Translations under genes and position numbers: made by a program
Notes under the pieces: generated by a model
Told to the model about the DNA's origin: nothing
Databases searched by the model: none
Seen by the model: only the letters and a program-made list of their open reading frames with translations
Assembly (NCBI GenBank): GCA_007128515.1
Contig: SKXI01000120.1
Location: 1 to 7,535, forward strand
Reading direction: 5' to 3'
DNA length: 7,535 nt
Source of the DNA: Halococcaceae archaeon
GTDB taxonomy: Archaea; Halobacteriota; Halobacteria; Halobacteriales; Halalkalicoccaceae
In this document: piece after piece, positions 1-7,535 of the stretch
How the letters are laid out: the number at the start of each line of letters is the position of its first letter
Numbering within the stretch: position 1 is the first letter of the stretch

Positions 1-845
1 ACCACGGCGGTCACGCCGACGGGACCGAGCGCCGCCTCGGCGGCCAGCGCCATGATCGGACCCTCGCCGTCGGGTTCGAGGTCGCCCGTCTCGATCGCAG
101 CGGGCACGTCCACCAGCCCGACGGCGACGTAGACGACCAGCACGTACAGCGCGGTCGTGAGCACGAGCGAGCCGATCATCGCCCGCGGGATCGTCGTTCC
201 GGGGTCTTTGACCTCCTCGGCGACGGCGGCGATCTTGATCACCCCGGCGTAGGAGATGAACACGAGCGCCGTCGCCGCGAGCAACCCGCTGCTGCCGGCG
301 TCGAACGCGCCCTCGGTCTGGGCCGGGTCGACGCTCGGAACGCCGCCGACGACGAACCACGCCATCACGAGGACCATCACCCCGACGATGGCGAACTGGA
401 GCCCACCGGTCGACTTCGTGCTCACGACGTTGAGAAGCGTGAAGAACAGCGCGAGGCCGATCGCGAGCGGGAGGATGACCGAGGCGAGGTCGGGAGCGAC
501 GAACACCAGATAGGGCACGCCGCCGACGAGCGCCAGCGCGCCCTTGAACGAGAGCATGAACCAGTTGCCGACGCCGGCGACGGTCCCCAGGAGCGGGCCC
601 ATGCCGCGTTCGACGTAGACGTAGGAGCCGCCGTCCTCGGGCATCGCCGTCGCCATCTCCGAGGCGCTGAACGCCGCCGGCAGGACCAGGAGACCGGCGA
701 GGGCGAACGCGAGCACCACCGCCGGGCCGTCGACGGCGACGTACGCCACTCCCGGCAGGATGAAGATGCCGCTGCCGACCATCGCACCGATCGCGATCGC
801 CATCGTCGAGAGGAGTCCCAGGTCGCGTTTGAGTCCCGTCGGCAT
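1..845 (-). CDS. APC-family amino acid permease, N-terminal part (cut by window edge)
   Basis: Reading on the minus strand from the ATG at 845-843, the frame stays open for 281 codons to the left edge, so the C-terminal part is outside the window. The protein starts MPTGLKRDLGLLST and has the APC helix-1 motif GSGIF at residues 24-28. Further signatures shared with its neighbour are MPEDGG and VERGMGPLLGTVAG, followed by repeated hydrophobic helices; by eye about seven membrane segments lie in the visible part. APC permeases import or exchange amino acids across the cytoplasmic membrane; the substrate cannot be read here, although haloarchaeal members are often annotated as cationic amino acid transporters. 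It is a close paralogue of the permease at 1158-3452, and the two start codons align exactly, which supports this start. Whether it also ends in USP domains is unknown. No convincing TATA element was seen upstream. Confidence 0.9.
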   Translation of the reverse strand, partial: MPTGLKRDLGLLSTMAIAIGAMVGSGIFILPGVAYVAVDGPAVVLAFALAGLLVLPAAFSASEMATAMPEDGGSYVYVERGMGPLLGTVAGVGNWFMLSFKGALALVGGVPYLVFVAPDLASVILPLAIGLALFFTLLNVVSTKSTGGLQFAIVGVMVLVMAWFVVGGVPSVDPAQTEGAFDAGSSGLLAATALVFISYAGVIKIAAVAEEVKDPGTTIPRAMIGSLVLTTALYVLVVYVAVGLVDVPAAIETGDLEPDGEGPIMALAAEAALGPVGVTAV

Positions 846-1157
846 CAGGCGCCCCGCCCCGCAACGGCGGTTGGATCGGTCCCTGGACCGCTCCCGTCTC
901 CGAGTCCGAGCGGCCGATCGGTGGCGGGGCTGGTCCGTTCTCCGTCGAGGCCCACGATCGGGGTTCGCGAGGGGGAACACGCTGGTGAGCGCCGCGGGCG
1001 AGGTCGGACGCGCGTGGTTCGGACGGTCTGGTCGTATCTTCGAGTGGATGACATCGGATCGTTCGCGGACCACGGGGGATCCCGTCGTTCCACGGTGTGT
1101 AGGTGTAACCGGAGGCCCGGGCGAACAAGACCGTCGTACCTGACAGGTGAGGGTGTC
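846..1157. other. 312-nt intergenic region between tandem permease genes
   Basis: No credible gene was found on either strand. The only frame of note, on the minus strand and ending at the ATG of the downstream permease, encodes an Arg/Pro/Ser/Thr-rich peptide without hydrophobic segments and looks like non-coding GC-rich sequence. The region should contain the 3' end of the upstream transcript and the promoter of the permease at 1-845, but I could not identify a TATA box at the usual distance. An 11-nt interrupted palindrome (ACCTGACAGGT, 1138-1148) lies 10 nt past the stop codon of the upstream gene. Confidence 0.6.
1138..1148. repeat. Short interrupted palindrome downstream of permease stop
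   Basis: ACCTG-A-CAGGT is a perfect 5-bp inverted repeat around one central base, just beyond the stop codon of the permease-USP gene. The loop is too small for an efficient RNA hairpin and no T-run follows, so it is not an obvious terminator. It could be a protein-binding half-site pair or chance. Confidence 0.3.
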
Positions 1158-3452
1158 TCAGCCGAACAGCCGGTCGAGCACGAGTCGTTTCACCAGCCCG
1201 CCCCGGCTCCCCTCGCGCGTCTGGACCATCACCGCCGTGCAGTCGACGGCCTCGACCAGCCGGTCGCCGGGACGGCCGAGGAGCACACCCTCGATCCCGC
1301 CCCGTTCCGCACCGGTCACGAGGAGATCGGCGTCGGCGGCGAAGCGGGCCATCCCCGCGACCCGGTCGTCGGTCTCGATGAGCCGCGGCGTGACCGGCAC
1401 CGTGCAGATCGACGCGAGCGCGTCGTGGTACTCCCGGATCGTGGCCTTCCGAGACTCGGGGGCGTCGGTGGGAACCGCCCCCATGAGCGTGATCGCCGCC
1501 TCCGCTTCCTCCGCGATGGCGTCTGCGATCAGCAGTTTCAGCGGGTCGAACGCGCCTCGCCCCGCCGCCACGACCACCTCGTCGATGCCGTCGAGCTCCC
1601 GGGACTCGACGAGGACCACGTCACACGGGGCATTCGCGAGGATCCAGGAGAGGTCGCCGCCGAACAGCCGTTCGTACGGCTCGACCCGGCTCCGTTCGAG
1701 GACGATCAGGTCCGCCCCCTCGTAGGCAGCGTACTCGACGATCGCCTCCCGCACGTCCTCGGTCGCGACCTCGCGGTAGTCGATCAGGGCGTTTCGAGCG
1801 AGCGGTGCCCCGTCGGTCGCGACCTCCTCGACGGGGAACCACGGCGGCGCCTCTCCCTCCTCGAAGTCGAGCCAGTCGGGGACGTCCGCCGTCCGGACCC
1901 GTGGACCGCTCGCGGTGAACACCCGGTGGGGAACCTCGTCGAACCGGGCGACGGTGACGTGCTCTCGGCGGAGCCTCGAGAGGTCCGCGGCGACCCGGAC
2001 CATGTCCCGACGGGCGCTCTCGGTCGTTCGATCGGTGATCGCCACCAGCACCTCGTAGGTCCCGTCGCCCTCGAACAGCTCGCGGGTGCGCTCGACTGCC
2101 TCCTGCCCGAGGTTCCGGCGGACCCCGGTCTGTGCGGCACCCTCGCGCTCGACGCGTGGGCGGGCGTACCAGAGATACCAGACGAGCGAGAGGAGGACGA
2201 TCCCCATCGCGCCGGCGAACGGCACCAGCCCCATCTGGGTGAGGACGACCAGCCCGCTCACGACGCCGAACAGCTGTGTCCAGGGGTAGAGCGGCGCGGT
2301 GAACTCGGGCTGGTACTCCTCGATCGCTCCCTCACGGAAGCCGATCAGCGCGACGTTGAGCAGGACGAAGACGAGTATCTGGAAGGCGCTGCCGAAGCGG
2401 GCGACCTGTTCGACCGGCAGGAACGTCACGATGAGGATCACCACCCCACCGGTGAGGGCGATGGCGTTGACGGGGGTCGAAAACCGGTCGCTGACCCGTT
2501 CGAGCGCGGGCGGAACCAGCCCGTCGCGGGCCATCGCGAGCGGAAATCGCGAGGCGGCGAGTATGCCGGCGTTCGCGGTCGAGGCGAGGGCGAGCAGCGC
2601 GGCGAGGACGATCACGATCACGCCGACCTGGCCGAAGACCGCGTCCGCGGCCGCCGCGATCGGTGCGGGGTCACCCGGTTCGCCGGGTTCCGGAACGAAC
2701 CCCGCGCCGGGAGTGAGGTCGACGACACCGATCGCGACGTAGACGATACCCATGTAGAGCGCGGTGGTGAAGAGCAGCGAGCCGACCATCGCGAGCGGGA
2801 GGTTCCGCCCCGGGTTCTTCACCTCCTCGGCGACCGCGGTCACCTTCGTGACGCCGGCGTAGGAGACGAACACCGCGCCGATCGCCGCGAGTATCCCTCC
2901 CGACGTGGGGTCGAAGCTCCCCGCGGTCTGACCGGGATCAACGCTCCCAGCCCCACCGAGGACGAAGTACGCCATCGCGGCGAGCATCACGCCCACGATG
3001 ACGAACTGGACGGTACCGGATCCCTTCGCGCTGACGGCGTTCACCAGGGTGAAAAAGAGCGCGAGGACGACCGCGAACGCGACGATGTACTCCGCGAGCG
3101 TGGGCGCGAGGATAACGAGGTAAGGGACGCCGCCGACGAGCGCGAGCGAGCCCTTGAGCGAGAGCATCAGCCAGGTGCCGATGCCGGCGACCGTCCCCAG
3201 AAGCGGTCCCATCCCGCGTTCGACGTAGATGTACGCGCCGCCGTCTTCCGGCATCGCCGTCGCCATCTCGGCGGCGCTCATCGCCGCCGGCAACACGAGC
3301 AGGCCCGCGATGCCGAACGCGAGCACCGCCGCCGGTCCGGCGTCGGCGTACGCGATGGCGGGGAGGATGAAGATACCCGAACCGACCATCGCGCCGATCG
3401 CCAACGCCGTCGTCGAGAGGAGTCCCAGGTCGCGTTTGAGTCCGCTTGCCAC
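1158..3452 (-). CDS. APC-family amino acid permease fused to two UspA-like domains
   Basis: This is a 764-residue cytoplasmic-membrane transporter. Residues 1-430 form the APC permease: GSGIF at 24-28 is the broken helix-1 substrate/ion motif, and some 12 hydrophobic segments follow, ending at WYLWYARPR (424-432). A linker leads to two USP-type folds at about 466-616 (starts YEVLVAITDR, ends VVLVES) and 623-745 (starts DEVVVAAGRG, ends VMVQTREG). Fusion of APC permeases to C-terminal USP domains is known in haloarchaea and is thought to regulate transport; the substrate is probably an amino acid, possibly cationic. The G-x-x-G of the usual USP ATP loop is lost in both domains (E586..R589 and G714..R717), so ATP binding is doubtful. 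The GTG start at 3452 was chosen because it aligns residue for residue with the paralogue's ATG and has a TATA-like TCTTTC 24-29 nt upstream. A longer in-frame start at 3554 would add a 34-residue polar tail without family support. Confidence 0.93.
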   Translation of the reverse strand: MASGLKRDLGLLSTTALAIGAMVGSGIFILPAIAYADAGPAAVLAFGIAGLLVLPAAMSAAEMATAMPEDGGAYIYVERGMGPLLGTVAGIGTWLMLSLKGSLALVGGVPYLVILAPTLAEYIVAFAVVLALFFTLVNAVSAKGSGTVQFVIVGVMLAAMAYFVLGGAGSVDPGQTAGSFDPTSGGILAAIGAVFVSYAGVTKVTAVAEEVKNPGRNLPLAMVGSLLFTTALYMGIVYVAIGVVDLTPGAGFVPEPGEPGDPAPIAAAADAVFGQVGVIVIVLAALLALASTANAGILAASRFPLAMARDGLVPPALERVSDRFSTPVNAIALTGGVVILIVTFLPVEQVARFGSAFQILVFVLLNVALIGFREGAIEEYQPEFTAPLYPWTQLFGVVSGLVVLTQMGLVPFAGAMGIVLLSLVWYLWYARPRVEREGAAQTGVRRNLGQEAVERTRELFEGDGTYEVLVAITDRTTESARRDMVRVAADLSRLRREHVTVARFDEVPHRVFTASGPRVRTADVPDWLDFEEGEAPPWFPVEEVATDGAPLARNALIDYREVATEDVREAIVEYAAYEGADLIVLERSRVEPYERLFGGDLSWILANAPCDVVLVESRELDGIDEVVVAAGRGAFDPLKLLIADAIAEEAEAAITLMGAVPTDAPESRKATIREYHDALASICTVPVTPRLIETDDRVAGMARFAADADLLVTGAERGGIEGVLLGRPGDRLVEAVDCTAVMVQTREGSRGGLVKRLVLDRLFG

Positions 3453-3475
3453 GCAGGACGCTAGGGATTCGTCCG

Positions 3476-3481
3476 GAAAGA
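3476..3481 (-). promoter_or_regulatory. TATA-like element for the permease-USP gene
   Basis: On the minus strand TCTTTC lies 24-29 nt upstream of the GTG start. It fits five of six positions of the haloarchaeal bop TATA consensus tyT(T/a)Ta as I remember it. The spacing predicts a transcript with little or no leader, the common arrangement in haloarchaea, and it supports the GTG at 3452. The match is short and unproven. Confidence 0.35.
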
Positions 3482-3649
3482 CCGTGATACCTGACTCGGA
3501 TGGGGGTCGGCGGGCGGCCGTACCGGGACCTGGCCGTCGGCCGCGCCCGTGCACGCATGGGCGAGCGGGATCCGTCGGCTCACTGCGGGCGAATACCCCC
3601 TCCGGCCTGACTGATCGGTCGCCACGCGGCCCGGGACACCGACGAACCC

Positions 3650-3664
3650 ACCTAACCAGTATGG
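3650..3664 (+). promoter_or_regulatory. Bat-type upstream activator sequence (UAS) candidate for hop
   Basis: ACCTAACCAGTATGG matches 10 of the 13 defined positions of the bop-promoter UAS consensus ACCcnactagTTnGG (from memory of saturation mutagenesis in Halobacterium). There the UAS lies 52-38 nt and the TATA box 30-25 nt before the transcription start. The same geometry here puts the TATA box at 3672-3677, where TTGATC is found, and the transcription start near 3702, a few bases before the hop ATG. Bat-type regulators are proposed to act through this element, and a Bat-like gene begins at 5707. Confidence 0.5.
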
Positions 3665-3671
3665 ACTTCCG

Positions 3672-3677
3672 TTGATC
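3672..3677 (+). promoter_or_regulatory. TATA-like element for hop
   Basis: TTGATC lies exactly where the bop-promoter geometry predicts a TATA box relative to the upstream UAS candidate. It fits four of six positions of tyT(T/a)Ta. A poor TATA box would suit a promoter that depends on an activator. It is supported mainly by spacing. Confidence 0.35.
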
Positions 3678-3693
3678 CTCCGTGCGACCCTAC

Positions 3694-3699
3694 GGGGAG
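3694..3699 (+). promoter_or_regulatory. Possible ribosome binding site before the hop ATG
   Basis: GGGGAG ends 9 nt before the ATG at 3709 and is partly complementary to the archaeal 16S 3' end. It favours this ATG over the in-frame GTG at 3682. If transcription starts near 3702, as the UAS/TATA spacing predicts, the site is not in the mRNA and translation would be essentially leaderless, so the two readings compete. Confidence 0.3.
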
Positions 3700-3708
3700 T
3701 TGTACACC

Positions 3709-4581
3709 ATGACACCGACCGCTCTCACGGCATCGGCTGTACAGCACCTCCCGTTCCAGTTGACGGACGCGGAGCTGGTCAGCGAGGTCTTCGCGGACCC
3801 CGTCCTCGCGAGCTCGTTCGTCGCGAACATCGCGCTCGCGGGCGTGACGATCCTCTTCATCGCCTACCTGGGCCGGAACCTCACCGACCCGCGGACGAAG
3901 ATGATCGCCATCGCGACGATGATGATCTCGGTCGTCTCGATCTCGAGCTACACCGGGCTGACCTCCGGGCTCACGCTCTCGGTGATCGAGATGCCCGCGG
4001 GTCACGCCGCGGAGGGGAGCACGTACGCCGGTGAGGACGGCGTCCTGACGATGTGGGGACGCTACCTCACCTGGACGTTCTCAACGCCCTTCATCCTGCT
4101 CGTGCTCGGGCTGATCGCCGGCTCGAACTGGACGAAGATCATGACGACCATCGCGTTCACGATCGCGATGTGTGTGACGGGGCTCGCCGCCGCGCTCACC
4201 ACCTCCTCGCTCGCGATGCGGTGGTGGTGGTTCGTGCTGAGCAGCCTCTTCTTCCTCGTGATCGTCTACGTGCTGCTCGTCGAGTGGCCGAAGGACGCAG
4301 CGGCCGCCGGGACGAGCGACATCTTCGAGACGCTGAAGCTGCTGACGGTCGTCGGCTGGTTCGGCTACCCCGTGCTCTGGTTCCTCGGCGTCGAGGGGAT
4401 CGCGGTGCTCCAGGTCGGGCTGACCTCCTGGGGCTACAGCATCCTCGACATCATCACGAAGTACATCGTGACGGTGCTGATCATGCTCTACGTCGTGAAA
4501 GAGCCCGCCGAGATCACCGCCGGCAGCGCCTACGGCTCGACGAAGCCGAGCGCGGCCGCCGGCGCGCCCGCCGACGACTGA
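3709..4581 (+). CDS. hop: Halorhodopsin, light-driven chloride pump
   Basis: This is a 290-residue seven-helix retinal protein, close to the 291 residues of Natronomonas halorhodopsin and sharing its PADD C-terminus. It uses light to move chloride inward across the cytoplasmic membrane. Retinal attaches to Lys251 in helix G (LDIITKY), with counter-ion Asp247. Helix C carries the chloride site WGRYLTWTFSTP: Arg118, Thr121 (in place of the proton-pump Asp85) and Ser125. The BC-loop EMPAGH (94-99) and the LVEW, LKLLTVV and GVEG motifs are halorhodopsin-specific, excluding bacteriorhodopsin and sensory rhodopsins. Pocket aromatics Trp122, Trp217, Tyr220 and Trp224 are present. Oddities: the bacteriorhodopsin Asp115 equivalent is Thr151, the Asp96 equivalent is Val132 rather than the usual Ala, and the BC loop is about five residues shorter than in Natronomonas. 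The ATG at 3709 is preferred; an in-frame GTG at 3682 would add nine residues. A Bat-type UAS candidate lies upstream. Confidence 0.97.
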   Translation: MTPTALTASAVQHLPFQLTDAELVSEVFADPVLASSFVANIALAGVTILFIAYLGRNLTDPRTKMIAIATMMISVVSISSYTGLTSGLTLSVIEMPAGHAAEGSTYAGEDGVLTMWGRYLTWTFSTPFILLVLGLIAGSNWTKIMTTIAFTIAMCVTGLAAALTTSSLAMRWWWFVLSSLFFLVIVYVLLVEWPKDAAAAGTSDIFETLKLLTVVGWFGYPVLWFLGVEGIAVLQVGLTSWGYSILDIITKYIVTVLIMLYVVKEPAEITAGSAYGSTKPSAAAGAPADD

Positions 4582-4623
4582 CGCACTCCACACCGCCGAC
4601 CGACTTCTTTCGGAGCCACACGA
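4582..4623. terminator. Convergent intergenic gap, possible two-way terminator
   Basis: These 42 nt separate the convergent stop codons of hop and the membrane-protein gene to its right. The segment 4600-4613 (CCGACTTCTTTCGG) has a 4-bp inverted repeat around a pyrimidine-rich loop, including the CTTCTTT stretch that would suit archaeal termination of the plus-strand transcript. The hairpin is weak, so this is a positional guess. Confidence 0.25.
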
Positions 4624-5214
4624 TCAGCCGACCGGCTCGGCGAGCGCAGCGAGCGAGAACAGCGCGATCGCCGCGCCGGCGGCGACGAGCGAGGCCGTCG
4701 CCGGCGTGACCGGGACACCGACCGTGAGATACGGGTTCACGCCGGCGGCGACGAGCCGATCGACCGCGTCGGGCCCGAACAGGCCGACGGCCGCGACCGC
4801 GACCGTCACGAGGAGGCCGATCGCGCCGGTGACGAAGCCGAGACACGTGCAGGCGTCCTCGATCCCGACCAGCCGCCACGCCTCCGGTTCGGTGAGCGCC
4901 TCGCCGCGGGCGGCACGGGACGAGACCAGGAGGAGGCCAACACCCGCGGCCGAGACCAGGAGCGCGAACAGCAGGACCGAGAGCGCGAGGCCGAGCGGCG
5001 CGGACGTCGGATCGGTCCCGACGTAGCCCTCGGTGACCGGCGCCGGGAGCGAGGCCAGGATCGGAAAGAGGAGCGAGCCCGAGAGCAGGAGGTAGCCACA
5101 CCAGCGGACCTTCCGGGTGAGCGACCACCGCCCCGTCATGGCGTTCCGGTAGCGGATCCGCTCGTAGGTCGACCCGTGGAGGATGCGTTCGGCGTGTGGG
5201 TCGTCGCTCGGCAT
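4624..5214 (-). CDS. Hypothetical four-helix membrane protein
   Basis: I do not recognise this 196-residue protein. It begins with a polar, charged stretch (1-37, with RIRYRNAMTGRW) that probably stays in the cytoplasm, followed by four hydrophobic segments at about 38-57, 73-98, 122-147 and 165-192. A loop at 99-121 is charged and is followed by Cys122 and Cys124 at the mouth of helix 3, a possible metal or redox pair, though this is speculation. There is no catalytic motif. The ATG at 5214 is well supported: TTATAT lies 28-33 nt upstream, predicting transcription from about three bases before the start codon. The gene is convergent with hop (42 nt apart) and lies 45 nt downstream of another four-helix gene on the same strand, so it could be read from its own promoter and by read-through. 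Its position between a rhodopsin and a Bat-like regulator is the only functional clue. Confidence 0.8.
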   Translation of the reverse strand: MPSDDPHAERILHGSTYERIRYRNAMTGRWSLTRKVRWCGYLLLSGSLLFPILASLPAPVTEGYVGTDPTSAPLGLALSVLLFALLVSAAGVGLLLVSSRAARGEALTEPEAWRLVGIEDACTCLGFVTGAIGLLVTVAVAAVGLFGPDAVDRLVAAGVNPYLTVGVPVTPATASLVAAGAAIALFSLAALAEPVG

Positions 5215-5241
5215 CGCGGGGAAAGGGGAGGGTAGCCAGCG

Positions 5242-5247
5242 ATATAA
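5242..5247 (-). promoter_or_regulatory. TATA box for the downstream four-helix membrane protein
   Basis: TTATAT on the minus strand (within GGTTATATC) stands out in this GC-rich sequence. It is 28-33 nt before the ATG at 5214, placing the transcription start at or within a few bases of the start codon: a leaderless or nearly leaderless mRNA. It lies in the 45-nt gap after the stop codon of the preceding gene, so the two genes are at least partly independent transcription units. Confidence 0.6.
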
Positions 5248-5259
5248 CCGCTGTGGTGG

Positions 5260-5658
5260 TCACTCCGCCTCGACGAAGCGCTCCAGGTCGATGACGCCCT
5301 CTTCGGAGAGGACGTCCCTCCCCGAGAGCACGAGCACGCCGCCGATCGCGGAGCCGATCAGCAGTTCGGGGAAGCTCGCCACACCGACCCAGTAGTCGAT
5401 CCCCACCCCCAGGAGGACGGCCGCGCCGATCGCGAGCAGACCGAGACCGATCCACTGGAACCACTGGACGGTGAGTGGACCCAGCTCGGTCTGGGGGAGT
5501 ATGCCGCCGAGGACGAGACAGACCCCGGCGGCGCCGAGTCCGAACAGCTGAATCGCGAGCGAGGCGGAGACGACTGCCGAGTCACCGAGGAGCACGAGCG
5601 TCCCCTGACTCGCGAGGACGAGGAGGAAGCCGAGGTAGGCGAACGGGCGGCTGTGCAC
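5260..5658 (-). CDS. Hypothetical small four-helix membrane protein
   Basis: I do not recognise this protein, 132 residues from the GTG at 5658. Hydrophobic segments lie at about 7-25, 29-53, 66-88 and 97-112, followed by an acidic cytoplasmic-looking tail (113-132, LSGRDVLSEE then GVIDLERFVEAE). WFQW at 66-69 and DYW at 88-90 flank helix 3. There are no enzyme motifs or cysteine pairs. The frame is open further up to a TTG at 5685, which would add nine residues (start LPPYSLDTS); GTG is the more usual start and the family cannot be used to decide. The gene is divergent from the Bat-like regulator, with only 48 nt between the two chosen starts, so both promoters must share that gap or overlap coding sequence. 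A weak TTCTTG lies 25-30 nt before the GTG. It could be co-transcribed with the next gene downstream. Confidence 0.7.
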   Translation of the reverse strand: MHSRPFAYLGFLLVLASQGTLVLLGDSAVVSASLAIQLFGLGAAGVCLVLGGILPQTELGPLTVQWFQWIGLGLLAIGAAVLLGVGIDYWVGVASFPELLIGSAIGGVLVLSGRDVLSEEGVIDLERFVEAE

Positions 5659-5706
5659 GGACGTATCGAGCGAGTACGGAGGCAAGAACCTGTCGTCGAA
5701 GCGCTA

Positions 5707-7535
5707 ATGCGACTCCCACCCGTACGGTCGGCAGTGTCTTCCATCCGTGTGCTCGTCGTCGGGGTCGACAACGGGGGAGTGCTGGAGAGCCAAGGTCACG
5801 CGGTCCGCTTCGAACGGGACGCGGCGGCGGCGCTCGCACGGCTCGACGGGCGGCGGGTCGACTGTGTCGTGAGCGAGTACCGACTGCCCGACGACGACGG
5901 TCTCTCGCTGTTGCGCTCGGTCAGGGAGCGCTCGCCGGAGCTCCCGTTCGTCCTCTACACCGCACACGGGAGCGAGGTGGTCGCGAGCGAGGCGATCTCG
6001 GCGGGCGTCACCGACTACGTGCTCCGAGACGAGGACGGGGCGATCGACCGACTCGTCGATGCCGTCGGGTCGATCGCCGACTCGATCGAGGGTCGACCGG
6101 AGTCCGACGGGGCGCTACCGGAGCCGACGACGGAACAGATCGTCCGGGCGATCGACGAGGCGCCGATCGGTATCACGCTCACCGACCCGAACCGACCGGA
6201 CAACCCGATCGTCTACCTGAACGACGCCTACGAGCGTCTGACCGGCTACGACCCAGCGGACGTTCGCGGGCGGAACTGCCGGCTGCTCCAGGGACCGGAG
6301 TCCGATCCCGGCGAGGTGCGGAAGATGCGGGACGCGATCGACGCGGAGGAGCCGGTCACCGCGGAGCTGCTCAACTATCGCGAGGACGGCACGCCGTTCT
6401 GGAACCGGGTGGACATCTCGCCGATCTACGACGAGAGCGGCGAGCTCGTGAACTTCGTCGGCTTCCAGACCGATATCTCCGAGCGAAAGCGCGCCGAACG
6501 GGAGCTCGCACGCCGGACGGAGGCGCTCTACGAGGAGCGGCGGGCACTCGATCGGCTGCTCTCCCGGATCAACGGCCTGCTCGACGACGTCGTCCGGGCG
6601 CTCGTCGAGTCGTCCGACCGCGGCGAGGTCGAGCGCGCGGTCTGTGCGGAGATCGCCGACACCGACGGCTATCGCGCGGCCTGGATCGCCGGGACGCTCT
6701 CCGAGCGCGGCAGCCTGCGAATCAGGGAGAGCGCCGGGGAGGCGGCCGTGCTCGCCTCGGTCGAGGGACCCCAGCTCCGCGACGACGGCCCGATCCGGCG
6801 GGCGATCGAGAGCGCGAGCGTCCAGACCGTCGAGGCGGAAGACTGGGCGGTCTCCATCGAGGCGCCGGAGGACTCGATGGCCGCGATCGTTCCCATCTCC
6901 GACGGGACGACCGACTACGGTATCCTCTGTGCACACACGGACGGCGCGGGCCTCCTCGACGCGCGTGAACGGGCGGTGCTCGGCTCGATCGGCCGGATGA
7001 CCGCGAACGCGATCACCGCGGTCGAGACGCGACGGGCGCTCACCTCCGACCGGGTGACGGAGCTGGGCTTCCAGATAGCGGACGAGCGCGCACCGCTCGT
7101 CCGGCTCTCGGAGGCGATCGGACGGCCCATCCGCTGTTCGGGCGCGACGGTTCACCAGGGGGCCGCGCGGCTCTACCTGCTCGTCGAGGATCCGCCGTCG
7201 GACCTGGAGGGCCGGGTCTCCAGCCTCGACGTCGTCGACACCGTGACCGTCGCCGGCGACGGGGTGTTGCTCGTGACGCTCACCGACGCCGAGCCGTTCG
7301 AACGCCTCGCGGAGTGCGGCGCCTCGATACACGGGATCGAGGCCAGCGACGGGCGCGAGACCCTCCGGGTGACGGTCGCACCGGGTCGCGGGTCGCGGGC
7401 GGTCGCGAACGCGCTCGAGGAGCGATACTCGGGCGTCGAACTCGTCGTCCAGCGCGAGCGCGAGCGGGAGGGGCTTCCCACGACGGAGTTCGTCGCCGCC
7501 GTCCGGGAGACGCTCACCGATCGGCAGCTGGTGGC
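5707..7535 (+). CDS. Bat-like transcription regulator: receiver-LOV/PAS-GAF-Bat domain (3' end cut)
   Basis: The frame is open from the ATG at 5707 to the right edge (609 codons seen). Domains: receiver-like fold (about 13-115, IRVLVVG to VTDYVLRDED); LOV-type PAS (about 140-260) with GRNCRLLQG (Cys191), FWN and FQTDIS; a charged helical linker (259-290); GAF (about 295-440); and the Bat-associated domain (about 445-595). LTDRQLV at 603-609 is the usual opening of the HTH_10 helix-turn-helix, most of which is beyond the window. Relatives such as Halobacterium Bat activate bop, brp and crtB1. Here the LOV cysteine and flavin-contact residues suggest blue-light sensing. The receiver has Glu57 where the phosphorylated Asp belongs, so it is probably not phosphorylated. 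A GTG at 5734 (SSIRVLVVG follows) is a plausible alternative start that would leave more room for the divergent promoters. The gene is called Bat-like rather than bat because the output domain is not visible. Confidence 0.92.
   Translation, partial: MRLPPVRSAVSSIRVLVVGVDNGGVLESQGHAVRFERDAAAALARLDGRRVDCVVSEYRLPDDDGLSLLRSVRERSPELPFVLYTAHGSEVVASEAISAGVTDYVLRDEDGAIDRLVDAVGSIADSIEGRPESDGALPEPTTEQIVRAIDEAPIGITLTDPNRPDNPIVYLNDAYERLTGYDPADVRGRNCRLLQGPESDPGEVRKMRDAIDAEEPVTAELLNYREDGTPFWNRVDISPIYDESGELVNFVGFQTDISERKRAERELARRTEALYEERRALDRLLSRINGLLDDVVRALVESSDRGEVERAVCAEIADTDGYRAAWIAGTLSERGSLRIRESAGEAAVLASVEGPQLRDDGPIRRAIESASVQTVEAEDWAVSIEAPEDSMAAIVPISDGTTDYGILCAHTDGAGLLDARERAVLGSIGRMTANAITAVETRRALTSDRVTELGFQIADERAPLVRLSEAIGRPIRCSGATVHQGAARLYLLVEDPPSDLEGRVSSLDVVDTVTVAGDGVLLVTLTDAEPFERLAECGASIHGIEASDGRETLRVTVAPGRGSRAVANALEERYSGVELVVQREREREGLPTTEFVAAVRETLTDRQLV

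Follow-up and report, generated by a model that had tools for sequence, protein, structure and literature searches.

Can the Bat-type regulator encoded beside a haloarchaeal halorhodopsin gene sense blue light itself, and is that gene its target? Direct light sensing by Bat has been suggested but "has not been definitively established" (PMC4682037). The question is raised here by a stretch of 7,535 nucleotides (the window), which is contig C357 of the draft haloarchaeal genome G000 (2.47 Mb, 501 contigs, 61.6% complete). The original prediction concerned a LOV photosensor within the regulator; it made no mention of the halorhodopsin gene, which lies some 1.1 kb upstream and has a Bat-type site, or of the Glu in the receiver domain. 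The gene order is partial amino-acid permease (−), permease-USP fusion (−), halorhodopsin (+), two small membrane-protein genes (−) and the Bat-like gene (+).

3709..4581, + strand: halorhodopsin gene (hop); ATG 3709; PDB 3a7k, 4.2e-100; PF01036; Thr-Ser-Val motif
4624..5214, − strand: 196-aa predicted membrane protein between hop and bat, with relatives in other fetched hop loci
5260..5685, − strand: predicted membrane protein of 141 aa, in divergent orientation to bat
5707..7535, + strand: Bat-type regulator gene; ORF with 609 codons present, 3' end lost at the contig end; Pfam REC, PAS and BAT

The opsin is a halorhodopsin, and thus predicted to pump chloride with light energy, having Thr at the D85 position and being closest to solved halorhodopsins. 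The nearest named relative locus, L009 from Halococcaceae archaeon CSSed162cmB_185, has a gene order identical to that of the window; the two Bat proteins share about 81-82% identity overall and 93% in the LOV part. Neither small membrane protein matched a family in Pfam and NCBIfam profile searches. Relatives of the 196-aa protein were found as 27 ORFs in the fetched loci (E <= 1e-3, duplicates included), in many halorhodopsin loci and even where no Bat is nearby. The 141-aa protein occurs elsewhere among the fetched loci only in the sister genome.

The regulator and its LOV domain

The start of the regulator, ATG 5707, is also that of P0002, a near-identical protein of 662 aa, and the frame is open throughout the region. 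The features below were assigned to it.

5740..6090, + strand: REC (receiver) domain; PF00072, 54.7 bits; model strands and helices at residues 14-128
5875..5877, + strand: codon of Glu57 (GAG), the residue in place of the phospho-Asp; family alignment and codon read
6121..6486, + strand: LOV domain, residues 139-260; sequence search, structure model and family alignment
6277..6279, + strand: Cys191 codon (TGC), predicted flavin-adduct cysteine; motif alignment
6328..6330, + strand: Arg208 codon (CGG), predicted flavin-phosphate contact; motif alignment
6478..6609, + strand: linker helix from LOV to GAF, residues 258-301; full-length model and LOV model
6616..7014, + strand: GAF-like domain; PF13185, 26 bits, under the Pfam cut-off of 28.6
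7048..7473, + strand: BAT domain; PF15915, 85.4 bits

The REC-PAS-GAF-BAT part of Bat regulators is present, the GAF match being below the Pfam cut-off. HTH_10 is missing from the window protein because the contig ends before it, and was found in both P0002 and the sister protein of L009. Together with the Pfam BAT domain, these matches bear out the earlier description of the protein as a Bat-like regulator. A single helix joins LOV to GAF in the full-length model (pLDDT 86.4, pTM 0.49), whose pTM leaves the placement of the domains unsure.

The Asp expected of a phosphorylatable response regulator is replaced by Glu57 in the receiver, making phosphorylation unlikely as an input. Across the family, 58 of 107 rows have Glu in this column and 11 have Asp. 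The divergent receiver of Bat was already remarked in 2018, when its role was termed obscure (PMC5847659); the accessible sections of that paper do not mention Glu.

With ATG 5707 as residue 1, the predicted motif GRNCRLLQG and its Cys191 were found in place, and the seven positions named in advance (N166, C191, Q195, R208, N223, N233 and Q254) were recovered in the alignment. The single departure from the usual GXNCRFLQG is Leu for Phe, a variant carried by 14 of 88 Cys-bearing rows (121 proteins, query included). A gap-free match to oat phototropin, as stated in the original prediction, is consistent with the alignment to 2v0u_A (NPH1-1): residues 15-121 of the query correspond to 12-118 of the chain, 107 residues each with no net gap.

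Searching the PDB with the LOV domain gave 156 distinct sequences at E <= 0.001, the best at 1.9e-33. Among the best 60 of these 156, 59 are LOV proteins or constructs by molecule name or title, with 6yx4 and 6yxc counted as LOV solely by a molecule name shared with Chloroflexus LOV entries. The sole exception, 9hkf_B, is named just as a dehalogenase-kinase fusion. LOV structures were nearest to the PAS fold of the domain by both sequence search and structure model, and the profile search did not place it with non-flavin PAS domains. Family comparison likewise grouped it with adduct-forming LOV photoreceptors, in line with the photosensor signature originally proposed. A PAS domain that is merely LOV-like and binds no flavin is very improbable in view of these matches, the canonical flavin contacts and the invariance of N190, Q195, N223 and Q254 across 50 aligned sequences. 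FMN is more likely than FAD as the predicted flavin, since no FAD-type insertion was seen.

The same genome encodes two more Bat-like proteins that have a LOV domain with the Cys motif (L001, G000:C158; L002, G000:C86). On C86 a Bat-type site lies directly after the Bat-like gene.

Bat-type sites and the halorhodopsin-retinal locus

Halorhodopsin genes that have a Cys-bearing Bat linked to them share a near-palindrome around ACTAGT in their upstream sequence. It resembles ACCcnactagTTnG, which we take to be the bop activator site. The window was scanned with a scoring matrix built from bacteriorhodopsin loci only, which were chosen without the genus of the window.

3649..3664, + strand: CACCTAACCAGTATGG, an activator site of Bat type lying 44 bases ahead of the ATG of hop; matrix scan
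3488..3503, + strand: second-best Bat-type site, 36 bases ahead of GTG 3452 (− strand), where the permease presumably starts

The site ahead of hop was the top one in the window at 14.97 bits, and 290 coding-region controls reached a maximum of 7.0 bits. Shuffles as good were obtained in 2/3000 cases for the 150-base stretch ahead of hop and in 6/200 for whole windows. An earlier matrix, in which the choice of sites was less independent, gave 16.5 bits, with 2/3000 upstream shuffles and 0/150 window shuffles as good; the whole-window statistics are weaker with the genus-free matrix. The consensus of the bop site, allowing two mismatches, was not significant in the window, an equal number of matches being found in 29/200 shuffles. 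The opsin-gene activator site of Bat regulators is present in the window as a sequence match only.

The genus-free matrix placed 3488-3503 second at 14.5 bits and 1137-1152 third at 12.4 bits. A weaker Bat-type site was also seen 36 bases before the presumed permease-USP start in L009 (5846-5861). Because both genomes have a site ahead of this gene, the permease may share the regulon.

In L009, where the sequence continues beyond bat, a further Bat-type site overlaps the end of the gene (10030-10047). It is followed by a lycopene cyclase gene (PF18916, 5.8e-7) and then by BCD (PF15461, 6.4e-81), a member of the beta-carotene dioxygenase family, which makes retinal. The retinal genes of L009 are preceded by a Bat-type site of their own. 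In G000, BCD was found on contig C131, apparently at the contig end, followed as in L009 by a pyridoxamine-oxidase-like ORF and one that is presumably TatC-like. C131 differs from L009 by one extra small ORF between, and lycopene cyclase was not found on this contig. The shared neighbors of BCD make the same order likely in the genome of the window.

G073, the third genome of the genus, gave no halorhodopsin match. Its locus (L128, G073:C2:3716000-3733500) has a deletion scar at 7409-8592 fusing permease remnants to the second half of the bat LOV domain. The remnants pass straight into Bat near residue 204, with the loss of hop, the receiver and the Cys-bearing half of LOV, and about residues 420-594 are missing in another gap. 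Still present are the Bat-type site where bat ends and, downstream, ORFs that resemble lycopene cyclase and BCD. Pump and photosensor were lost together in G073, and one deletion suffices to explain this.

Linkage was then compared across opsin loci taken from among the best matches listed, with up to three candidates scored per genome; as these were picked by similarity to the window, the proportions that follow are not population frequencies. A LOV-Bat was found in 29 of 89 fetched halorhodopsin loci after deduplication (15 Cys, 12 Pro, 1 Ala and 1 His), which is not an unbiased rate because the other 60 were fetched for having no listed Bat match nearby. Counting a site as present at the 1% control threshold, one lay upstream of the halorhodopsin gene in 15/15 Cys-type, 8/12 Pro-type, 1/1 Ala-type and 0/1 His-type linked loci. 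Linked bacteriorhodopsin or sensory opsin genes had the site in 41/44 cases (23/24 Cys, 14/15 Pro and 4/5 His), the Cys and Pro members of this set being the source of the training sites of the matrix. Unlinked opsins other than halorhodopsin had it in 0/12.

The LOV-bearing Bat beside hop is, in our judgment, reasonably likely to switch halorhodopsin and retinal synthesis in response to blue light. FMN would bind in the LOV pocket, and blue light would drive formation of an adduct between Cys191 and the flavin. The linker helix, 44 residues long (258-301), is predicted to relay the resulting change to GAF, BAT and HTH, and the HTH would then bind ACCTAACCAGTATGG ahead of hop. In the sister genome, the HTH might also bind the matching site ahead of the crtY-brp genes. 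By analogy with Halobacterium Bat, the response would be activation.

A working blue-light photoreceptor might instead have its main targets elsewhere, with the neighborhood inherited rather than functional. The 60 of 89 fetched halorhodopsin loci with no LOV-Bat would fit such a reading, as would the site kept upstream of the gene in 27 of these 60, which indicates that other Bats may use it, and the close score of the site upstream of the permease gene (14.51 against 14.97 bits for hop). Nevertheless, Cys-, Pro-, His- and Ala-type Bats adjoin halorhodopsin in gene orders, distances and orientations that vary among lineages, suggesting that the link has been kept and not just inherited, and every Cys-linked hop gene has the site. 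Main targets other than hop are rather improbable.

Probable loss of the adduct cysteine among Bat proteins

For the family comparison, 21 of 128 domain rows were removed to leave 107: duplicates (L003, L031-L034), non-LOV PAS rows (of L004, L005, L184, L189 and L190) and the partial L128. A quick tree was calculated for 91 of the 107 rows and a careful tree for a hand-picked 49 of the 91, with the long-branch L098 excluded.

The adduct position is occupied by Cys in 67 of the 107 rows, Pro in 34, His in five and Ala in one. Arg at the 208 position accompanies Cys in 56/67 rows (one more has Lys), Pro in 2/34, His in 0/5 and Ala in 1/1. Ten Cys rows have Ala or Ser at 208 (L080, L081, L083, L084, L091, L104, L118, L120, L122 and L129), and Cys-bearing rows lacking Arg could possibly form an intermediate LOV class. 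The position equivalent to W172 of BAT-LOV* (175 in the window) is Trp in all 21 Pro rows and Tyr in all 10 Cys rows of the clade to which the window belongs; the other 54 Cys rows have Phe (51) or Tyr (3).

With the adduct and 208 columns removed, the quick tree required three changes between Cys and non-Cys; it did not settle how the three branches of the window clade are ordered, nor did it keep the outgroup together. In the careful tree, whose root is the chosen outgroup and not an inferred one, the window and its partner branch first in a clade of 24 rows (bootstrap/SH-aLRT 100/100). A Cys branch of Halovenus and its kin is then sister to the Pro/Ala branch (95/94), itself supported at 100/100. 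With Cys branches on either side of Pro, and Cys outside as well, the most parsimonious interpretation is loss: the cysteine has probably disappeared from the Cys-less Bats, together with Arg and with gain of Trp, rather than having been gained by the others. The first Pro and Ala rows (L114 and L109) keep Arg, and so Cys seems to have gone first. His is found at the adduct position in L095, L106, L111, L116 and L098. The first four form one clade nested beside Cys-type Bats, where Cys was probably lost independently.

These comparisons also bear on a different function, in which the flavin-binding domain would mainly sense redox state or oxygen, the function proposed for Cys-less Bat, and the cysteine would not drive signaling. 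BAT-LOV* shifts in conformation upon chemical reduction, and LOV proteins lacking Cys can signal through the neutral semiquinone (PMC4682037); moreover, both light and low oxygen induce Bat (PMC3184054). The window protein nevertheless keeps Cys, Arg208 and Tyr175, whereas Pro rows of the same clade have Pro in 21/21 and Trp in 21/21 and no Arg in 20/21, so that the hallmarks of the Cys-less type are absent. A mainly redox function is therefore unlikely, and adduct-based blue-light sensing is preferred.

It has been asked whether ancestral LOVs were Cys-less redox sensors (PMC4682037); for the Bat family, the tree suggests the opposite. We would give an even chance to the view that adduct-forming light sensing is ancestral in opsin-linked Bats and kept by the window Bat, the Cys-less members being former photoreceptors turned redox sensors by change of Cys to Pro, acquisition of a quenching Trp and then shedding of Arg. 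If true, nature would have converted a light sensor into a redox sensor, opposite to the redox-first order considered in 2015, and the locus would preserve the form of blue-light control first exerted over an ion-pump rhodopsin and its supply of retinal.

Comparison with known systems

The locus supplies a naturally occurring Bat whose predicted photochemical center is intact, next to a likely target gene and operator, and near enough to the Cys-less Bats for residue-by-residue comparison. No description of a LOV-bearing Bat beside halorhodopsin was found among the titles and abstracts listed by searches of an open-license literature collection. The halorhodopsin region of N. pharaonis was drawn in 2007 (PMC1885257).

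In a 2014 survey, 167 LOV proteins were counted in archaea, with an HTH in about 30% of those from Halobacteria, and the Bat-like arrangement was reported (PMC4844311). The RR-LOV-PAS/GAF-HTH proteins of Halobacteria described there combine receiver, LOV, GAF and HTH in one chain, as would the complete window protein, which therefore adds a member to a family already known. The accessible sections of the survey do not mention a halorhodopsin neighbor, an operator or the receiver Glu. What is added to the family is a halorhodopsin/retinal locus with Bat-type sites, a non-phosphorylatable receiver Glu and the probable direction of Cys loss.

The Bat/bop regulon of Halobacterium salinarum is alike in combining BAT with HTH_10, opsin and retinal-synthesis targets, and upstream activator sites (PMC3184054, PMC1447603, PMC1885257). 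Its Bat is reported to lack the reactive cysteine (PMC4844311) and drives bacteriorhodopsin, whereas the window Bat has the Cys and a halorhodopsin neighbor.

BAT-LOV*, the Cys-less type examined in vitro in 2015 (PMC4682037), belongs to the same tree clade, its Y163, W172, P188, Y247 and N252 all fitting five of the eight Pro-type rows compared. It has Pro for Cys and Trp for Tyr at the 175 position, and most such rows are without Arg at 208, unlike the window. This Cys-less domain is described as acting in redox sensing or photoreduction; P188C alone gave no adduct, and replacement of W172 raised photoreduction. Most homologs in that study are reported to have Phe at 172, unlike the Pro rows here.

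ALovD-1 from Lake Diamante, with a photocycle in up to 3 M salt, is a Cys-type haloarchaeal LOV like that of the window, but is the second PAS domain of a histidine-kinase protein and not of a Bat (PMC12202551). EL222 has LOV coupled to an HTH in one chain (PMC4844311), as would the complete window protein, and YtvA (structures 2pr5 and 4gcz) is alike in its C-terminal helix relay; both are bacterial and have other effector domains.
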